Assembly: GCF_030816965.1 (NCBI RefSeq)
Contig: NZ_JAUSYQ010000002.1
Coordinates: 9,786,001-9,850,000, forward strand
DNA: 64,000 nt
Source of the DNA: Streptomyces canus
GTDB lineage: Bacteria; Actinomycetota; Actinomycetes; Streptomycetales; Streptomycetaceae
Direction of reading: 5' to 3'
Below the pieces are notes generated by a model. It searched no databases. It saw nothing but the letters and a program-made list of their open reading frames with translations, and was not told the origin of the DNA. How positions within the stretch are numbered: the stretch's first letter is position 1; the number at the start of each line of letters is the position of its first letter. Both the position numbers and the translations under genes were made by a program. This document shows, in pieces, positions 1 to 64,000 of the stretch.

Positions 1-57
1 GGCCGCACGTTGACCACCGCCGACCAGGTCTCCCGCCCCCGGGTAGAAAGCAGGCTC

Positions 58-1068
58 ATGACGTCCTCGCCCAGCATGATGCGCGCCGTCCGGCTCTCCG
101 CTCCCGGCCCCGTGGACAACCTGCGGCTGACCACGCTCCCGCTCCCGCCCGAGAAGGACGGCTGGGTACGGATCCGCGTCGAGGCGTTCGGTCTCAACCG
201 CTCGGAGCTGAAGCTCCGGCTGGGTCTGAGCGTGGGCGTCAGTTTTCCCCGGGTGCCGGGCATCGAGGTCGCCGGCACCGTCGACGCGGCCCCGGCCGGC
301 AGTCGGCTGGCTCCAGGGCAGAAGGTCGTAGCGATGATGGGGGACATGGGGCGCACCTACGACGGCGGGTACGCCGAGTACACCTCGGTGCCGTTGTCCC
401 AGGTCATCCCCGTCGACACCGACCTGCCCTGGGAGGTGCTGGGCGCCCTGCCGGAGATGGTGCAGACCGCCTACGGTTCGCTCACCATCGGCCTGGACCT
501 GCAGCCCGGCCAGTCCGTGCTGATCCGCGGCGGCACCTCCTCGGTCGGCCTGGCAGCCGCCGCGCTGGCCACCTGGCGCGGTGCCACAGTGCTGTCCACC
601 ACCCGGCGGGCCGACCGCCTCACGCTGCTGTCGGAGCACGGCGTCGACCACCCCCTGCTCGACACCGGCGAGATCGCGCCCGCCGTACGCGAGCTGTACC
701 CGCGCGGCGTTGACGCCGCCCTCGACCTTGTCGGCACACCGACCCTGCCCGACACTCTGCGCGCGGTACGCGTACACGGCACCGCCTGCTTCGGTGGCAG
801 CCTCTCCAACCAGTGGACGGTGCGGGACTTCTCCCCGAACGAGTACCTGCCGAGGGGCGTACGCCTCGCGGGCTACTTCGGGGACGCCGCCGACCTGCCT
901 CGGGAGGCCTTCCAGGAGATCCTCGACGCCGTCGCCACCGGTCGGCTGGCGTTCCCCGTGGACCGCGTCTACGACGGCCTGGAGCAGGTGGCGCAGGCCC
1001 ACGACGACATGGAACACGACCGCGCCACCGGCAAGCTCGTCGTCCGCGTCCGACATGAGGACCGTTGA
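58..1068 (+). CDS. zinc-independent MDR-family alcohol dehydrogenase / quinone oxidoreductase
   Basis: This is a medium-chain dehydrogenase/reductase of the quinone-oxidoreductase type, expected to use NADPH to reduce an enone or quinone-like substrate in the cytosol. Seen in the sequence: a GroES-like N-terminal domain with the family segment [10 protein letters not shown], a Rossmann nucleotide loop GGTSSVG at about residues 158-164, and no Cys cluster for a structural zinc. The length, 336 aa, is normal. I start it at ATG 58, which has a weak purine stretch (gaaag) upstream; a TTG at position 10 is also in frame, but the family normally begins close to MMRAV. The substrate cannot be told from sequence. 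Confidence 0.85.
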
Positions 1069-1357
1069 CATGTTGATCACGGCCGGTGGCCGTCGACCCA
1101 CGGGGGAGTAGCGTGGTCAGAGATGGGGACTTGAAGGGCAGGCCGGGTGTGGCGGCGTACCCCATGGGGGCCGCTCCGGCCAGGCTTCTCCGGTTCTGCC
1201 AACGAGCCGGAGAGGCCGCGCTCAGGTGAGCCCGTCATACTCCCGCCCCTCCTGAGCCTCTCACCTCCGACGGTTGGGCGTGGTGGTGAGGCCGGGCCGA
1301 CCGATGGTGGGGAGTGGGTCGGCGGTAGGGTGGCCGCACCGATGGGCGAGGTGGGTG

Positions 1358-2065
1358 GTGGCGGTGGAGTGGCGGGAATTCGCCGAGGCGATGGCCCAGC
1401 TTGCGCGGACGTTGCTGGCGCAGGAGTCGGTGCAGGGGACGCTGGACGAGATCGCGGCGTCGGCGGTGCGACTGGTGGACGGCTGTGACGCGGCCGGAAT
1501 ACTCGCGGTCCGCAAGGGCCGGGCGGTCACGTTGTCCTCGTGCGGCGACCTGGTGGAGGCATCCGACCGGCTGCAGGGCGAGCTGGCAGAGGGCCCGTGC
1601 TTCGATCTCGCCGCCCGCGCGACCGGCGGGAACGGAGAGCGCGTGTTCCGGATCGGGGACATCACCGAGCCGCAGCCGGCCTGGCCGCGGTTCGCAGCGG
1701 CGGCTCGCGACCTGGGTATCGGCAGCATGACCGGGGTGCTGCTCTACACTCACGACGAGGACTTCGGTGCGCTGAACCTGTACGCCCGCCGCCCGGGCGC
1801 CTTCGGCAAGGACATCGAGACCGCCGGCTGGATGCTGGCCTCGCACGCCGCCGTCGCCCTGGCGGACGCCCGCACCATCGACCAGCTCGAGGACGCCATG
1901 AAGACCCGGCACGCCATCGGTGAGGCCATGGGCATCCTGATGGAACGCCACAAGCTGAGCGAGGACGAAGCCTTCAACGTGCTGCGCCGCATCTCGCAGC
2001 AACACAACATCAAGCTCCGCGACGTCGCCCAGCGGGTCCGCACCAACCGCGCCGCCCGGGCCTGA
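1358..2065 (+). CDS. GAF and ANTAR domain-containing regulator
   Basis: This is a putative RNA-binding antitermination regulator. The N-terminal part (about residues 10-165) is a GAF sensor domain, with the typical ending GVLLYTHDEDFGALNLYA. The C-terminal 55 residues are an ANTAR domain (helical, KTRHAIGEAMGILMERHKL, then DEAFNVLRRISQ). ANTAR proteins bind paired hexaloop hairpins in nascent RNA and prevent termination; that is family knowledge, and no target hairpin pair is identified here. The start is uncertain. GTG 1358 sits 6 nt after GAGG, and GTG 1355, GTG 1364 and ATG 1391 are alternatives. It converges with the methyltransferase gene that ends 45 bp downstream. Confidence 0.85.
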   Translation: MAVEWREFAEAMAQLARTLLAQESVQGTLDEIAASAVRLVDGCDAAGILAVRKGRAVTLSSCGDLVEASDRLQGELAEGPCFDLAARATGGNGERVFRIGDITEPQPAWPRFAAAARDLGIGSMTGVLLYTHDEDFGALNLYARRPGAFGKDIETAGWMLASHAAVALADARTIDQLEDAMKTRHAIGEAMGILMERHKLSEDEAFNVLRRISQQHNIKLRDVAQRVRTNRAARA

Positions 2066-2110
2066 CCGCTCCCGCTTGGAGAACTCGTTCCGGCGGCCGC
2101 TCGCAGACGC

Positions 2111-2881
2111 TCAACGTCGGCGCGCGCTGACCAGCCAGGCGCGGGAGTCGAACCACACGCCGTCGCCGGTGTCGTGCGCGTCGAGAGTCGCGCACAACCG
2201 GTCGAGGGCGCGCTCGGCGGACGCGGCATCCAGAACGGCGAGCCATTCCTTCGCCATGCGCAGCTGGAGTACGGCAGCACGAGCGCCGTCGGCATCCGTG
2301 CCGTACCAGACGGGCTCGCGTACGTCGACGACGTCCACCGCGGTGAAGCCTGCCGCGGTCAGGACCTCGGCGACGACCTCCGGATCGGCCAGCGTGAAGG
2401 GGTCGTCGGCCGTCGAGGCCGACGCCGGCGACGCGTGCCCGCCGGCGAGCGCCGCCCGGATCGCGGTATGCCACTCCTGACGGTCGGCGGCCTGCCAGAC
2501 CAGCTGCACGAAGCGCGCGCCCGGGCGCAGGGCTCGCCCGATGTTGGCGAACGCGACCACCGGGTCGGAGAAGAACATCGTGCCGAACCGACTGACGCCC
2601 AGAGTGAAGTACTCCGGCGGGAAGGCATGGGCCTGGACGTCACCCTGCACGAAATCGACATTGCGGAGGCCTTCCGTCTCGGCCTGTCGGCGGGCCCGCG
2701 CCAGCATGGGGCCCGACACGTCGATGCCGAGCACGCTGCCGGACGACGCCGCTCGGGCCGCGTCCCGGGTGGTCCGGCCGGTGCCGCAGCCGATGTCGAG
2801 GACACGATCACCGGGACGGATGTCGAGGGCTTCCAGCAGTCGCTCGTGATAGCGAGCGAGCTCCGGGTCGTAGTCGAACAA
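2111..2881 (-). CDS. class I SAM-dependent methyltransferase
   Basis: This is a methyltransferase with the UbiE/MenG-like Rossmann fold. Motif I is clear (DIGCGTG, about residues 29-35 from this start), followed by GIDVSGPMLARAR (motif II) and the FVQGDVQAHAF segment. The substrate is unknown; the general layout resembles small-molecule methyltransferases. I chose TTG 2881 because GAGGAG lies 9 nt upstream and the protein then begins LFDYDPELARYHE, which matches the usual family start. The frame stays open further upstream, but that extension is proline and arginine rich and looks non-coding. Confidence 0.8.
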   Translation of the reverse strand: MFDYDPELARYHERLLEALDIRPGDRVLDIGCGTGRTTRDAARAASSGSVLGIDVSGPMLARARRQAETEGLRNVDFVQGDVQAHAFPPEYFTLGVSRFGTMFFSDPVVAFANIGRALRPGARFVQLVWQAADRQEWHTAIRAALAGGHASPASASTADDPFTLADPEVVAEVLTAAGFTAVDVVDVREPVWYGTDADGARAAVLQLRMAKEWLAVLDAASAERALDRLCATLDAHDTGDGVWFDSRAWLVSARRR

Positions 2882-2894
2882 TGTGACCGTCTCC

Positions 2895-3266
2895 TCACGC
2901 AGCTGATGCCGTATGGGCTGGGGCCAGGTGTGGTGGACGGCCCTTTTGATCTGGGAGTTCGGCATCTTGAGTTTGCTGGAGCAGGGCGAGGGTTCTGACC
3001 AGCAGGTCAGGGGAAAAGTTCCCCGGTGCAAGGGTTACGCCGCGCCGGGCGGAGCGCAGGGTTCCGGTGAAGGAGAACCGGTCGGCGTCCAGGCCCAGGG
3101 TGGCACGGGCCCGGGCGATCGAGCCGGGGTCCGCGACGTCGAGGAGTTCCTTGCGCCGGCCGGCGACGACCACCTTGTGGCCGGCCTCGTGCAGGCGCAG
3201 GGCCAGGCCGAGGCCGATGTCCGCAGTTCCGCCGGTGATCAGGAACGTGTTGCCGGTCATCTTCAT
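2895..3266 (-). pseudogene. truncated SDR family oxidoreductase remnant
   Basis: The first 40 or so residues are a good short-chain dehydrogenase N-terminus ([20 protein letters not shown], then [19 protein letters not shown]). The next segment, [14 protein letters not shown], normally follows only after an intervening stretch, so an internal piece seems missing. The rest of the frame has no SDR catalytic motif (no YxxxK) and ends after about 123 residues, against a usual 240-250. ATG 3266 has a ribosome site (GGAG) upstream. I read this as the decayed remains of an SDR gene, not a functional enzyme. Confidence 0.6.
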
Positions 3267-3497
3267 GAGGGTCTCGCTCCTTCGGTACGGCCGACCGGTG
3301 AGCGCCCGCAGCCTCGACCGTAGGGGCGCCCGCGCAGGGGCGGGAGAGGAAGGTCTGTCCATGGATCGGCGGTCTCGGCCTGGTGGAGAGGTCCACCAGC
3401 GGATCCGGTGTCGCTTCGGCGTCGCGGTATCCGAGGCCAGCCCTGGACGCCCTCGCGCTGGCAGAGGATCCGCGAGGTGCGCCCCTTCCTCGGGCTT

Positions 3498-4187
3498 TTA
3501 CCTCGACGCTGAGACCTGTTCCCCGGGCGAGCGCACAGCTGTGGAAGGAGGCTCGAACGCGCCTTGTCCCGCACTGAGCCCGTCCAGCAGGAGGTCACCG
3601 AGCTCGGAGAAGGCGTCGCCGGCGCTCAGGCCGGTCCGCTCCAGAAGAATCCCCGACTGGACCGCGTCGATGGCGACCGCTACGACATGGGCGGCGAAAT
3701 GGCCGTTGAGCGCGCGGAAAACACCGGTCTGCACGCCCTCCTCGATCAGTTCGTGGACCCGGCGCGCCGCGGCGGCGGAGTTCGTGCGGTAGATCTGTGC
3801 GGTCGGTTCGTAACCGACCATGTCGTCGTAGAAGGCGTGGGAATGCCGGCGCATGGCCGTGCCGACGCCGGTGAGGTAGACCCGGATGCGCTGCCTGGGG
3901 TCCGGCTCGGTCTGGACGGCCTGTTCGATCTCGGCTGTCGCATCCCGGAAGAAAGCGCGGGTGACCGCCAGGACCAGCTGTTCCTTCGTGGAGGCGAGGC
4001 TGTACAGCGTCGCCTTGGAGCACCCCAGTCGTTGGGCGAGCTCATCCATGGTCACCGCGGTGAAGCCTTCGGTCAGGATGATCGCCTCGGCCTGGCGCAG
4101 CAGTTCGTCCCGCCGACGGGTGTCGACGACCCGCCTGCGCGTCGTTCGGCGCGGGCGTCGGTCGCGCGAGTCAGGTTGGGCCGTCAC
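3498..4187 (-). CDS. TetR/AcrR family transcriptional regulator
   Basis: A 229-aa repressor of the TetR family. The N-terminal helix-turn-helix is visible at about residues 25-70 (AEAIILTEGFTAVTMDELAQ, then RLGCSKATLYSLASTKEQLV), followed by an all-helical ligand domain of normal length. The start is GTG 4187, 9 nt after GGGAG. The basic N-terminal tail (RDRRPRRTTRRR) is common in such proteins. It lies immediately downstream of the SDR of a four-gene catabolic operon on the same strand, with its own operator-like sequence at 4259-4286. A matching sequence lies in front of the esterase at 9328, so the likely role is repression of that operon and of itself, relieved by a CoA thioester or related intermediate (inference). 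Confidence 0.88.
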   Translation of the reverse strand: MTAQPDSRDRRPRRTTRRRVVDTRRRDELLRQAEAIILTEGFTAVTMDELAQRLGCSKATLYSLASTKEQLVLAVTRAFFRDATAEIEQAVQTEPDPRQRIRVYLTGVGTAMRRHSHAFYDDMVGYEPTAQIYRTNSAAAARRVHELIEEGVQTGVFRALNGHFAAHVVAVAIDAVQSGILLERTGLSAGDAFSELGDLLLDGLSAGQGAFEPPSTAVRSPGEQVSASR

Positions 4188-4258
4188 CGCAGCAGTCTCC
4201 CATGAGCGTCGCCGCCGAAAGCGGCGGGTGGCCGTCCGGGCTGGAGGGCCGACCAAAT

Positions 4259-4286
4259 GGGTACTAGCGTACCGTCTAACGTACCC
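4259..4286. promoter_or_regulatory. TetR operator-like site upstream of tetR
   Basis: A 28-bp element bounded by GGGTAC and GTACCC, with an internal CGTACC. Read on the minus strand it is GGGTACGTTA, three variable bases, then GGTACG and a final GTACCC. It agrees at 23 of 28 positions with the element at 9368-9395. It lies about 70 bp upstream of the TetR start, inside the gap after the SDR gene, and probably provides autoregulation. Confidence 0.6.
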
Positions 4287-4399
4287 GCGTGGAGTGCCCC
4301 CGTCCGGGACGTTCGGACAAAGGGTGGCTGACTGACTCGCAGGCGACGTCCGCGGCAGCATGCAACGGCTGGTCACCTGCTCCTCCGCCGGACTCGCGG

Positions 4400-5158
4400 T
4401 TACCGGATCGAGGATCCGATGGAGATGCCGCCGTCCACGTCGAGGACGATGCCGGTGATGTAACCGGCGGCCTCGCTGGCGAGGAAGGCCGCGGCTTCGG
4501 CGATGTCCTCGGGCCTGCCGGTGTGGCGCATGGGGATCTTGTGGGTGAGTCTGTCGCGTGCGGGGCCGTTCATGGAGGCGAGCATGGGGGTCTCGATGAG
4601 GCCGGGGGCGATGGCGTTGGCGGTGATGCCGTGTCGGGCGCCCTCGATGGCGAGGGTGCGGGTCATGCCGACGATGCCGGCCTTGGCGGCCACGTAGTTG
4701 GTCTGGCCGAAGTTCCCGCGCCAGGACATGGAGGAGAAGCTGACGATGCGGCCGTAGCCCTGGCGTTTCATGGGGCCGAACGCGGCCCGGGCGCAGTGGA
4801 AGCCGCCGGTGAGGCTGACGTCGATGACCGCGTGCCAGTCGTCGTCGGTGATGTCCTCGACGCGGTTGTCGCGGATGATGCCGGCGTTGTTGACCAGCAC
4901 GTCGAGGCGGTCGAGACCGGCGGTGACATCGGCGATCCAGGCATCGACCTGAGCGGAGTCCGTCACGTCCACCACGTCCGTGCGGAGGTTCGCGTCGTGG
5001 GCGTCGGCGATCGTCCCGGCGGCGTCGGTGAGGGCCTGTTCGTTGACGTCGGCCAGCGCGACGGTGGCGCCCTCTGCGGCGAACCGGGTCGCCATGGCGA
5101 GGCCGAGGCCTTGGGCGGCGCCGGTGATGGCGACGACGCGTCCGTGGTAGCGGTTCAC
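4400..5158 (-). CDS. SDR family oxidoreductase (3-oxoacyl-ACP reductase / 3-hydroxyacyl-CoA dehydrogenase type)
   Basis: A complete 252-aa classical short-chain dehydrogenase. The TGxxxGxG loop (TGAAQGLG), the NNAG motif (VNNAGIIRDN), the catalytic Ser in SFSSMSW, the YxxxK pair (YVAAKAG) and the C-terminal DVDGG are all present. It probably oxidises or reduces the 3-hydroxy/3-oxo position of an acyl-CoA. It is the last gene of the operon. GTG 5158 overlaps the stop of the enoyl-CoA hydratase by 4 nt (5155-5158), which implies translational coupling and fits the next beta-oxidation-like step. Confidence 0.88.
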   Translation of the reverse strand: MNRYHGRVVAITGAAQGLGLAMATRFAAEGATVALADVNEQALTDAAGTIADAHDANLRTDVVDVTDSAQVDAWIADVTAGLDRLDVLVNNAGIIRDNRVEDITDDDWHAVIDVSLTGGFHCARAAFGPMKRQGYGRIVSFSSMSWRGNFGQTNYVAAKAGIVGMTRTLAIEGARHGITANAIAPGLIETPMLASMNGPARDRLTHKIPMRHTGRPEDIAEAAAFLASEAAGYITGIVLDVDGGISIGSSIR

Positions 5159-5943
5159 TTGGTGTCTGCTTTCGTGGTGGGGGGAGTGAGGAAGGCCCGC
5201 AGGGCGTCGGCCACCGAGCTCGCCGGCCAGTTGTCGGCGAAGGTGGCCAGTTCCTCGCGCAGGGCGTCCTCGGGGACGATGCCGTCGATCCGGTGCAGGA
5301 GTGTCTTGAGCCGTTGCTGGGCGGGGCTGTGGCGGTCGGCCAACTGCCGGCAGATACGCATGGCGGTGGCGTCGAGGTCGGCTGCGGGCACGATCGCCTG
5401 GATCCAGCCCGTGTGAGCGAAGGCGGTCGCGGGCAGCAGTTCGCCGGTGAGCAGGAGCCAGCGCGACAGTCCGCGTCCGACCGCGCCGGGAAGCCGGACG
5501 CTGGACCCGCCTGCCGGCACCAGCCGCCGCTTGAGGTGGCCGTCCCCGATGAGCGTGGTGTCGGCTGCGACGACGACATCGCAGGCCAGCGCGAGTTCGA
5601 GTCCCCCGGCGACGGCGTGACCGTGCAGCACGGCGACCCACGGTTTCGGGCTGGCCGCGATACGGCTGAAGCAGGCCGACACGTCGGTCAGGAAGTCGAC
5701 CGGGTTCTCGCCGCGGTCGTGCAGTTCCAGGAACTGGTGGAAGTCGCCGCCGGCGCAGAAGCTCGGTCCTCTGCCGGCCACGGCGATGACCGCTGTGCCG
5801 GGGTCGGCCTCGGCGCTGGTGATCTGCTTGTCGAGGGCTTCGATGAGGGTGACGTCGAGGGCGTTGCGCCGCTCGGGGCGGTTGAGCAGCAGCCACCGGA
5901 CGGGGCCGCGTTGCTCGACGATGAGGGGATCCGTGTCGGTCAC
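5155..5943 (-). CDS. enoyl-CoA hydratase/isomerase family protein
   Basis: A 262-aa crotonase-fold enzyme. The oxyanion-hole segments are seen in GRGPSFCAGGDFHQF and in HGHAVAGGLELALACDVVVA. The position that is usually the second catalytic Glu lies in a divergent region (LIGDGHLKRRLVPAGG), so hydratase, isomerase or hydrolase activity cannot be settled. It acts on a CoA thioester, most likely the product of the synthetase encoded just upstream. GTG 5943 overlaps the synthetase stop by 4 nt, and its own stop overlaps the SDR start. Confidence 0.85.
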   Translation of the reverse strand: MTDTDPLIVEQRGPVRWLLLNRPERRNALDVTLIEALDKQITSAEADPGTAVIAVAGRGPSFCAGGDFHQFLELHDRGENPVDFLTDVSACFSRIAASPKPWVAVLHGHAVAGGLELALACDVVVAADTTLIGDGHLKRRLVPAGGSSVRLPGAVGRGLSRWLLLTGELLPATAFAHTGWIQAIVPAADLDATAMRICRQLADRHSPAQQRLKTLLHRIDGIVPEDALREELATFADNWPASSVADALRAFLTPPTTKADTK

Positions 5944-7583
5944 TGTGTCTCTCGGCTGGAAGGTTCGGTGCGTCGGCGTTTGCGCAGCAGGTAGCGCTGG
6001 GTCTTGCCGCTGGGCGTCTTGGGCAGGGCGTCTATGAAGTGGATCGTGCGCGGGTAGGCGTGGGCGGCGTAGCGGGTCTTGACCAACTGCTGGAGTTCGG
6101 CGGCCAGTTCGGGTGAGTCGTCGGTGCCGTCGCGGAGGACGACGTACGCCTCGATGACCTCGCCACGGACCTCGTCGGGTGCGCCGATGACGCTGCACTC
6201 GGCGACGGCGGGGTGCTGGGCGAGGACGCTCTCGATCTCGAACGGCCCGATCCGGTAGCCGGCCATGATGATCACGTCGTCGTCGCGGGAGGAGAAGAAG
6301 AAGTCGCCGTCGGCGTCGATGCGCCCGGCGTCGCCCGTGAGGTACCAGCGGCCGTCGGGGGTGAACTTGGCCTCGCTCTGCCCGGGGATCTGGTAGTCGC
6401 GGAAGGTCATCAGCGGGCTCGCCGCGACGTCGATCGCGACCCGGCCGAGCACGCCTGGTCCGGCGGGCTCGTCCTTCTCGTCGGCCAAGACGGTGAGGCT
6501 CCAGCCGGGCACAGGCCGTCCCATGGATCCCGTCTTGAGGGGGCGGGCGAGTTCGGGGTGGTGGTGGTTGGCCAGGGGCATGCCGACCTCAGTCTGGCCG
6601 AAGTGATCGTGCACGGCCAGGCCGAGCGCGGCGCCGGCCCACTCGTTGACCTCGGGAGTCAGGGGCTCGCCCGCGCTGGACGCCCGCTCCAGGCGCAGCG
6701 CCCGCGGCACCGGCACCGACGAGGAGCGCAGTCCCCGGTACACGGTCGGGGCGGCGGTGAAGTCGGTGACCCGGTGGTCGACGAGGGTGCGCCAGGTCGT
6801 CTCCGGGGAGAACCCGCCGGACAGCAGCAGGCTGGGGATACCGGCGGCCATCGGAGCGACGACGGCGGAGTACAGCCCGTAGGCCCAGCCGGGGTCGGCG
6901 GCGCACCAGTAGCTGCTGTCCCGGGTGACACCGAGGCCGTACTCCAGGTAGATCTGCCATCCGGCGATGTAGGAGGCGGGGTGGATGACCCCCTTGGGCT
7001 TGCCGGTGGTGCCGGAGGTGAACATGTGCACCAGCGGTCCGTCCCCGCTCGTGGTGACGGCGGGCACCGGCTCGGGCGACGCGGCCGCGACGAGGTCGGC
7101 CAGCACCATGTCACCGTGCTGCGTGCCGGTTCCGGTGACGACGACGCGGCGCCGAGGGTCGTCCGGCATGTCGGGGCCCGGGTCCAGTTTGTGGCGCTGG
7201 TCGGGGTCGACGACCACCACGTTCGCACCGGAGCCTTCCAGACGCAGGGCGATGGCCTGGGGCGCGAACGCGGTGAACAGCGGGACGTAGACCGCGCCGA
7301 GCCGCCAGATCGCGAGGATGACGGTGACCAGGTCGGTGCTCTTGCCCATCAGGGTCGCCACCCGGTCGCCCGGGGCGACCCCAAGCCCTTGCAGCGCCCG
7401 GGCACAGCGGTGCGAGTCGGCGGCGAGCTCGCCGTAGGTGAGCGTGGAAGCTCCACCGGTGCCGTCGGCCAGGGTGAACGCGACGCGGTCGGCGGGGTGC
7501 TGGTCGCACAGCAACCAGGCCACATCGAGGGAAGACGCCGTGAATCGCGCGGTCAGCTCGGCGACCCGGTCCGCGGCGCTCAT
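5940..7583 (-). CDS. AMP-forming acyl-CoA synthetase
   Basis: A 547-aa adenylate-forming enzyme that activates a carboxylic acid to its CoA thioester through an acyl-AMP. Seen: the P-loop-like A3 motif (MFTSGTTGKPKGV), the A5 motif (DHFGQTEVG), A7/A8 (WYLTGDAGRIDADGDFFF, then SRDDDVIIMAGYRIGP) and the catalytic Lys near the C-terminus (LPKTPSGKTQRY). The full A1-A10 set in the usual order, with a medium-chain or acetyl-CoA synthetase-like flavour (DPGWAYG), suggests a short to medium acid. ATG 7583 overlaps the stop of the esterase gene by 4 nt. The acid may be released by that esterase. Confidence 0.9.
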   Translation of the reverse strand: MSAADRVAELTARFTASSLDVAWLLCDQHPADRVAFTLADGTGGASTLTYGELAADSHRCARALQGLGVAPGDRVATLMGKSTDLVTVILAIWRLGAVYVPLFTAFAPQAIALRLEGSGANVVVVDPDQRHKLDPGPDMPDDPRRRVVVTGTGTQHGDMVLADLVAAASPEPVPAVTTSGDGPLVHMFTSGTTGKPKGVIHPASYIAGWQIYLEYGLGVTRDSSYWCAADPGWAYGLYSAVVAPMAAGIPSLLLSGGFSPETTWRTLVDHRVTDFTAAPTVYRGLRSSSVPVPRALRLERASSAGEPLTPEVNEWAGAALGLAVHDHFGQTEVGMPLANHHHPELARPLKTGSMGRPVPGWSLTVLADEKDEPAGPGVLGRVAIDVAASPLMTFRDYQIPGQSEAKFTPDGRWYLTGDAGRIDADGDFFFSSRDDDVIIMAGYRIGPFEIESVLAQHPAVAECSVIGAPDEVRGEVIEAYVVLRDGTDDSPELAAELQQLVKTRYAAHAYPRTIHFIDALPKTPSGKTQRYLLRKRRRTEPSSRETQ

Positions 7584-9328
7584 CGCTGGTCCTTCCGGTC
7601 GATGATCGGCAGCACGAGACGGCTGGGGTGGTTCGGCCCGTGATGGATGTGGTTGACCGCGGGAATCATCTGCTCCTCGCTCTCACGGGCGATGACGCCG
7701 CCGGTGTTGGTGTTGCGGTCGTAGCGGGGGAAGTTGCTGCTGGAGACGTCCACGCGGATGCGGTGACCGGGAAGGAAGACATTGGAGGTGGCGGTCATGT
7801 CGATGGTGATCTCGTAGACCGTGCCGGGCTCCATCATTTCCTCCGTGGCCAGGCCGCTCCGGTAGCGGGTGCGCAGGATCCCGTCGCACAGGTTGATCGC
7901 CTTGCCGTCGGGGAAGACGTCGACGAGTTTGGCGGTGAAGTCGGTGTCCACCGCCGACGAGGAGACGAACAGGGTCAGGCTGACCGGGCCGGTGACCTCG
8001 ACGGCCTCGTCGAGTACGGGTGTTGCGAAGCACAGGACGTCCTCGCGGGCGGCGACCGTCCGCTGGTCGACCGGACCGCAGAACCCCTGTGTCGTCGGCA
8101 TCGACGCCCCGCCAGCCGAGGGAACCGGGCGGCGCGGGTCGTAGAGGTAGGTGTCGTGTCCGCCGCCGGTCGGCGCCTCGGTGGTCAACACGCCGTCCCC
8201 GCCCGCCGTGTTGGCGTGACCGGCGCTCGTCAGGTGGAAGTCGGTCCACCTCGTGTCGGGCAGCGGCCACTCCTGCTCGTCGCGCCACTGGTCGATACCC
8301 ATGACGAAGATCTTCACGGGCGCCACGTCGTCGAGAGCGGTGGTGTCGCCGCGGAGCCAGCGGTCGAAGAACTTCACATGAAGGCCGGTCAGACCCATCA
8401 TCTGGGCACTGGCCAGCGGTCCGAAGGAGCGGTCGGGATAGACGCCACTGGTGGACATGTGATCCCACGGACCGATGATCAGCCGCTGGCCCTCGCGGGC
8501 CTGCGCACTGCCCGCCTTCTGGCGGGCGGTGGTGTAGGTACGGACGGTCTGCCCGATGTAGAGGTCGTACCAGCCGCCGATGTTGAGCGCCGGGACCGTG
8601 GCGTTCTTGAGCTCGGGCGTGAGCTCCATAGCGTCCCAGTAGGCGTCGTGGGAGGGGTGAGCCATCCAGTCGTCCCACCACTTCCCGTACTCCGCCAGGA
8701 CCGGAACCTCGGCCGTCGGCAACACGTCGTTCAGCGGCTCCGGGAACAGGAGAGCCTGACCGAGCTGCTGCAGCTGGGACGCGGAGCCCTCGCCGGCCGC
8801 CAGGGATCGCTGCGCGTCGGCCGTGTACATCATGGTGTTCCACAGCGTGACCAGGCTCAGCGAGAGCGCACCGCCCGCCCCGTACCAGGGCGCCTCGTAG
8901 TTGTCGATCGAGGTGAAGGCCGGCGCGATCGCCTTGAGGCCGGGGGCGCCGGTCACGGCGGTCTCCCACTGGACCATGCCGAGGTAGGACGCCCCGTACA
9001 TGCCCACCGTGCCGTCCGACCACGGCTGGTCAGTGATCCAGGCGACGGTGTCCTCGCCGTCGGCCCGGTCGGCCATGTGAGGAACGAACTCGCCTTCTGA
9101 GCGGTGGGTGCCCCGGCAGTCCTGCACCACCACCGCGTAGCCCGACTCCAGCAAAGCCATGAGGTCGGGCATGACCCCGCCCAGGGTGATGCCGAACGCG
9201 TCTTTGCCGTAGGGCATTCGCACGAGCAGCGACGGAGCCTTCCCCTCGACTGGATGCCACACGTTGGCGGCGAGGGCTACACCGTCACGCATCGGAACCT
9301 GGACATCTATCTCGTATAGGTGCTGCAT
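7580..9328 (-). CDS. CocE/NonD family hydrolase (X-Pro dipeptidyl-peptidase S15-like esterase)
   Basis: A 582-aa alpha/beta hydrolase of the cocaine-esterase/S15 group. The nucleophile is in MYGASYLGMVQW (Ser114). A large helical cap follows, then the C-terminal jelly-roll found in PepX-type enzymes (VTGPVSLTLFVSSSAVDTDF). There is no obvious signal peptide, so it is probably cytosolic. The family cleaves esters or amides of small acids; the actual substrate is unknown. It is the first gene of the operon. ATG 9328 follows GAGGAG, and an operator-like element sits about 40 bp upstream. Together with the synthetase, hydratase and SDR it suggests hydrolysis of an ester followed by CoA activation and beta-oxidation-like steps. 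Confidence 0.88.
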   Translation of the reverse strand: MQHLYEIDVQVPMRDGVALAANVWHPVEGKAPSLLVRMPYGKDAFGITLGGVMPDLMALLESGYAVVVQDCRGTHRSEGEFVPHMADRADGEDTVAWITDQPWSDGTVGMYGASYLGMVQWETAVTGAPGLKAIAPAFTSIDNYEAPWYGAGGALSLSLVTLWNTMMYTADAQRSLAAGEGSASQLQQLGQALLFPEPLNDVLPTAEVPVLAEYGKWWDDWMAHPSHDAYWDAMELTPELKNATVPALNIGGWYDLYIGQTVRTYTTARQKAGSAQAREGQRLIIGPWDHMSTSGVYPDRSFGPLASAQMMGLTGLHVKFFDRWLRGDTTALDDVAPVKIFVMGIDQWRDEQEWPLPDTRWTDFHLTSAGHANTAGGDGVLTTEAPTGGGHDTYLYDPRRPVPSAGGASMPTTQGFCGPVDQRTVAAREDVLCFATPVLDEAVEVTGPVSLTLFVSSSAVDTDFTAKLVDVFPDGKAINLCDGILRTRYRSGLATEEMMEPGTVYEITIDMTATSNVFLPGHRIRVDVSSSNFPRYDRNTNTGGVIARESEEQMIPAVNHIHHGPNHPSRLVLPIIDRKDQR

Positions 9329-9367
9329 CGGTGCTCCTCGTTGAGCTGACGGCGTCGCCCCGGATTT

Positions 9368-9395
9368 GGGTACGTTAAGAGGTACGTTCGTACCC
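9368..9395. promoter_or_regulatory. TetR operator-like site upstream of the esterase operon
   Basis: A 28-bp element that starts GGGTACGTTA and ends with a perfect inverted repeat, GGTACG-TT-CGTACC (9381-9394). It is the counterpart of the element at 4259-4286 and lies 40-67 bp upstream of the esterase ATG, where a repressor would block the promoter. The surrounding sequence is locally A/T richer. Confidence 0.65.
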
Positions 9396-9590
9396 TGTCA
9401 ATTACCGAAGCCGTCGGAGGGGAGGTCGGCCTCCGGCGATCGACCTGCGCGGGCTCCCTCGCCTGAGCTGGCGGACCGAGGGCCCGACGACGGGAACCCG
9501 GCGAGGGTCCCAAGGCCCGCGATGCGTGCCGATGCGTGACGCCTCGCGCGAGCTCCGCGGCGACCGGCCCCTCTGACGTGACCGGGCCGG

Positions 9591-10022
9591 GTGCGGGTCC
9601 ACTCGCCGGCGGCTCTCGAATACCGACACTCCGCCAGTGAAGATCCGGTGCTGCTGGAGTGGTTCGCCGGGACACCGATGGTGGCCCGGCCGCAGACCTG
9701 TGACGAGCCCTTGACGGAGCAGGCGGTCGCGCGCGGCGGCGCCCGGACGCAGATCGTGTTCCGCGCCGCGGTCAACGACACCCTGCTGCCGATGGTGCGA
9801 GCCGGTCTGGGATCGGCGCTCCTGCCCTGGCTCGCCATCCTCGGAGCCGAGGTGCCCTCGGACGACAGGCTCCGCATCCACGAGCTACGGCCCACCCTGC
9901 CGCCACGGGAGATCTGCCCGCACCGGCAGGCCGGACGTATCCCCTCACCGCTTGCCGCCCGCGCGGTCGACATCGCCGTCCAAGTCGTGACCGGACTCGC
10001 ACCGCCGCCAACTCCTGCCTGA
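9591..10022 (+). pseudogene. LysR-type regulator remnant (C-terminal effector domain only)
   Basis: The 143-residue frame resembles the distal half of a LysR substrate-binding domain, for example NDTLLPMVRAGLGSALLPWLAI, where LysR proteins read GxGxALLP. No helix-turn-helix is encoded upstream in any frame, and a complete LysR protein is about 300 aa. I therefore read it as a 5'-truncated gene. About 195 bp of non-coding sequence separates it from the esterase operator. Confidence 0.6.
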
Positions 10023-10057
10023 TGCAAGCCGGTTGCCCGTCGGCGGGCGTGTCTACC

Positions 10058-10636
10058 TCACGCCGGGTCGACCACCCTGCTCACGATCCACGCATGCTTG
10101 CCGACCTGCCGGCCGCGCGTGAATCCGAAGTCCTGGAGGAGTTCGACGGTCGCACTGAACAGGAAGCGGCCCTGCGCCTCGCGTCCGTCGGTCACCTCCG
10201 AGATGGCTTCGACGACGCCACCTCCGGCTTGGGCGATCTGGTCGAGGGCGCCTTCCAGAGCCGCCCGCGCGATGCCCCGGCCCCGGTGCTTCCTGTCGAC
10301 GTAGACACAGGTGATCCGCCAGTCCGGCCGCGGCGGTACGTCCTTGTCGTACGCCCGTCTGTGCTTGATGTTGGAGAGTTCCTCGGGGCTGCCGTACTGG
10401 CACCACCCCTGCGCTGTGCCGTCCTCGTCGAGGACGAGCGCGGCGTGGGCGCGGCCGGTACGCACCCGGTCCTCCTTGGCCTCGCGGTGGCTGATCCCGG
10501 GCCGGCCGCACTCCGGGTGGTACCCGATGCACCAACACCCGCCGAAGATCCCGTTGTTGCGCTCGACGAGCTCGGCGAAGGCGTCCCAGGTGGAGGCGTC
10601 CAGGGGGCGGACCTGGTACGGCAGGGGCTCAGGCAT
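10058..10636 (-). CDS. GNAT family N-acetyltransferase
   Basis: A 192-aa protein with the GNAT acetyl-CoA signature near its middle: a beta strand (RITCVYVDRKHRG) followed by the pyrophosphate loop RGRGIARAAL. A Cys-rich N-terminal segment (GCWCIGYHPEC) is typical of one Streptomyces subgroup of these enzymes. The acceptor substrate is unknown. The start ATG 10636 lies inside the end of the alpha/beta hydrolase gene (8-nt overlap), so the two are probably co-translated. Confidence 0.85.
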   Translation of the reverse strand: MPEPLPYQVRPLDASTWDAFAELVERNNGIFGGCWCIGYHPECGRPGISHREAKEDRVRTGRAHAALVLDEDGTAQGWCQYGSPEELSNIKHRRAYDKDVPPRPDWRITCVYVDRKHRGRGIARAALEGALDQIAQAGGGVVEAISEVTDGREAQGRFLFSATVELLQDFGFTRGRQVGKHAWIVSRVVDPA

Positions 10637-11315
10637 CGGCGGCCGCCGCGGCCAGGACCCGGGCGAGTTCGGTCGGCTTGGTGAACATCGGCCAGTGGCC
10701 CGAGTCGATGTCGACGAAGTCCAGGTGCCTGGCGCGGGTGACCTCGGGCACGTCACCGGCGTCGACCCAGTCCTGGGCCTGTGCGGGGGTGAACTCGGGG
10801 CACACGAGCAGCATCGGGACGTCGAACCTCCGCTCGTCCTTCAGCCGCACCGTCCCCTTGGCCACCCTCTCGGGCACGGGGATCGCCGCCGAGGCAACGC
10901 GGCTGCGCGTCTCCTCGTCGAGGTCGGCGGAGTCCGGCCCTTCGAACGGGCCCCAGCCGGGGAAGGGCATCACGCCGTCCTTTGTCTCGAAGAAGTCGGC
11001 GTACGGCTGCCCGTCGGCGGACGGGAAGCCTCCGATGAGGGCCACGTTGGCGACCCGCTCCGGCCGCGCGTCGGCGGCGAGCCAGGCCAGGGTGCAGGCG
11101 GCGGAGTGCCCGACCACCATGGGCTTCTCCGGTGCCGCGTCCACGGCGGCGAGCACCGCCGCCACCTGGTCCTCCAACGTGGCGGACTCGGCTCCGTCAC
11201 CCTGACCGGGCAGGGTGAGCGCCACGGGGCGGTGGCCGAGTTCCTCGAGCGCGGGCACGACGTCGTCCCAGGCGGATCCGTCGAGCCACAGGCCGGCGAT
11301 GAGCAGGATGTCCAT
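10629..11315 (-). CDS. alpha/beta hydrolase
   Basis: A compact 228-aa alpha/beta hydrolase. The nucleophile elbow reads GHSAA, and the catalytic His is in SGHWPMF near the C-terminus. No signal peptide is present. The closest general relatives are small esterases annotated only as alpha/beta hydrolases, so I assign no substrate. It is transcribed divergently from the WYL regulator at 11444. The 128-bp gap between them contains two direct TTCCGG hexamers (11394-11399, 11409-11414) and short repeats of cccgtgaag, which could be regulator-binding sequence. Confidence 0.85.
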   Translation of the reverse strand: MDILLIAGLWLDGSAWDDVVPALEELGHRPVALTLPGQGDGAESATLEDQVAAVLAAVDAAPEKPMVVGHSAACTLAWLAADARPERVANVALIGGFPSADGQPYADFFETKDGVMPFPGWGPFEGPDSADLDEETRSRVASAAIPVPERVAKGTVRLKDERRFDVPMLLVCPEFTPAQAQDWVDAGDVPEVTRARHLDFVDIDSGHWPMFTKPTELARVLAAAAADA

Positions 11316-11443
11316 GGATCAGTTCTCTTTCCCGTGAAGCCCGTGAAGTCCGTGAGGTCGGTAGGTCGGTCGGTGCCATCACGCTACGACTGGTTCCGGA
11401 CAATCCACTTCCGGTATATCTCGTGACCACCTAATCTGCTCGG

Positions 11444-12415
11444 GTGCCGACCGAGCTCAGCCCCACCGCGCGAGCCCTGCGCACCCTCGAGATCCTCCAG
11501 TCCCGCACCGCGGGAGTGACCGCCGACGAGCTCGCCGCGTCCCTGGGTGTCACGGAGCGGGCCGCGCGCCGCTACGTCGGGATCCTCCGCGAGGCGGGCG
11601 TCCCCGTGCACTCGGCCCGGGGCCCCTACGGCGGGTACCGACTGGGGCGCGGGGCGCGGCTACCGCCGGTCGTCTTCACGGAGCCCGAGGCGCTGGGCCT
11701 GGTCATGGCGGTCCTCGACGGTCAGCCGGCGGCCGCCGACCCCGATGCCGACGACCTCGTCGGTACCGCCCTGGGCAAGGTCATCCGGGCGCTGCCCGAG
11801 AGCGTCGGCCGGCAGGCGGCCGCCCTGCGCGAGCACGCGTCGGCGGCGCCCGACCGTCACGCGTCCCGTCCGGATCCCGCCCTCACGAGCACGCTGGTCG
11901 CGGCGAGCGCGGTGCGACGCCGCGTGCTGGTCACGTACCGCAGCGAGTCCGGCAACGAGTGGGAGGCCGAGGTGGATCCCTGGGCGGTCGTCGTCCGCTA
12001 CGGCCGCTGGTACCTCCTGTGCCATTCCCACCACGCGGACGCGATCCGCACCTACCGGATCGACCGGGTCCGCGCGGTCCGGGAGACCGCGCACGGCTTC
12101 GAGACGCCCGACGGCCTCGACCCGGTGGCGGCGCTGGAGGAGAACCTGGGCCAGGGGTGGGCGTTTCCCACGCGGGTCGTGTTCGACGCTCCGATGGCCG
12201 AGGTGCTGCCGGCGATCCGCCCGCCCATGGGACGGCTCGAACCGTCGGGAGACGGGTGCGTGCTCATCGGCAGCACGAGGAATCCGACGATGTACGCGCA
12301 GGAGTGGCTGGCGCAGCTGCCGCTCGACTTCCGTGTCGAGGGCGGGCAGGAACTGCGCGCGGCGGTGGAAGCGCTCGCCACGCGTTTCACCGCCGCCGTG
12401 ACGGACGGGCCCTGA
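11444..12415 (+). CDS. helix-turn-helix transcriptional regulator with WYL domain (YafY-type)
   Basis: A 323-aa regulator. The N-terminal winged helix-turn-helix is seen at residues 8-60 (TADELAASLGVTERAARRYV), followed by the wing GPYGGYRLGRG. A WYL domain covers about residues 155-230 (YGRWYLLCHSHHADAIRTYR, then IDRVRAV), and a C-terminal WCX-like extension follows. WYL proteins sense nucleic acid or small ligands. The usual role of such solitary regulators in Streptomyces is control of the neighbouring divergent gene, here the alpha/beta hydrolase and GNAT pair. The start is GTG 11444; no strong ribosome site is seen, so the message may be nearly leaderless. Confidence 0.88.
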   Translation: MPTELSPTARALRTLEILQSRTAGVTADELAASLGVTERAARRYVGILREAGVPVHSARGPYGGYRLGRGARLPPVVFTEPEALGLVMAVLDGQPAAADPDADDLVGTALGKVIRALPESVGRQAAALREHASAAPDRHASRPDPALTSTLVAASAVRRRVLVTYRSESGNEWEAEVDPWAVVVRYGRWYLLCHSHHADAIRTYRIDRVRAVRETAHGFETPDGLDPVAALEENLGQGWAFPTRVVFDAPMAEVLPAIRPPMGRLEPSGDGCVLIGSTRNPTMYAQEWLAQLPLDFRVEGGQELRAAVEALATRFTAAVTDGP

Positions 12416-13020
12416 GCGTTCATGGCGAACGACCCTTCCCCGCGCGCTACTCGCGCGGGCGCGAACTGCCGGGAACCCAGGCGTGCCGCGAATCCCACGC
12501 GACCCTGGAGCGAACCGATTCGCACGCAAGCGCTTCGACGGGATCGAAGGACTGGCGGGGGCCTGGGTCAACGGCGTGCCGCACGGTGAGACGGCGCCGC
12601 CGCACGGGCCGCCTCGTCGCCTCGTCGCCCCGCGCCTCCCGGACCGGCCCTCCCGCACCGGGCCTGACCGCTGCGCCCCTGCTCACCGGCATGATGGGCA
12701 GGCCGTCAGGCGGGCCGGTCCCGGCCCGCCGCGCACCCCCGCCCGCCGGGAGGACACCTCGGCTTCCGCGTCCCTCGGCGTCGCAACATTTCGATGTGAC
12801 GGTCGGGGGCGACCCGCAGGAATCAGCCGTCGAACCGATTCCGCGACAAGGTTCGCAACAGGATCCTCCACACCCTTGACAGCCCGTCAGTTACGGGAGC
12901 ACCGTCTCCCCCCGAAACCTCTCTGCAATCCGCTGCACATACGGCACCTCGAAGCGCTTCCGGATTGTCAGCGCCCCCACACGACCCGAACGGGTCGCGC
13001 CGGCACGGTAGGGAGATCGG
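12416..13020. other. 605-bp intergenic region upstream of the glycoside hydrolase island
   Basis: I find no convincing gene here. It holds two AAGCGCTT palindromes (12528-12535 and, within a longer match, 12952-12959), an inverted repeat CGAACC...GGTTCG (12831-12836 and 12850-12855) and a TTGACA hexamer at 12876-12881 that could be a -35 box, although no good -10 follows. The 3' end carries the ribosome site (AGGGAG) of the GH54 gene. It is the likely control region for the whole first half of the island. Confidence 0.5.
12951..12960. promoter_or_regulatory. LacI-family operator-like palindrome
   Basis: GAAGCGCTTC is a perfect 10-bp palindrome with the central CG expected for LacI/GalR-family sugar regulators. 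It lies 61 bp upstream of the GH54 ATG. No LacI-family regulator is encoded in the window, so the protein that would bind it must act from elsewhere. Confidence 0.5.
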
Positions 13021-14604
13021 ATGGGAACCATACGGACAAGACGCCACCCCGGTGGTGTGCAACGGTTGCTCGCGGCGGTACGGCGCCGTGGCAGGCCGGA
13101 CAACGTGCCCGATCGGGCGAACGCGCCGTCGCCGGCGGGCTCGGTCGGCTTCCCGCCGAAGGCGTTCGCCCGCGCAGGAGCCGCGGTCGTGCTCGTCGCC
13201 GGCACGCTGGCCGGCGCCGCCGTCACGGCGGGTGCGGCCCATGCCGACACATCCGGGCCGTGCGACATCTACGCGGCGGGCGGTACACCCTGCGTGGCGG
13301 CCCACAGCACCACACGAGCGTTGTACGGCTCGTACAACGGGCCGCTCTACCAGGTGCGGCGTGCCTCGGACAACACCACCCGGAACATCGGCGTCCTGAG
13401 CGCGGGCGGGTACGCCGACGCCGCCGGCCAGGACTCGTTCTGCTCGGGGACCACCTGCCTCATCACGATCGTCTACGACCAGTCCGGTCGCGGCAACAAC
13501 CTCATGCAGGCGCCCGGGGGCGGAGCCGCGGGCGGCCCCGACAACCTCGCGAACGCGACCGCCGCACCCACCACGGTGGGAGGCCACAAGGCCTACGGCG
13601 TCTTCGTGGCGCCCGGCACGGGGTACCGCAACAACCACACCAACGGCATCGCCATCGGGGACAACCCCGAAGGCATGTACGCGATCTTCGACGGGACGCA
13701 CTACAACGGCGGCTGCTGCTTCGACTACGGCAACGCCGAGACGGACAGCAACGACGACGGCAACGGCACCATGGAGGCCATCTACTTCGGCAACATCAAG
13801 GTCTGGGGCTATGGCAGCGGCAACGGCCCCTGGATCATGGCCCATCTGGAGAACGGCCTGTTCTCCGGAGTGAACCAGCACTACAACGCCAATGATCCGA
13901 CCATCAACCACCGCTATACGACCGCCGTCGTCAAGGGCGGCCCGAACCACTGGGCGATCCGCGGCGGCAACGCGCAGTCGGGCGGTCTGTCCACCTTCTA
14001 CGACGGACCGCGTCCCAACGTCCCGGGCTACAACCCGATGCGCAAGCAGGGTGCCATCATCCTCGGCATCGGCGGCGACAACAGCAAGGGCGCCCAAGGC
14101 ACCTTCTACGAGGGCGTGATGACCTCGGGCTACCCGTCCGACGCCACCGAGAACGCGGTTCAGGCCAACATCACCGCGGCCGGATACAGCAACGCCTCCG
14201 GCGGGACGAGCACCGGAGCACTGCACGCGGTGGGCGCGGGCAAGTGCCTGGACGTGCCGAACTCGTCCACCACGGCCGGTACGCAACTGCAGATCTGGGA
14301 CTGCAGCGGCGGCGACAACCAGAGGTGGACCCGCACGTCCTCCGGCCAGTTGACCGTCTACAGCGGCAGCGGCCAGATGTGCCTGGACGCGTACAACCAC
14401 CAGACGTCCGCCGGCACCAAGGTGGTGACCTGGCCGTGCAACGGCGGGGCCAATCAGCAGTGGCAGCTGAACTCCGACGGCACCGTCACCGGCACCCAGT
14501 CGGGACTCTGCCTCGATGTCACCGGCGCCTCCGCGGCCAACGGCGCCCTGGCCGAACTCTGGTCGTGCAACGGTCAGTCCAACCAGCGATGGAGCCTCTC
14601 CTGA
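13021..14604 (+). CDS. secreted GH54 alpha-L-arabinofuranosidase with C-terminal ricin B domain
   Basis: A 527-aa exported enzyme that should release arabinofuranose from arabinoxylan or arabinan side chains. A long basic N-terminus precedes a hydrophobic signal segment (about residues 50-73, ending AHA). The GH54 AbfB catalytic domain spans about residues 78-398 and begins with the family opening GPCDIYAAGGTPCVAAHSTT. The nucleophile lies in CCFDYGNAETD (Glu240 here, by analogy with the fungal AbfB nucleophile in the same motif). A ricin B/CBM13 beta-trefoil follows (about residues 405-527) with three QxW-type repeats. ATG 13021 follows AGGGAG by 6 nt. It is the first gene of the island, directly behind the LacI-type palindrome. 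Confidence 0.92.
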   Translation: MGTIRTRRHPGGVQRLLAAVRRRGRPDNVPDRANAPSPAGSVGFPPKAFARAGAAVVLVAGTLAGAAVTAGAAHADTSGPCDIYAAGGTPCVAAHSTTRALYGSYNGPLYQVRRASDNTTRNIGVLSAGGYADAAGQDSFCSGTTCLITIVYDQSGRGNNLMQAPGGGAAGGPDNLANATAAPTTVGGHKAYGVFVAPGTGYRNNHTNGIAIGDNPEGMYAIFDGTHYNGGCCFDYGNAETDSNDDGNGTMEAIYFGNIKVWGYGSGNGPWIMAHLENGLFSGVNQHYNANDPTINHRYTTAVVKGGPNHWAIRGGNAQSGGLSTFYDGPRPNVPGYNPMRKQGAIILGIGGDNSKGAQGTFYEGVMTSGYPSDATENAVQANITAAGYSNASGGTSTGALHAVGAGKCLDVPNSSTTAGTQLQIWDCSGGDNQRWTRTSSGQLTVYSGSGQMCLDAYNHQTSAGTKVVTWPCNGGANQQWQLNSDGTVTGTQSGLCLDVTGASAANGALAELWSCNGQSNQRWSLS

Positions 14605-14633
14605 TCCGAACGGCACCGGACCGTGGTCGGCTC

Positions 14634-14668
14634 GCCACCGGCCACCGGCCACCGGCCACCGGCCACCG
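14634..14668. repeat. five tandem copies of GCCACCG
   Basis: Five exact, adjacent copies of the heptamer GCCACCG, followed by an imperfect sixth, in the gap between the GH54 and beta-helix genes. Simple repeats like this can slip during replication, but this one is intergenic and no function is evident. Confidence 0.8.
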
Positions 14669-14757
14669 CCACCGGATACGGGCCTGAGCGCGCCCGACGC
14701 CGAGTCCGAGGCACGGCCGGACTCTCCGGCCCCGCGCACCCCTACCGAAGGATGACG

Positions 14758-17198
14758 ATGTCCAGAGCCAGAGCGCTCCGCGGCCTCTGGGCCGCCCCCG
14801 TGGCCCTGCTCGCCCTACTGGCCCAGAGCCTGAGCACAGCCGGGGCCGCGTCCGCCGTACCCACCGAGCGCCAGGCAGCGACCGCCGCCCTGTACGTGTC
14901 GCCGGATGCGGCTCCCGGCGGGAACGGCAGCGCGGAGCAGCCGTTCGCGACGATCGACGAGGCGCAGCAGCCCGCGCACCGGCTCTCGGCCGATGCGGAC
15001 GTCGTGGTCCACCTGGCCGGTGGCACGTACCGGCTGACCAAGCCGCTGACCTTCGGCCCCGGCGACGGCGGGCAGAACGGCCACACCATCACCTACCAGG
15101 CGGGCAGCAGCCGGTCATCAGCGGCGCCCAGCGGGTTTCGGGTTGGCAGGTGCATGATCAAAGCAGCAACATCTGGTCGGTCCATGTCGGTGCCGGTGTG
15201 AACACGCGCCAGCTGTATGTGAACGGCAAGCAGGCACCGCGGGCGTCGATCCAGGTGCCCCGCTCGAGCTTCACCTTCACGCAGACCGGCTTGACCGTCA
15301 CCGACTCCTCCCTCGACTACCTGGCCGGCCTCTCGGACCAGAGCCACATGGAAGTCGAGAGCGTCAATTCCTTCACCGACCGTTACGCGCCGGTCCAGTC
15401 GATCAGCGGCAGGACCATCACCATGCAGCAGCCCGCGTGGAACAACAACTCCTGGGGCTACGACACCATCAACGCGCCGTTCGCCGGCGGGACGATGTAT
15501 CTGGAGAACAACTACGCGTTCCTGAAACAGGCCGGTCAGTGGTACCTCGACGCGTCCACCGGCGAGCTCTACTACCGGGCCCAGCCGGGGCAGAACCCGA
15601 ACAGCCTCGACGTGCAACTGCCCCGGCTGCAGAGCCTGCTCGGCATCAGCGGCAGCTACGGCTCACCGGCGACCGGCCTCGCGTTCACCGGCATCCGGTT
15701 CACGGGGACCTCCTGGCTCGGTCCGAGCGGACCCGACGGATACGCGGACCAGCAGAGCGGCGCGCACATCACCGGTTCCTACGCGATGCCCGCCAACTGG
15801 CTGAGCACCTGCAAGTCGGGCTGCACGCAGTTCGAGGCCACCCGAAACCACTGGGCGCAGATGCCCGCGGCCGTGCAGGTCTCCGCCGCCACCGGCATCA
15901 CGTTCTCGGGTGACACGTTCTCCGAACTCGGGCAGGCAGGACTGGGCGTGGGCAACGACGGTGTCGCCACGGCCTCCGGCACCGGACTCGGAGCGAGCGG
16001 CGTCACCATCACCGGCAACACGTTCACCGACCTCGCAGGCAGTGGCATCCAGGTCGGCGGCATCCAGCCGGAGGCCCACCACCCCAGTAACCCGCAGATG
16101 ACGAACCAGAACATCACCATCAGCAACAACAAGGTCAGCGCCGTGGGAACGGACTACAAGGAGACCGCGGGCATCCTGTCCACCTACGTCACGAACGCGA
16201 CGATCACCCACAACCAGTGCGACCACCTGCCCTACGACGGGATCGACATCGGCTGGGGCTGGGGGATGAACGACCCCGGCGGCAGCCAGGACTACGTCAA
16301 CCGAGGAACGTACAACTACCAGCCCATTTACAGCACTCCCACGACGCTGAAGAACAACACCGTCTCCCACAACCTGGTCTTCGACACCAAGAACGCGATG
16401 TTCGACGGCGGCAGCATCTACAGCCTGTCCGCGGCCCCCGGCTCGGTGATCTCCGACAACTACATGTACGACAACAACCGCACCACCGCGTTGTACCTCG
16501 ACGAAGGCTCGCGGTACCTGAGGGTGTCCGACAACGTGGTGCAGGACGCGGGCAACTGGGCGCTCACCAACGCCAACGCGAACAACCACACCGACGACAG
16601 CACGTTCTCCGGCAACTGGTACAACGGCGGCAACACGTATGTGGCCACCGGCCCTCCGCACAACAACGTCCTCACCGGCAACGTCCTGGTCAGCGGCACC
16701 AACTGGCCTCAGGGCGCCAGAGAGGTCATCCAGCAGGCGGGCGTCCAGTCCTCGGGCGGCGGCGGCTTCCCCACGGGCTACCACCAGTTGGTGATCGGCA
16801 CCAACAGCCTGTGCCTGGACGTGTACGGCAACTCCACCAGCGCGGGCGCCGCGATCGACCAGTGGACCTGCAACGGGCAGAGCAACCAGCAGTTCGAGTT
16901 CGTGCCGGTCTCGGGCGGCTACGGGCAACTGCGCGCGCAGCACTCAGGACAGGTCGTGGCGGTGGCGGGCGGCTCCACGAGTGCCGGTACGCCGAACATC
17001 GTGCAGCAGGCCGCGGGCGGAGCGTCCAGCACTCTGTGGCTGCCGGTACAGCAGTCCGACGGCTCGTATTCCTTCAAGAACCAGAACAGCGGTCTGTGCT
17101 TGCACGTCTACGGCGGCGGCAGCAACCTGGGCCAGCAACTGGACCAGTGGCAGTGCAAGAACGCACCCGGCACCAACCAGAACTTCACCCCCCGCTGA
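14758..17198 (+). pseudogene. secreted right-handed parallel beta-helix protein with ricin B domain, frameshifted
   Basis: The N-terminal frame (from ATG 14758, GAAGG 6 nt upstream) encodes a signal peptide and then the family opening ALYVSPDAAPGGNGSAEQPF. It runs to the strand sequence GGQNGHTITYQAG near 15105. The homologous continuation (PVISGAQRVSGWQ) is in a different frame, so a 1-nt deletion (or 2-nt insertion) lies at about 15100-15113; the first frame runs on to a stop at 15199-15201. The second part carries many right-handed beta-helix turns (GITFSGDTF, GVTITGNTF, NITISNNKV) and a C-terminal ricin B domain (about 16780-17195). Such proteins are often polysaccharide lyases or glycosidases of pectic polymers; this one is unassigned. 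If the frameshift is a sequencing error, the gene is an intact protein of about 810 aa. Confidence 0.75.
16810..16895 (+). repeat. 86-bp block identical to 25000-25085 (ricin B coding)
   Basis: This stretch of the beta-helix gene's lectin domain is identical at all 86 positions to one in the GH39-like gene 8.2 kb downstream, including all silent positions. One mismatch follows, then ten more identical bases. Other ricin domains in the island share protein motifs but differ freely at the DNA level. Confidence 0.85.
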
Positions 17199-17282
17199 CC
17201 TGCTCGCGCCTCCAAACCGCCTGCACGGACCGGCGGTTCGTTCACCCCCCACCCACCGTCCCGCACCCAGTGAGGAACGCTG

Positions 17283-18416
17283 ATGAAGAAGTACTGGGCA
17301 CCTTTGGCCACGGCGCTGGCGGCCACCCTCGCCATGGGCGTCGCCTGGCCTGCCGCGGCCACCGCCGCCGAGGCACCGCTCTCCGCCACGCGGGCCGCCG
17401 CGCCCACGCCGCTGCGGCTGATGCCGTTGGGCGACTCGATCACCTGGGGCGTCGGCAGCCCGTCCGGGAACAGCTACCGGAACTTCTTGGGAAACAAGCT
17501 GACGGCCGAGGGGCACACCCTGGACTTCGTCGGCTCGGGGCGCAACGGCACCATGTCCGACCCGGACAACGAAGGCCACTCCGGCTGGCGGATCGACCAG
17601 ATCGCCGGCATCGCGGACTCCGTGCTGGCCCGTTACCGCCCCAACGTGGTCACCCTGGAGATCGGCACGAACGACCTGAACGGCAACTACCAGATCCCGA
17701 CCGCGGCCGACCGGCTCCACGCGCTCATCGACCAGATCACCAGGGCCGCACCCGATGCGACCGTGCTCGTCGGCACCGTGATCATCTCCACCAGCGGCAC
17801 CGAGGAGGCCAACAGGCCCGCGTTCAACGCCAAGTTGCCCGGGATCGTCCAGGCCGAGCAGGCTGCCGGCAAGCATGTACGTCTGGTCGACATGAGCGCC
17901 CTGACCGCCGCGGACCTGTCCGACGCCCTGCACCCCAACGACAGCGGCTTCGGCAAGATGGCGGACGCCTTCCACACGGGGATCCAGGCCGCGGACGCGG
18001 CAGGCTGGATCAAGCCGCCGGATTCCGCGGTCGGGCAGGTGCGCTCCGGGATGGCGGGGAAGTGCCTGGGGGTCAACGGCGGCAACAGCGCCAACGGGAC
18101 CGCCGCGGAGATCCGGTCCTGCGACGGCTCCGCCGCGCAAACGTGGTCCGCGCGCTCCGACGGCACCCTGCGGGCGCTCGGGAAGTGCCTCGACGCCATC
18201 GGCCGCGGTACGGCCAACGGCACCAAGATCGAGATCTGGGACTGCAACGGCGGAACCAACCAGCAATGGCAGACGTACAACGGCGGCTACCGCAACCCGG
18301 TCTCCGGCCGTTGCCTCGACGACCCCAACGCGTCCACCACCGACGGTACGCAACTGGTCCTGTGGGACTGCAACGGCGGAACCAACCAGCAGTGGACCGC
18401 TCTGCCGGTCTCCTGA
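17283..18416 (+). CDS. secreted SGNH/GDSL hydrolase with ricin B domain
   Basis: A 377-aa exported esterase. A signal peptide covers about residues 1-29. The SGNH domain shows block I GDSIT (Ser52), block III GTND (Asn130) and block V DALHPND (the Asp-x-x-His pair, near residue 220), so the catalytic set is complete. The C-terminal 125 residues form a ricin B trefoil with repeated CNGGTNQQW. The family includes acetyl-xylan and rhamnogalacturonan acetyl esterases, and deacetylation of plant polymers fits the neighbours, though other esters are possible. ATG 17283 follows GAGGAA. It lies 84 bp after the beta-helix gene and 86 bp before the xylanase. Confidence 0.9.
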   Translation: MKKYWAPLATALAATLAMGVAWPAAATAAEAPLSATRAAAPTPLRLMPLGDSITWGVGSPSGNSYRNFLGNKLTAEGHTLDFVGSGRNGTMSDPDNEGHSGWRIDQIAGIADSVLARYRPNVVTLEIGTNDLNGNYQIPTAADRLHALIDQITRAAPDATVLVGTVIISTSGTEEANRPAFNAKLPGIVQAEQAAGKHVRLVDMSALTAADLSDALHPNDSGFGKMADAFHTGIQAADAAGWIKPPDSAVGQVRSGMAGKCLGVNGGNSANGTAAEIRSCDGSAAQTWSARSDGTLRALGKCLDAIGRGTANGTKIEIWDCNGGTNQQWQTYNGGYRNPVSGRCLDDPNASTTDGTQLVLWDCNGGTNQQWTALPVS

Positions 18417-18496
18417 GCACGTGACCCCACTCCACCGCGGACACCGTCCCGTGGCCGGTGTTCCGCCCCTCTCGCGCCCCCGCGCAAGGAGGTTGA

Positions 18497-19978
<1,482 letters not shown>

Positions 19979-19985
19979 GGTGATA

Positions 19986-20039
19986 CCGGAACGAACACCC
20001 GCGTCCGGCACGGCGGCCGTCCCCGGACGCGGGTTCCGG
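19986..20039. terminator. hairpin terminator after the xylanase gene
   Basis: A long stem-loop: inner arms CCCGCGTCCGG (19998-20008) and CCGGACGCGGG (20023-20033) pair over 11 bp, and outer arms CCGGAAC (19986-19992) and GTTCCGG (20033-20039) can extend it. It begins 8 bp after the xylanase stop and probably ends the first transcript of the island. Confidence 0.75.
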
Positions 20040-20311
20040 CATGCCCTCACAACGGGCCTACCAGTTGCAATACATGGGATGGATCAGAATCCAATTGAAG
20101 GCGTGGAGCGTATTGACTCGGTGGGAAGCCTGTGGAATCACTAGCAACATGGGATGTCTGAGTGGTTTCTGTGAGTGCTCTCGGGCGCCCTCGCCACCAT
20201 GAGGCGTTCGGATCCCGCGGCCATGCCGGTGGCTCGCGGCGGTCCACGAACATCCCGTTCGGCAAGGCACAGCACTCTCTGTCACCTTCCCCCACAGACC
20301 CAAGGAACAGA
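20040..20311. other. promoter-bearing gap before the second half of the island
   Basis: About 270 bp without a gene, noticeably richer in A/T than its surroundings between 20060 and 20160. It contains two direct copies of CATGGGATG (20073-20081 and 20148-20156), 75 bp apart, and TTGACT (20113-20118), a possible -35 box. I could not find a convincing -10. It probably holds the promoter for the genes from 20312 to 31278. Confidence 0.4.
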
Positions 20312-21832
20312 ATGCGGCCTACATCCGTTTTTCGCCGAAGCCCCGCGGCTCGCAGACCACGCCTACCGGCGTCCGCCGCCGTAGGTGTGATGGCGCTGCT
20401 GGCCATGATGCTGACGACCGCGCAGACGTGGTCGGCGCCGGCACCTGATCCGGCATCGACGCCGGCGCCCTTGGTGAGTTCGGCGTCGGGGCGGTGTCTG
20501 GACGTCAAGGGCAATGTCGACACTCCGGGAACGGCGCTGGACATCCGGGACTGTGACAACCAGCCGAACCAGGCGTTCGAGTTCACCTCGGCGGGCGAGC
20601 TGAGGACGATGGGCGGCACCCGATGCGTGGACGCCTACGAAAACCGGACCGCGCCGGGAACACCGGTGATCATCTGGTCGTGCAACGGGCAGTCGAACCA
20701 GGCGTGGCGACAGAACTCCGACGGGTCCGTCACCGGTGTTCAGTCCGGCCTGTGCCTGGACGTCAACGGGGCGGGCACGGCCAACGGCACCGCGGTCATC
20801 CTGTGGACCTGCAACGGTCAGAGCAACCAGAAGTGGACCACGTCGACACCTCCGCCTGTGCCCGGCGGGTCGGGCCCGTGCGACATCTACTCCGCGGGCG
20901 GCACTCCGTGCGTCGCCGCGCACAGCACCGTGCGGGCGCTCTACGGGTCGTACAGCGGCAGCCTGTACCAGGTCAGGCGCGCCTCGGACAACGCGACCAG
21001 GAACATCGGCGTACAGGAGTCCGGCGGCTTCGCCGACGCGGCGGCGCAGGACACGTTCTGCGGGGGCACCACCTGTGTGATCACGGTCGTCTACGACCAG
21101 TCCGGACGCGGCAACGACCTGTGGTACCAGGGATCGGCCCAGGTCCCGGGGTCGAGTCAGAGCAGTCCCGCGAAGGCGACCTCGGAGTCGCTGACCGCCG
21201 GGGGCACCAAGGCGTACTCGCTGTACATCAATCCCGGCAACAGCTACTGGCGGGACGGTCATCTGACGGGCGTGCCGACCGGTAGCGCGCCCGAAGGGGC
21301 GTACATGGTGACCAGCGGCACCCATGTCAACAGCGGCTGCTGCTTCGACTACGGCAACAGCGAGACGACGCGGAAGGCCGACGCGGCCGGGGCGATGGAC
21401 GCGATCAACTTCGGCACCCAGTGCTGGTTCGGCGGCTGCTCGGGAAGCGGTCCCTGGGTCCAGGCCGATCTCGAATGGGGCCTGTACTCCGGGGGCAGCC
21501 AGTCCTGGAACACCAACCAGCGGGCCTTCCCCGTCAAGTTCGTCACCGCGATGCTGAAGAACAACGGGACATCGAGGTTCGCCCTCAAGGGTGGCAACGC
21601 GCAGTCCGGCAGCCTGACCACCCTGTGGGACGGCGGGCTGCCCGGCGGATACAGCCCGATGAAGAAGCAGGGCGCCATTGTCCTCGGCAGCGGCGGTGAC
21701 TGCTGCAAGCCCGGTGGCGGCGCCAACCTGAGCGCCGGCACCTTCTACGAGGGGGCCATCGTCGCCGGCTACCCCTCCGACGCGACCGACAACGCGGTGC
21801 AGGCCAACATCACCGCGGCCGGATACCGCTGA
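20312..21832 (+). CDS. secreted GH54 alpha-L-arabinofuranosidase with N-terminal ricin B domain
   Basis: A 506-aa exported enzyme, homologous to the first GH54 gene but with the domains in the opposite order. A signal peptide (about residues 1-42) is followed by a ricin B trefoil (about residues 52-176, three CNGQSNQ-W type repeats), a short Pro linker and the AbfB catalytic domain (about residues 187-506) ending NAVQANITAAGYR. The nucleophile motif is CCFDYGNSETT (Glu351). ATG 20312 follows AAGGAA by 6 nt; the frame is open further upstream, but nothing there resembles a signal peptide. It opens the second transcription unit of the island. Confidence 0.92.
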   Translation: MRPTSVFRRSPAARRPRLPASAAVGVMALLAMMLTTAQTWSAPAPDPASTPAPLVSSASGRCLDVKGNVDTPGTALDIRDCDNQPNQAFEFTSAGELRTMGGTRCVDAYENRTAPGTPVIIWSCNGQSNQAWRQNSDGSVTGVQSGLCLDVNGAGTANGTAVILWTCNGQSNQKWTTSTPPPVPGGSGPCDIYSAGGTPCVAAHSTVRALYGSYSGSLYQVRRASDNATRNIGVQESGGFADAAAQDTFCGGTTCVITVVYDQSGRGNDLWYQGSAQVPGSSQSSPAKATSESLTAGGTKAYSLYINPGNSYWRDGHLTGVPTGSAPEGAYMVTSGTHVNSGCCFDYGNSETTRKADAAGAMDAINFGTQCWFGGCSGSGPWVQADLEWGLYSGGSQSWNTNQRAFPVKFVTAMLKNNGTSRFALKGGNAQSGSLTTLWDGGLPGGYSPMKKQGAIVLGSGGDCCKPGGGANLSAGTFYEGAIVAGYPSDATDNAVQANITAAGYR

Positions 21833-21882
21833 ATCCTGTCCCACGGCGTGTTCTGCCGCGACCCGGCCCAGGAGTTGATGAC

Positions 21883-23532
21883 ATGCACATGATCAACAGG
21901 AGGGTCGGACACCTCCTGCCGTCATTCCCGCGACCGTCCCTGCGCAGGACGTTGGCGTTCGCCTTCTCCATCGCGCTGTTCTGCGTGGGCGTTCCCCTCG
22001 TCTGCCTCGGTACGGCGCAGCCCGCCGCCGCGCTGGGCAACGGGCTGGCACTGACCCCGCAGATGGGCTTCAACGACTGGAACGCGTACGGCTGCAGTGT
22101 CTCCGAGTCGTTGATCAAGTCCACCGCGCAGGCGATGCACACCAACGGCATGCAGGCAGCGGGCTACTCCTACGTCAACATCGACGACTGTTGGATGACC
22201 CACAACCGCGATTCCGGCGGCCGCCTGGTGCCGGACCCGGCCAAGTTCCCCGACGGCATCAGGGGCACCGCCGACTACGTGCACTCCCTGGGGCTGAAGC
22301 TGGGGATCTACGAGGACGCGGGCACCGCCACGTGCGCCGGGTATCCGGGCAGCCTGGGGCACGAGAGCACGGACGCCCAGTCGTTCGCGTCGTGGGGCGT
22401 GGACTACCTGAAGTACGACAACTGCAACAACAACGGGGTGTCCGCGCAGAGCCGGTACACCGCGATGCGGGACGCCCTGGCGGCCACGGGCCGGCCGATC
22501 CTGTACAGCCTGTGCAACTGGGGCCAGGACAACGTGTGGACCTGGGGCGCGGGCGTGGGCAACAGCTGGCGCACCACCGGGGACATCAGCGCCAACTTCG
22601 CCAGCATGCTGTCGATCTTCCACAGCAACGTGGGACTGGCCTCCTACGCGGGCCCCGGCCACTGGAACGACCCGGACATGCTGGAGGTCGGCAACGGCTC
22701 GATGACGGCCACCGAGAGCCGCAGCGAGTTCAGCCTGTGGGCGGAGATGGCCGCACCGCTGATCGCGGGCACGAACATCCCCTCGGCCGGCGCGGAGACC
22801 CTGTCCACGCTGACCAACTCCCGGGTGATCGCGGTCGACCAGGATCCCCTGGGCAAACAGGGCACCATGGTCTCCTCCTCCGGCGGCCGGGACGTGCTGG
22901 CCAAGCCTTTGACCAACGGTGACGTGTCGGTGGCACTGTTCAACGAGACGGGCTCGACGGCGACCATCTCCACCACCGCGGCCGCGATCGGTAAGACCGG
23001 AGCGTCCTCCTACACCCTGACCGACCTGTGGTCGGGGGCGTCCTCCACCACCACGGGCACGATCAGCGCCTCGGTGCCGGCGCACGGCACGGTGATGTAC
23101 CGGGTCGCGGGCGGCACCAGCGGCGGCGGCACCAGCGTGACCGGCGCGGTGCACGCGGTGGGTGCGGGCAAGTGCCTGGACGTACCCAACTCGACCAGGA
23201 CCGCCGGCACACAGGTGGCGATCTGGAGCTGCAACGGCGGCGCCAACCAGACATGGACGCACTCCGCGTCCCACCAGTTCACCGTCTACTCCGGCAGCGA
23301 CCAGATGTGCCTGGACGCCTACAACAACCAGACCACTCCGGGGACGAACGTGGAGATCTGGTCGTGCAACGGCCAGAGCAATCAGCAGTGGACGCTGAAC
23401 ACCAACGGCACGATCACCGGCGTCCAGTCGGGCCTGTGTCTGGACGTGACCGGCGCCGCCACCGCCAACGGCACCCCCGTTGAACTGTGGACCTGCAACG
23501 GCGGATCCAACCAGCAGTGGTCACTGAGTTGA
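21883..23532 (+). CDS. secreted GH27 alpha-galactosidase with ricin B domain
   Basis: A 549-aa exported enzyme of GH27, retaining, acting on terminal alpha-galactose; some Streptomyces GH27 enzymes are beta-L-arabinopyranosidases instead, and sequence reading cannot separate the two. A signal peptide covers about residues 1-50. The barrel opens with LTPQMGFNDWNAYGC; the nucleophile is Asp179 (LKYDNCNN) and the acid/base probably Asp234 (TTGDIS). A C-terminal beta domain is followed by a ricin B trefoil from about residue 425 with three repeats. ATG 21883 follows GGAG; ATG 21889 is a second option. It is 50 bp after the second GH54 gene. Confidence 0.92.
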   Translation: MHMINRRVGHLLPSFPRPSLRRTLAFAFSIALFCVGVPLVCLGTAQPAAALGNGLALTPQMGFNDWNAYGCSVSESLIKSTAQAMHTNGMQAAGYSYVNIDDCWMTHNRDSGGRLVPDPAKFPDGIRGTADYVHSLGLKLGIYEDAGTATCAGYPGSLGHESTDAQSFASWGVDYLKYDNCNNNGVSAQSRYTAMRDALAATGRPILYSLCNWGQDNVWTWGAGVGNSWRTTGDISANFASMLSIFHSNVGLASYAGPGHWNDPDMLEVGNGSMTATESRSEFSLWAEMAAPLIAGTNIPSAGAETLSTLTNSRVIAVDQDPLGKQGTMVSSSGGRDVLAKPLTNGDVSVALFNETGSTATISTTAAAIGKTGASSYTLTDLWSGASSTTTGTISASVPAHGTVMYRVAGGTSGGGTSVTGAVHAVGAGKCLDVPNSTRTAGTQVAIWSCNGGANQTWTHSASHQFTVYSGSDQMCLDAYNNQTTPGTNVEIWSCNGQSNQQWTLNTNGTITGVQSGLCLDVTGAATANGTPVELWTCNGGSNQQWSLS

Positions 23533-23555
23533 CCCCGGGAACGCAGGAGGACCGA

Positions 23556-27853
<4,298 letters not shown>

Positions 27854-27897
27854 TCCCGTGACCGGCGGGCGAACTTCCTGAGCCCCGATCCCTCTGA

Positions 27898-31278
<3,381 letters not shown>

Positions 31279-31305
31279 GAAACCGTCCCAAGGTACGTGC
31301 ATGAA

Positions 31306-31343
31306 GCCAGGGCCTCTCGGCCGCGATGCGGGGAGGCCCTGGC
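31306..31343. terminator. hairpin terminator closing the glycoside hydrolase island
   Basis: Perfect 11-bp arms GCCAGGGCCTC (31306-31316) and GAGGCCCTGGC (31333-31343) around a 16-nt loop, 28 bp after the esterase stop. It separates the island from the hydrogenase locus. Confidence 0.75.
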
Positions 31344-31411
31344 GTCATGACCACCACCGCCGAGGGCCTGTCTCTGAGAAGAAGCCCTGCTGTGACTTCT
31401 CCCACCTGCTC

Positions 31412-31441
31412 TTGCCGCGACGAGAAGCGCTTGCCTACGTT
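31412..31441 (+). promoter_or_regulatory. possible promoter for the hydrogenase locus, leaderless start
   Basis: TTGCCG (31412-31417) and TACGTT (31436-31441) are separated by 18 bp, a weak match to -35/-10 boxes. The following ATG at 31449 is about 7 bp downstream and has no ribosome site, as expected if the transcript begins at the start codon. An AAGCGCTT palindrome (31425-31432) lies in the spacer. This is tentative. Confidence 0.3.
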
Positions 31442-31448
31442 CGGTCCC

Positions 31449-31724
31449 ATGTCCTCCCATGGCCGCCCCCTTCCAGGCGAACCACACGAACCCGCCGCGA
31501 CGGTCGACCTGGACGTCGACCTGAGCTCACATGAACTGCTCCGGCGCGCTCATGTCCTGGACGCTCTCGGCCCCGACTGGGACCCCGTCGCCGCGCTGCG
31601 CGGCGAGGAAGCGGCGTACGAGCTGCTGTATTCCGGCCTAAGCGCGGAGCAACAGCGCGTGTACGACGAGCTGGTCTCGGCCGGTGTGCTGCCGCGGAGA
31701 GGCGGCAACGATGCTGCCGCTTGA
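31449..31724 (+). CDS. small acidic protein of the hydrogenase locus (DUF6400-like)
   Basis: A 91-aa soluble protein with no signal peptide or membrane segment. The central part is conserved-looking and helical (SHELLRRAHVLDALGPDWDP, then VAALRGEEAAYELLYSGLSA). I recognise it only as resembling a domain of unknown function found next to actinobacterial hydrogenase genes. No metal-binding motif is visible. It overlaps the Cys-rich gene that follows by 14 nt, so they are probably translated together. Its position at the head of the locus suggests a role in hydrogenase assembly or control, which is inference. Confidence 0.7.
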   Translation: MSSHGRPLPGEPHEPAATVDLDVDLSSHELLRRAHVLDALGPDWDPVAALRGEEAAYELLYSGLSAEQQRVYDELVSAGVLPRRGGNDAAA

Positions 31725-31968
31725 CCCGCAGGCGGACATCGGGCGTCGCGCCTGGGTGGCCTGCCCGAACTGCGACGACCGTCGCGGGTGCGCCACCTGC
31801 GAGCAGGGGCGCACCTGTTCCGAGCACTGGCGCTACCTGTTGTCCCACGTCGGCAGCCTGCTCCACCTGCAATGCCGGTCGTGCACCCACATCTGGGCAC
31901 ACGAGACCCACTTCGGTGCAACCCGCTCCCGGTGGGAGCGCATAACCAGCGGCCTGCGACGAACGTGA
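31711..31968 (+). CDS. small Cys-rich zinc-ribbon-like protein
   Basis: An 85-aa protein with seven cysteines, arranged CPNC, then GCATC, then a single Cys before SEHW, and finally CRSC near residue 60, with nearby His residues. This pattern suggests one or two zinc or iron sites. Function is unknown. ATG 31711 has GAGAGG upstream and lies inside the end of the preceding gene. Because it precedes HypX and the hydrogenase subunits, a maturation or redox role is plausible. It could also be an unrelated zinc-ribbon protein. Confidence 0.7.
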   Translation: MLPLDPQADIGRRAWVACPNCDDRRGCATCEQGRTCSEHWRYLLSHVGSLLHLQCRSCTHIWAHETHFGATRSRWERITSGLRRT

Positions 31969-32131
31969 TCACCGGTGGCGCCGTCGGCCGTGGCCAGTGA
32001 GGCCGGACGGCGGATCGGCGCCCGCTTTCGGATGATCTCACCGCCTGTCGTCGGGGACGGCAGGTCGCCTTGCCCGAGGATCGCGTTCGGCGGCCATCCC
32101 TGCCTGCCGTTCGTCCGTTCCGGAGGCAGCC

Positions 32132-33913
32132 GTGCACATCCTGCTCCTAGCAAGTGCGTTCAACAGCCTCACCCAGCGTGTCCACGCCGAGCTGCGCGAC
32201 CGTGGCCACACCGTGGCGGTGGAACTAGCTCTGCCCGGCAGCCCGTTGCCCGAAGCCGTGCGGCGGCACGCACCGCACCTCGTCGTGGCGCCGATGCTGA
32301 AAACGGCGATTCCCGAAGAGGTATGGGCAGCGCACACCTGCCTCGTCGTCCATCCCGGGCCCGTGGGCGACCGCGGACCCTCCTCCCTGGACTGGGCGAT
32401 TCACGAGGGCGTCGACCAGTGGGGCGTCACCGTCCTGCAGGCCGACGGGGAGATGGACGCCGGTGACGTGTGGGCCTGTGTACCGTGCCGGGTCCCTCCG
32501 GTTCCCAAGAGCGAGCTGTACCGGGGCGAGATCGCCGACGCCGCCCTCGAGGCCGTCATGCTCGCGGTGGAGCGCTTCGCCGAGGGAACTCACGTGCCAC
32601 GCAAGCAGGACGAGGCACCCACTGCCGACGCCCGTCTGCGCCCCCGCCCCTACCTCGACCAGAGCGTCCGGCGAATCGACTGGGCCGAGGACTCCACACA
32701 CGACGTCCTGCGCAAGCTGAGAGCGGCGGACTCGCAGCCCGGTGTGCTGGACGTCCTGCTCGGCCGTGAGTGGTACCTGCACGGCGGTCATCCCGAGAGC
32801 GTGTTGCGCGGCCGCCCGGGCGAGCTGCTGGCCACCAGGGCCGGCGCGGTGTGCCGGGCCACCAAGGACGGCGCCGTGTGGATCCCCGAGCTGCGGCCAC
32901 GGCGCGTGCCCGGTCAGCCGCCCACATACAAACTGCCTGCCGTGCGGGCACTGGGCGACCGGCTGCCGCCCCTGCCCGAACAGGCCCTGCCCCGGCTGCC
33001 CGAGGTGCGGCACCCTACCTGGACGGACATCCGCTACCGGGAGGACGGGAACGTCGGGTTCCTCTCGTTCTCCTTCCCCGGCGGCGCCATGAGCACGGAG
33101 CAGTGCCGACGCCTGCTGGACGCCTACCGGGAGGCGTGCGAGCGGCCCACGTCCGTACTGGTGCTGGGCGGCGAACGGGACTTCTTCTCCAACGGGATCC
33201 ACCTGGGCGTCATCGAGGCCGCGGACGACCCCGCTGCCGAGTCCTGGGCGAACATCAACGCCATCGACGATCTGGTCGAGGCGGTCCTGACGACGACGGA
33301 CCGGCTGGTGGTCGCGGCGGTCGCGGGCAACGCCGCGGCGGGCGGGGTGATGCTCGCCCTGGCGGCCGACGAGGTGTGGTGCCGCTCGGGCGCCGTACTG
33401 AACCCTCACTACCGCCTGATGGGCCTGTACGGCTCGGAGTACTGGACGCACACCCTGCCGCGCAGGGTGGGTCCCGCGATGGCGGAACGGCTCATGCGTG
33501 AGGCTCTCCCGGTGAGCTCGGCCGGCGCCCTGCGCCTCGGCCTCGTCGACCGGGTGGTCGACTGCGGTCCTGACGAGTTCGCGCGGGAGGTCGGCGGCCT
33601 GGCTGCCCGACTGGCGTCACTGCCGGCGACGGCGTCACGGATCACCGCGAAGAAGACGGAGCTGGACCGGCTGGAGAGCGTGACCCCGCTGGCCGGCTTC
33701 CGTGAGCAGGAGCTGGCCCGGATGCGCCGGACCTTCGACGACCCGGACGCCCCTTACCACTCGCTGCGTCGTTCCTTCGTCCACAAGGAGCGGCCGTCGT
33801 GCACCCCGCCGCACCTCGGTCCCGCCCAGGTTGCGCAAACCGGTCCGACTCCCTCCGCGGCGGATGTCACCGGAACAGCCGTCCATGGCGTCTCATCACG
33901 GCCGAACGGCTGA
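32132..33913 (+). CDS. hypX: hydrogenase maturation protein HypX (CO ligand synthesis)
   Basis: A 593-aa two-domain protein. The N-terminal half resembles formyl-transferases (HPGPVGDRGPSSLDWAIHEG, and GVTVLQADGEMDAGDVW around residues 75-112), and the C-terminal half, from about residue 300, is an enoyl-CoA hydratase fold (LGGERDFFSNGIHLG, AGNAAAGGVMLALAADEVW). HypX makes the active-site CO ligand from a formyl group carried by folate and CoA, allowing [NiFe]-hydrogenase maturation in air. GTG 32132 follows CGGAGG. The last 50 residues are Pro/Ser rich and probably disordered. It directly precedes the hydrogenase subunits. Confidence 0.9.
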   Translation: MHILLLASAFNSLTQRVHAELRDRGHTVAVELALPGSPLPEAVRRHAPHLVVAPMLKTAIPEEVWAAHTCLVVHPGPVGDRGPSSLDWAIHEGVDQWGVTVLQADGEMDAGDVWACVPCRVPPVPKSELYRGEIADAALEAVMLAVERFAEGTHVPRKQDEAPTADARLRPRPYLDQSVRRIDWAEDSTHDVLRKLRAADSQPGVLDVLLGREWYLHGGHPESVLRGRPGELLATRAGAVCRATKDGAVWIPELRPRRVPGQPPTYKLPAVRALGDRLPPLPEQALPRLPEVRHPTWTDIRYREDGNVGFLSFSFPGGAMSTEQCRRLLDAYREACERPTSVLVLGGERDFFSNGIHLGVIEAADDPAAESWANINAIDDLVEAVLTTTDRLVVAAVAGNAAAGGVMLALAADEVWCRSGAVLNPHYRLMGLYGSEYWTHTLPRRVGPAMAERLMREALPVSSAGALRLGLVDRVVDCGPDEFAREVGGLAARLASLPATASRITAKKTELDRLESVTPLAGFREQELARMRRTFDDPDAPYHSLRRSFVHKERPSCTPPHLGPAQVAQTGPTPSAADVTGTAVHGVSSRPNG

Positions 33914-33977
33914 TACGAAGAAGAAGCGATGGCCGAAATCTGGGCCTTCATCCCTTACCTCCCCAGGAGGCGGTCCC

Positions 33978-35066
33978 ATGACTGAGGCGACGCCGGACAC
34001 GGTCGGCGCTGCGGACGCAAGCGGCGCGCCCGCCGACGAGACACCCACGATCCACATTCTCTGGATCAACGCCGGCCTGAGTTGCGACGGTGACTCGGTC
34101 GCGTTGACCGCGGCCATGCAGCCCAGCATCGAGGAGATCGTGCTCGGTGTGCTGCCGGGCCTTCCGAAGATCGCCGTCCACTGGCCGCTCATCGACTTCG
34201 AGTGCGGTCCGGTCGGCGGCTCGGACACGTTCATCGAGTGGTTCTTCAAGGGGGAGCGGGGCGAGATCGACCCGTTCGTCCTGGTCGTCGAGGGCTCCAT
34301 CCCCAACGAGGCGATCAAGCCCGAGGGCTATTGGTGCGGCTTCGGCGACAACCCGGAGACCGGCCAGCCGATCACCACCAGCGAGTGGATCGACCGGCTC
34401 GCCCCGAAGGCTCTGGCGGTCGTCGCCATCGGCACCTGCGCCACCTACGGCGGCATCCACGCCATGGCGGGCAACCCGACCGGCGCGATGGGCGTGCCGG
34501 ACTACCTCGGCTGGGACTGGAAGTCCCACGCGGGCATCCCCATCGTGTGCGTCCCCGGCTGTCCGATCCAGCCCGACAACTTCTCCGAGACGCTCACCTA
34601 CCTGCTCTACCAGGCGACCGGCGCGGCCCCGATGATCCCGCTGGACGACAAGCTGCGCCCGACCTGGCTGTTCGGGGCCACCGTGCACGAGGGCTGCGAC
34701 CGCGCGGGCTACTACGAACAGGGCCAGTTCGCCCTGTCGTACGACTCGCCGACGTGCCTGGTCAAGCTCGGCTGCTGGGGCCCGGTCGTCAAGTGCAACG
34801 TGCCCAAGCGCGGCTGGATGAACGGGATCGGCGGCTGCCCCAACGTCGGCGGCATCTGCATCGCCTGCACCATGCCCGGCTTCCCCGACAAGTTCATGCC
34901 GTTCATGGACGAGCCCCCCGGCGCCAAGGTGTCGAGCAACGCCAGCGGAGCGTACGGCGCCGTGGTCCGCAAGCTGCGGTCGATCACGGCCAGGACGGTG
35001 GACAAGGAGCCCAAGTGGCGCCGTACCGGAGACAGGATCACCACCGGATACCGACCCCCGTGGTGA
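33978..35066 (+). CDS. hhyS: group 1h [NiFe]-hydrogenase small subunit
   Basis: A 362-aa electron-transfer subunit of an actinobacterial-type high-affinity hydrogenase. It carries three iron-sulfur clusters that take electrons from the active site in the large subunit. The proximal-cluster motif reads LSCDGDS: Cys36 is followed at +3 by Asp39 where most hydrogenases have a second Cys. Further ligands appear in GTCATYGG, VPGCPIQP, and the Cys-rich C-terminal part (CLVKLGCWGPVVKCNVPKRG, then CPNVGGICIACTMPGFPDKF). There is no Tat leader, so the enzyme should be cytosolic. ATG 33978 follows AGGAGG. No cytochrome b anchor is encoded nearby. Confidence 0.95.
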   Translation: MTEATPDTVGAADASGAPADETPTIHILWINAGLSCDGDSVALTAAMQPSIEEIVLGVLPGLPKIAVHWPLIDFECGPVGGSDTFIEWFFKGERGEIDPFVLVVEGSIPNEAIKPEGYWCGFGDNPETGQPITTSEWIDRLAPKALAVVAIGTCATYGGIHAMAGNPTGAMGVPDYLGWDWKSHAGIPIVCVPGCPIQPDNFSETLTYLLYQATGAAPMIPLDDKLRPTWLFGATVHEGCDRAGYYEQGQFALSYDSPTCLVKLGCWGPVVKCNVPKRGWMNGIGGCPNVGGICIACTMPGFPDKFMPFMDEPPGAKVSSNASGAYGAVVRKLRSITARTVDKEPKWRRTGDRITTGYRPPW

Positions 35067-35152
35067 GCATTCGCGGCAGATGATCCGCTCCCCGTTCTCG
35101 TGCATGCACCCCCCACACGAACCTCCCGCGCAACGAAGGGCACGGCACACAG

Positions 35153-36937
35153 ATGGCACCGACGACGAAGGCGGCCGGCGACGGCAGCGGCCTGGTGGAG
35201 ATGGCCTGGGACCCGATCACCAGGATCGTGGGCAGCCTGGGCATCCACACGAAGATCGACTTCAAGCAGAAGCGAGTCGCCGAGTGCTACAGCACCTCGT
35301 CGGTCTTCCGCGGCTACAGCGTCTTCATGCGCGGCAAGGACCCCCGCGACGCCCACTTCATCACCAGCCGCATCTGCGGCATCTGCGGCGACAACCACGC
35401 CACCTGCTCGGTGTACGCGCAGAACATGGCGTACGGCGTGAAGCCCCCGCATCTGGGCGAGTGGATCATCAACCTCGGCGAGTCCGCGGAGTACATGTTC
35501 GACCACAACATCTTCCAGGAGAACCTGGTCGGGGTCGACTACTGCGAGAAGATGGTCAAGGAGACCAACCCCGGCGTCCTCGAACTCGCCGAGCGCACCG
35601 AGGCCCCGCACGCAGCCGAGCACGGCTACCGCACGATCGCCGACATCATGCGCTCGCTCAACCCCCTGGAGGGCGAGTTCTACCGCGAGGCCCTCCAGGT
35701 CAGCCGGTACACGCGCGAGATGTTCTGCCTGATGGAGGGCCGCCATGTGCACCCCTCCACGCTCTACCCGGGCGGCGTCGGAACCATCGCCTCCGTGCAG
35801 CTCTTCACGGACTACCTCAGCCGTCTGATGCGCTACGTGGAGTTCATGAAGCGCGTCGTGCCCCTCCACGACGACCTGTTCGACTTCTTCTACGAGGCGC
35901 TGCCCGGGTACGAGGAAGTGGGCCGCCGACGTGTCCTGCTCGGCTGCTGGGGCGCGCTCAACGACCCCGAGTACTGCGACTTCACCTACGCCAACATGAC
36001 GGACTGGGGCCGGCGCATGTTCGTCACCCCCGGCATCATCGTCGACGGCAAGCTCGTCACCAACGACCTCACCGAGATCAACCTCGGCATCCGCATCCTG
36101 CTGGGCAGCTCGTACTACGAGGACTGGGAGGGCCAGGAGCAGTTCGTCACCCATGACCCGCTCGGCAACCCGGTGGACCCGCGCCACCCGTGGAACCAGC
36201 ACACCATCCCCACCCCGCAGAAGCGGAACTTCGACGACAAGTACAGCTGGGTCATGTCCCCGCGCTGGTTCGACGGCAAGGACCACCTCGCCCTGGACAC
36301 CGGTGGGGGCCCCATCGCCCGCCTGTGGTCGACCGCCCTGTCCGGTCTCGTCGACATCGGTTACGTCAAGGCCACCGGCCAGAGCGTGGTCATCAACCTG
36401 CCCCGCACTATGACCAAGCCGGAGACCACCTTCGAGTGGAAGATCCCGAAGTGGTCCAACGCGCTGGAGCGCAACCGTGCCCGCACGTACTTCCAGGCGT
36501 ACGCCGCCGCCGTCGCCCTGCACTTCGCGGAGAAGGGACTGGCGGAGGTCCGCGCCGGACGCACCCAGACCTGGGAGAAGTTCGAGGTTCCGGACGAGAG
36601 CATCGGGGTCGGCTTCACCGAGGCGGTCCGCGGTGTCCTCTCCCACCACATGGTGATCCGGGACGGCAAGATCGCCAACTACCACCCGTACCCGCCGACC
36701 CCCTGGAACGCCAGCGTCCGGGACACCTACGGCACGCCCGGCCCGTACGAGGACGCCGTGCAGAACACGCCCATCTTCGAGGAGAACACCCCGGAGAACT
36801 TCAAGGGCATCGACATCATGCGCACTGTCCGCAGCTTCGACCCCTGTCTGCCCTGTGGCGTCCACATGTACGTCGGGGGCGGCAAGACGGTGAAGTCGAT
36901 GCACGTGCCCACCGGCCTGAGCGGACTGGGCGGATGA
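35153..36937 (+). CDS. hhyL: group 1h [NiFe]-hydrogenase large subunit
   Basis: A 594-aa catalytic subunit holding the Ni-Fe(CN)2(CO) centre that splits H2. The N-terminal L1 motif is RICGICGDNHATC (Cys75, Cys78) and the C-terminal L2 motif is DPCLPCGVH (Cys565, Cys568, His571). A 23-residue tail after His571 should be cut off by the endopeptidase at 40194 once nickel is inserted. The length and L1/L2 form fit the actinobacterial group. ATG 35153 follows the small subunit by 86 bp, and its stop overlaps the next gene by 4 nt, starting a chain of coupled genes. Confidence 0.96.
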   Translation: MAPTTKAAGDGSGLVEMAWDPITRIVGSLGIHTKIDFKQKRVAECYSTSSVFRGYSVFMRGKDPRDAHFITSRICGICGDNHATCSVYAQNMAYGVKPPHLGEWIINLGESAEYMFDHNIFQENLVGVDYCEKMVKETNPGVLELAERTEAPHAAEHGYRTIADIMRSLNPLEGEFYREALQVSRYTREMFCLMEGRHVHPSTLYPGGVGTIASVQLFTDYLSRLMRYVEFMKRVVPLHDDLFDFFYEALPGYEEVGRRRVLLGCWGALNDPEYCDFTYANMTDWGRRMFVTPGIIVDGKLVTNDLTEINLGIRILLGSSYYEDWEGQEQFVTHDPLGNPVDPRHPWNQHTIPTPQKRNFDDKYSWVMSPRWFDGKDHLALDTGGGPIARLWSTALSGLVDIGYVKATGQSVVINLPRTMTKPETTFEWKIPKWSNALERNRARTYFQAYAAAVALHFAEKGLAEVRAGRTQTWEKFEVPDESIGVGFTEAVRGVLSHHMVIRDGKIANYHPYPPTPWNASVRDTYGTPGPYEDAVQNTPIFEENTPENFKGIDIMRTVRSFDPCLPCGVHMYVGGGKTVKSMHVPTGLSGLGG

Positions 36938-37452
36938 GCGCGGTCAGCTCCGCGGAGCAGACCGGGCGCCGGGTCGAGGAAATCCTCGACAGGCTGGCCG
37001 AGAGCGGCGACCCGGCCGCCGCCGCGGCGGCGGAGGAACTCGTCCGCTCTCTCATGGACTTCTACGGTGCCGGCCTCGCCCGCATCCTCCACCTGCTGTC
37101 CGGCGCGCCCGGCGAAGCAGCGGCACGCCTCCTGGGCGACGACCTGGTCGCGAGCCTGCTGGTCCTGCACGACCTGCACCCCGAGGACCGCGACACCCGC
37201 ATCGCCCGCGCCCTCGACGGGGTCCGGGAACACACCCTGGAGGTGGTGGGCTTCGACGACGAGAGCGGCACCCTGACGGTGCGGGCCCGGGAGGCCGGCG
37301 GCTGCGGTTGCGGCTCCGGCACGGGTGTCCGGGAGGCCGCGGAGGCAGCGCTCGCCTCCTTCGCACCGGAGGTCAGGGCGGTCGACGTACAGACCGCCCC
37401 CGCGGGGCCGACGCTCCTCCAGATCGGCACGGCACCGGCGGGGGCCCGATGA
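36934..37452 (+). CDS. NifU-like C-terminal domain protein of the hydrogenase operon
   Basis: A 172-aa soluble protein. The N-terminal half is helical and acidic (residues 1-90). The C-terminal half resembles the iron-sulfur scaffold domain of NifU, with a glycine/cysteine motif GGCGCGSGTG near residue 125. Such a domain could assemble or donate clusters to the small subunit, but the Cys spacing is shorter than usual and the function here is not established. ATG 36934 overlaps the large-subunit stop by 4 nt, and its stop overlaps the next ATG, so stoichiometric production with the hydrogenase is likely. Confidence 0.8.
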   Translation: MSAVSSAEQTGRRVEEILDRLAESGDPAAAAAAEELVRSLMDFYGAGLARILHLLSGAPGEAAARLLGDDLVASLLVLHDLHPEDRDTRIARALDGVREHTLEVVGFDDESGTLTVRAREAGGCGCGSGTGVREAAEAALASFAPEVRAVDVQTAPAGPTLLQIGTAPAGAR

Positions 37453-38090
37453 CGGCGTCCCCGGCGACGCGTACGCCCGGCCTGCGGAGGTTCCTCACCG
37501 AGAGGCTCCCGCAGCCCGAACGGTGTGAGCTGTGCGCCGTGGCGGTGGAGGCGGGCCACCGTCATCTCGTCGACACCGAGAAACGCGCCCTCGTCTGCGC
37601 CTGCGCCCCGTGCGCGCTGCTGATGGAGCAGCCGGGCGCCGCCGCGGGCCGCTTCCGTACGGTCCCGGCCCGCTACCTCACCGACCCCGGACACCGCCTC
37701 GACGAGAGCGCGTGGGAGGCGTTGCAGATCCCGGTCGGCGTCGCCTTCCTGTTCCGCAACGCGGCGCTCGACCGGCTCGTCGCCCTCTACCCGAGCCCGG
37801 CCGGAGCCACCGAGAGCGAACTCGAACCGGCCACGTGGACGGACGTCCTCGGTGGCAGCCGCCTCGCCGAACTGCTCGAACCCGACGTGGAGGCGCTGCT
37901 GCTGCGCCGCACCGCCGGCCGCTTCGAGTGCCACCTCGTACCCATCGACATCTGCTACGAACTGGTCGGCCGTATGCGCCTGTTGTGGCAGGGCTTCGAC
38001 GGCGGAGCCGAGGCCCGCGCCGCGCTGGACGCGTTCTTCGCGGACGTCGCGCGACGGGTCCGGCCACTGGGCGAGGTGGGTCACCCGTGA
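37449..38090 (+). CDS. DUF5947-like protein of the hydrogenase operon, Cys/His motif
   Basis: A 213-aa soluble protein of unknown function. A Cys/His cluster lies at about residues 26-56: CELC, then HRH, then CACAPC. Its spacing could hold a [2Fe-2S] centre or zinc. The remainder is mixed alpha/beta with no recognised catalytic motif (ALQIPVGVAFLFRN, then HLVPIDICYELVGRMRLLW). The gene starts at ATG 37449, overlapping the NifU-like gene by 4 nt, and its stop overlaps the following GTG. A cofactor-binding partner or electron-transfer protein for the hydrogenase is a reasonable guess, not shown. Confidence 0.8.
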   Translation: MTASPATRTPGLRRFLTERLPQPERCELCAVAVEAGHRHLVDTEKRALVCACAPCALLMEQPGAAAGRFRTVPARYLTDPGHRLDESAWEALQIPVGVAFLFRNAALDRLVALYPSPAGATESELEPATWTDVLGGSRLAELLEPDVEALLLRRTAGRFECHLVPIDICYELVGRMRLLWQGFDGGAEARAALDAFFADVARRVRPLGEVGHP

Positions 38091-38770
38091 CCGAGTTCTC
38101 CTTCGCCTGCACCGGCGTCCGCGCCGACAGGTACGCCGCCGGACCGACCCTCGTCTTCCGGCTGCGCGTCACCGCCGGCGACAACGCGCGCGTGCACGCC
38201 CTCGCGTTGCGCTGCCAGATCCGCATCGAACCCGCCCGCCGCGGTTACGAGCCCGCCGAGGCCGACGGCCTCGCGGACCTCTTCGGCGAGCGCTCACGCT
38301 GGGGCAGCACGCTCCAGCCGGTGCAGTTCGCCCAGGTCTCGGTCATGGTCCCGAGCTTCACCGGCGAGATCGAGACCGACCTCGTCGTGCCCTGCACCTA
38401 CGACATGGACATCGCCGCGACCCGCTACCTCACCGCCCTCACCGACGGCGAGGTGCCCCTGCTGATGCTCTTCTCCGGTACGGCGTTCACCGGAGATGGC
38501 GGTTTCCAGGTGGAGCCCGTCCCCTGGGACCGCGAGACGGCCTTCCGGATGCCCGTCACCGCCTGGCGGGAGATGGTCGAGCAGCACTTCCCCGGCTGCG
38601 GCTGGATCCGGCTGCCCCGCGACACCATGGACGCCCTCCTCGCCTACCGCTCCCGGCACGCCCTGCCCTCCTGGGAGGCGACCGTCGCGGCGCTGCTGGA
38701 GGGTGCCGACCCGCCCGCGCACGACCCGCTGCGCGCCCTCACCGCCACCACCGGAAGGACCGATCCGTGA
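38087..38770 (+). CDS. DUF6084-like protein of the hydrogenase operon
   Basis: A 227-aa soluble protein of unknown function, predicted mostly beta. It opens with a beta-sandwich-like region (TLVFRLRVTAGDNARVHALA, then CQIRIEPARRGY) and has no metal motif or signal peptide. Phrases such as LLMLFSGTAFTGDGGFQVEP, then DRETAFRMP, suggest a conserved domain seen in other actinobacterial hydrogenase clusters. It may be a structural or assembly partner. The start GTG 38087 overlaps the previous stop by 4 nt and its end overlaps the next GTG. Confidence 0.8.
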   Translation: MTEFSFACTGVRADRYAAGPTLVFRLRVTAGDNARVHALALRCQIRIEPARRGYEPAEADGLADLFGERSRWGSTLQPVQFAQVSVMVPSFTGEIETDLVVPCTYDMDIAATRYLTALTDGEVPLLMLFSGTAFTGDGGFQVEPVPWDRETAFRMPVTAWREMVEQHFPGCGWIRLPRDTMDALLAYRSRHALPSWEATVAALLEGADPPAHDPLRALTATTGRTDP

Positions 38771-40197
38771 CCGTGACCGCGTTCGCCCCCGAGACCGAGG
38801 AGCGCTTCGCTCTCGCCCGGCAGGTGGCCGACGCCGTCCTCTTCGAGGGCTATGTGCTCTACCCGTACCGCGCCTCGGCGGCCAAGAACCGGCTGCGCTG
38901 GCAGTTCGGCGTGCTCGTGCCGCCCGCCTGGGGCGCCGAGCGCGAGGAGCACGACTTCCAGCACACCGAATGCCTGATGGAACCGAAGGCCGGGGCGACC
39001 CTCTCGGTCGAGGTGCGCTTCCTGCACGCCCGACGGCGCACGGTACAGCGGGCCCGTCCGGACGGCGGCTTCGACACGGTGCCCGAACTCCGCCTCGACG
39101 ACCGGGTGTTGGTGCCCTGGGACGAGGGAAGCGAGGAGCGCGTCGAGGTGGTCGCGTCGGTGGACGAGCTCCTCGGCGACGGCGTCATGTATCCCTTCCG
39201 GCTCCCCGCCCGCGAGGACACCGAGCCGGTCGTGGACGAGGCCGGCCGTGCCGTCGGCCGACTGGTCCGGCGCTGTGAGGAGATCAGCGGGGCGGTACGG
39301 CTCTGCGTCCGCGAACTCGACGGCCCCTACCGGACCATGCGGCTGACCGCCGTCGTCGAGAACACCAGCGACTGGTCACCGCCCGAGGGCCGCGGCGCGG
39401 ACCGGGAGGCGGCGCTGCCGCACTCCCTGGTGGCCACCCACCTCCTCATGGCCCTCAGCGCCGGATCATTCCTGTCGATGACCGATCCGCCCGAGTGGGC
39501 GAAGGGCGCGGTCGCCGCCTGCCGCAACCTGCACACCTGGCCCGTACTCGCGGGCGAACCCGGCCGTGCCGACCTCGTGCTGTCCTCGCCGATCATCCTG
39601 CAGGACCATCCGGCCATCGCGCCGGAGAGTCCCGGCGCGCTCTACGACGCCACCGAGATCGACGAGATCCTCGCGCTGCGCACCGCGGCCCTCACCGACG
39701 AGGAGAAGCGCGAGGCCCGGGGCACGGACGAGCGGGCGGCCGCCGTGATCGAGCTGGCGGACTCGATGCCGCCCGAGGTTCTGGAGCGTCTGCACGGGGC
39801 GGTGCGCAGCCTGCGTGAGGTGACCGGTCCCGGCCCCGCCGCCCCGGACGGCGGCTTCCCCGACGAATACGGGGTGATGCGGCCGGACACCCCCTGGTGG
39901 GACCCCGCGAGCGAGGAGGGCTTCGACCCGGAGCAGGACCGGGTGGTCGTGGACGGCCGTTCGGTGGGCAAGGGCAGCCGCGTCGAGCTGCACCCGGGCC
40001 TGCGGCGCACCGACGCACAGGACATCTTCCTGCGGGGCCGCACCGCGAAGGTCGAGGCGGTGCTGCACGACGTGGACGGCGGGGTGCACCTGGCGGTCAC
40101 CGTGGAGGGCGACCCGGGCGCCGACGTCCGCCGCGAGCAGGGACGGTTCCTGTACTTCCAGCCCGACGAGGTCACACCGCTGGAGGACGACGTATGA
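38767..40197 (+). CDS. 476-aa uncharacterised protein of the hydrogenase operon
   Basis: This is the longest of the unknown proteins. I do not recognise it from a characterised family. It is soluble, acidic and has no signal peptide. The N-terminal 230 residues look like an alpha/beta fold (ADAVLFEGYVLYPYRASAAK, then NRLRWQFG); a middle segment (SSPIILQDHPAIAPESPGAL, then YDATEIDEIL) and a C-terminal beta domain (VEAVLHDVDGGVHLAVTVEG, then FQPDEV) follow. Only a few cysteines are present. GTG 38767 overlaps the previous stop by 4 nt and its stop overlaps the protease ATG. Constant linkage to the hydrogenase suggests an assembly or regulatory role. Confidence 0.8.
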   Translation: MTVTAFAPETEERFALARQVADAVLFEGYVLYPYRASAAKNRLRWQFGVLVPPAWGAEREEHDFQHTECLMEPKAGATLSVEVRFLHARRRTVQRARPDGGFDTVPELRLDDRVLVPWDEGSEERVEVVASVDELLGDGVMYPFRLPAREDTEPVVDEAGRAVGRLVRRCEEISGAVRLCVRELDGPYRTMRLTAVVENTSDWSPPEGRGADREAALPHSLVATHLLMALSAGSFLSMTDPPEWAKGAVAACRNLHTWPVLAGEPGRADLVLSSPIILQDHPAIAPESPGALYDATEIDEILALRTAALTDEEKREARGTDERAAAVIELADSMPPEVLERLHGAVRSLREVTGPGPAAPDGGFPDEYGVMRPDTPWWDPASEEGFDPEQDRVVVDGRSVGKGSRVELHPGLRRTDAQDIFLRGRTAKVEAVLHDVDGGVHLAVTVEGDPGADVRREQGRFLYFQPDEVTPLEDDV

Positions 40198-40745
40198 ACC
40201 CCTCCTCGCAGTCAGGCCCCAGGACCCTCGTCGCCGGCATCGGCAACATCTTCCTCGGGGACGACGGCTTCGGCGTGGAGACCGCCCGCCGGCTCGCCGA
40301 GCGCGACCTGCCCGGACACATCGAGGTCGTGGACATCGGGGTGCGCGGGGTGCACCTCGCCTACCAGCTGCTGGACGGCTACGACACCCTCGTCCTCGTG
40401 GACGCCACGGCACGCGGCGAAGCCCCCGGCACGCTGTACGTGATCGAGCACGACGTCGGCGGAGGGAGCCCTTCACCTCCCGCCCCCGCGCTGGACGGCC
40501 ACCGGATGACTCCCGACACGGTCCTGGCACTGCTGGGCACCCTGTGCGCCGGGACCGGCGGTGAGTCACCACGCCGCGTCCTGGTCGTGGGATGCGAACC
40601 GGCCTCGGTGGACGAGGGCATCGGTCTCAGCCCGCCGGTGTCCGACGCCGTACCGGAGGCCGTCCGACTGATTGAAAGGCTGCTGAGGCAAGGGGAGCCG
40701 GGAGAGTCCGCGCCGCGGGCCACGGCCGGTGGGATCTCGACATGA
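40194..40745 (+). CDS. hydrogenase maturation endopeptidase (HyaD/HybD type)
   Basis: A 183-aa nickel-dependent protease expected to remove the C-terminal tail of the large subunit after nickel insertion. The typical fold is visible from the start: VAGIGNIFLGDDGFGVE (the Glu is the first nickel ligand), VVDIGVRG (Asp, second ligand), and VLVVGCEPASV. A C-terminal ligand His is probably in DGHRMTPDT. ATG 40194 overlaps the upstream gene by 4 nt, ending the coupled chain that began at the large subunit. Confidence 0.9.
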   Translation: MNPSSQSGPRTLVAGIGNIFLGDDGFGVETARRLAERDLPGHIEVVDIGVRGVHLAYQLLDGYDTLVLVDATARGEAPGTLYVIEHDVGGGSPSPPAPALDGHRMTPDTVLALLGTLCAGTGGESPRRVLVVGCEPASVDEGIGLSPPVSDAVPEAVRLIERLLRQGEPGESAPRATAGGIST

Positions 40746-40756
40746 GGAGAGACGGG

Positions 40757-40861
40757 ATGAAGAAGATCGTCATCGGCGGAGCGGCCGTCGCCGCCCTGGT
40801 CGCTGTCGTCGCCGAGGTGCTTCCCGACCTCCGGCGCTACCTGCGGATCCGACGGATGTGA
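40757..40861 (+). CDS. 34-aa single-helix membrane microprotein (DUF6893-like)
   Basis: A very small gene with a clear ribosome site (GAGGAG) upstream of ATG 40757. The product has one hydrophobic helix (residues 4-24, [20 protein letters not shown]) between MKK and a basic tail ending DLRRYLRIRRM. This looks like a single-pass membrane peptide with a positively charged cytosolic end. It lies 11 bp after the protease gene and before hypA. In-frame ATG 40742, which overlaps the protease stop, would give five extra residues. I suspect it helps tether or stabilise the cytosolic hydrogenase at the membrane; that is inference. Confidence 0.65.
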   Translation: MKKIVIGGAAVAALVAVVAEVLPDLRRYLRIRRM

Positions 40862-41002
40862 AACGGGAGTCATGGGTGCTCCGTGAGGTTGCGTCGAACG
40901 GTGTATCTGCCGGCTGGTGACGGCGTGCCGGGCCGTGCGACCAGGGAGCGCCCGCCTCTAATGAAGCCCGGCAGGAGGCCGGCTGCGGAAGGACGGAGAC
41001 CC

Positions 41003-41401
41003 ATGCACGAGATGTCCGTCGCGCTGGCCGTCGTCGACCAGGTCGAAGAGGCCGCCGCACGGGCCGAGGACGTCACGGCGGTGCGATCGGTACGGCTCCA
41101 GGTGGGCGAACTGGCCGGCGTCGTACCCGATGCGCTCGCCTTCTCCTTCGAACTGGCCTGCGCCGGAACCCTGCTGGAAGGCGCCGAACTGATCACAGAA
41201 ACGGTGCCGGGGCGGGCCCGCTGCACCCCCTGCGCACACGAATGGGCCGTCGGCATGCCGCCCCGGCTGACCTGCCCCGCGTGCGGCGGTACGCAGACCG
41301 ACCTGCTCACGGGCCGGGAACTGCAGATCCTCGACGTGCATTGGGAAGACGGCGGCCCCACGCACCCGCTCACCCGCGAACCGATCTCCGAGGAGCGCTG
41401 A
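41003..41401 (+). CDS. hypA: hydrogenase nickel incorporation protein HypA
   Basis: A 132-aa metallochaperone that passes nickel to the large subunit with HypB. The N-terminal MHEMS supplies the Ni-binding His2 and Glu3. The zinc site is CTPC (about residue 74) with a second pair CPAC (about residue 93). Length and layout are normal. The start ATG 41003 follows GGAC/GGAG. The 141 bp before it hold no gene, so a separate promoter is possible. It is followed directly by hypB. Confidence 0.93.
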   Translation: MHEMSVALAVVDQVEEAAARAEDVTAVRSVRLQVGELAGVVPDALAFSFELACAGTLLEGAELITETVPGRARCTPCAHEWAVGMPPRLTCPACGGTQTDLLTGRELQILDVHWEDGGPTHPLTREPISEER

Positions 41402-41404
41402 ACC

Positions 41405-42166
41405 ATGTGCCGTGTCGTCGACCTGCGGCAGGCCGTACTCGCGAAGAACGACGCGAGCGCCCACGAACTGCGCGCGCACCTCGCGGCGCGAGGCATCGCG
41501 ATCGTCAATCTGCTGTCCAGTCCGGGCAGTGGCAAGACCGCGCTGCTGGAGCGCGAACTGCTGCGGGCACGGGAGCGGTCCGTTCCCGTCGCGGCGCTGA
41601 GCGCCGATCTGGCCACCGAGAACGATGCGGCCCGGCTGGCGCGTTCGGGGGTCCCCGTCAAGCAGGTGCTCACCGACGGACTGTGCCATCTGGAGGCGGG
41701 GATGCTCGCCGGGCACCTGGACGGGTGGCTGCCCGACGACACCCGGCTGCTGTTCGTGGAGAACGTCGGCAACCTGGTCTGCCCGGCCTCCTACGACCTG
41801 GGGGAAACACTGAGGGTCACCCTCGCCTCCGTGACGGAGGGCGAGGACAAGCCGCTCAAGTACCCCACCGCCTTCGGCCTCGCCCACCTTGTGGTGGTGA
41901 CCAAGACCGACATCGCGGAGGCCGTCGAGTTCGACGAGGCGGCGTTCCGCGCGCATGTGGAGCAGGTCAACCCCGGAGTCGAGGTGATCCTGACGTCGGC
42001 ACGCCGGGGGCAGGGAGTCGGCGCGCTGCTCGACCGGGCGCTGGCCGCTGTGGACGGCACACCTGTCCACTCACCGGTCATGGCCCGGCAGCCCGATCAC
42101 CACGGTCACGGTCACACGCACACGCAGCCGGAGGCCACCGGCATCATGGCCCACATCCACTCGTGA
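41405..42166 (+). CDS. hypB: hydrogenase nickel incorporation GTPase HypB
   Basis: A 253-aa SIMIBI-class GTPase that drives nickel delivery. The P-loop is SSPGSGKTALLE (about residues 38-49), and TKTD, a guanine-specificity motif, appears near residue 165. The C-terminus is His rich (HHGHGHTHTQ), able to store or bind nickel; in many HypB proteins the His stretch is N-terminal, so this arrangement is less common. It starts 4 bp after hypA, and its stop overlaps the hypF GTG. Confidence 0.93.
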   Translation: MCRVVDLRQAVLAKNDASAHELRAHLAARGIAIVNLLSSPGSGKTALLERELLRARERSVPVAALSADLATENDAARLARSGVPVKQVLTDGLCHLEAGMLAGHLDGWLPDDTRLLFVENVGNLVCPASYDLGETLRVTLASVTEGEDKPLKYPTAFGLAHLVVVTKTDIAEAVEFDEAAFRAHVEQVNPGVEVILTSARRGQGVGALLDRALAAVDGTPVHSPVMARQPDHHGHGHTHTQPEATGIMAHIHS

Positions 42167-44544
42167 GCGGTCCGCAGGTTCCGACCGCCGTCGCCGAGAA
42201 CACCCCACGACGCCGCCGGGTCACCGTCCGGGGAGTGGTACAGGGAGTGGGCTTCAGGCCCTACCTCTACGGCCTTGCCACGGAACTCGCCCTGGCCGGA
42301 CACGTGACCAACACTCCGGAGGGTGTCGTCGCGGAGGTCGAAGGCAGTGCCTCGGCCGTGGCCCGGTTCTGCGACCTGATCGCCGCCCAGGCACCGCCGC
42401 TGGCCCGCGTGGAGTCCGTCCACCACCGGGAGATGCCTCCCGTCGGCGGCACCGCGTTCACCATCCTCACCTCGCGCACCGGCGGACCGGCCCGCACTCT
42501 GGTCTCCCCCGACTCCGCCACCTGCGCCGACTGCCTCGCCGAGTTGGCCGCCCCGGCGGACCGGCGCTACCGGCACCCGTTCGTCAACTGCACTCACTGC
42601 GGCCCGCGCTTCACGATCGTCACCGGCGTGCCGTACGACCGGGCGAACACCACCATGGCCGGCTTCGCGATGTGCCCCGACTGCGCCCGGGAGTACGCGG
42701 ATCCGGCCGACCGCCGGTTCCACGCGCAGCCGGTCGCCTGCCCGGCCTGCGGGCCCCGTCTGCGGCTGGTCCTCGCCCAGAAAGCACGGCTCAGCGATGT
42801 CGAGGGGGCGGACCCGGTCTCCGAGGCCCGCGCGCTGCTGAAGCGGGGCGCGATCCTCGCCGTGAAGGGCCTGGGCGGCTACCACCTGGCCTGCGATGCC
42901 TCGAACCAGGAGGCGGTCGCCCTCCTGCGCCGGCGAAAGGCGCGCGGGAACAAGCCGTTCGCCGTCATGGCCAGGACCGCGGACGACGTCCGTCACCTCG
43001 TCCGGCTGAGCCCCGAGGAGCGGAGCCTGCTCGAAGGCCGGGCCAGGCCGGTCGTCCTGCTGAGGCGGCGTCCGCAGACCGACGGGGATCCCCGGCCCGC
43101 CGAGGCCGTGGCACCCGGCAGCCCCGACCTCGGAGTCATGCTGCCCTACACGCCCGTGCACCATCTGCTGCTCGGTCTGCCCGGCGACCCGGACGGCCCC
43201 CGGCTGCTCGTCATGACCAGCGGCAACCTGTCCGGTGAGCCGATCGTCACCGACGACAACGAGGCACTGGAGCGACTCGCGCACCTGGCCGACGCCTGGC
43301 TCACGCACGACCGGCCGATCCACGTCCCGTGCGACGACTCCGTCGTCCGCGTCTGCGACGGCAAGCCACTGCTGATCCGCCGCTCACGTGGCTACGCCCC
43401 GTTGCCGGTCTCCCTCCCGCTGCCCGTGCGGCCGGCCCTCGCCGTCGGCGGAGACCTGAAGAACGCCTTCTGTCTCGGGGCGGGCCGGCAGGCCTGGCTG
43501 TCGGCGCACATCGGCGACATGGACGACGTCGGCACCCAACGGGCCTTCGAGCGCGCGGAGGCGCAGTTGGAGTCCATCACGGGAGTGCGGCCCGAGGCCC
43601 TGGTCTCCGACCGGCATCCTGGCTACCGCTCCGCCGGATGGGCCGACCGGAACGCGGCGCACCGGCCCGTCGTACGCGTCCAGCACCATCACGCGCACAT
43701 TGCCGCCGCCATGGCCGAGCACGGACTGGACGGCACCCGGCCGGTGATCGGCGTCGCCTTCGACGGCACCGGTCACGGCGACGACGGCGCCGTGTGGGGC
43801 GGGGAGTTCCTGTTGGCGGACTACGACCGCTTCACCCGGTTCGGACATCTCGCGTATGTTCCACTGCCCGGTGGTGACGCCGCGGTGCGCCGGCCGTACC
43901 GCATGGCGCTGGCCCACCTGAGGGCGGCCGGGATCGACTGGTCCGACGACCTCGCCTGTACGACCGCCTGTCCGCCCGACGAACTCCACGTCCTGGAACG
44001 GCAGTTGGAGCGCGGCCTGAACTGTGTCCCCACATCCAGCATGGGCCGGCTCTTCGACGCGGTGTCCTCTCTCGCCGGGGTGTGCCACCGAGCCGGATAC
44101 GAGGCACAGGCCGCTGTCGAACTGGAGGGGGCGGCTCTGCACGCACCGGCCGACGACACCACCGCGTACGCCTTCGCCCTGCACGCGTCGGAGGAGAACC
44201 GGGACGGCGCCGTACGGGCCGATCCGGCACCCGTCCTCGCGGCGATCGTCGGTGACCTGCGTGTGGGTGTCGAGCCTGCCCTGGTCGCCGCGCGCTTCCA
44301 CCGGGGCGTGACCGGCCTGGTGCACCGGATGTGCACGCGGGCGCGAGAGCGGCGCGGGCTGGACACGGTGGCCCTGACGGGGGGCGTGTTCGCCAACACA
44401 CTGCTCTCCTCGGCCTGTGCCGCCTCCCTGCGCGAGGACGGCTTCACGGTCCTGCGGCACCACCTGGTGCCGCCCAACGACGGTGGCCTGGCGCTGGGCC
44501 AACTGATGGTGGCCGCCCGTGCCACCCCCACTCCCACCGAATGA
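42163..44544 (+). CDS. hypF: carbamoyltransferase HypF
   Basis: A 793-aa enzyme that makes the carbamoyl group used for the cyanide ligands of the hydrogenase iron. The domains in order are: acylphosphatase ([19 protein letters not shown], residues 18-100), two zinc fingers (CADC/CTHC and CPDC/CPAC, residues 120-200), YrdC-like nucleotide domain ([20 protein letters not shown]) and Kae1-like C-terminal domain ([15 protein letters not shown], then [18 protein letters not shown]). All expected motifs are intact. GTG 42163 overlaps the hypB stop by 4 nt. Confidence 0.95.
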
Positions 44545-44576
44545 GCAAGCGCGCGACCCACAGCGAGGAGAGGCTC

Positions 44577-44885
44577 ATGTGCCTGGCGGTACCCGGCAGA
44601 GTGCTGGACATCGAGGAACGGGACGGCACCCGGATGGCCACCGTCGACTTCGGCGGCGTGGTCAAGGAGGTGTGCCTGGAGTATCTGCCCGACCTCCAGG
44701 TCGGCGAGTACGCCATCGTCCACGTGGGGTTCGCCCTGCAACGGCTGGACGAGGAGTCGGCGCGACAGACGCTCGAACTCTTCGCCGAACTCGGCCTGTT
44801 GCAGGAGGAGTTCGGCGACCCCTGGGAAGTGGCGGCGGCGGAGGCAGCGGGCTCGGAACCGGTGGAAGAGGTGCGCAACCAGTGA
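44577..44885 (+). CDS. hypC: hydrogenase assembly chaperone HypC
   Basis: A 102-aa protein starting MCLAVPGRV, where Cys2 holds the Fe(CN)2CO fragment during transfer with HypD. The family OB-like core is complete; the C-terminal acidic tail is somewhat long. ATG 44577 follows GAGGAG 8 nt upstream, and the stop overlaps the hypD GTG by 4 nt. It is one of a HypC/HypD pair whose complex is needed for ligand assembly. Confidence 0.93.
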
Positions 44886-46009
44886 AGTACATCGACGAGT
44901 TCCAGGACCCGGAGCTGGCTCGACGGCTCCTCGACGACATCCACGCCACGGTCACGAGGCCGTGGGCGCTGATGGAGGTGTGCGGAGGGCAGACACACAG
45001 CATCATCCGGCACGGCATCGACCAACTCCTGCCGGAGCAGGTCGAGTTGATCCATGGGCCGGGCTGCCCGGTGTGCGTGACCCCGCTGGAGGTCATCGAC
45101 AAGGCCCTGGAGATCGCCTCCCGACCGGAGGTGATCTTCTGCTCCTTCGGTGACATGCTGCGTGTGCCGGGCACCGGACGGGACCTGTTCCAGGTCCGCG
45201 GAGAGGGCGGTGACGTGCGCGTCGTCTACTCACCGCTCGACGCGCTGCGGATCGCCCAGCAGAACCCGGACCGCGAGGTGGTGTTCTTCGGCATCGGCTT
45301 CGAGACGACCGCACCCCCCAACGCCATGACGGTCCATCAGGCCCGGAAACTTGGCATCCCGAACTTCAGCATGCTGGTGTCCCATGTCCGCGTACCGCCC
45401 GCCATCGAGGCCATCATGTCGTCGCCGAGCTGCCGGGTGCAGGGCTTCCTCGCGGCCGGCCATGTCTGCAGCGTGATGGGCATGGGGGAGTACCCGGAAC
45501 TGGCGGAGCGCTTCCGGGTGCCGATCGTCGTGACGGGCTTCGAGCCACTGGACATCCTCGAAGGCGTGCGCCGTACCGTCCGGCAGCTGGAACGCGGTGA
45601 GCACACCGTCGACAACGCCTACGCCCGTGCCGTTCGCGCGGAGGGCAACCCGGCCGCCCGGGCCATGCTGGAGGACGTTTTCGAGGTCACCGACCGCGCC
45701 TGGCGCGGCATCGGGGTGATCCCGCAGAGCGGCTGGCGGCTGGCGCCGAAGTACCGCGCCTACGACGCCGAGCACCGCTTCTCCGTCGACGGCATCCGCA
45801 CCCAGGAGCCGGCCGAGTGCCGCAGCGGAGAGGTCCTGCAGGGGCTGCTCAAGCCGCACGAGTGCGAGGCCTTCGGCACTCTGTGCACGCCGCGTACGCC
45901 GCTGGGGGCCACCATGGTCTCCAGCGAGGGAGCCTGCGCCGCGTACTACCTCTACCGGCGGCTGGACATGCCCGCCACCAAGGCCCAGGAGGCGACCCCC
46001 GTTGTCTGA
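44882..46009 (+). CDS. hypD: hydrogenase formation protein HypD
   Basis: A 375-aa scaffold enzyme on which the iron-cyanide-CO unit is built with HypC and HypE. The conserved motifs are present: [10 protein letters not shown] (Cys near residue 35), [11 protein letters not shown] (Cys pair near residue 62) and the C-terminal cysteines ([19 protein letters not shown]) that bind the [4Fe-4S] cluster. GTG 44882 overlaps the hypC stop. Its last codons overlap the start of hypE, which uses TTG. Confidence 0.95.
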
Positions 46010-47081
46010 CACCACCGATCTCCCCGTCCCCGCCCTGGACGTCGAGGCGTGGACGTGTCCGGCGCCCCTGCGGGACCGGCCGCGGGTCGTCATGGGCCAC
46101 GGCGGCGGTGGAGTGCTCTCCGCCGAACTGGTCCAGCAGATCTTCGCTCCCGCTTTCGGGGGCGAGGTGCTCGCCCAGATGGGTGACGCCGCCGTCCTCT
46201 CCCTGGGCGGTGCCCGGCTGGCGTTCTCCACCGACTCCTACGTGGTGCGGCCGCTGTTCTTCCCCGGCGGAAGCATCGGCGACCTGGCGGTCAACGGCAC
46301 CGTCAACGACCTCGCCATGAGCGGCGCCCGCGCCGCCTACCTCTCCTGCGGATTCATCCTGGAGGAGGGCGTCGAGCTCGATGTGGTCACCAGGGTTTCC
46401 GTGGCGCTGGGGGCGGCCGCGCGCACCGCCTGTGTGGAGGTGGCCACCGGCGACACCAAGGTGGTGGAGGCCGGCCACGGCGACGGGATCTACATCAACA
46501 CCGCGGGCATCGGTCTCGTCCCGGCGGGCGTCGATCTGCGCCCTGAGCGGGTCGTCCCCGGCGACGTCGTGATCGTCAGCGGCGCCATCGGTGTCCACGG
46601 GGTGGCGGTCATGAGCGTCCGCGAGGGACTGGAATTCGGAGTGGAGATCAAGAGTGACTGCGCGGCGCTCGGCGGCCTGGTCGACGCCATGCTCGCCGTC
46701 ACCCCGGATCTGCACGTCCTGCGCGACCCCACCCGAGGCGGCCTGGCCGCCTCGCTCAACGAGATCGCGCAGGCCTCCGGCACCGGGGTGGTCATCCAGG
46801 AACGCGACGTGCCGGTCCCGCCGGCCGTGGCCAACGCCTGCGCCATTCTCGGACTGGACCCCATGTACATCGCCAACGAGGGCAAGCTGGTCGCCTTCGT
46901 TCCGCGTGAGCACGCCGACGCCGTCCTCGGGGCGATGCGCGCCCATCCTCTGGGCGCGGACTCCGTGATCATCGGTGAGGCCGTGGAGGCGCATCCGGGC
47001 ATGGTCGTGGCGCGGACCGGCCTGGGAGGGACGCGGGTGGTCGACCTACCGATCGGGGAGCAGCTGCCGCGGATCTGCTGA
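46002..47081 (+). CDS. hypE: hydrogenase expression/formation protein HypE
   Basis: A 359-aa PurM-like enzyme that dehydrates the carbamoyl group on its C-terminal Cys to the cyanide donor. The protein ends PRIC, giving the required terminal Cys. The ATP-binding motifs ([27 protein letters not shown], then [15 protein letters not shown]) are intact. It is translated from TTG 46002, inside the end of hypD, with AGGAGG about 10 nt upstream. It closes the hyp operon before a hairpin. Confidence 0.94.
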
Positions 47082-47107
47082 CAGGGGCGTCGTTTGCCGA
47101 GGACCTG

Positions 47108-47153
47108 CCGTCCGGGCCGGATCGGAGGGCTGATCCGGTCAGCGCTCGGACGG
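47108..47153. terminator. hairpin downstream of hypE
   Basis: Nested arms: CCGTCCG (47108-47114) with CGGACGG (47147-47153) and CCGGATC (47117-47123) with GATCCGG (47132-47138) around an 8-nt loop. It lies between convergent genes and overlaps the end of the minus-strand gene at 47139, so it may serve both directions. Confidence 0.6.
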
Positions 47154-47513
47154 CGGATCCTGTGGGTCCACGCCGGTCTTGGCGGCAGCGTCCTTCGTGC
47201 CGCTGGGGCGCTGGGAGCGGCCCTTGCGTCCGGTGTCGCGCCTGCCCCTCTCGTCCGCGTCGCCGTACTCCTCGCCGCTTGCGTTCGGGCTTTCGACCGT
47301 GTCACCGGGGACGGACTTCGTCTCCTCGGCGGACTTCGTCCGGCCCGGACCGCGCTTGCCGGCATGCTCGGCACGGAAGGAGCGTTCGGCGCTCGGGTTG
47401 TCCTGCTGGCGTGTCTCGTCCACATCGGGCGACCAGCCGTGCTGTCCGGTGCCCTGGTGACGGGTGGGCCCCTTTCCGTGCGGTGGCTCGGACGAACGTG
47501 GTTTCTTCGACAT
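47139..47513 (-). CDS. low-complexity hypothetical protein
   Basis: A 124-aa very polar protein (MSKKPRSSEPPHGKGPTRHQ, then repeated Gly, Glu, Asp, Lys and Arg) with no hydrophobic core, predicted disordered. Similar small charged proteins are found in Streptomyces, but no function is known to me. GAAGG lies upstream of ATG 47513. It converges with hypE. The reading frame could be chance in GC-rich DNA, but the start region and the lack of frame bias toward Arg/Pro/Ala make it more believable than its overlaps. Confidence 0.5.
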   Translation of the reverse strand: MSKKPRSSEPPHGKGPTRHQGTGQHGWSPDVDETRQQDNPSAERSFRAEHAGKRGPGRTKSAEETKSVPGDTVESPNASGEEYGDADERGRRDTGRKGRSQRPSGTKDAAAKTGVDPQDPPSER

Positions 47514-47778
47514 GGTCGGATCCGCCTTCTCACGGTCAGTGGGAGCGTCGGACGTGCCCCCGAGTCCAGTGAATTATCCCACCTTGTAATAGTTTGGGCA
47601 CTTCATGACCATTCCGGCGCGACCATAGAAATCGGTGACGGGGGATACGGCTGAGTAGGGCCCTGAGTGGTCGAGGGCGGCTGCCCAACGGCGACAGACG
47701 CCCGTGAGCGCACGGTGGCCGCGCAGACCCTGCCCCTGATGACGGGGACACGCGGGTCGTCCCGCGTGGGTCGGTGCG

Positions 47779-48244
47779 TCACTGCTCATCGAGGGGTTCC
47801 TGCCGGGCGAGGAACTCCTCGAACGCCGCCTTCTGCTTCGGATCCATGAAGCCCTGCCGGACATTACGGGCCCGCTCCTGGAGCCAGTGCGCCTCGTCGG
47901 GGTCCAGGAGCTCGGCGACCACCACGCCTTCGCGAGCCACCGCCGTGCGCCCGCCCGCGCGTCGACGAAAGAGCGTGAACGGGCCGAATTCCTCAGGGTG
48001 GGCCAGTTCCGGCCTCTCCGTGTCCGCCCGGTCCCCGTCCCCGGCGTCACTCGCCGGGTAGGCGGTGGGAGCCCAGTGCTCCCAGAGCGCCAGCGGGCAC
48101 CAGCACGACACGTTCTGCCTTGTCACGCCCCTCCCACAGGAACGTGACCGTGACGGGCTCGCCGACCGCCTCGGCCAGCCCGAGCACCCTCTCCGTCTCA
48201 TCGTTGACCGGGTAACCCGCCACTACCTCAATCTGAATTCCCAT
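47779..48244 (-). pseudogene. hypothetical protein with an apparent frameshift
   Basis: From ATG 48244 one frame gives MGIQIEVVAGYPVNDETERV, then LGLAEAVGEPVTVTFLWEG, down to ALGALGSHRLPGE, where it stops at 48047-48049. A second frame continues with plausible sequence (AYPASDAGDGDRADTERPEL, then AHPEEFGPFTLFRRRAGG) and ends FEEFLARQEPLDEQ at 47779. Neither half looks complete, and the second has no good start, so I read one protein of about 155 aa broken near 48070. A sequencing error or true mutation would look the same. Confidence 0.45.
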
Positions 48245-48517
48245 GGTGCGTGAGGCTACTGGCCGCCTCTGACATGCCATCACCACTGTGGAATGCGGGC
48301 GGGACTTCATGCGGCAGTGCCGCCCGGTTCCGCCGCCGTCAGCCCAACTGGCAGGGCAAGGCTGGCGGGTTGGAAACCACCGCGCACCCGAAACCGCGCG
48401 GCCGAAGCCGTTCGCATGGACCGACGGCAGGGGTGGGACGGCGGGGCCGGGGTAACCGCGTCTGTACGAAGGCCTTGTCGCACAGGAGTTGTCGTCGACC
48501 TTCCCGGGAGGACAGTC

Positions 48518-48667
48518 GTGCCTGGCATGTTGGAGAAGATCAAGCAGTTCAGCAGGAGCCCGCAGGGGCGACGAGCCGCCGAGCAGGTGCGCCGTGCCTC
48601 AGCCGATCCGCGTCGCCGGGCCCAGGCTCGGCAACTGCTCGGCAGGCTCCGGGGCCGGCGCCGCTGA
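48518..48667 (+). CDS. small basic hypothetical protein
   Basis: A 49-aa peptide beginning at GTG 48518 with a strong ribosome site (GGGAGG) 6 nt upstream. It reads VPGMLEKIKQFSRSPQGRRA and ends in an Arg-rich tail (QARQLLGRLRGRRR), with no membrane segment. The length, ribosome site and codon choice support a real gene. A nucleic-acid-binding role is possible from charge alone; nothing more can be said. Confidence 0.5.
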   Translation: MPGMLEKIKQFSRSPQGRRAAEQVRRASADPRRRAQARQLLGRLRGRRR

Positions 48668-48929
48668 ATGACGCCTTCAGGTCCCCGAGCGGCCCGCGTG
48701 AGGGCTGCGCGGGCCAACTGATTCCCGAAGACCCCCAGGGCTGCCGTTCGCCCGCACCTGATGAGGCTTGGTGATCGCTCCACCCAGTGCGGGCGTCTCC
48801 CATGGTCGGGCGAGTAGCGTGGTATCCGGGGCGCACAAGCCCGCGCCCCCCGCATCCGGACGTACGGCCACCGGGGAAGAAGGATGACCGGGTGTGCTCA
48901 CCATGCGGCCGGATGGAGGTGCGGTGGTG

Positions 48930-49787
48930 ATGACCGACCTTCGTGATCGTCTGGGCAAGGCCGTCTTCCGGCGAGTGGCCGGTCCTGACGGCCCTGCCAA
49001 CCGTGCCCGCATCCACGACACCCCCGGACCCCGGTGGTTCGGTCCGGAACGTCCCATCCGCACCGTCCACGGTGACGCGTCGATGTTCATCGGCGGGCTG
49101 AGCGCTCTCCTTCTCCAGTCCCTGCATCCGCTCGCCATGGCCGCCGTGTCCGCGCACTCCGGATTTCGCGGTGACCCCTGGGGGCGATTGCAGCGCACCA
49201 GCACCTTCCTGGCTGTCACGACGTACGGCACCGCTTCCGACGCCGAGGACGCCGTCGCGCGGGTGCGTGCCATCCACCTCAGGGTGCGCGGGACGACGTC
49301 CGAGGGACTTCCTTACCGTGCCGCGGACCCGCATCTGCTGGGCTGGGTGCACGTGGCCGAGACCGAGAGCTTCCTGCGCGCGCACGAACGCTATGGGGGC
49401 CGGCCGCTCGACACGGCGGGGTATGACGACTACGTGGCCGATACCGCGCGGGTGGCCGAGGCACTGGGCGTGATCGATCCACCCCGCGATCGCCAGGCCC
49501 TTGCCAGACGCCTGGCCATGTACGAGCCGGAACTGCGCGCCACCCCGGAGGCCCGGGCCGCCGCCCGGTTCCTGCTGCTGAACCCACCGCTACCGCTTGC
49601 CGTGCGGCCGTTCTACGGCGTCCTGGCGGCGAACGCGGTCGCGCTGCTTCCGCAGCGGGAGCGGGGCGTACTCCGACTGCCAAGGCTCCCTGTCGTGGAG
49701 GGTCTCGCGGTACAGCCCGCAGGCCTGCTGCTGACGCACACCCTCCGCTGGGCCATGAGCTCGGGGCCGCGATCCCGGCCGGAGTGA
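48930..49787 (+). CDS. oxygenase MpaB / DUF2236 family protein
   Basis: A 285-aa protein of the group related to latex-clearing protein and MpaB. Family motifs are visible: GPRWFGPERPIRTVHGDASM, SLHPLAMAAVSAHSGFRGDP, then GRLQRTSTFLAVTTYG, and conserved His residues (including one in LLGWVHVAETE) that bind heme or metal in relatives. The reaction in this subgroup is unknown. I start at ATG 48930, 10 nt after GGAGG; GTG 48894 is in frame and possible. A short GC-rich hairpin lies about 190 bp downstream. Confidence 0.8.
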   Translation: MTDLRDRLGKAVFRRVAGPDGPANRARIHDTPGPRWFGPERPIRTVHGDASMFIGGLSALLLQSLHPLAMAAVSAHSGFRGDPWGRLQRTSTFLAVTTYGTASDAEDAVARVRAIHLRVRGTTSEGLPYRAADPHLLGWVHVAETESFLRAHERYGGRPLDTAGYDDYVADTARVAEALGVIDPPRDRQALARRLAMYEPELRATPEARAAARFLLLNPPLPLAVRPFYGVLAANAVALLPQRERGVLRLPRLPVVEGLAVQPAGLLLTHTLRWAMSSGPRSRPE

Positions 49788-50286
49788 AGCTCGAAGGCGG
49801 TCGGCGAGCGGACCGAGCGCAGGCCAGGGCTCGACACGCTCGCGCCGTACACCTCGACGCCGCGTTTGTGATCGCCGCAGCCTTCGTCGGCTTCCGGCCT
49901 GGCGGAACCCGTTGGGCAGGCCGGCGTCTTCTCGATTCGGCTCCTGCCCGATGTGACGCGCCAGTCATGGGGTCGGCGGCCGGCCCTCCGGCCGCATTCG
50001 CCTCTGCCCAAGTCCGTTACGTGGCGGACCCGTTGCGATCTGCTCGGCGATACAAGCGGTCGGCCCGACGGCTCCGGCCTCCTCCGGTCGCCGTCGCGGG
50101 CAGAGTGGGCGCGTCCCCCCTTCGACCCGCCCCGTTTCCGGCTGCCCCATGGCGTCCGACCGTCAGCCGCCCCCACCGCCCCATCCGTGTTCTACCGCCC
50201 CATTGTGTTGAGCCAACGGCCCCCCTACTGTTCGACTTTGCCTGAGTCTGTTTGATGCTGATCGTTCAGGCGATAGGGAGGCCGCA
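49788..50286. other. 499-bp intergenic region before the GH35 gene
   Basis: No gene is supported. A hairpin lies at 49976-49995. The last 90 bp before the GH35 start turn A/T richer, with a possible regulatory stretch near 50240-50275 (CTGA...TCAG arms around atcgt). I could not assign a promoter with confidence, and no GAAGCGCTTC-type operator is present here. Confidence 0.5.
49976..49995. terminator. GC-rich hairpin
   Basis: GCGGCCGG (49976-49983) pairs with CCGGCCGC (49988-49995) across a 4-nt loop. It may end transcription from the MpaB-like gene, although it is distant and no T-run follows. Confidence 0.4.
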
Positions 50287-53200
50287 GTGCGGGGTAATCC
50301 GATCGATCCAGAGACTGCAAGACCCGGTCGCCGTGGGTGGTGGAGGGCCGTCATCGCGACGGCCGCGACCATCGCCCTGGCCGTGGGTATGGCCACGCCC
50401 GCCACGGCGCGGGAGGCGGACGGGCCGACATCCGCCGCCGCTCCTGCCGCCGACGCGCAGATGCACACGGTGACTCTCGACGGCTACTCGTTCCTCGTCG
50501 ACGGCAAGCGGACCTACCTCTGGTCCGGCGAGTTCCACTACTTCCGGCTTCCCAGCCCGGACCTGTGGCGGGACATCTTCCAGAAGATGAAGGCCGCCGG
50601 CTTCAACTCCACCTCCCTGTACTTCGACTGGGGGTACCACTCGCCCAAGCCGGGCGTGTACGACTTCACCGGGGTACGTGACGTCGACAAGCTCCTCGAC
50701 ATGGCCGAGGAAGCCGGGCTCTACGTGATCGCGCGCCCCGCGCCGTACATCAACGCGGAGGTCGACAGCGGCGGCCTGCCCGGCTGGCTGACCACCAAGG
50801 CCGAGAACAACCGCAGCGACGACCCGCGGTTCCTCAAGTACGCCGACGAGTGGCTGACACAGATCGACAAAATCATTGCCCGGCATCAACTCACCAACGG
50901 CACCGGGTCAGTCATCGCCTACCAGGTCGAGAACGAGTACTACAACGGCTCCGCCTCCGCCCGCTCCTACATGCAGCACCTGGAGGACAAGGCCCGCGCC
51001 GACGGCATCACCGTGCCGCTGACCGGCAACAACAACGGCACCTTCAACTCCGGTGCCGGCGCCCTGGACGTGGACGGCCCGGACTCCTACCCGCAGGGCT
51101 TCGACTGCTCGAACCCCACGAAGTGGAACGGCGTCCCCGACATCAGCTACGACCACCCCGCCGGCAAGCCGCTGTACTCCCCGGAGTTCCAGGGCGGCGC
51201 CTTCGACCCGTGGGGCGGCCCGGGCTACGACAAGTGCGCCGAGCTGATCAACGACCAGTTCGCCAACGTGTTCTACAAGCAGAACATCGCGGTCGGCGCG
51301 ACGGCGCAGAGCTTCTACATGACCTACGGCGGCACCAACTGGGGCTGGCTCAGCATGCCGCAGAACTACACGTCGTACGACTACGGAGCCGCGATCCGCG
51401 AGACCCGACAGCTCGATCCGAAGTACGACGAGGACAAGCTGATCGGGTACTTCACCCAGTCGGTAGCCCCGCTGACCAAGACCGACGCGATCAGGACCAC
51501 GCCACCGGACGACTCCGCAGTCGTCGACACCGCCCGGATGAACCCGGACACCAAGACGCAGTTCCATGTGCTGCGGCACGGCAACTCCACGTCCACGGCG
51601 GTCGACAGGACGCACATCTCGCTGGACTTCAACGCCCAGCCGGCCGGGGACACCAGCTACACCTGGGACGACCCCGACTCAGCGCTCCAGTACGCCGGTT
51701 CGTGGTCGCACGTGGCCGACCAGAGCTACACCGGCGGCGACTACAAGAAGACCGAGTCGTTCTCGAACAAGGCCGGTGACTCGGTCACCGTCCCCTTCGA
51801 CGGCACCGCGATCCGCTGGATCGGCTCGAAGACCAACAACCACGGCAACGCCGACGTCTACCTCGACGGCACCAAGGTGGCGACGGTCGACGACTCCGGC
51901 GGCGAGAACCAGGCGGTGATCTTCCAGAGGACCGGCCTGGCGCCCGGGGCGCACACGCTGAAGATCGTCGTCTCCGGGAACCACAGCTCGGGGTCCACCG
52001 ACAACTACGTGTCCATCGACGCCATCGACGTGCCCACAGGTGACGCCGCCGCGCAGCCGACCTACCCGGTCGTCCCCCAGCAGCCGGGCACCGCGATCAC
52101 ACTCGACGGACGCGACTCCCACGTCATTGTGGCGAACTACCGGCTCGGGGAAGCGCAGTTGCAGTACTCGACCTCGGAGATCATGACCAACGCGACCATC
52201 GGTGGCCGGGACGTCGCCGTGCTCTACGGCGACTCGGACAGCGACGGCGAAACCGTCCTGCGGTACTCCTCCAAGCCCACCGTGAGCACCAGCGGCGGTG
52301 CTGTCACCACCACCTGGGACCCGGCCACCGGTGACCTGCGGCTGAACTACACCCACAAGGGCCTGATCCGGGTCAACGTCAGCGGCGGCGGACAGCCCCC
52401 GCTGTTGCTGCTCGTGGGCGACAAGGCCACCGCGAAGACGTTCTGGCGTCAGGACACCGCGACCGGCCCGGTCCTGGTGCGCGGCACGCACCTGCTGCGG
52501 ACGGCGACCAGCCTGAACGGCGGCCGCACGGTGGCTCTCACCGGCGACAACGCCGACGACAAGAACATCGAGGTGTTCACCTCCGCGGCCCGCGTCACCT
52601 GGAACGGCCGGTCCGTGGCCACGAGGGCCACCGACACCCGGAGCCTCGCCGGCACGATCCCGACGGCCGCCGCCGTACACCTGCCGGACCTGACGAACTG
52701 GAAGCATGCCGAGGAGTCCCCCGAAGCGGCCCCCGGCTTCGACGACACCGGCTGGCAGGTGGCCGACCGGACGACCACCAACAGCGTCTCCGGCATCAAC
52801 AAGCTGCCGGTGCTCTACGCGGACGACTACGGTTTCCACACCGGCAACACGTGGTACCGCGGCCGCTTCCACGCCACCGGCAAGGAGACCGGCATCCACC
52901 TGGTCTCGGACTCCGGCGGAGGGGCGCAGGCGTTCTCCGCCTGGCTCAACGGCACCTTCCTGGGCAGCTCCACCACCGGCAGCGCCGACTTCACCTTCCC
53001 GGCCGGTTCGGTCAAGTCCACGGGTGACAACGTCATCTCCGTGCTCACCGTGAACATGGGGCACGAGGAGGACTACAACTCCACCAACGGCAACAAAACC
53101 GCGCGCGGCCTGACCAGCGCCTCCCTGGTCGGAGCCCCGCTGACCTCCGTCACCTGGCGCCTTCAGGGTGTACGCGGTGGCGAGGACCTCCAGGACACGG

Positions 53201-54462
53201 TGCGCGGACCGCTCTCGACGGGCGGCCTGTACGGCGAGCGGGCGGGATGGTCCCTCCCGGGTTACCCGGACGGCAAGTGGAACCGGGTCAGCCTGCCGAC
53301 GACCGACACCCGCCCCGGGGTGTCCTGGTACCGCACCGATGCCACTCTGGACCTGCCCCACGGCCAGGACACCTCACTCGGCCTGACGTTCACCGACGAC
53401 CCGTCCCGCAAGTACCGTGCCACGATCTTCGTGAACGGCTGGCAGGTCGGCAACTACGTCAACTACCTCGGTCCGCAGCACACGTTCCCCGTCCCCAACG
53501 GAATCCTGAACCCGAACGGCCGCAACAGCATCGCCATCGCCGTGTGGAACCTGGACGGCAGCACCGGCGGCCTCGGCAAGGTCTCGCTCACCGACTACGG
53601 CAGCTACGCCTCGTCCCTGCGCGTCGCGCAGAACGACAGTCCGCGCTACGACCCCCGGAAGTACGCGATGCCGAAGCGTCCCGGAGCGGAGGTCACCTTG
53701 GACGTGCCCGACACCGCTCAGCCGGGAGAGGCCTTCACGGCCCGGACGACCGTGCGGGTGCCCAAGGACGCAGCGCCCGCGTCCCGGCTGACTGCCTCGC
53801 TCTCCGCACCCGACGGCTGGAGCGTGAGCGCCACGAGTCCCGTGTCCCTCAAGCGCCTGCAGCCGGGCGGATCGGCAGCCTTCACGTGGAAGGTCCAGCC
53901 ACCGACCGGGGATCTGCCGTCCGCCTCGGCACTGACCACCACGGTGCACCACCTGCAGAACGGACGGCAGGCCACTGGTGTCGACGAGCGCATCATCGGC
54001 GGGATACCACCGGCGCCGCCGGCCGGGAGGAGCGCTGTGAGCGACCTGCCGTTCCTGTCTTCCACCAACGGATGGGGTCCCGTCGAGCGTGACAGCAGCG
54101 TCGGCGAGCAGGCGGCCGGGGACGGCCGTGCGATCAGTATCGGCGGAGTGGGTTACGCCAAGGGCCTCGGCACCAACGCGCTCAGCGACATCCAGCTCTA
54201 CCTCGCCGGAAACTGCTCGCGGCTGACGGCGGAAGTGGGCGTCGACGACGAGACGGGTGGTGCGGGAACGGTGACGTTCTCCGTGATCGCCGACGGCAGG
54301 ACCCTGCTGACCACGCCGACGATCCGCGGCCGACAGACCGCCGTGCCCATCGACGTCGACGTCAGCGGCGCCCAGGTGGTCGATCTCAAGGTCGGCGACG
54401 GAGGCGATGGCAACGGCAACGACCACGGCGACTGGGCGGTACCGACACTGACGTGTGGCTGA
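50287..54462 (+). CDS. secreted multidomain GH35 beta-galactosidase with NPCBM module
   Basis: A 1391-aa exported enzyme. A signal peptide covers about residues 1-42. The GH35 barrel (about residues 58-400) opens with SFLVDGKRTYLWSGEFHYFR; the acid/base is Glu217 (VENEY) and the nucleophile Glu300 (SPEFQGG). The middle holds an inserted beta module (YAGSWSHVADQSYTGGDYKK) and the jelly-roll domains usual for large beta-galactosidases (TTWDPATGDLRLNY; TWYRGRFHATGKE; SWYRTDATLDLP). Near residue 1140 a NEW3-like domain begins, and the last 140 residues form an NPCBM/CBM51-type module. It starts at GTG 50287. It stands alone, 3 kb from the hydrogenase locus, but its beta-galactoside specificity complements the ricin island. 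Confidence 0.92.
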   Translation: MRGNPIDPETARPGRRGWWRAVIATAATIALAVGMATPATAREADGPTSAAAPAADAQMHTVTLDGYSFLVDGKRTYLWSGEFHYFRLPSPDLWRDIFQKMKAAGFNSTSLYFDWGYHSPKPGVYDFTGVRDVDKLLDMAEEAGLYVIARPAPYINAEVDSGGLPGWLTTKAENNRSDDPRFLKYADEWLTQIDKIIARHQLTNGTGSVIAYQVENEYYNGSASARSYMQHLEDKARADGITVPLTGNNNGTFNSGAGALDVDGPDSYPQGFDCSNPTKWNGVPDISYDHPAGKPLYSPEFQGGAFDPWGGPGYDKCAELINDQFANVFYKQNIAVGATAQSFYMTYGGTNWGWLSMPQNYTSYDYGAAIRETRQLDPKYDEDKLIGYFTQSVAPLTKTDAIRTTPPDDSAVVDTARMNPDTKTQFHVLRHGNSTSTAVDRTHISLDFNAQPAGDTSYTWDDPDSALQYAGSWSHVADQSYTGGDYKKTESFSNKAGDSVTVPFDGTAIRWIGSKTNNHGNADVYLDGTKVATVDDSGGENQAVIFQRTGLAPGAHTLKIVVSGNHSSGSTDNYVSIDAIDVPTGDAAAQPTYPVVPQQPGTAITLDGRDSHVIVANYRLGEAQLQYSTSEIMTNATIGGRDVAVLYGDSDSDGETVLRYSSKPTVSTSGGAVTTTWDPATGDLRLNYTHKGLIRVNVSGGGQPPLLLLVGDKATAKTFWRQDTATGPVLVRGTHLLRTATSLNGGRTVALTGDNADDKNIEVFTSAARVTWNGRSVATRATDTRSLAGTIPTAAAVHLPDLTNWKHAEESPEAAPGFDDTGWQVADRTTTNSVSGINKLPVLYADDYGFHTGNTWYRGRFHATGKETGIHLVSDSGGGAQAFSAWLNGTFLGSSTTGSADFTFPAGSVKSTGDNVISVLTVNMGHEEDYNSTNGNKTARGLTSASLVGAPLTSVTWRLQGVRGGEDLQDTVRGPLSTGGLYGERAGWSLPGYPDGKWNRVSLPTTDTRPGVSWYRTDATLDLPHGQDTSLGLTFTDDPSRKYRATIFVNGWQVGNYVNYLGPQHTFPVPNGILNPNGRNSIAIAVWNLDGSTGGLGKVSLTDYGSYASSLRVAQNDSPRYDPRKYAMPKRPGAEVTLDVPDTAQPGEAFTARTTVRVPKDAAPASRLTASLSAPDGWSVSATSPVSLKRLQPGGSAAFTWKVQPPTGDLPSASALTTTVHHLQNGRQATGVDERIIGGIPPAPPAGRSAVSDLPFLSSTNGWGPVERDSSVGEQAAGDGRAISIGGVGYAKGLGTNALSDIQLYLAGNCSRLTAEVGVDDETGGAGTVTFSVIADGRTLLTTPTIRGRQTAVPIDVDVSGAQVVDLKVGDGGDGNGNDHGDWAVPTLTCG

Positions 54463-54492
54463 CGGCCGTACAGAGGAAGTGGGTCCCGGATT

Positions 54493-54526
54493 CTGCTGCC
54501 CGTGCCTCGCGAGGCACGGGCAGCAG
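54493..54526. terminator. 34-bp perfect palindrome, bidirectional terminator
   Basis: Arms CTGCTGCCCGTGCCTCG and CGAGGCACGGGCAGCAG are exact complements with no spacer. It lies between the convergent GH35 and PPOX-type genes, 30 bp after the first stop and 22 bp from the second. Confidence 0.8.
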
Positions 54527-54548
54527 AGGCGCGTCACTGTGATGGTGC

Positions 54549-54995
54549 TCAGGCGCGCTGACGCTCCTCCCGCTGCCGTACCAGTTCCTCGACCGCGCTC
54601 GGCAGGGTCGTCTCGAAGTCGATCAGCTTCGCCCAGGTCGGTGTCACGACGATCCGGACCATGCCGTCGTGGTAGAGCGAACGCACCTCCGCCTCCCACT
54701 CAGGGATGCCGTCGACGAAGTCCAGCTCGGCTCGGCCCCGGATGAGGAGGATCTTGGGCGGGTGCACCTCGGTGTCGATCGTCAGGGCGACCGCCGGGTT
54801 CTCACGCAGGGCCGGGAGCTTCGGGGCGTTCTTCGTGGTGCACATGACGATCTCCGAGCCGTTCCAGACGAACGCGATCGGGACGTTGCGGGGTGTGCCG
54901 TCCTTGGCGACGTATGCCAAGCGGGTGACGTCGCGTGCCAACAGTTCCTGGCTGATCGGTCGGTTCAGAACCTCGGTGATCTCGTGCGTTTCCAC
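54549..54995 (-). CDS. PPOX-class flavin/F420-binding oxidoreductase
   Basis: A 148-aa protein of the split-barrel pyridoxamine-phosphate-oxidase-like group. The start, GTG 54995 after GGAGGA, gives the typical beginning LLARDVTRLAYVAKDGTPRN, followed by PIAFVWNGSEIVMCTT and a short barrel (HPPKILLIRGRAELDF). Many actinobacterial members bind F420 or heme; the exact cofactor is not visible. It converges on the GH35 gene through the palindromic terminator. Confidence 0.82.
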   Translation of the reverse strand: METHEITEVLNRPISQELLARDVTRLAYVAKDGTPRNVPIAFVWNGSEIVMCTTKNAPKLPALRENPAVALTIDTEVHPPKILLIRGRAELDFVDGIPEWEAEVRSLYHDGMVRIVVTPTWAKLIDFETTLPSAVEELVRQREERQRA

Positions 54996-55103
54996 GGTTG
55001 TTCCTCCGTTGTCCTTCTCGGTCCGGCCGACCGATCGCTGGGGTCGGTCACACCTGGGACGGAGTCAGCGCCACATTCTCGACACCCGGAGGCACACTGA
55101 GTT

Positions 55104-56732
55104 CTAGTCGTTGTCGCTCCAGCTCGGGTGGCGCTGCGGAGGTCCGGCGAGGAGCAGTTGCTCGATGCCGGCGTACCGTTCGCGTGCACGACGGGCGCTG
55201 CGGCGTCCGCTCAGGAAGGTGCCCAGCCAGCCGCAGGCGAAGCCCACCGGTACGGAGACCAGGGCGGTCGTGGTGAAGGGGAACCAGTTCAGGTCGGCTT
55301 CCGGGAACGCTGACGCCGGGGAGCCGGAGACGAGCCGGGTGCCCGACATCAGGACCAGGACGGCGGCCGAACCGCCGATCAGCGTGCCGAGCAGCCCGGC
55401 CTTGCCGAAGCGTCGCCAGAACAGCGAGTAGACCAGCGCGGGCGCGATGGCGGAGGCGCCCATGCAGAAGGACAGGGTGGCCAGCGGCTGAAGGCTGCGG
55501 TGCTGGGCCAGGGCCGCCAGCAGCACCACCGGTACGCCGACGATCAGCGCGCTCACCCTCGCCAGGGTCATCTCCCGCAGGGCGGGCATCCCACTGTGCC
55601 GGGAGGCGGCGACGTCGTGTGCCAGGGAGTTGGCGCAGGCGAGCGTCATCCCGGCGACGGACGCCAGGAGGGTGAGGAAGATCGCCGTGGTGACGGTGCT
55701 GAACACCAGGCTCTCGGTGCGGGAGACGTCCGGGCCGAACACGGCGCGCGCCCCCAGCAGGTAGGCGGTGCTGCCGTGCGGGTCGGCGGCCGTGATCCGC
55801 TCGCGGCCGACCAGTGCCGTGGCGCCGAGGCCGATGACGGTGATCACCAGCATGAACAGGGCGACCGAGGACACCGCCCAGGACATCGTGCGCCGTACCT
55901 GGCGGGCGTTGCCCGCGGTGTACATCCGCATCGTGACGTGCGGCAGGCAAGCGCCGCCGAGCACGATGGCGACCTGTGTGCTGACCATGTCCAGTCCGGG
56001 GTACGGCCCGTCCGCGAACTGCAGGCCGTACCGAAGGAACGCCTGGCCGGTTCCGCTGCGCTGCGCGGCGGTGTCGACCAGCGTGCCCGGGTGCCAGCCG
56101 AAGCCGGCGAGGACGAGTACGGCGACCACGAGGCCGGATCCGAGGAGCATCACCGTCTTGATGATCTGGATCAGCGCGGTCCCCCTCATCCCGCCCAGGG
56201 CGGCGTAACTGATCATCAGGATGCCGGCGCCGGCGATGCAGCCGGTCTGCATGCCACGGTCGGAGAAGCCCAGGATGAACGCCAGCAGTTGTCCCACGCC
56301 CGCCAGTTGCACGATCATCATCGGGATCAGCGACAGCAGGGTCACCCCACACGCGGTGATGCGCACGGCCCGCCCGGGGACACGTCGGCTCAGTGCGTCA
56401 CCCATGGTGAACCGGCCGGTGTTGTGCAGCGGTTCGGCGAGCAGGAACATCAGCAGGAGCAGGGACAGCAGCGTGCTCAGGGCCAGGACGACTCCGTCGT
56501 AGCCGCACAGGGCGATGACCCCGCCGATGGTGAGCACGGTCGCGGCGGAGATGTAGTCGCCGGCGACCGCCAGGCCGTTGCGCAGCGGGGACAGCGATCG
56601 GTAGCCGGTGTAGAACTCCTCCAGGTCGTCGCGGTCGGGGCCGGTCAGGACGCACAGCAGGAGCGTGAGGGTGACGACGCTGCAGAACGCGACCAGGGAC
56701 CAGGACTGCGCGGAGCCGCCGAGGTCGGTCAT
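55104..56732 (-). CDS. sodium/solute symporter (ActP-like cation acetate symporter family)
   Basis: A 542-aa polytopic membrane protein of the SSS family, with about 13 hydrophobic segments. The early motif EEFYTGYRSLSPLRNGLAVA, then GDYISAATVL, resembles the acetate permease ActP, and SYAALGGMRGTALIQIIK is a conserved loop. It probably takes up a short carboxylate with sodium. ATG 56732 overlaps the stop of the DUF485 gene by 4 nt, the usual partner arrangement. It may feed the acyl-CoA pathways in this window (inference). Confidence 0.88.
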   Translation of the reverse strand: MTDLGGSAQSWSLVAFCSVVTLTLLLCVLTGPDRDDLEEFYTGYRSLSPLRNGLAVAGDYISAATVLTIGGVIALCGYDGVVLALSTLLSLLLLMFLLAEPLHNTGRFTMGDALSRRVPGRAVRITACGVTLLSLIPMMIVQLAGVGQLLAFILGFSDRGMQTGCIAGAGILMISYAALGGMRGTALIQIIKTVMLLGSGLVVAVLVLAGFGWHPGTLVDTAAQRSGTGQAFLRYGLQFADGPYPGLDMVSTQVAIVLGGACLPHVTMRMYTAGNARQVRRTMSWAVSSVALFMLVITVIGLGATALVGRERITAADPHGSTAYLLGARAVFGPDVSRTESLVFSTVTTAIFLTLLASVAGMTLACANSLAHDVAASRHSGMPALREMTLARVSALIVGVPVVLLAALAQHRSLQPLATLSFCMGASAIAPALVYSLFWRRFGKAGLLGTLIGGSAAVLVLMSGTRLVSGSPASAFPEADLNWFPFTTTALVSVPVGFACGWLGTFLSGRRSARRARERYAGIEQLLLAGPPQRHPSWSDND

Positions 56733-57172
56733 GCCTGTGCCCGTCCGTCGCCGTCGGCCGGGGGTGCGTACCGGCTGACTCTGCGGGCCAGGGGATCGAC
56801 GAATCGCCGTGCCGAGTACTCGAACAGCAGGACGGCAAGCCAGGTGACGGGGATCTGTACCACGGCGAGGAGCAGGCCGGTGGGGAGCCCGCCGAGGGCC
56901 GGGCGAGCCATGAAGGCGGGGGCCTTGACGGTGAGGGTGAGGAAGACGGCGAAGTAACCGAGGGCGGCCAGGGTGGCCACGCGTCGTTGCCACCGGCAGG
57001 CGCGGCGCAGGACGCGCAGGGCGCGGTGGTAGCTGGACCACGAACGCTGACGGGCCCCGCTTCCCGGCCGCTCTCCGGCCGACGCGAGGGACGGCGGCCG
57101 GTGTGCGGTGGGCGAGGGGACCCGTCCGTCGTGCCGATGCGACAGGGATAATTCCGAGCGGTCGTAGGACAT
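56729..57172 (-). CDS. DUF485 domain-containing membrane protein
   Basis: A 147-aa protein with two transmembrane helices (ATLAALGYFAVFLTLTVKAP; PTGLLLAVVQIPVTWLAVLL), typical of the small DUF485 partner encoded before ActP-type symporters. A polar 60-residue N-terminal tail is longer than in the enteric counterpart. ATG 57172 follows TAGGAG. The two genes form a coupled operon. Confidence 0.85.
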   Translation of the reverse strand: MSYDRSELSLSHRHDGRVPSPTAHRPPSLASAGERPGSGARQRSWSSYHRALRVLRRACRWQRRVATLAALGYFAVFLTLTVKAPAFMARPALGGLPTGLLLAVVQIPVTWLAVLLFEYSARRFVDPLARRVSRYAPPADGDGRAQA

Positions 57173-57511
57173 CCCAAAACTCCTAGCGCGGTGGGCCCGG
57201 AAGTCACGGACCGCAAGACTGTGGGGGAGGCGGAGGCGGTTCGGGTCACCGCACGGTATGCGGGTGTCCGGGCGGTGGATGTGTGTTCCGTTGAACTTTC
57301 CGGCGGCAGCCCCGAAGGCAAGCAGGCCGCGGTCGATGCCCGTGGTGGGGGTGTGGCGGAAGTGCTACAAGGGTCTCCTGTGGTCCCTGCCCTTCATATT
57401 CGACCGTCCGTACGTCGTACGTCAGTCCCTGTCGGCATCGACCGCTCTGACGGGAGCAAACCGGTCGGTGGGGTGATGGGCGGTACGTCGAATGCCGCAG
57501 TGGTGTGGCGT
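57173..57511. other. 339-bp gap upstream of the DUF485-symporter pair
   Basis: I see no gene. It contains CGTACG-T-CGTACG (57409-57421), an inverted repeat that could be a regulator site, near a weak promoter-like pair (AATATGAA on the minus strand around 57395). The promoter for the symporter pair should be here. Confidence 0.35.
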
Positions 57512-57916
57512 TCATCGAGGGGGTGGTACTGCTGGCATATGCCTGCCGACTATCGCACTGCCTGAACGTGCCCCGGAGCACGACCAGAAGCTGTTGATGC
57601 CGAAGAGGGTGTCGAAGTCGTCCTCGGTGACCTGCTCCAGGGGCACCAGCGTGGCGACGGAGGCGTTCGCGAACAGGACGTCCAAGCCCTGTCCGCGGTT
57701 CCCGATCGTCTCGTAGAGCCGGTCCAGGTCGGCCAGGTTCGAGATGTCGCCGGTCACCGCGGTGGCCGCTGGACCGATCACTTCGACGGCCGCGTCGAGT
57801 TCGGTCTTGCGCCGACCGGTGACGAACACGTGCGCCCCTTCGGCCGCCGGCCGGACGGCACTGGCCAGGCCGATGCCGGTGCTGACCCCCGGTGACGAGA
57901 GCGGTCTTGCCTTCAA
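57512..57916 (-). pseudogene. decayed SDR family oxidoreductase
   Basis: Clear SDR sequence (GAHVFVTGRRKTELDAAVEV, then ISNLADLDRLYETIGN and GLDVLFANASVATLVPLEQV) runs to DDFDTLFGIN, after which homology ends at about 57593. The catalytic YxxxK region is missing. The N-terminal glycine loop is also disrupted: the frame reads KARPLSSPGVSTGIGLA where GKTALVTGG would be expected in the next frame, so a frameshift lies near 57885. The gene is both frameshifted and truncated. It is divergent from a TetR gene, a pairing that was probably functional once. Confidence 0.75.
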
Positions 57917-57970
57917 GTAATCCCCCGTGAAAGGCCCCCCATCGGCCGACCGCGAGGATTCGACACCGAC

Positions 57971-58522
57971 GTGGCTCTCGAGCGCGCCATGCTGGTCTTC
58001 CGGGAGCACGGCTACGAGGGAGCCAGCAGGGCCGGCCTGACGAAGGCGATGGGCATCTCCACCAGTATGTACGCGGCCTTCGGCAACAAGGAGGAGCTCT
58101 TCCGCAAGGTCCTGAAGCGCTGCACCGAGGGCCCGAGCGCTTACCTGGCCCGCGCGCTCGAGGAGCCGACCGCCCTCGGCGCCGCCACCGCGATCCTGGC
58201 GGGAGTGGTTCGCACCACCACCCGCCCGGCCCACCCCCACGGCTGCCTGGGCGTCCAGGGCGCCCTGTCCACCAGCGACTCCGGACAGGACGTCCGTGAC
58301 CTTCTCGTCGCCTGGCGCGCCGACGGCTTTTCCTGCATCCGGGAGCGGTTCCAGCGAGCCGTCGGCGACGGCGATCTGCCTGCGCAGACCGATCCGGGGC
58401 TGCTGGCCCGCTATGTCACCACCATCGCCTACGGCATCGCCGTACAGGCCGCGAGCGGTGTCGGCCGCGACGAACTCCAGGAGCTGGCTGACGCCGCCCT
58501 GCGCAACTGGCCCCTGTCCTGA
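57971..58522 (+). CDS. TetR/AcrR family regulator, apparently lacking its normal start
   Basis: A TetR repressor of the group that regulates neighbouring SDR genes. The helix-turn-helix is REHGYEGASRAGLTKAMGIS, then TSMYAAFGNKEELF; the ligand domain appears complete to the end (183 aa from GTG 57971). In-frame sequence upstream reads PIGRPRGFDTD, the usual N-terminus, but the codon where ATG would be expected (57941) is ATC, and no ATG, GTG or TTG occurs in frame before the stop at 57893. Either translation uses GTG 57971, trimming 10 residues, or the gene is inactive like its SDR partner. Confidence 0.65.
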   Translation: MALERAMLVFREHGYEGASRAGLTKAMGISTSMYAAFGNKEELFRKVLKRCTEGPSAYLARALEEPTALGAATAILAGVVRTTTRPAHPHGCLGVQGALSTSDSGQDVRDLLVAWRADGFSCIRERFQRAVGDGDLPAQTDPGLLARYVTTIAYGIAVQAASGVGRDELQELADAALRNWPLS

Positions 58523-58555
58523 CACTGCCGGGCGCGCACGACGGCCGGGTTCGCT

Positions 58556-59416
58556 TCAGCCGTCGTAGGTGTGAAACCCGCGGCCGCTCTTGCGGCCGAG
58601 GTGACCCGCGGCGACCATCCGGCGCAGGAGGGCGGGCGGTGCGTACAGCGGCTCCTTGTACTCCTCGTACATCGACTCGGCCACGGCCTGGGCGGTGTCG
58701 AGGCCGATGAGGTCGAGCAGGCGCAACGGCCCCATGGGGTGCGCGCACCCGAGTTCCATGCCGCGGTCGATGTCGTCCGGCCGCGCGGAGCCCGACTCCA
58801 CCATCCGTACCGCGCTGAGCAGGTAGGGCACGAGGAGGGCGTTGACGACGAAGCCGGAACGGTCGGGCGCCTGGATGGCCTGCTTGCCCAGCTGCTCGGC
58901 GAAGCCGCGGGTTCGCCGCACCGTGTCCGCGCCGGTGACGAGGGAGGGAATGAGCTCGACCAACTGCTGCACGGGGACGGGGTTGAAGAAGTGCAGGCCG
59001 ATGACCCGTTCGGGCCGCTCGGTGACGACGGCGAGATCGACGACGGGAATCGAGGAGGTGTTGGTGGCCAGGACCGCCGTAGGGTCTTCGATCGCCTTGT
59101 CCAGGTCGCGCAGGACACCGGTCTTGATGTCACGGTTCTCGGCGACGGCCTCGATGACGAACTGGCGGTCGGCCATGTCGCCGAGGTCACGGGTGAAGGA
59201 GAGCCGGGCGAGGGTCTGGTCTCGTTGTTCCTCGCTGAGCTTGCCACGCCGCAGGCCTCGGTCGAGGGAGGCGGTGAGCCGGCGGCGGCCTGCCTCGACC
59301 GCGTCATGCGTGGCCTCGGCGACACGGACGTCTATGCCGCTGCGGGCGGCGACTTCGGCGATGCCGGAGCCCATGAGGCCGCATCCGACGACGCCGAGAC
59401 GGGTGACGGAATCCAT
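58556..59416 (-). CDS. 3-hydroxybutyryl-CoA dehydrogenase family protein
   Basis: A 286-aa NAD-dependent 3-hydroxyacyl-CoA dehydrogenase. The N-terminal Rossmann loop is GVVGCGLMGSGIAEVAARSG (Gly11, Gly13, Gly16), followed by NTSSIPV and GLHFFNPVPVQQLVEL; the C-terminal helical domain ends GRKSGRGFHTYDG. It interconverts 3-hydroxyacyl- and 3-oxoacyl-CoA. It is the last gene of the five-gene minus-strand operon and pairs logically with the thiolase. ATG 59416 follows AAAGGA, 63 bp after the reductase. Confidence 0.92.
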   Translation of the reverse strand: MDSVTRLGVVGCGLMGSGIAEVAARSGIDVRVAEATHDAVEAGRRRLTASLDRGLRRGKLSEEQRDQTLARLSFTRDLGDMADRQFVIEAVAENRDIKTGVLRDLDKAIEDPTAVLATNTSSIPVVDLAVVTERPERVIGLHFFNPVPVQQLVELIPSLVTGADTVRRTRGFAEQLGKQAIQAPDRSGFVVNALLVPYLLSAVRMVESGSARPDDIDRGMELGCAHPMGPLRLLDLIGLDTAQAVAESMYEEYKEPLYAPPALLRRMVAAGHLGRKSGRGFHTYDG

Positions 59417-59479
59417 CGGGGCCCGTCCTTTCTGGTGAGCGGGTCAGGTGGGCGGGTCGTGAGCGGGAAGTGATCGGCG

Positions 59480-60448
59480 TCAGAGATCGAGGACGAGCCG
59501 GGGCCCGCACGAGCGGGAGACGCAGATGAGCATGGTGTCGCCGGCGGCTCGTTCGTCCTCGGTCAACAGCGAGTCGCGGTGGTCGGGTGTGCCGTCCAGT
59601 ACGTCGGTCTCGCAGGTGCCACACGTGCCTTCCCGGCAGGAGAAGTCGACGGTGACGCCGGCCTCCTCCACGGTTTCGAGCACCGAACGGTCCGGCGGCA
59701 CGGTGAGGGTGAGCCCGGAACGGGCGAGCTCCAGCTCGAAGGCCGCGGCCGCGCCGGTCCCGGTCGTCGGCACCGGGGCGAACCGTTCGACGCCCAGCGT
59801 GCCGGGCGGCCAGCCCGCGCACTGCTCCTGCACCGCCCGCAGCAGGAGCTCGGGACCGCAGGCGTGCACCAGGGTGCCCTCCCTGGGCACGCCGAGGTGG
59901 GCGGCGAGGTCCAGGAGGCCGTACTCGTCCTGCGGACGGACGAGCACCCGGTCCCCGTGCGGGGCGAGGCGGTCCAGGAACGCCATGGAGGTCCGCGTGC
60001 GGCCGCCGTACAGCAGACTCCAGTCGGCCCCCGTGGCCTCGGCGGCCTCGACCATGGGAAGGATGGGCGTGATGCCGACGCCGCCGGCGACGAACAGATG
60101 GCGGTTGGCCGGCCGTAGCGGGAAGTTGTTCCGCGGTCCGCGGACCCGCACGGTGGAGCCTTCGCGCAGGTGGTCGTGGACGTACGCGGAACCGCCGCGG
60201 CCCTCCGGCTCGCGCAGCACGGCGATCTGCCATGTCTCGCGTTCGGCCGGGTGTCCGCACAGGGAGTACTGACGGACCAGGCCGTCGGCGTCGCCGTCCA
60301 GGAGTACGTCGATGTGGGCGCCGGGCGCCCAGGCGGGGAGCATGCCGCCGTCGGGGCGGCGCAGGGTGAGGGAGACGACGCCGTCGGCGGCGAGGGTGCG
60401 GTCGGCCACCACGAGGGTGGTCGGGACCGAGGGCAGTTGGTCGTTCAT
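59480..60448 (-). CDS. PDR/VanB family oxidoreductase (FMN and [2Fe-2S])
   Basis: A 322-aa class IA oxygenase reductase. It has an N-terminal flavin domain (RQYSLCGHP), an NAD domain (FVAGGVGITPILPMV) and a C-terminal plant-type [2Fe-2S] ferredoxin with ligands CREGTCGTC and a fourth Cys in MLICVS. Such proteins pass electrons from NAD(P)H to a terminal oxygenase (Rieske or P450). No oxygenase gene lies in the visible part of the operon, so the partner must be elsewhere. ATG 60448 follows GGGAG, 19 bp after the thiolase. Confidence 0.9.
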   Translation of the reverse strand: MNDQLPSVPTTLVVADRTLAADGVVSLTLRRPDGGMLPAWAPGAHIDVLLDGDADGLVRQYSLCGHPAERETWQIAVLREPEGRGGSAYVHDHLREGSTVRVRGPRNNFPLRPANRHLFVAGGVGITPILPMVEAAEATGADWSLLYGGRTRTSMAFLDRLAPHGDRVLVRPQDEYGLLDLAAHLGVPREGTLVHACGPELLLRAVQEQCAGWPPGTLGVERFAPVPTTGTGAAAAFELELARSGLTLTVPPDRSVLETVEEAGVTVDFSCREGTCGTCETDVLDGTPDHRDSLLTEDERAAGDTMLICVSRSCGPRLVLDL

Positions 60449-60467
60449 GCTGGTTCGGCTCCCGGTC

Positions 60468-61658
60468 TCAGGCCTGCGTCGGTACATGCAGCAGCAGCGC
60501 GTCACCCTGACCGCCGCCCCCGCACAGGGCCGCCGCTCCGCTGCCGCCTCCGCGCCGGCGCAGTTCCGTCGCCAGGGTCAGCACCAGCCGGGCTCCGGTC
60601 ATGCCGACCGGGTGTCCGAGCGCGATCGCTCCGCCGTTGACGTTCACCCTGTCCAGCGGGACGTCCAGTTCGCGTACGGAAGCCAGGGCCACTCCGGCGA
60701 ACGCCTCGTTGATCTCGAACAGGTCCAGGTCGGCAGCCTTCAGCCGGCCGTCCCGGTCCAGGGCGTCGCGGACGGCGCCTGCCGGCTGGACGAGCAGTGA
60801 GGGGTCGGGGCCCGCGACCGTGCCGTAGGCGCCGATCTCGGCGAGCGGTGTCAGGCCCTCCCGCCGGGCTCGCTCCGCGCTCATCACGACGACGGCCGCG
60901 GCGCCGTCGGAGAGCTGGGAGGAGTTGCCGGCGGTGATGGTGCCCGCGCCGGAGAAGGCCGGCCGCAGGCGGCCCAGGGTCTCGGCGGTGCTTCCCGGTC
61001 GTACGCCCTCGTCGGCGTCCACCACCGTCTCGCCTCGGTGTCCGGCCACCGTGACGGGGGCGATCTCCTCGGACAAGGCGCCCGACCGCTGGGCGCGGGC
61101 GGCCCGTTGATGGGACAGCGCGCTGTACTCGTCCTGTTCCTGCCGGGTCAGGGCGAACGGCTGCTGGTAGCGCTCGGTGGCCGCGCCCATGGAGACGCCG
61201 TCGAACGCGCAGACGAGGGCGTCCCGGTCCAGGGCGTCCTCCACCGCGGCCGGGCCGTACTTCCAGCCGGCGCGTGATCCGCGCAGCAGGTGCGGGGCGC
61301 CGGACATGGATTCCATGCCGCCCGCGACGACCACCTCGTGACGGCCGGAGGCGATCATGAGATCGGCCAGGGCGATGGCGTGCAGGCCGGACGGACAGAG
61401 CTTGTTGACGGTGCTCGCCGGCACGGAGAAGGGAATGCCGCCGAGGACCGCGGCCTGCCGGGCCGGGTTGGGGCCTGCGCCGGCCTGCACCACATGGCCC
61501 ATGACGACGGCTTGCACGGCCCGCGGGTCCAGAGGGACGGCGGCCAGAGCCGCGCGGATGGCGTGGGCGCCGAGATCGACCGCGGACAGGGTGCTCAGGG
61601 CGCCCAGCAGTTTGCCGATGGGCGTCCTTGCTCCGGCGACGATGACGGATCCGGGCAT
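60468..61658 (-). CDS. acetyl-CoA C-acetyltransferase (thiolase)
   Basis: A 396-aa thiolase. The nucleophile is Cys88 (NKLCPSG), the active-site His is in NGGAIALGHPVGMTGAR, and the second Cys is in AALCGGGGQGDA. The tetrameric type-II-like length is normal. It cleaves a 3-oxoacyl-CoA to acetyl-CoA, or condenses acetyl-CoA. It is the middle gene of the operon and completes a beta-oxidation-like set with the dehydrogenase and synthetase. Confidence 0.93.
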   Translation of the reverse strand: MPGSVIVAGARTPIGKLLGALSTLSAVDLGAHAIRAALAAVPLDPRAVQAVVMGHVVQAGAGPNPARQAAVLGGIPFSVPASTVNKLCPSGLHAIALADLMIASGRHEVVVAGGMESMSGAPHLLRGSRAGWKYGPAAVEDALDRDALVCAFDGVSMGAATERYQQPFALTRQEQDEYSALSHQRAARAQRSGALSEEIAPVTVAGHRGETVVDADEGVRPGSTAETLGRLRPAFSGAGTITAGNSSQLSDGAAAVVVMSAERARREGLTPLAEIGAYGTVAGPDPSLLVQPAGAVRDALDRDGRLKAADLDLFEINEAFAGVALASVRELDVPLDRVNVNGGAIALGHPVGMTGARLVLTLATELRRRGGGSGAAALCGGGGQGDALLLHVPTQA

Positions 61659-61688
61659 GGCCGGGACCTCCAGGGGTGTGGGACGGGG

Positions 61689-62294
61689 TCAGGCGACCGG
61701 GTCGACGGCACGTTCGGCGATCATGTGGGCGGTCTCGTTCACCGAGTGCAGAACGACCCGCCCGCCGGGCATGCGCCGCACCCGGCTGACGGAGGTGTAG
61801 CCGGGGTGGAACCAGAACATCGTCGGCAGACCGAGCACCGTCGCGAGATAGGTGTTGGTGATGCCGCCGTGACACACGGCGGCGACCCGTCCGCCGGGAT
61901 GGGCGTCGAGGATGGTGTCCATGGCGCGCACGGCCCGCCCGCGAAAGGCGTCCCAGTCCAGGTCGGGCACGAAGTCCTCGAAGCGTCCCTCGGCGAGCGC
62001 CGCCGCCCGGGGGTCACCCGTCCCGATCTGCTCCGGAGGGGTGTAGGGCTGGGACACGTCCGTGTCCCACTCGCGCAGGTCATCGAGGACGGTGGCCGTC
62101 ATACCGGTGAGCCGTTCCAGGGGAGCCACGGTCTCACGGGCGCGCTGGAACGGGCTGACGTACAGGGCGTCGAGGTCTTCGTGCTCCAGCCAGTCGGCGA
62201 GGCGTTCGGCCTGGGCGGTGCCCTCGGGTGACAGCCCCGGGTCGAACACGCCCGCCAGGGGGAGGCCGTGCCGGACGAGGAGAAGTTCGGTCAT
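61689..62294 (-). CDS. histidine phosphatase family protein
   Basis: A 201-aa phosphoglycerate-mutase-like phosphatase. The catalytic His is in LLLVRHGLP and the second His in AAVCHGGITNTY. The role within this operon is not obvious; similar phosphatases appear next to acyl-CoA genes in actinobacteria and may act on CoA or nucleotide phosphates (inference). ATG 62294 lies 30 bp after the synthetase, with the thiolase following closely. Confidence 0.87.
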   Translation of the reverse strand: MTELLLVRHGLPLAGVFDPGLSPEGTAQAERLADWLEHEDLDALYVSPFQRARETVAPLERLTGMTATVLDDLREWDTDVSQPYTPPEQIGTGDPRAAALAEGRFEDFVPDLDWDAFRGRAVRAMDTILDAHPGGRVAAVCHGGITNTYLATVLGLPTMFWFHPGYTSVSRVRRMPGGRVVLHSVNETAHMIAERAVDPVA

Positions 62295-62324
62295 GAATGA
62301 TCCTTGAGTATGTGAGGGAGCGGC

Positions 62325-63863
62325 TCAGCCGGCGATGGTCCGTTCCGAGCCCCAGTAGGGGCGGCGCATCGCGCGTTTGTCGAGCTTGCCCATGGCGTTG
62401 CGCAGCAGCTCGGGGACGATCTCGTACGACTTCGGGCACTTGTAGGCGGCGAGGTGCTCGCGGCAGAAGGCGTCCAGCTCGCCGGTGGGCGGTTCGTCCC
62501 CGGCCACCACGACCAGCGCCCGCAGCGACTCGCCGAAGTCCGGGTCGGGCACGCCGATCACCGCGACTTCGACGACCGCCGGGTGCCGGCGCAGGACCGC
62601 CTCGCTCTCGGCCGGGTACAGGTTCACGCCGCCGGAGACCACGACGTCCGCGGCCCGGTCGGTGATGAAGATGTAGCCGTCGGCGTCGACGTAGCCGATG
62701 TCGCCGAGCGTGAAGACGCCGGGGGAGAGGTAGGCGGATCTGGTCTTGTCCGGGTCCGCGTGGTAGCGGACGCCCTGGCCCTCGGGCGCCCGGAAAGCCA
62801 GCAGCCCGTGCTCCCCGGGCGGCAGCCGCCGGCCCTCGTCGCCGGTGACCAGGACCTCGAACGGAGGCCGGGCACGGCCGACCGAGCCCGGGTGGGCCAG
62901 CCACTCGGTGCTGCTGATGCGGGCCACGGTTCCTGCTTCGCTGGCGCCGTACGACTCGGTCAGCACCGGACCGAACCAGTCGATCATGGCGCGCTTCACG
63001 TCCGGCGGGCACGCGGAGCCGGTGTGGGAGACCTGCCGCAGGCTGGAGACGTCGTACCGGGCGCGGACGTCTTCCGGGAGGGCGAGCAGCCGTTGGAAGT
63101 GGGTGGGCACCATCACCGTCGAGGAGACCCGCCACTTCTGCACCCGGCTGAGGAACGACTCCGCGTCGTACCTGCCGAGGACGATCACCGGCTGACCGGC
63201 CGCCAGGTGCCGCAGCGAGGTCAGTGCCGCGTTGTGCTGCAGGGGGCCGCACACCAGGTGGGGGCCCGGTGGGAAGCCGGGCCGGGCGGACATCGCGGCG
63301 AGATAGGCGGAGCTGTCGGCGACCGGGCCGCTCACCCAGCGCACCTCGGTGCCGCGTGCTCGTCCGGTGGTTCCCGAGGTGTACACGAGCGGAGGCCGGG
63401 CGGGCCGGTCCGTCGGGAGGGTGCGTCCGGGGGGCGCGGCGGCCAGCCACTTGTCCCAGTCGAACGCGTGCCCGGCTGCCGTGGTCCCGTGCGTCACGAT
63501 CGGCAGGCCCAGTTCCCGGGCCGCGTCGAGAGCGGCACCCGCGCCGGCCGGTCCCGCGACGACGCCGGTCACCCCCGCGTCGATGATCTGGTCGACGAGC
63601 TCGCCCGAGGTGAGGTTCCGGGATGTGGCCACGGTCCCCACTCCGGCTCGCAGGCCCGCAAGATGGGCCACCAGCGTCGGAATCGCGTTGTCGCCGAGCA
63701 CGGCGATCCGGTCGCCGGGACCGGGCGCGAACTCCAGCAGGCGGGCCGCCGCCCGGGCCACCTGGTCGGCGAGGCCGGACCAGGACAGCACTCCGAGGTC
63801 GTCCGCCAGGGCGGGCTCCTCGGGTGTCTCCTGGGCGCGGCGGTCGAGTGGCAGCAGCGACAT
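62325..63863 (-). CDS. AMP-binding acyl-CoA synthetase
   Basis: A 512-aa adenylate-forming ligase. Motifs: VYTSGTTGRARGTEV (A3), ESYGASEAG (A5), TLGDIGYVDADGYIFITDRA (A7/A8) and the C-terminal catalytic Lys in NAMGKLDKRAM. The usual TGD is LGD here. It would activate an unknown acid to its CoA ester for the downstream dehydrogenase and thiolase. ATG 63863 follows GGAGG. It is the first gene of the operon; the remaining 137 bp of the window look like a promoter region (A/T-rich near 63930-63950). Confidence 0.9.
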   Translation of the reverse strand: MSLLPLDRRAQETPEEPALADDLGVLSWSGLADQVARAAARLLEFAPGPGDRIAVLGDNAIPTLVAHLAGLRAGVGTVATSRNLTSGELVDQIIDAGVTGVVAGPAGAGAALDAARELGLPIVTHGTTAAGHAFDWDKWLAAAPPGRTLPTDRPARPPLVYTSGTTGRARGTEVRWVSGPVADSSAYLAAMSARPGFPPGPHLVCGPLQHNAALTSLRHLAAGQPVIVLGRYDAESFLSRVQKWRVSSTVMVPTHFQRLLALPEDVRARYDVSSLRQVSHTGSACPPDVKRAMIDWFGPVLTESYGASEAGTVARISSTEWLAHPGSVGRARPPFEVLVTGDEGRRLPPGEHGLLAFRAPEGQGVRYHADPDKTRSAYLSPGVFTLGDIGYVDADGYIFITDRAADVVVSGGVNLYPAESEAVLRRHPAVVEVAVIGVPDPDFGESLRALVVVAGDEPPTGELDAFCREHLAAYKCPKSYEIVPELLRNAMGKLDKRAMRRPYWGSERTIAG

Positions 63864-64000
63864 GGCTCCTCCGGCGGCTCCTCGGTCCTCTCCCGATGTC
63901 GACGGGAGAGAGGGAATGCGGAGACTGTAGCGTTTATCAAGAAAGTACGGAACACTCTGACCCCAGGCGAAGCCATTCCCGCATGTTCCAGCGGTGAGGG

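Follow-up and report, generated by a model that had tools for sequence, protein, structure and literature searches.

A conserved accessory gene module and a DUF6893 microprotein beside a predicted group 1h [NiFe]-hydrogenase of Streptomyces canus

Organization of the hydrogenase locus

The window examined in this study, a 64,000-nt stretch of the Streptomyces canus genome, contains the genes of a putative group 1h [NiFe]-hydrogenase, for which high-affinity use of H2 is predicted, together with accessory and maturation genes (Table 1). In agreement with group 1h, HhyS is devoid of a C-terminal membrane helix, its best hydropathy (1.55) falling at residue 54, and the sole solved structure matched by HhyL at an E-value of 1e-80 was HofG (5aa5). 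Group 1h hydrogenases are considered a main sink of atmospheric H2 (PMC7174314; sources given by PMC number are cited from the portions of their text that were available), and a 2026 paper describes Hhy as membrane-associated, with no anchoring subunit known (PMC13332983). How these enzymes reach the membrane and hand on their electrons is the question on which this locus bears.

Table 1. Features of the hydrogenase locus, in positions of the window.
Feature	Position	Strand	Remarks
hhyS, hydrogenase small subunit	33978..35066	+	best 19-residue hydropathy 1.55, no strongly hydrophobic helix
hhyL, predicted group 1h large subunit	35153..36937	+	594 aa
HhyE orthologue, short form	36934..37452	+	172 aa; helical N-half and degenerate NifU-like domain
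DUF5947 protein	37449..38090	+	213 aa; N-terminal ligand set CxxC-x7-HxH-x10-CxCxxC
DUF6084 protein	38087..38770	+	227 aa; alignment without invariant Cys or His
X476	38767..40197	+	476 aa; N-terminal DrmA-chassis-related domain and C-terminal predicted SH3-like barrel
hydrogenase maturation protease	40194..40745	+	HycI/HyaD type
DUF6893 microprotein	40742..40861	+	34-39 aa; single membrane helix and C-terminal motif PDLRRYLRIRRM
hypA	41003..41401	+	
hypB	41405..42166	+	CobW/HypB/UreG domain
hypF	42163..44544	+	
hypD	end at 46009		immediately upstream of hypE
hypE	46002..47081	+	AIR synthase related domains

Four accessory genes lie between hhyL and the protease gene (36934-40197), and all five junctions, from hhyL through the NifU-like, DUF5947, DUF6084 and X476 genes to the protease gene, are 4-nt ATGA or GTGA overlaps; both coordinates and overlaps thus confirm the four coupled genes recognized in a preliminary description of this DNA. 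Its calls of a DUF5947-like protein, a DUF6084-like protein and a 476-aa protein of no recognized family held as well, with scores of 248.5 bits for PF19372 (DUF5947; cut-off 25 bits) and 324.6 bits for PF19562 (DUF6084; cut-off 25 bits), and no family for X476 in Pfam or NCBIfam. The same description had ended the coupled run at the protease and so overlooked a further open reading frame, whose product matches PF21833 (DUF6893) at 53.3 bits (cut-off 24.6 bits). Read from the ATG at 40742, this frame encodes 39 aa and overlaps the protease gene by 4 nt; read from the ATG at 40757 it encodes 34 aa, a start favored by the AGGAG at 40745-40749.

Conservation of the module

Conservation was assessed at a Streptomyces-rich set of loci, the best 80 of 576 confirmed matches, by counting seven module genes (hhyS, hhyL, the four accessory genes and the protease gene). 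Within this set, the module was complete at 69 of the 80 loci and its gene order identical at 67; by phylum assignments made within this analysis it was spread over six phyla, with a rearranged order in Verrucomicrobiota. At one locus (L107), a single reading frame spans X476 and the protease. A phylum sample of 246 genomes, our own counted in, yielded DUF5947 in 23 genomes, DUF6084 in 23 and X476 in 24, and the three genes were confined almost entirely to genomes with a group 1h large subunit. Since they co-occur with that subunit across the 246 genomes, their association with the hydrogenase is not due to chance. On comparative grounds, we regard the four genes as a dedicated and old hydrogenase module. 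The earlier suggestion that these proteins are made with the hydrogenase is supported by gene layout and co-occurrence, and the rare association that had been named as grounds for doubting it is clearly not what the neighborhoods display, the four genes being regular companions of group 1h hydrogenases.

Comparison with known systems extends this picture. At two mycobacterial loci (L112 and L137), the accessory genes follow one another as in the window, but HhyE there ends in a C-terminal stretch that bears two CxxC whereas that of the window is short, and the microprotein gene precedes the protease gene rather than following it; the likeness to the M. smegmatis hhy operon is drawn from these loci and PMC6883350, not from its own locus. 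In Streptomyces avermitilis, a deletion of hhySL is on record (PMC4767420). The HofKG locus on pHG1 of C. necator H16 matches the window in its order of large subunit, NifU, DUF5947, DUF6084, X476 and protease. Cys is absent from the NifU half of the corresponding NifU-like protein, and a microprotein frame, missing from the PLSDB gene table (which is incomplete), lies between the protease gene and hypF. Huc, of group 2a, has a NifU-like HucE in its operon (PMC6883350), comparable to the NifU-like HhyE of the window. Two loci that are group 2a by our own labeling (L040 and L046) are without DUF5947, DUF6084 and X476. NCBIfam gave no subgroup for a presumed group 2a large subunit. Hyd-1h of M. 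fumariolicum SolV is a membrane-associated group 1h enzyme that, in the available text, is without HhyE and the homologous hypothetical proteins, their place being taken by two other membrane proteins (PMC7174314; PMC6688271).

The accessory proteins

Judging by homology and by its position directly after hhyL, the NifU-like gene encodes an HhyE orthologue, which we name a short form rather than a full HhyE because such short forms are counted as truncated in PMC6883350. The preliminary description had credited none of the four genes with an established role, which does not hold for this one: in M. smegmatis, hhyE is needed for Hhy activity, and a deletion mutant no longer stained for activity when given an artificial acceptor (PMC6883350). 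It had further seen neither NHL repeats nor an Fe-S relay. NHL repeats, which PMC7784904 reports for loci of group 2a (Huc), indeed gave no Pfam match at an E-value of 1 in the four proteins; the claim that a relay counterpart is lacking was not supported, the short HhyE orthologue being present.

In the window, the NifU-like domain contains only C-x-C in place of CxxC, and the C-terminal domain with two CxxC is absent; with the mycobacterial copy as query, no good match to this Fe-S domain was found elsewhere in the genome (best E-value 0.14). The window protein itself gave no Pfam NifU match; within its 30-member alignment, 26 sequences did (E-value 0.01). Among 78 named loci from the best 80 of 576 matches, HhyE carried CxxC in the NifU half at 24, the tail with two CxxC at 15 and neither motif at 54. 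By phylum assignments again made here, neither motif was found at 31 of the 37 loci of Actinomycetota other than Thermoleophilia and at 23 of the remaining 41, and the Fe-S motifs are gone from many Streptomyces, Burkholderiales and Acidobacteriota loci. In a second set of HhyE relatives, which includes loci taken as group 2a, only 5 of 24 were without both motifs. Because the Fe-S motifs are absent from many relatives, HhyE is unlikely to be the general electron relay, and their loss counts against the relay role favored for it. An assembly role fits better than a relay alone, since deletion of hhyE abolished staining even with an artificial acceptor (PMC6883350). Assembly is therefore the favored role of HhyE and, of the electron outlet, quinone link or assembly machine originally suggested for the four genes, the evidence for HhyE leans to the last.

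The DUF5947 protein has an invariant set of five Cys and two His (C26, C29, H37, H39, C50, C52 and C55), kept at 73 of 73 named loci from the best 80 of 576 matches and unique among the four accessory proteins. A Foldseek search of its predicted structure gave no lead, NCBIfam matched 0 of 31 relatives, and we found no paper under the name DUF5947, although it may have been described under another. DUF5947 was first considered as a detached C-terminal half of HhyE, an idea rejected because mycobacterial loci encode DUF5947 as a protein of its own in addition to a long HhyE. That X476 and DUF6084 are homologous was likewise rejected (hhalign probability 0.4%).

The N-terminal domain of X476 is related to the chassis of the phage-defense protein DrmA, a part described as structural (PMC9142583), and its C-terminal domain (about residues 377-476) is a predicted SH3-like barrel, compared here as a predicted fold with the PetP and nitrile hydratase beta types. 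DrmA of DISARM has RecA helicase domains, whereas X476 had no helicase Pfam match over its 476 aa; X476 is thus not a DrmA, and no link to phage defense was seen here. Counting against the chassis relation, DrmA was absent from the matches of profile A3 in PDB sequences at an E-value of 1. Neither the four accessory proteins individually nor profiles A3, A4 and A5 gave a useful match in PDB sequences. Two further concrete targets are the conserved site of DUF5947 and the domain that X476 shows in likeness to DrmA.

The microprotein and the working of the module

Of the eight proteins encoded from hhyS through the microprotein gene, only the microprotein has a strong membrane helix (best hydropathy 2.54, against 1.55 or less in the seven preceding products). 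It was found near the protease gene at 57 of 69 loci from the best 80 of 576 matches (antisense control, 0 of 69), counts that are not independent since the C-terminal motif behind them was composed after the microprotein frames had been viewed. Pfam's own model detected DUF6893 in only 16 of 26 genomes in the sample whose HhyL match reached 65% or more; this figure and the co-occurrence counts come from one genome sample, and none of them is independent of the others. The microprotein occurs in several phyla; it was not found in the DNA examined at L087, at L100 and at six loci from Thermoleophilia. No paper was found under the name DUF6893, which may have been described under another. The microprotein is a good candidate for the membrane tether of the hydrogenase, and its gene, at 34-39 aa readily omitted from gene tables, makes the anchor question experimentally testable.

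Our preferred reading, which we hold at slightly under an even chance, unites the four accessory genes with those of the protease and the microprotein in one module: the soluble products of the four would put HhySL together, and the microprotein would dock it at the membrane. In the mechanism we infer, HhySL would be a cytoplasmic group 1h [NiFe]-hydrogenase served by this dedicated module; HhyE (Nfu-like fold), DUF5947 (metal-binding), DUF6084 and X476 (scaffold) would assemble it and pass on cofactor-loaded subunits before or at protease cleavage. The microprotein, its helix in the membrane and a cationic PDIRRYLRIRSM-like tail towards the cytoplasm, would dock the finished HhySL, which would then reduce menaquinone directly. 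Access to the membrane would resemble that of Huc, a high-affinity enzyme that reduces menaquinone analogues and in which HucM forms both the scaffold and the membrane stalk (PMC10017518). We consider it possible, if appreciably short of an even chance, that the microprotein is both anchor and quinone dock of group 1h, that an HhyE relay fails for many of these enzymes, and that X476 and DrmA have a scaffold domain in common.

Other arrangements were weighed against this one. Having the sole invariant Cys/His set among the four, DUF5947 could conceivably be the immediate electron acceptor, with a redox metal site that would relay electrons received from HhyS to HhyE or to the quinone pool, the other proteins acting in support. 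In 2013, Schafer is said to have proposed PHG067 as the acceptor in R. eutropha, and from operon order we take MSMEG_2717 and PHG067 to be DUF5947 proteins. The homology of these two (PMC6883350) favors such a role, which we nevertheless judge rather unlikely. X476 and DUF6084 might instead remain in the enzyme as permanent structural subunits and build a large Hhy complex at the membrane, as HucM does in Huc. This would suit their tight co-occurrence with HhyL and the domain that X476 has in common with the DrmA chassis (PMC9142583); however, two Streptomyces loci are without DUF6084, and the enzyme purified from SolV, which is without the module, gave two bands, HhyL and HhyS (PMC7174314). 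We hold this arrangement quite improbable. Equally, all accessories, microprotein included, might act only in maturation, with the enzyme bound peripherally to the membrane through something else: the microprotein gene mostly adjoins the protease gene, and the Thermoleophilia loci keep the four genes without it. Maturation factors that span the membrane would, however, be unusual for a cytoplasmic enzyme. With Hhy reported as membrane-associated and no anchor known (PMC13332983), a role in maturation only seems quite unlikely.

Several observations touch on the assembly and docking reading. The module order kept on C. necator pHG1 speaks for it, as does the frame shared by X476 and the protease at L107. 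Against it stand the low share of second-set HhyE without both motifs, the loci and genomes in which the microprotein is missing, and DUF6893 copies that sit outside hydrogenase loci. C. necator also carries the microprotein frame, and its actinobacterial-type hydrogenase reportedly has a low affinity and stays in the cytoplasm (PMC7174314). Finally, since HhySL of SolV is active and membrane-associated without the module (PMC7174314), the latter is not required by all group 1h enzymes.

Conservation of the hydrogenase module

Four coupled genes between hhyL and the protease gene had been reported in the preliminary description, and they are real: a 4-nt overlap was read in the window at each of the five junctions from hhyL through the protease gene. 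Since the same junctions overlap by 1, 4, 8, 4, and 4 nt in the annotation of the Cupriavidus necator plasmid pHG1, tight coupling is not peculiar to the window's strain. The genome containing the window is 10.66 Mb, and the closest relatives of X476 (the 476-aa protein) are from Streptomyces (92-94% identity). The operon is of a familiar type, of which it is an unexceptional example. Functions assigned here to its module proteins are putative.

Hydrogenase operon features in the window
Feature	Position (nt)	Remark
hhyS	33978-35066	
hhyL	35153-36937	
NifU-like gene	36934-37452	
DUF5947 gene	37449-38090	
DUF6084 gene	38087-38770	
X476 gene	38767-40197	
Protease gene	40194-40745	
DUF6893 microprotein ORF	40742/40757-40861	two possible starts
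hypA	41003-41401	
hypB	41405-42166	
hypF	42163-44544	
hypD, then hypE		after hypF

Among the best 80 loci of 576 confirmed large-subunit matches, 69 carried the full set of seven genes, and 67 of these kept the same gene order; the other two, both Verrucomicrobiota (L097, L132), were arranged differently. Judged from lengths, 10 of the 11 incomplete loci run out at a contig end. NifU, DUF5947, and DUF6084 are absent from the 15 kb of a Planctomyces MAG locus (L087), and two presumed group 2a loci (L040, L046) carry a NifU-like gene without DUF5947, DUF6084, or X476. The Planctomyces hhyS lies in three same-frame pieces with stop codons between them (L087:3111-4244), and in an actinobacterial MAG a single open frame spans X476 and the protease (L107:11793-14741).

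In a phylum sample of 246 genomes, the window's own included, 26 were hhyL-positive (a large-subunit match of at least 65% identity over any length). DUF5947 occurred in 23 genomes (22 of the 26), DUF6084 in 23 (21 of the 26), and X476 in 24 (22 of the 26). Outside the 26, G169 carries all three and G194 carries DUF6084 and X476, with contig breaks inside or near both operons; among the 26, hhyL is truncated in G104 and G164, G200 stops at a contig edge, and G028 (L049) lacks DUF5947 and has its NifU-like and DUF6084 matches in one open frame just before a contig end. On plasmids, X476 and DUF5947 were found in the same 12 of 72,556 records. Genome sample, locus set, and plasmid counts therefore show that the accessory genes accompany the hydrogenase, as had been proposed, and are not rare companions of it. 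A second Streptomyces operon type was also seen in two of the 26 (G123, G162; L061, L063), with X476 upstream of hhyS and DUF6084 absent. Two operons of the same genus, L048 (G172) and L042 (G104), look decayed; the signs are a shortened X476, with a stop within the match and without a protease detected close by, and remnants of hhyL.

HhyE and its cysteine motifs

By its position and an iterative profile search, the window's NifU-like gene is the orthologue of hhyE. Pfam NifU was matched by 26 and the Rieske domain by 7 of 30 aligned HhyE members, and by the window's own protein neither; in a search with the HhyE profile, solved Nfu structures were hit at E = 4e-23. The earlier statement that none of the four genes has an established role did not stand: HhyE is essential for Hhy activity in M. 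smegmatis, where an artificial acceptor could not substitute for it, and truncated forms exist (PMC6883350).

Among 78 full-length relatives from the best 80 of 576 loci, the CxxC of the NifU half was kept in 24 and a tail with two CxxC in 15, while 54 had neither motif and 9 had no Cys in the NifU half. The loss reaches beyond Streptomyces: both motifs were missing in 31 of 37 Actinomycetota outside Thermoleophilia, and in 23 of the remaining 41 loci. In a second set (sampled genomes and pHG1, including presumed group 2a), the NifU-half CxxC was present in 19, the tail pair in 14, and neither in 5 of 24. The NifU half of pHG1 HhyE contains no Cys, and the window's HhyE has C-x-C only; S. avermitilis HhyE is presumably also of the short form, judging by relatives. 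S. avermitilis oxidizes atmospheric H2 (PMC4767420). Because motif loss is so frequent, we infer that the HhyE cluster is not the general electron relay. A role for HhyE in assembly, which PMC6883350 itself allows, is the reading that we favor. We found no earlier description of this frequent loss beside the fixed ligands of DUF5947, nor of the DrmA-like domain of X476.

A DUF6893 microprotein as candidate membrane anchor

The ORF following the protease gene matches DUF6893 (53.3 bits; cut-off 24.6). Among the eight products from hhyS to the microprotein, only the latter has a strongly hydrophobic helix (2.54 vs. at most 1.55). Group 1h enzymes are described as membrane-associated with the anchor not known (PMC13332983), and an enzyme leaving the membrane as having lower affinity (PMC7174314). 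The conserved microprotein is thus a candidate anchor, its cationic tail probably facing the cytoplasm, judging by charge; we found no earlier description, and a literature search under the name DUF6893 returned no paper.

A motif scan covered 114 loci, in many of which the relevant region is missing from the sequence; it found such ORFs in 76 and in none of the reversed sequences. Of 69 loci, 57 have one near the protease (56 by the strict and 1 by the relaxed criterion) and 0 have one on the other strand; four of the 12 misses (L138, L140, L129, L095) carry a more distant copy. The scan found none in six Thermoleophilia loci, L087, or L100. Positions outside the motif are also conserved (R at -8 in 79 and P at -12 in 67 of 80 ORFs), and median dN/dS was 0.51 (24 codons, 405 pairs, 29 sequences from Streptomyces and relatives). 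In pHG1 the ORF lies between the protease gene and hypF; the PLSDB gene table, itself not complete, omits it. A divergent, similarly built ORF with a C-terminal extension occurs in G123 and G162.

By Pfam search, DUF6893 occurred in 23 of 246 genomes, including 16 of the 26 hhyL-positive ones; the other seven comprise G143, G174, G169, G194, and three genomes whose matches are weak or fragmentary. Elsewhere there are a few additional copies. The tie of DUF6893 to the hydrogenase is therefore looser than that of DUF5947. In G143 (L147) and G174 (L148) DUF6893 adjoins hyp genes and hhyL was not found in the genome; it may have been left behind when the enzyme was lost. Three DUF6893-like ORFs lie outside recognized hydrogenase loci (L150, L151, L152), two of them ending in QRYxQLRDM.

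Orphan HhyS-like genes in acidobacterial loci

Eight acidobacterial loci (L080, L088, L090, L091, L093, L094, L129, L139) carry a second, orphan HhyS-like gene upstream of hhySL. L129, the locus in which the domains were read, has a PAS/HisKA_3 sensor kinase and a response regulator, and matches to both lie between the orphan gene and hhyS; some kinase matches are partial, and the L139 regulator is distant. Orphan HhyS, kinase, and regulator may form an H2-sensing unit.
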